A stretch of DNA of 7,994 nucleotides from Alloprevotella tannerae (GTDB lineage Bacteria; Bacteroidota; Bacteroidia; Bacteroidales; Bacteroidaceae). The position numbers were made by a program, and so were the translations under genes. The notes under the pieces were generated by a model that was given only the letters and a program-made list of their open reading frames with translations, ran no database searches and had not been told where the DNA came from. Positions 1 through 7,994 of the stretch are shown piece after piece (the stretch's first letter is position 1; each line of letters opens with the position of its first letter). Location of the stretch: assembly GCA_015259305.1 (NCBI GenBank), contig JABZGO010000075.1, forward strand, positions 1 through 7,994. Direction: 5' to 3'.

Positions 1-307
1 CGCGAATGTAGCCCGTGAGGGGGAGCAATTCTTTGAGTGGAAGGGGTTCGACTTTCTTATTGCCGCTCGCCTTGGCCGCTCGCTTTAGATCTACTTCGCT
101 GTCGCCGGGCACTACGCAAACGAGGCAGCCTTGCTTATCGCCGCGCAAGACGATGGTCTTAAAGACGCTCTTGACGTCTTCACCAAGCGACTCGGCTACG
201 TGAGCGGCGCTTAGGTCGTGCTCATCGACGACATAAGGAATCAGTTCGTAGCTGATGCCTTCGCGGTCGAGCAAGCGGGCAGCGTTGGTTTTCTTCTCTT
301 TGCTCAT
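1..307 (-). CDS. ybaK: YbaK/EbsC-type Cys-tRNA(Pro) deacylase, N-terminal 102 residues (3' end outside window)
   Basis: The minus-strand frame begins at ATG 307-305 and stays open to the window edge, giving the first 102 residues of a protein whose family is usually about 155-160 long. The start MSKEKKTNAARLLDREGISY, the segment SVFKTIVLRG (residues 47-56) and the end LPLTGYIR match the YbaK/ProX-like fold. Lys50 sits where the family's key lysine lies (VYKT in the E. coli protein). The TGYIR end leads into the conserved glycine-rich loop, which is cut off. Members hydrolyse Cys-tRNA(Pro) misacylated by prolyl-tRNA synthetase, in the cytoplasm. The start codon overlaps the uvrA stop as ATGA, so translation is probably coupled to uvrA. 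Family assignment is firm; exact substrate preference within the YbaK/EbsC/ProX group is inferred. Confidence 0.9.
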   Translation of the reverse strand, partial: MSKEKKTNAARLLDREGISYELIPYVVDEHDLSAAHVAESLGEDVKSVFKTIVLRGDKQGCLVCVVPGDSEVDLKRAAKASGNKKVEPLPLKELLPLTGYIR

Positions 308-3135
308 CGGTGCAATTCTTCTTTTAGGTATCGGGCCGTATAGCCTAAACCCTTGCTTACGACTTGTTCGGGCGTGCCTGTGGCTACCACTTTGCCGCCG
401 CCTCGGCCGCCTTCGGGGCCCATATCGATGAGGTAGTCGGCAGATTTGATCACGTCTAAATTGTGCTCAATGACAATAACGGTGTTGCCCTTTTCGACCA
501 ACCGGTTTAAGACGCCGAGCAGGATGCGTATGTCCTCGAAGTGCAGACCCGTAGTCGGCTCATCTAATATATATATTGTGTTACCCGTATCCCGCTTTGC
601 CAGTTCGGTAGCCAGTTTTACGCGCTGACTCTCGCCGCCTGAAAGCGTCGTGCTGCTTTGTCCTAATTTGAGATAGCCCAAGCCCACGTCTTGCAATACT
701 TTGATCTTATGCAGAATAGTGGGGACATTCTCGAAAAACTCAACGGCGTTGTTGACCGTCATATTAAGTACGTCGGCGATGCTCTTACCCTTAAAGCGCA
801 CCTCTAAGGTCTCTCGATTATAACGCTTGCCGTGGCAGGCTTCGCAAGGGACGTAGACGTCGGGCAGGAAGTTCATCTCGATCGTCTTGTAACCATTGCC
901 TTTGCACACTTCGCAGCGTCCGCCCTTGACATTGAAAGAAAAGCGTCCGGGCTTATAGCCACGCATCTTGGCTTCGGGCAATTCGACAAAGAGATTGCGG
1001 ATGTCAGAGAAGACGCCCGTATACGTAGCCGGATTGGAACGCGGCGTGCGGCCCAACGGACTTTGATCGACGGCTACGACCTTGTCGACCTGCTCGATTC
1101 CTTCGAGTTTTCCGTAGTCTAATGGCGCCCGCAGGGAGCGATAAAAGTGTTGCGAGAGGATGGGAAGTAGGGTGTCGTTGATCAATGTCGACTTGCCGCT
1201 GCCCGATACGCCCGTCACGCAGACGAACGTGCCGAGCGGGATCGTCACATTCACGCTTTGTAGATTATTGCCCTTTGCCCCGACAAGGCGGAGCTTGTGC
1301 CCGTTGCCTTTGCGGCGGTTCTCCGGTAGCGCAATCTCCCGCTCGCCGTTAAGGTAATCGGCTGTGAGCGTATGGCGAGAGAGCATTGTCGTAGGCTTTC
1401 CTTGAAAAACGACTTCGCCGCCCAAGCGCCCGGCGCGCGGACCCATATCTATAATGTAGTCGGCCGCCAGCATCATATCTTTGTCGTGCTCTACGACGAT
1501 GACTGTATTGCCAATGTCGCGCAAATTCTTGAGCGATTCAATCAGGCGCACATTGTCGCGCTGATGCAGACCGATGCTTGGCTCATCTAATATATATAGT
1601 ACGTTGACCAACTGTGAGCCGATTTGCGTGGCCAAGCGTATGCGCTGACTCTCGCCGCCCGAAAGACTCATCGTGGCGCGCGAAAGGGAGAGATAATCCA
1701 AACCTACGTCTAACAAAAACTTGAGGCGGGTGCGCAATTCTTTCAAAATTTCGTGGGCAATGGCGGCGCGCTGCTTATCAAGTCGCGCTTCAAGATCGGA
1801 AAGACAAGCGTAGAGTTCGCTAATGTCCATCTCCGCGAAGTCGGCGATAGAGCGGCCGTCCAAGCGATAAGAGAGCGCTTCGCGATTTAAGCGTTTGCCG
1901 TGACATTCAGGGCAAACCGCCGTGCGCGAGAATTGTTCAGCCCATTTCTGCGAAGCTGCTGTCATCTCGCTATCCGCCATCTGGTTGATATATTTCGCAA
2001 GGCCGTCGTAGCTTACGATGAAGTCCTCCGTCGTATGCATCGCAGCGGCGGGAATGCGCAAGCGCTCGGTTGTGCCGTTGAAAATCATATCAACGGCTTC
2101 TTCCGGAATATCTTTAAAAGGCGTCTTAAGATCGCAGCCGAAGGGCACTAAAATAGCCTCAATTTCCGCAAAGATCAGCGTGCTGCGATAAGCGCCTAAA
2201 GGCGCCAGAGCGCCCTTGCGGATGGAGAGCGTGGGGTCAGGAATAACTTTTTCGCGGTCTATTACGCTGACATAGCCCAAGCCCTTGCATTTAGGGCAAG
2301 CGCCTTCCGTGGAATTAAAAGAAAAGTTGTTGGGTGCCGGCTCTCTGTACGACAAACCGCCGACAGGGTCCATCAAGCGCTTGCTGTAATAACGCGTTTG
2401 ATCAGCCGCCACGTCAAAGAGCATCATCAAGCCGTTGCCTTGCTCCAAAGTCTTGTGTACGCCGTGCGCCAAGCGCTTCTCATCTTTCGCTTGCACGACC
2501 AGTTTGTCTACGACAACTTCGATGTCGTGCATACGATAGCGGTCGAGCTTCATTCCGCTCACGGCCTCGCGCAGTTCGCCGTCGACGCGAACCGTCAGAA
2601 AGCCTTTTCGGCGTACCGTTTCAAAGAGTTCTTTGTAGTGTCCTTTGCGCTGCCGCACAAGCGGCGCGAGCAAAAGTACCTTTTTGCCTTCATATTGCTC
2701 TAAGATCAGTGACGTAATCTTCTCTTCAGAATATTTTACCATCAGTTCGCCCGACAAATACGAGTAGGCATCAGCCGCGCGAGCATACAAAAGGCGGAGA
2801 AAATCGTATATCTCCGTCACGGTGCCTACGGTCGAGCGCGGATTTTTGTTCGTTGTCTTTTGCTCAATGCTGATCACCGGACTCAGACCCGTTATCTTGT
2901 CGACGTCGGGGCGCTCAAGATTGTCCAAGAAGCCGCGTGCATAAGCTGAAAACGTCTCGATATAGCGGCGCTGACCTTCGGCATAAAGCGTATCAAAGGC
3001 CAACGAACTCTTGCCGCTCCCGCTCAGACCGGTGATCACCGTCAAGCTGTGGCGCGGCAGGCGTACGTCCACATTCTTCAAATTGTGTACGCGCGCTCCC
3101 AGCACATCTATATATTGTTCGGCGTCTGTAGGCAT
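304..3135 (-). CDS. uvrA: UvrABC excinuclease subunit A
   Basis: A complete 943-residue protein (E. coli UvrA has 940) that recognises bulky DNA lesions with UvrB in nucleotide excision repair. Two ABC ATPase halves are visible. Half I has Walker A GLSGSGKSS (36-44), signature LSGGESQR (491-498) and Walker B YILDEPSIGLH (514-524). Half II has Walker A GVSGSGKST (642-650), signature LSGGESQR (831-838) and Walker B YILDEPTTGLH (855-865). The C-terminal zinc module is canonical: Cys741, Cys744, Cys764, Cys767. In half I only Cys280/Cys283 and Cys408/Cys411 are seen; the upstream CxxC pair that E. coli has near residues 253-256 is absent (MDPVGG there instead). The start lies 7 nt after the upstream gene's stop without a Shine-Dalgarno, and MPTDAEQYIDVLGARVHNLK fits UvrA N-termini. 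It is apparently cotranscribed with the secreted-protein gene before it and ybaK after it. Confidence 0.98.
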   Translation of the reverse strand: MPTDAEQYIDVLGARVHNLKNVDVRLPRHSLTVITGLSGSGKSSLAFDTLYAEGQRRYIETFSAYARGFLDNLERPDVDKITGLSPVISIEQKTTNKNPRSTVGTVTEIYDFLRLLYARAADAYSYLSGELMVKYSEEKITSLILEQYEGKKVLLLAPLVRQRKGHYKELFETVRRKGFLTVRVDGELREAVSGMKLDRYRMHDIEVVVDKLVVQAKDEKRLAHGVHKTLEQGNGLMMLFDVAADQTRYYSKRLMDPVGGLSYREPAPNNFSFNSTEGACPKCKGLGYVSVIDREKVIPDPTLSIRKGALAPLGAYRSTLIFAEIEAILVPFGCDLKTPFKDIPEEAVDMIFNGTTERLRIPAAAMHTTEDFIVSYDGLAKYINQMADSEMTAASQKWAEQFSRTAVCPECHGKRLNREALSYRLDGRSIADFAEMDISELYACLSDLEARLDKQRAAIAHEILKELRTRLKFLLDVGLDYLSLSRATMSLSGGESQRIRLATQIGSQLVNVLYILDEPSIGLHQRDNVRLIESLKNLRDIGNTVIVVEHDKDMMLAADYIIDMGPRAGRLGGEVVFQGKPTTMLSRHTLTADYLNGEREIALPENRRKGNGHKLRLVGAKGNNLQSVNVTIPLGTFVCVTGVSGSGKSTLINDTLLPILSQHFYRSLRAPLDYGKLEGIEQVDKVVAVDQSPLGRTPRSNPATYTGVFSDIRNLFVELPEAKMRGYKPGRFSFNVKGGRCEVCKGNGYKTIEMNFLPDVYVPCEACHGKRYNRETLEVRFKGKSIADVLNMTVNNAVEFFENVPTILHKIKVLQDVGLGYLKLGQSSTTLSGGESQRVKLATELAKRDTGNTIYILDEPTTGLHFEDIRILLGVLNRLVEKGNTVIVIEHNLDVIKSADYLIDMGPEGGRGGGKVVATGTPEQVVSKGLGYTARYLKEELHR

Positions 3136-3142
3136 GTGTCGT

Positions 3143-3847
3143 TTATGGTGCTACCGGCGTATTCTCGTCGAAGCCACGCAGCAGATTGATCGTTCTTTTG
3201 ATGTTATAGTTGCGTCCGTCTGCTCCTTTGGCTTGCAGGTTGAGGTAATAAGCGCCGTCAGGTGCATCGCTGCCTCCGGCGCGGCCGTCCCAACCTCCTT
3301 TGAGGTCTGTCCATTCATAGAGTTTCTTACCCCAGCGATCAAAGATGACGGCTCGAAAAGAGACGATGCTCTGGTAGCCATCCTTTACTTTGAAGACATC
3401 GTTAATGCCATCGCCGTTGGGCGTAAAAGCATTGGGCACTTCCAGTCGAGATTCGGAGATGGTGATCTTAAACGGCTCATCCATACTATATTCTATGGTG
3501 TCCGTGCCTTGCACAAAACTAATCAAAAGACTGACGGTAAACGAACCACTCTCTCGAAAAACGTAGGTCGTATTTTCTTCGTGGCGCAAGAGGAAAGGCT
3601 TTGACTCGCCCACCTTCGTAAAGCGCCATTCATAAAGCGGTGTATAGTTGCCGATTGTCTGCGGATTGGCCGTAAACTCAGCCGTCATCGGCGCATTGCC
3701 TATGTATTCTGAAACTTCCTCGCCGATTGTCTCGCCATACGTCACACGCATTTTCGGCATAGCCGAAGGATTCACGTCATCAGCCTGAGCCGACAGCGCG
3801 AAGAGGGCGAAAAAGCAGCCCAAAAGGGCCGACAACAAACGTCTCAT
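3143..3847 (-). CDS. small secreted protein with PKD-like region and gliding-motility/T9SS-type C-terminal domain
   Basis: From ATG 3847-3845 the protein has 234 residues. Residues 1-22 form a signal peptide (MRRLL, a hydrophobic core, then AQA before DD). Residues about 37-133 are beta-rich and PKD-like (YEWRF near 72, then SGSFTVSLLI). Residues about 137-224 match the gliding motility-associated C-terminal (CHU_C, TIGR04131-type) domain: VPNAFTPNGDGINDVF, IFDRWGKKLYEW, GGWDGR, APDGAYYLNL and a final IKRTINLLRG. Such domains commonly end proteins exported by the type IX secretion system, so an outer-surface or secreted location is likely. The frame extends 12 codons further up, but the promoter's -7 element lies inside that extension, so 3847 is preferred. 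It is the first gene of an apparent operon with uvrA. No enzymatic function can be assigned. Confidence 0.85.
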   Translation of the reverse strand: MRRLLSALLGCFFALFALSAQADDVNPSAMPKMRVTYGETIGEEVSEYIGNAPMTAEFTANPQTIGNYTPLYEWRFTKVGESKPFLLRHEENTTYVFRESGSFTVSLLISFVQGTDTIEYSMDEPFKITISESRLEVPNAFTPNGDGINDVFKVKDGYQSIVSFRAVIFDRWGKKLYEWTDLKGGWDGRAGGSDAPDGAYYLNLQAKGADGRNYNIKRTINLLRGFDENTPVAP

Positions 3848-3863
3848 ATCAGAAGATTTTGCG

Positions 3864-3894
3864 CGAAGATAGTGAAAACTCATATACAGGCAAA
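3864..3894 (-). promoter_or_regulatory. Bacteroidetes-type promoter for the secreted protein-uvrA-ybaK operon
   Basis: Reading the minus strand, TTTG (3894-3891) is followed after 19 nt by TATCTTCG (3871-3864), which matches TAnnTTTG at 7 of 8 positions. Initiation would fall near 3857-3860, only about 10 nt before ATG 3847. The ATG at 3883 lies upstream of the -7 element, so it would not be on this transcript, and that decides the start codon. No Shine-Dalgarno is present. Confidence 0.6.
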
Positions 3895-3960
3895 AACGAA
3901 ATCCAACAAAATATATTGTCTGTGAGCTTATAGCGAGATAAAAGCGAGCAAGGAAAAAGC

Positions 3961-3999
3961 AAAAAAAAGAAAGAGCGCCGACCCTTTAGCCGATGCTCT
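3961..3999 (-). terminator. intrinsic terminator closing a minus-strand transcript from the intergenic region
   Basis: On the minus strand, 3999-3972 folds into a hairpin: AGAGC pairs with GCTCT, then one A-C mismatch, then UCGGC pairs with GUCGG using two wobble pairs, around a six-base loop (TAAAGG). It is followed directly by TTCTTTTTTTT (3971-3961). The T tract exists only on the minus strand, so the direction is clear. No protein gene lies upstream of it on that strand within the window, which points to a non-coding transcript or an attenuator before the gene at 3847. Confidence 0.75.
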
Positions 4000-4145
4000 C
4001 TATCTCAAACCTTTCGAACGTTGTGTTATAATCTCTTTCTGTGTGCCTCCTCGAATGAAGGCGTAAGATGATTGAAGTCTAGTTTAAACGGTTTTCTTCT
4101 TGTGCTGATTAATGGTTAATGCACGTTCCTAATCCGTTTGAGGTT
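3961..4145 (-). ncRNA. candidate structured small RNA, about 185 nt, unknown family
   Basis: Bounded by a consensus promoter (4150-4181) and an intrinsic terminator (3961-3999), both on the minus strand. The predicted RNA of about 185 nt contains no AUG, so it is unlikely to encode a peptide. Its 5' end CUCAAAC (4142-4136) is complementary to GUUUGAG (4010-4004) just before the terminator. Inside that, GAACG (4128-4124) pairs with CGUUC (4020-4016), giving a rod-like fold. Local hairpins are also possible: GUGC/GCAC with an inner AUUAA/UUAAU stem (4124-4102), and GCCUUC/GGAGGC (4062-4045). A size near 185 nt and end-to-end pairing recall 6S RNA, but I do not recognise a conserved 6S central bubble and do not assign it. 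An attenuator leader for the gene at 3847 is the alternative. Not tmRNA, RNase P RNA or SRP RNA by inspection. Confidence 0.55.
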
Positions 4146-4149
4146 ACAG

Positions 4150-4181
4150 CAAAAGTATAGGTTTTCATACTCTTACACAAA
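4150..4181 (-). promoter_or_regulatory. consensus Bacteroidetes promoter for the candidate small RNA
   Basis: On the minus strand, TTTG (4181-4178) is followed after exactly 20 nt by TACTTTTG (4157-4150), a full match to TAnnTTTG. Spacing is the same as at the promoter at 4620-4651. Initiation is expected near 4144-4146, right at the CUCAAAC segment that pairs with the 3' part of the RNA. Confidence 0.7.
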
Positions 4182-4619
4182 TTGATCGCCTCTTTTTGTC
4201 GATTTTAATGTCGAAAATCAACGCTTTTTAGAGCGATTAACAATTACCCTTATGCTTTTGCTTTATCAGCTAAACAAAACTTGCGGCTAATTCATTCTTT
4301 TCGGAAACGCTCTACTTTACGCTTTGTAGCTCTTCGTGTGGAATTTTTTTGTCATTTTCTTTTGCCTTTTCAGGCGATTGTCGGAAGCTGATGTGTCGCG
4401 AGTCTGTTTTTAAATTAACGAGTTGACTGATTTTCCCCCTTTTTGCGCTGCGGCGTCGCTGTTTTGTCTAAAAAATTGCCAATGTATAACGAAAGCGTTT
4501 TGCCCCGATTTTCCGTTTTTCGCATCTGTTGCAAGGTGGGTGGTGCCCGTCTCGTCTTAAATATGCCTCGGCGCAAGTAGCACTACGGGAGGTAATGAGG
4601 CGTTTTTTAAGTGTAGATG
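4182..4619. other. AT-rich intergenic stretch with no recognised gene
   Basis: No coding frame worth reporting is seen on either strand, and base composition is low in GC (about one third in 4201-4320) compared with the genes. Contents noted: an inverted repeat GATTTT/AAAATC with a 7-nt spacer (4201-4219); a short CGCT/AGCG inverted repeat within 4222-4235; a hairpin GCCT-TTTC-AGGC (4365-4376); and a weaker stem followed by T6 (4563-4608, listed separately). It probably serves as the divergent regulatory region between the small RNA and the rightward gene, but no specific operator is identified. Confidence 0.5.
4563..4608 (+). terminator. possible weak stem-loop with T6 on the plus strand
   Basis: GCCTC (4565-4569) is complementary to GAGGC (4597-4601), and the downstream arm runs into TTTTTT (4603-4608). 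The loop is long (27 nt) but contains a small GTAG/CTAC hairpin. It sits just before the promoter of the gene at 4688 and could insulate it from rightward read-through. No convincing plus-strand promoter upstream was found, so this is tentative. Confidence 0.25.
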
Positions 4620-4651
4620 TTTGGAGAAGAGAGGCGGGCTGCTTATTTTTG
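4620..4651 (+). promoter_or_regulatory. consensus Bacteroidetes promoter for the TPR/HTH membrane protein gene
   Basis: TTTG (4620-4623), 20 nt, then TATTTTTG (4644-4651), a full match to TAnnTTTG. Transcription should begin around 4655-4658, leaving a leader of about 30 nt before ATG 4688. The leader has no Shine-Dalgarno, as is usual in this phylum. Confidence 0.7.
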
Positions 4652-4687
4652 TAGGCGCAAACTATCGTCCAATCAACACATTATTCC

Positions 4688-6283
4688 ATGATGAAAAGAC
4701 TGCTCCTCTTCACCGCGCTCTTTTGCCTCGCCTTTTCTGCCGTAGCCGGCGATGACTTCAGTACGAAAACGCAGACGGCCTTGCAAGCATTAGACAAGGT
4801 GGTCGAGCATAAGGAGCAATACCTCCGCCGGCGGGAGCAGCAAGCATCGAAGTTGAAGCAGCTTTTGCGTAAAGTGCCCGACGCGCAGCGGGCGCCGATT
4901 TACCGACAACTTTTTGAAATCTACCTACACACGCAAGCCGATTCGGCAAACCTTTATTTGCAGCGGCTCGAGCAGACGCCGCAGGCACATACCGACCCAT
5001 CGCTCCACGCCTATGTCTTGTTGGGGCGTGCCGAACTCTTGGCTTTGATGGGCTTATATCCGGCGGCGCTGGAGATGGCCGATAAAGCAGCAGCCCTTCA
5101 GTTGAAAGGCAACGATTTGCTTCATTACTATCGCATCAAGCGCACGCTTTATGGGTGGATGAAAGACTTTGCCGCCGAAACAGCATCCGGCGGTTCGCCT
5201 GCCAAATTGACGGCCGCTTACAGAGACTCTATCCTTTCGCTTGAGCCGGCCGGACACGGGCGCAACATTGTCTTGATCGACAAGCTTCTTAGCGAAGGAA
5301 AAGTGAAGGAAGCCTCGCAATTGGCGCAGGCTGAATACCGGCGGAGCAAGGCCAATCTCGATGTTTTCACCCTCTTTAATCTGGCTGAGTGCTACCGACT
5401 TTCCGGCGATTACGACCAAGCGGCCTACTATTTGGCTGAGACGGCGTTGATGGACTTGAAGGCCGGTGTGAAAGAATACGAGGCCCTCCCCTTATTGGCT
5501 GAGTTGCTCTTTCAGCGGGGCGACCTGACGCGGGCCTACAATTATTTGATCTGCACGATTCAAGATGCCAGCTATTGTAAAGCTCGTTTGCGCTCAGTCG
5601 AAGCCAGCAAAATCTTCCCGATCATCGACCGCGCCTATAAAGAAAAGTCGCAAGAATGGACGCGCATCGAGCGCATCTTCTTTGCCGGCGTTTCCCTGTT
5701 GGCCCTGCTGCTCTTCATCGCCGTCTTCTACCTGCGGCGGCAGATGAAAAAACTCTCGCAGACGCGTATGGTCTTGGCCAAGACCAATAAGCAACTCTTA
5801 GAGACCAATGCGCACCTGCAAATGACCGATAAGATGAAAGAAGCCTACATCGTTCGCTATCTGGATCGCTGTCGAGATTACATAGAAGCCATCGGAGGTT
5901 ATCGGCGTTCGCTTTTGAAGTTGGCCAAGGCGGGTAATATGCAAGAGGTGGCCAATCGTCTTCGCTCCGACATTTGGGAAGAGAGCGAGCAGGAGCGCTT
6001 CTATGCCGACTTCGATGAGGCTTTTTTAAACCTCTTTCCTAACTTTATCGACGATTTCAACGCCTTGCTCATACCCGAAGCGCAGATCTATCCGCGCAAA
6101 GACGAACTGCTCAATACGGAGTTGCGCATCTTTGCCCTCATTCGCTTAGGCGTCAAGGAGAGCGGCCGCATAGCTCACTTTCTCAACTATTCGCTGGCCA
6201 CGATCTACAATTATAGAAGTAAATACCGAAACAAATCCATCCTCTCAAAGGACGATTTCGAGCAGCGCGTGCAGCAGTTGTAG
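4688..6283 (+). CDS. membrane-anchored TPR protein with C-terminal HTH-like region (DUF6377 type), probable regulator
   Basis: A complete 531-residue protein. Residues 1-20 form a signal peptide (MMKRLLLF, hydrophobic core, AVA before GDD). Residues about 65-300 are alpha-helical with TPR-like helix pairs (for example LFNLAECYRLSGDYDQAAYYL, from 229, and LLAELLFQRGDLTRAYNYL, from 269). A single membrane span covers about 329-349, followed by basic RRQMKK and a coiled coil to about 385. The cytoplasmic part ends in LNTELRIFALIRLGVKESG (475 on) and IAHFLNYSLATIYNYRSKYR (495-514), which looks like a helix-turn-helix of the LuxR/sigma-4 style. This layout fits Bacteroidales DUF6377 proteins: a periplasmic sensor region joined directly to a DNA-binding tail. 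The first of two adjacent ATGs is used; starting at the second changes one residue. Signal and target genes are unknown. It converges on the efflux gene with a 13-nt gap. Confidence 0.8.
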   Translation: MMKRLLLFTALFCLAFSAVAGDDFSTKTQTALQALDKVVEHKEQYLRRREQQASKLKQLLRKVPDAQRAPIYRQLFEIYLHTQADSANLYLQRLEQTPQAHTDPSLHAYVLLGRAELLALMGLYPAALEMADKAAALQLKGNDLLHYYRIKRTLYGWMKDFAAETASGGSPAKLTAAYRDSILSLEPAGHGRNIVLIDKLLSEGKVKEASQLAQAEYRRSKANLDVFTLFNLAECYRLSGDYDQAAYYLAETALMDLKAGVKEYEALPLLAELLFQRGDLTRAYNYLICTIQDASYCKARLRSVEASKIFPIIDRAYKEKSQEWTRIERIFFAGVSLLALLLFIAVFYLRRQMKKLSQTRMVLAKTNKQLLETNAHLQMTDKMKEAYIVRYLDRCRDYIEAIGGYRRSLLKLAKAGNMQEVANRLRSDIWEESEQERFYADFDEAFLNLFPNFIDDFNALLIPEAQIYPRKDELLNTELRIFALIRLGVKESGRIAHFLNYSLATIYNYRSKYRNKSILSKDDFEQRVQQL

Positions 6284-6296
6284 ACCGCCCCTTTGG

Positions 6297-7655
6297 CTAT
6301 GCACCGCCCTCCGGGGCTTGTAAGTTGCGCTTCATCGCTTTTCTGAAATAATAGTAGAAAAGCGCCGCTGCCGTAAACAAGCCTGCCGGCAACCCGAGAA
6401 AGAGTCCGTTAAGTTTCCAATCGAAAACAAATCCCAGCAGATAACCCACGGGAATACCGATACAAAGATACGACACCAAAGCGATGGGCGCCATCGGCTT
6501 TACGTAAGCCGTTCCGCGCAAAGCGTTGGCATAGCAGATCTGCATCGCGTCGGCATATTGATAGAAGATCAGTACCGGAATAAGCATCACGGCCATCTGA
6601 ATCACAGCGGCGTCTTTCGTGAAGAAGCCGATCAGCGAAGCGCCGAAAAAGTAAAACACGAAACCGGCTACGACCGCAACGGCCAGCAGGATGTCGCGAC
6701 CGGCGCGCGCCGAGCGCTTCAGTTGGATCCAATCCTTCATACCTTGAAACGTCGCCACCCTAATTGACATAGCCGAGGCCAGGCTATAATAGAACATAAA
6801 GCCCAATGTGCTCACCGTCATGATCACTTGGAAGGCCGCCAACTCTACTTTTCCAATCCATCCGGCCATCACGCCGCAGCACGTAAACGCCGCCGTCTCT
6901 GCCCCCATCTGGATCGAGACGGGCAAGGATTGTGCGTTGATGCGACGTAGTTCGGACCAATCGAAGCGAACGTCGAAAAAACCTTTGAGATAAGGCTTGT
7001 AGCAACGCTCTAAGAGTAGGGCTGCCGAGATCCAAATGACGATAAATATACGAGAAATCAGTGTCGACAAGCCCGCACCTAAAAGCCCCAGCTCGGGAAA
7101 GGGGCCCACGCCGTAGATGAGCAACCAGTTGCCTAATATATTGAGCGCATTGCCGGCCCAAAGTGCCCACATGGCGGTCTTCGTATGCATCGTTCCGTCC
7201 GACAATTGTCGCAATACGTTAAAGAGCATCACGAAAGGTATCGACGCCAATATGACTAAATAATAAGGACGTATCAAAGGCAGTAAACTCTCCGGCTGTC
7301 CCATCCGGTCAACGAAGAAATAACCGACGCCCATAATCAGCATGAGCAGGGCGGCAAACAAGCTATTAGCGCGCAGCGCTTGACGCACGGCGGCGCCCAC
7401 TGACGCCGTCTCACCTTGGCCAAACAAGGCACCCACTTGGGGCGTTAAGCCGAAAGAGTAACCTATAAGGAGAAGAATGGCGAGGTTAAAAACGCTGTTC
7501 ACAAACGAAGCAGCAGCCAACGAGGGCGTATCGTAGCGTCCGACCATCATCGTATCGGCAAACGAAAGTACGATCGTACCAATCTGCCCGATGGAGATCG
7601 GAAGGCCCAACTTTAATGTCTGTTGATAATGAGAGAATAATGTCTTAGAAATCAT
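6297..7655 (-). CDS. MATE family multidrug/cation antiporter, NorM-like
   Basis: From ATG 7655-7653 the protein has 452 residues, the usual MATE length, with about 12 hydrophobic segments in two halves. It is an inner-membrane exporter expected to use a Na+ or H+ gradient to expel cationic drugs or metabolites. The three acidic residues important in Vibrio cholerae NorM (Asp36, Glu255, Asp371) correspond to Asp34 (SFADTMMVG), Glu253 (QMGAETAAF) and Asp369 (YQYADAMQ), with a constant two-residue offset. NALRGT and GIPVGYLLGF are also NorM-like. The frame opens 48 codons further upstream, but those residues do not resemble MATE proteins and the likely transcription start lies inside them, so 7655 is preferred. 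The substrate cannot be told from the sequence. The gene appears to be monocistronic within the window. Confidence 0.92.
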   Translation of the reverse strand: MISKTLFSHYQQTLKLGLPISIGQIGTIVLSFADTMMVGRYDTPSLAAASFVNSVFNLAILLLIGYSFGLTPQVGALFGQGETASVGAAVRQALRANSLFAALLMLIMGVGYFFVDRMGQPESLLPLIRPYYLVILASIPFVMLFNVLRQLSDGTMHTKTAMWALWAGNALNILGNWLLIYGVGPFPELGLLGAGLSTLISRIFIVIWISAALLLERCYKPYLKGFFDVRFDWSELRRINAQSLPVSIQMGAETAAFTCCGVMAGWIGKVELAAFQVIMTVSTLGFMFYYSLASAMSIRVATFQGMKDWIQLKRSARAGRDILLAVAVVAGFVFYFFGASLIGFFTKDAAVIQMAVMLIPVLIFYQYADAMQICYANALRGTAYVKPMAPIALVSYLCIGIPVGYLLGFVFDWKLNGLFLGLPAGLFTAAALFYYYFRKAMKRNLQAPEGGA

Positions 7656-7761
7656 AAGTTCCGGTTTGTTTAGAGCGCTAAAAAGAGGGAGGCGAACGCT
7701 GCTACGTTCGTGTCCCCGCTTATCGCGAAAGCTGCAAGCCTTCAGGTGTGAAATAAAATCG
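7656..7761 (-). promoter_or_regulatory. about 105-nt leader of the MATE gene with two short hairpins
   Basis: Between the predicted transcription start near 7761 and ATG 7655 the mRNA can form CGAACG-UAGCAG-CGUUCG (7710-7693; six pairs, six-base loop) and UUUAG-CGCU-CUAAA (7682-7669; five pairs, four-base loop). The second ends about 13 nt before the start codon. No Shine-Dalgarno and no known riboswitch are recognised. A role in translation control is possible but inferred. Confidence 0.35.
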
Positions 7762-7765
7762 GGTG

Positions 7766-7797
7766 CAAAGATACGAAAAAACTGCGGGATGGCCAAC
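7766..7797 (-). promoter_or_regulatory. Bacteroidetes-type promoter for the MATE gene
   Basis: On the minus strand, GTTG (7797-7794; 3 of 4 match to TTTG) is followed after 20 nt by TATCTTTG (7773-7766), a full match to TAnnTTTG. Initiation near 7761 would place the ATG at 7799 outside the transcript and supports the start at 7655. Confidence 0.65.
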
Positions 7798-7799
7798 AA

Positions 7800-7994
7800 C
7801 CGCCCCGCTCATCCTGCCGCGAGCAAGACTAAACAAGCCTTCGCCCTACGTTTCCCGATTGCGGTCCGGACGTGTGTGCCCTACATTCCGTTTTTGCCGC
7901 TCCGCAACGCGCATTTCGCGTCGCACGGCCTGCTTTCTTGCTGCTCCGCTTGCCTTTGCTCGGCTTACGCTCACGAGCGCAAACCCTTGTTGTC
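7800..7994. other. GC-rich right-end segment, no recognised gene
   Basis: GC is about 61% by count over 7801-7994, well above the intergenic region at 4200-4320. A plus-strand frame from ATG 7789 stays open to the window edge (MANNRPAHPAASKTK and onward), and two minus-strand frames are open from the edge to TAG stops near 7829 and 7848, so frame openness is uninformative here. The segment carries an imperfect direct repeat (GCCCTACGTTTCCCG at 7843-7857; GCCCTACATTCCG at 7878-7890), the palindrome GTCCGGAC (7864-7871), and small inverted repeats ACGCG/CGCGT (7907-7921) and CGCTC/GAGCG (near 7968-7979). It may be a dispersed intergenic repeat or the edge of an adjacent gene. Confidence 0.4.

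Follow-up and report, generated by a model that had tools for sequence, protein, structure and literature searches.

Does the gap between two divergent genes of Alloprevotella tannerae hold an RNA gene of its own? The window, by which we mean the whole 7,994-nt stretch of DNA analysed, carries minus-strand genes for an aminoacyl-tRNA editing domain protein, for uvrA and for a protein with a CHU_C type IX secretion signal domain (the CHU_C gene). After the CHU_C gene come a DUF6377/TPR gene on the plus strand and a MatE transporter gene on the minus strand. The candidate interval falls in the gap between the divergent CHU_C (minus) and DUF6377 (plus) genes. It contains promoter-like and terminator-like motifs and no convincing protein frame, and it is conserved in one relative, with substitutions that are compatible with base pairing. 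The evidence best supports a stand-alone small RNA, intergenic and narrowly distributed, and we consider this reading likely. For the fuller proposal, namely that the A. tannerae lineage has a stand-alone small RNA gene bounded by these promoter-like and terminator-like ends, and that its product of about 183 nt would act in trans on mRNAs, we estimate a probability of roughly 0.5. The features are listed in Table 1.

Table 1. Observed motifs and predicted RNA elements in and around the candidate interval (positions in the window)
Feature	Positions	Strand	Basis
Predicted small RNA, about 183 nt	3961..4143	minus	start set 7 nt past the -7 box, end at the T tail; both predicted
Promoter-like motif TTTG-N20-TACTTTTG, Bacteroidetes primary sigma type	4150..4181	minus	exact consensus match
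Closing stem, 5ʹ arm CUCAAAC (predicted partner 4010-4004)	4136..4142	minus	consensus structure
Closing stem, 3ʹ arm GUUUGAG	4004..4010	minus	consensus structure
Second stem, 5ʹ arm (predicted partner 4021-4016)	4123..4128	minus	consensus structure
Second stem, 3ʹ arm	4016..4021	minus	consensus structure
Apical hairpin	4045..4062	minus	consensus structure
Intrinsic-terminator-like hairpin and T tail (stem about 4001-3970, tail 3969-3961)	3961..4001	minus	folding z
Promoter-like element TTTG-N19-TATCTTCG of the CHU_C gene	3864..3894	minus	one consensus mismatch
Promoter-like motif of the divergent DUF6377 gene, at the other edge of the gap	4620..4651	plus	exact match; boxes unchanged in ATCC 51259

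The sequence TTTGTGTAAGAGTATGAAAACCTATACTTTTG at 4181-4150 on the minus strand is an exact match to TTTG-N20-TAnnTTTG, at the place where the first-pass annotation had put a promoter of this form. The window has two matches to TTTG-N18-22-TAnnTTTG, with 0.12 expected, and two matches occurred in 0 of 200 shuffles; both are located where a promoter is wanted. The closest genome we found is that of A. tannerae ATCC 51259 (locus L001), which is 92.0% identical to the window in one 7,995-column alignment. Between the two sequences, none of the 12 box positions of the candidate promoter has changed, compared with 7 of the 20 spacer positions. A scan for sigma70-type promoters found none, as is expected for the phylum. 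An intergenic small RNA should have a promoter of its own; at the level of sequence, the candidate has a motif that is present, rare by chance and conserved in its boxes.

At the other end, the hairpin with a T-rich tail that had been noted at 3999-3961 is indeed there, and it folds better than all 500 of its own shuffles (z -3.99); its counterpart in ATCC 51259 has a z-score of -4.97. Among the terminator pairs in the two-sequence consensus, one is changed on both sides, three are changed on one side and none is broken. The T tail and the two z-scores together suggest, as far as sequence can, that the candidate also has its own terminator. The region between these signals is free of convincing protein frames. 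There is no ATG in minus-strand positions 4149-3961, as the first-pass annotation had stated, and the only open reading frames of at least 20 aa that touch minus-strand positions 4181-3961 are two short TTG frames at the edges: one of 23 aa (4180-4109), which begins within the promoter motif, and one of 37 aa (3962-3849), which overlaps only the last two bases of the interval. With no ATG and only these short TTG frames at its edges, we reject a coding explanation for the interval.

Could the promoter-like and terminator-like sequences have come together by chance, or be relics in a gap that drifts freely and encodes no functional RNA? Terminator-like sites alone are about as common in the window as in shuffles (three found, 2.2 expected), which is in keeping with this possibility. 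However, the whole promoter-terminator module is rare when the motifs are altered. As a control, we scanned a single contig of the A. tannerae genome (1.06 Mb), on which genes were called by a simple longest-ORF rule. This contig has 43 intergenic consensus promoters; five patterns that were scrambled or wrongly spaced gave 4, 3, 0, 14 and 4, the figure of 14 being that of the shorter-spacer pattern. A terminator is found 3ʹ of 7 of the 43, compared with 1, 0, 0, 2 and 1 in the altered-pattern controls, and the homologue of the candidate locus is one of the seven. The conservation of the promoter boxes next to a changed spacer likewise argues against free drift.

The overall level of conservation is more favourable to a gap without functional RNA. 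Over 183 aligned columns, the predicted RNA and its ATCC 51259 counterpart differ by 27 substitutions and one gap. This identity of 85% is lower than that of the non-coding gap flanks (mostly 90–100%, about 95%) and lower than that of the whole window. For comparison, the CHU_C protein is 97% identical to its ATCC 51259 counterpart, and the 5ʹ end of the DUF6377 gene goes down to 68% in one 40-column step. That the interval has changed more than its flanks speaks against an RNA under strong conservation, and no homologue was found outside A. tannerae. Nonetheless, the substitutions tend to keep pairs, and this argues against the absence of a functional RNA. In the RNAalifold consensus, all eight pairs touched by substitutions stay standard, three of them through a double change; substitutions affect 11 of 88 paired columns and 16 of 95 unpaired columns. 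Since the consensus is derived from these two sequences, it leans towards both. In a fairer test, the structure is taken from one sequence and the other sequence is compared, over 2000 trials, with substitutions of the same kind placed at random. For pairs kept, P was 0.068 when the window structure was applied to ATCC 51259 and 0.007 in the reverse direction; for folding energy, the corresponding values were 0.001 and 0.046. When the terminator was left out, P was 0.040 and 0.011 for pairs kept, and 0.006 and 0.082 for folding energy, so that two of the eight P values are above 0.05. We consider this moderate support for conserved pairing, from one comparison of two sequences, and we think it quite unlikely that the gap encodes no functional RNA.

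The predicted RNA also folds better than shuffled sequence (z -3.19 in the window; -5.70 for the homologue, L001:5743-5924), even when the terminator is removed from it (z -2.81 for the body in the window and -3.92 in ATCC 51259). In sliding 120-base windows, z-scores on the minus strand are -2.1 to -2.8 in four windows spanning 3960-4259, one of which (4140-4259, z -2.70) is mostly upstream of the predicted RNA; on the plus strand, they lie between -2.01 and +1.69. The strand signal is not clean, because the complement strand in ATCC 51259 also folds well in part (body z -2.32, terminator z -4.61). Inside the outer stems, the two sequences do not share a minimum-energy fold: that of the window is multibranched and that of ATCC 51259 is rod-like. 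Hence, the predicted anatomy is limited to the closing stem, part of the second stem, the apical hairpin and the terminator. In the consensus, the closing stem has seven pairs, with one changed on one side and none broken; the second stem has six pairs, one of them changed on both sides, from A-U to G-C; and the apical hairpin has six pairs, with one changed on both sides, one changed on one side and none broken.

Would such an RNA be a free transcript, or part of the mRNA of the adjacent operon? The candidate is on the same strand as the CHU_C gene, its structure is conserved in ATCC 51259, and about 110 bases separate the end of the terminator from the likely CHU_C start codon (3847). These features would suit a cis-acting 5ʹ leader of the CHU_C/uvrA operon, with the hairpin as an attenuator and signal-dependent read-through adding expression. 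However, a separate promoter-like element of the CHU_C gene is located past the terminator, at 3894-3864, and is retained in ATCC 51259 with one spacer change. This separate element makes a free transcript more probable than a leader. Furthermore, all 12 other relatives with upstream DNA examined (of 22 loci) have a TAnnTTTG box no more than about 300 nt upstream of their CHU_C match, the box being short and counted with no chance control; covariance model R1 finds no such RNA at those CHU_C loci; and no Rfam riboswitch or leader family matches. A leader is, in our judgement, unlikely. The longest CHU_C frame begins at 3883, within the gene's own promoter-like element, and it is this position of the element that makes the ATG at 3847 (MRRLLSALLG...) the likelier start codon.

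Is the stand-alone RNA a member of a class that has already been described? We searched Rfam 15, including its 6S and Bacteroidales families, with the window and, up to an E-value of 10, with a 261-base stretch, and found no convincing family match; the highest score in the 261-base search, 14.6 bits, was a chance match to a snoRNA on the opposite strand. A scan of the window for tRNA and tmRNA genes gave none. A 6S RNA has been detected together with its pRNAs in Bacteroides thetaiotaomicron, as described by Ryan et al. (PMC7366714). Among the 6S-related families, RF01693 (Bacteroidales-1, described in Rfam as a suggested 6S-Bacteroidales RNA) resembles the candidate in that its model of 179 positions is of similar length and it occurs in the same group of organisms. 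It differs in that the candidate does not match the model and that the RF01693 copy of A. tannerae is elsewhere, at G001:C5:397755-397927 on the minus strand (L090:17755-17927; 106.8 bits). RF00013 and RF01685, like RF01693, gave no match up to an E-value of 10 in the window or the 261-base stretch. Given the lack of a match to these families and the different locus of the RF01693 copy, we reject 6S RNA as the identity of the candidate. Across the genus, RF01693 is found in 48 of 58 genomes at an E-value of 1 or less, and in 45 of 58 over the cut-off. Neither RF00013 nor RF01685 was found in the A. tannerae genome (0 of 1 each), and a search for RF01685 in 41 genomes of the family gave two matches, both below the cut-off, one of which proved to be an RF01693 copy. 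One RNA in these searches, L056:1474-1634 on the minus strand, matches RF01693 (63.8 bits) and, more weakly, the 6S-Flavo family RF01685 (37.4 bits); a common 6S origin of the two families fits, since this RNA matches both. The main text of PMC7160235 mentions neither tannerae nor Alloprevotella. As far as Rfam 15 and our literature searches reach, the candidate is, as originally proposed, undescribed.

How might a small RNA from this locus act? Transcription would run from near 4143, driven by the putative primary-sigma (sigma-ABfr type) promoter, to near 3961. In the resulting RNA, CUCAAAC/GUUUGAG would close the body, and the terminator hairpin would follow it. Open segments, for example 4122-4112, which is identical in both sequences, would contact targets, and the product of about 183 nt would act in trans by pairing with messenger RNAs. 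We infer transcription, both ends, the fold and the trans action; pairing in trans is the action we favour, taking GibS and FopS of B. thetaiotaomicron as analogues. In that species, 9 of 11 tested intergenic small RNA candidates were confirmed by Northern blot, eight of them with a transcription start site and a terminator (PMC7366714). GibS, as described in the same paper, is an intergenic small RNA of 145 nt. Like the candidate, it is from the Bacteroidales, is intergenic, has its own promoter (for the candidate, a motif) and an intrinsic terminator, and lacks a protein frame. In contrast to the candidate, with its canonical motif and predicted closed 5ʹ end, GibS has a non-canonical PM2 promoter and is largely unstructured, with an open 5ʹ seed. 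It is also described as conserved in the genus Bacteroides and as having proven targets, which sets it apart from the candidate, for which no convincing target was found. The FopS small RNAs of B. thetaiotaomicron (PMC11697453) share with the candidate a canonical sigma-ABfr promoter (again, a motif in the candidate) and a terminator hairpin. They are described as about 65–70 nt long, with 14 paralogues and a single-stranded 5ʹ part, whereas the candidate would be about 183 nt long and has one real copy. The FopS structure is stated in that paper to have been deposited in Rfam; the window matched none of the Rfam families.

We scanned neighbouring gene starts for pairing, and 885 start regions of one contig with three segments of the predicted RNA, and did not find a convincing mRNA target. 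At the neighbouring starts, shuffles were equally good in 15 of 40 cases for CHU_C, 38 of 40 for uvrA and 28 of 40 for DUF6377. Among the 885 regions, two segments did worse than shuffles (best score -16.7 for each, compared with shuffled means of -18.8 and -17.4); the third had a best score of -20.9 (C5:500958), slightly better than all eight shuffles (range -20.4 to -15.8). The negative scan for two of three segments and the weak result for the third are consistent with a structured RNA that binds protein rather than mRNAs: an independent RNA whose closed, rod-like body would bind a protein, for example a regulator that it titrates or, in the manner of a second 6S-like RNA, the RNA polymerase. 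The consensus fold, with its closing stem, second stem and apical hairpin, would suit such a role. However, the window sequence is not rod-shaped in its minimum-energy fold, none of the three 6S-related families matches, and A. tannerae has a standard RF01693 RNA elsewhere. We regard protein binding as improbable. An extension of this idea, that the RNA represents a lineage-specific family outside Rfam, with a closed rod body unlike the open seeds of GibS and FopS, that it binds protein, possibly as a second 6S-like RNA, and that it sits at a junction so far observed only in the A. tannerae lineage, is a model that we consider very doubtful.

For the small RNA gene that we favour, how wide is the distribution? 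A DNA search of the 15 genomes from which loci L001-L015 come gave matches in all of them at an E-value of 10 or less, but only the match in the A. tannerae genome, which has one real copy, is real (E-value 6.8e-64); the other matches listed are at most 36 nt long, with E-values of at least 0.03. In 301 genomes of the family, two matched at an E-value of 0.01 or less, A. tannerae itself and a 20-base stretch at the terminator end, and no real DNA homologue was found in the other 300. Covariance model R1, for which E-values are rough and first-look filters may miss distant structural relatives, matched 2 of 58 genus genomes (E-value of 1 or less) and 4 of 251 family genomes (0.1 or less). Apart from A. 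tannerae, these were one 16.8-bit match in the genus, set aside for its scattered alignment, and three weak matches in the family, set aside because they rest mainly on terminator-like hairpins; there was no convincing homologue in the 57 other genus genomes or the 250 other family genomes. At CHU_C loci from 16 sources (the window and 15 of 22 loci), only the window and ATCC 51259 gave real R1 matches (L004 scored 17.6 bits and L006 9.8 bits), and over 24 of 30 loci of DUF6377 relatives, only the A. tannerae locus did (L127 scored 16.4 bits). The candidate had no match in a search of plasmids, and one 25-base pattern had none in viral contigs.

In six of eight DUF6377 relatives, the gene is immediately preceded by another frame on its strand, at least about 1.25 kb long. 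Because these six, in which the upstream region was examined, carry another upstream frame, A. tannerae is the only place where we saw the CHU_C-DUF6377 junction. Among other relatives, the nearest CHU_C protein has 65% identity, so distant homologues may escape our searches. Together, these results partly support the original proposal of an independent structured RNA gene. In its favour are the promoter boxes, terminator and pairing that are kept in ATCC 51259, the folding z-scores and the separate CHU_C element. Conservation extends to one relative, ATCC 51259, with no convincing homologue in the other genomes searched.

What would such an RNA mean? All Bacteroidales small RNAs that we found in literature searches are from B. 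thetaiotaomicron. A bounded candidate in Alloprevotella offers a testable example of a small RNA that is young or evolves fast, and it illustrates how a small RNA gene can be nominated from two genomes by its promoter, its terminator and substitutions that preserve pairing. It overturns no concept.

Two further observations concern the DNA beyond the predicted RNA. The 100 bases just 5ʹ of the promoter motif (4187-4286) are identical in the window and ATCC 51259, compared with 92% for the whole window, and are possibly a regulatory site. They are part of a stretch of ~440 bases between the two divergent promoter motifs (4182-4619) that has no convincing frame and is mostly 90–100% identical to ATCC 51259. 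On the control contig, five of the six other promoter-terminator places were scanned against Rfam; two contain tRNA genes and three have no match. These three, all intergenic (L109, L102 and L120, at G001:C5 near 778662 plus, 634110 minus and 997992 plus, respectively), are possible further small RNAs of A. tannerae.
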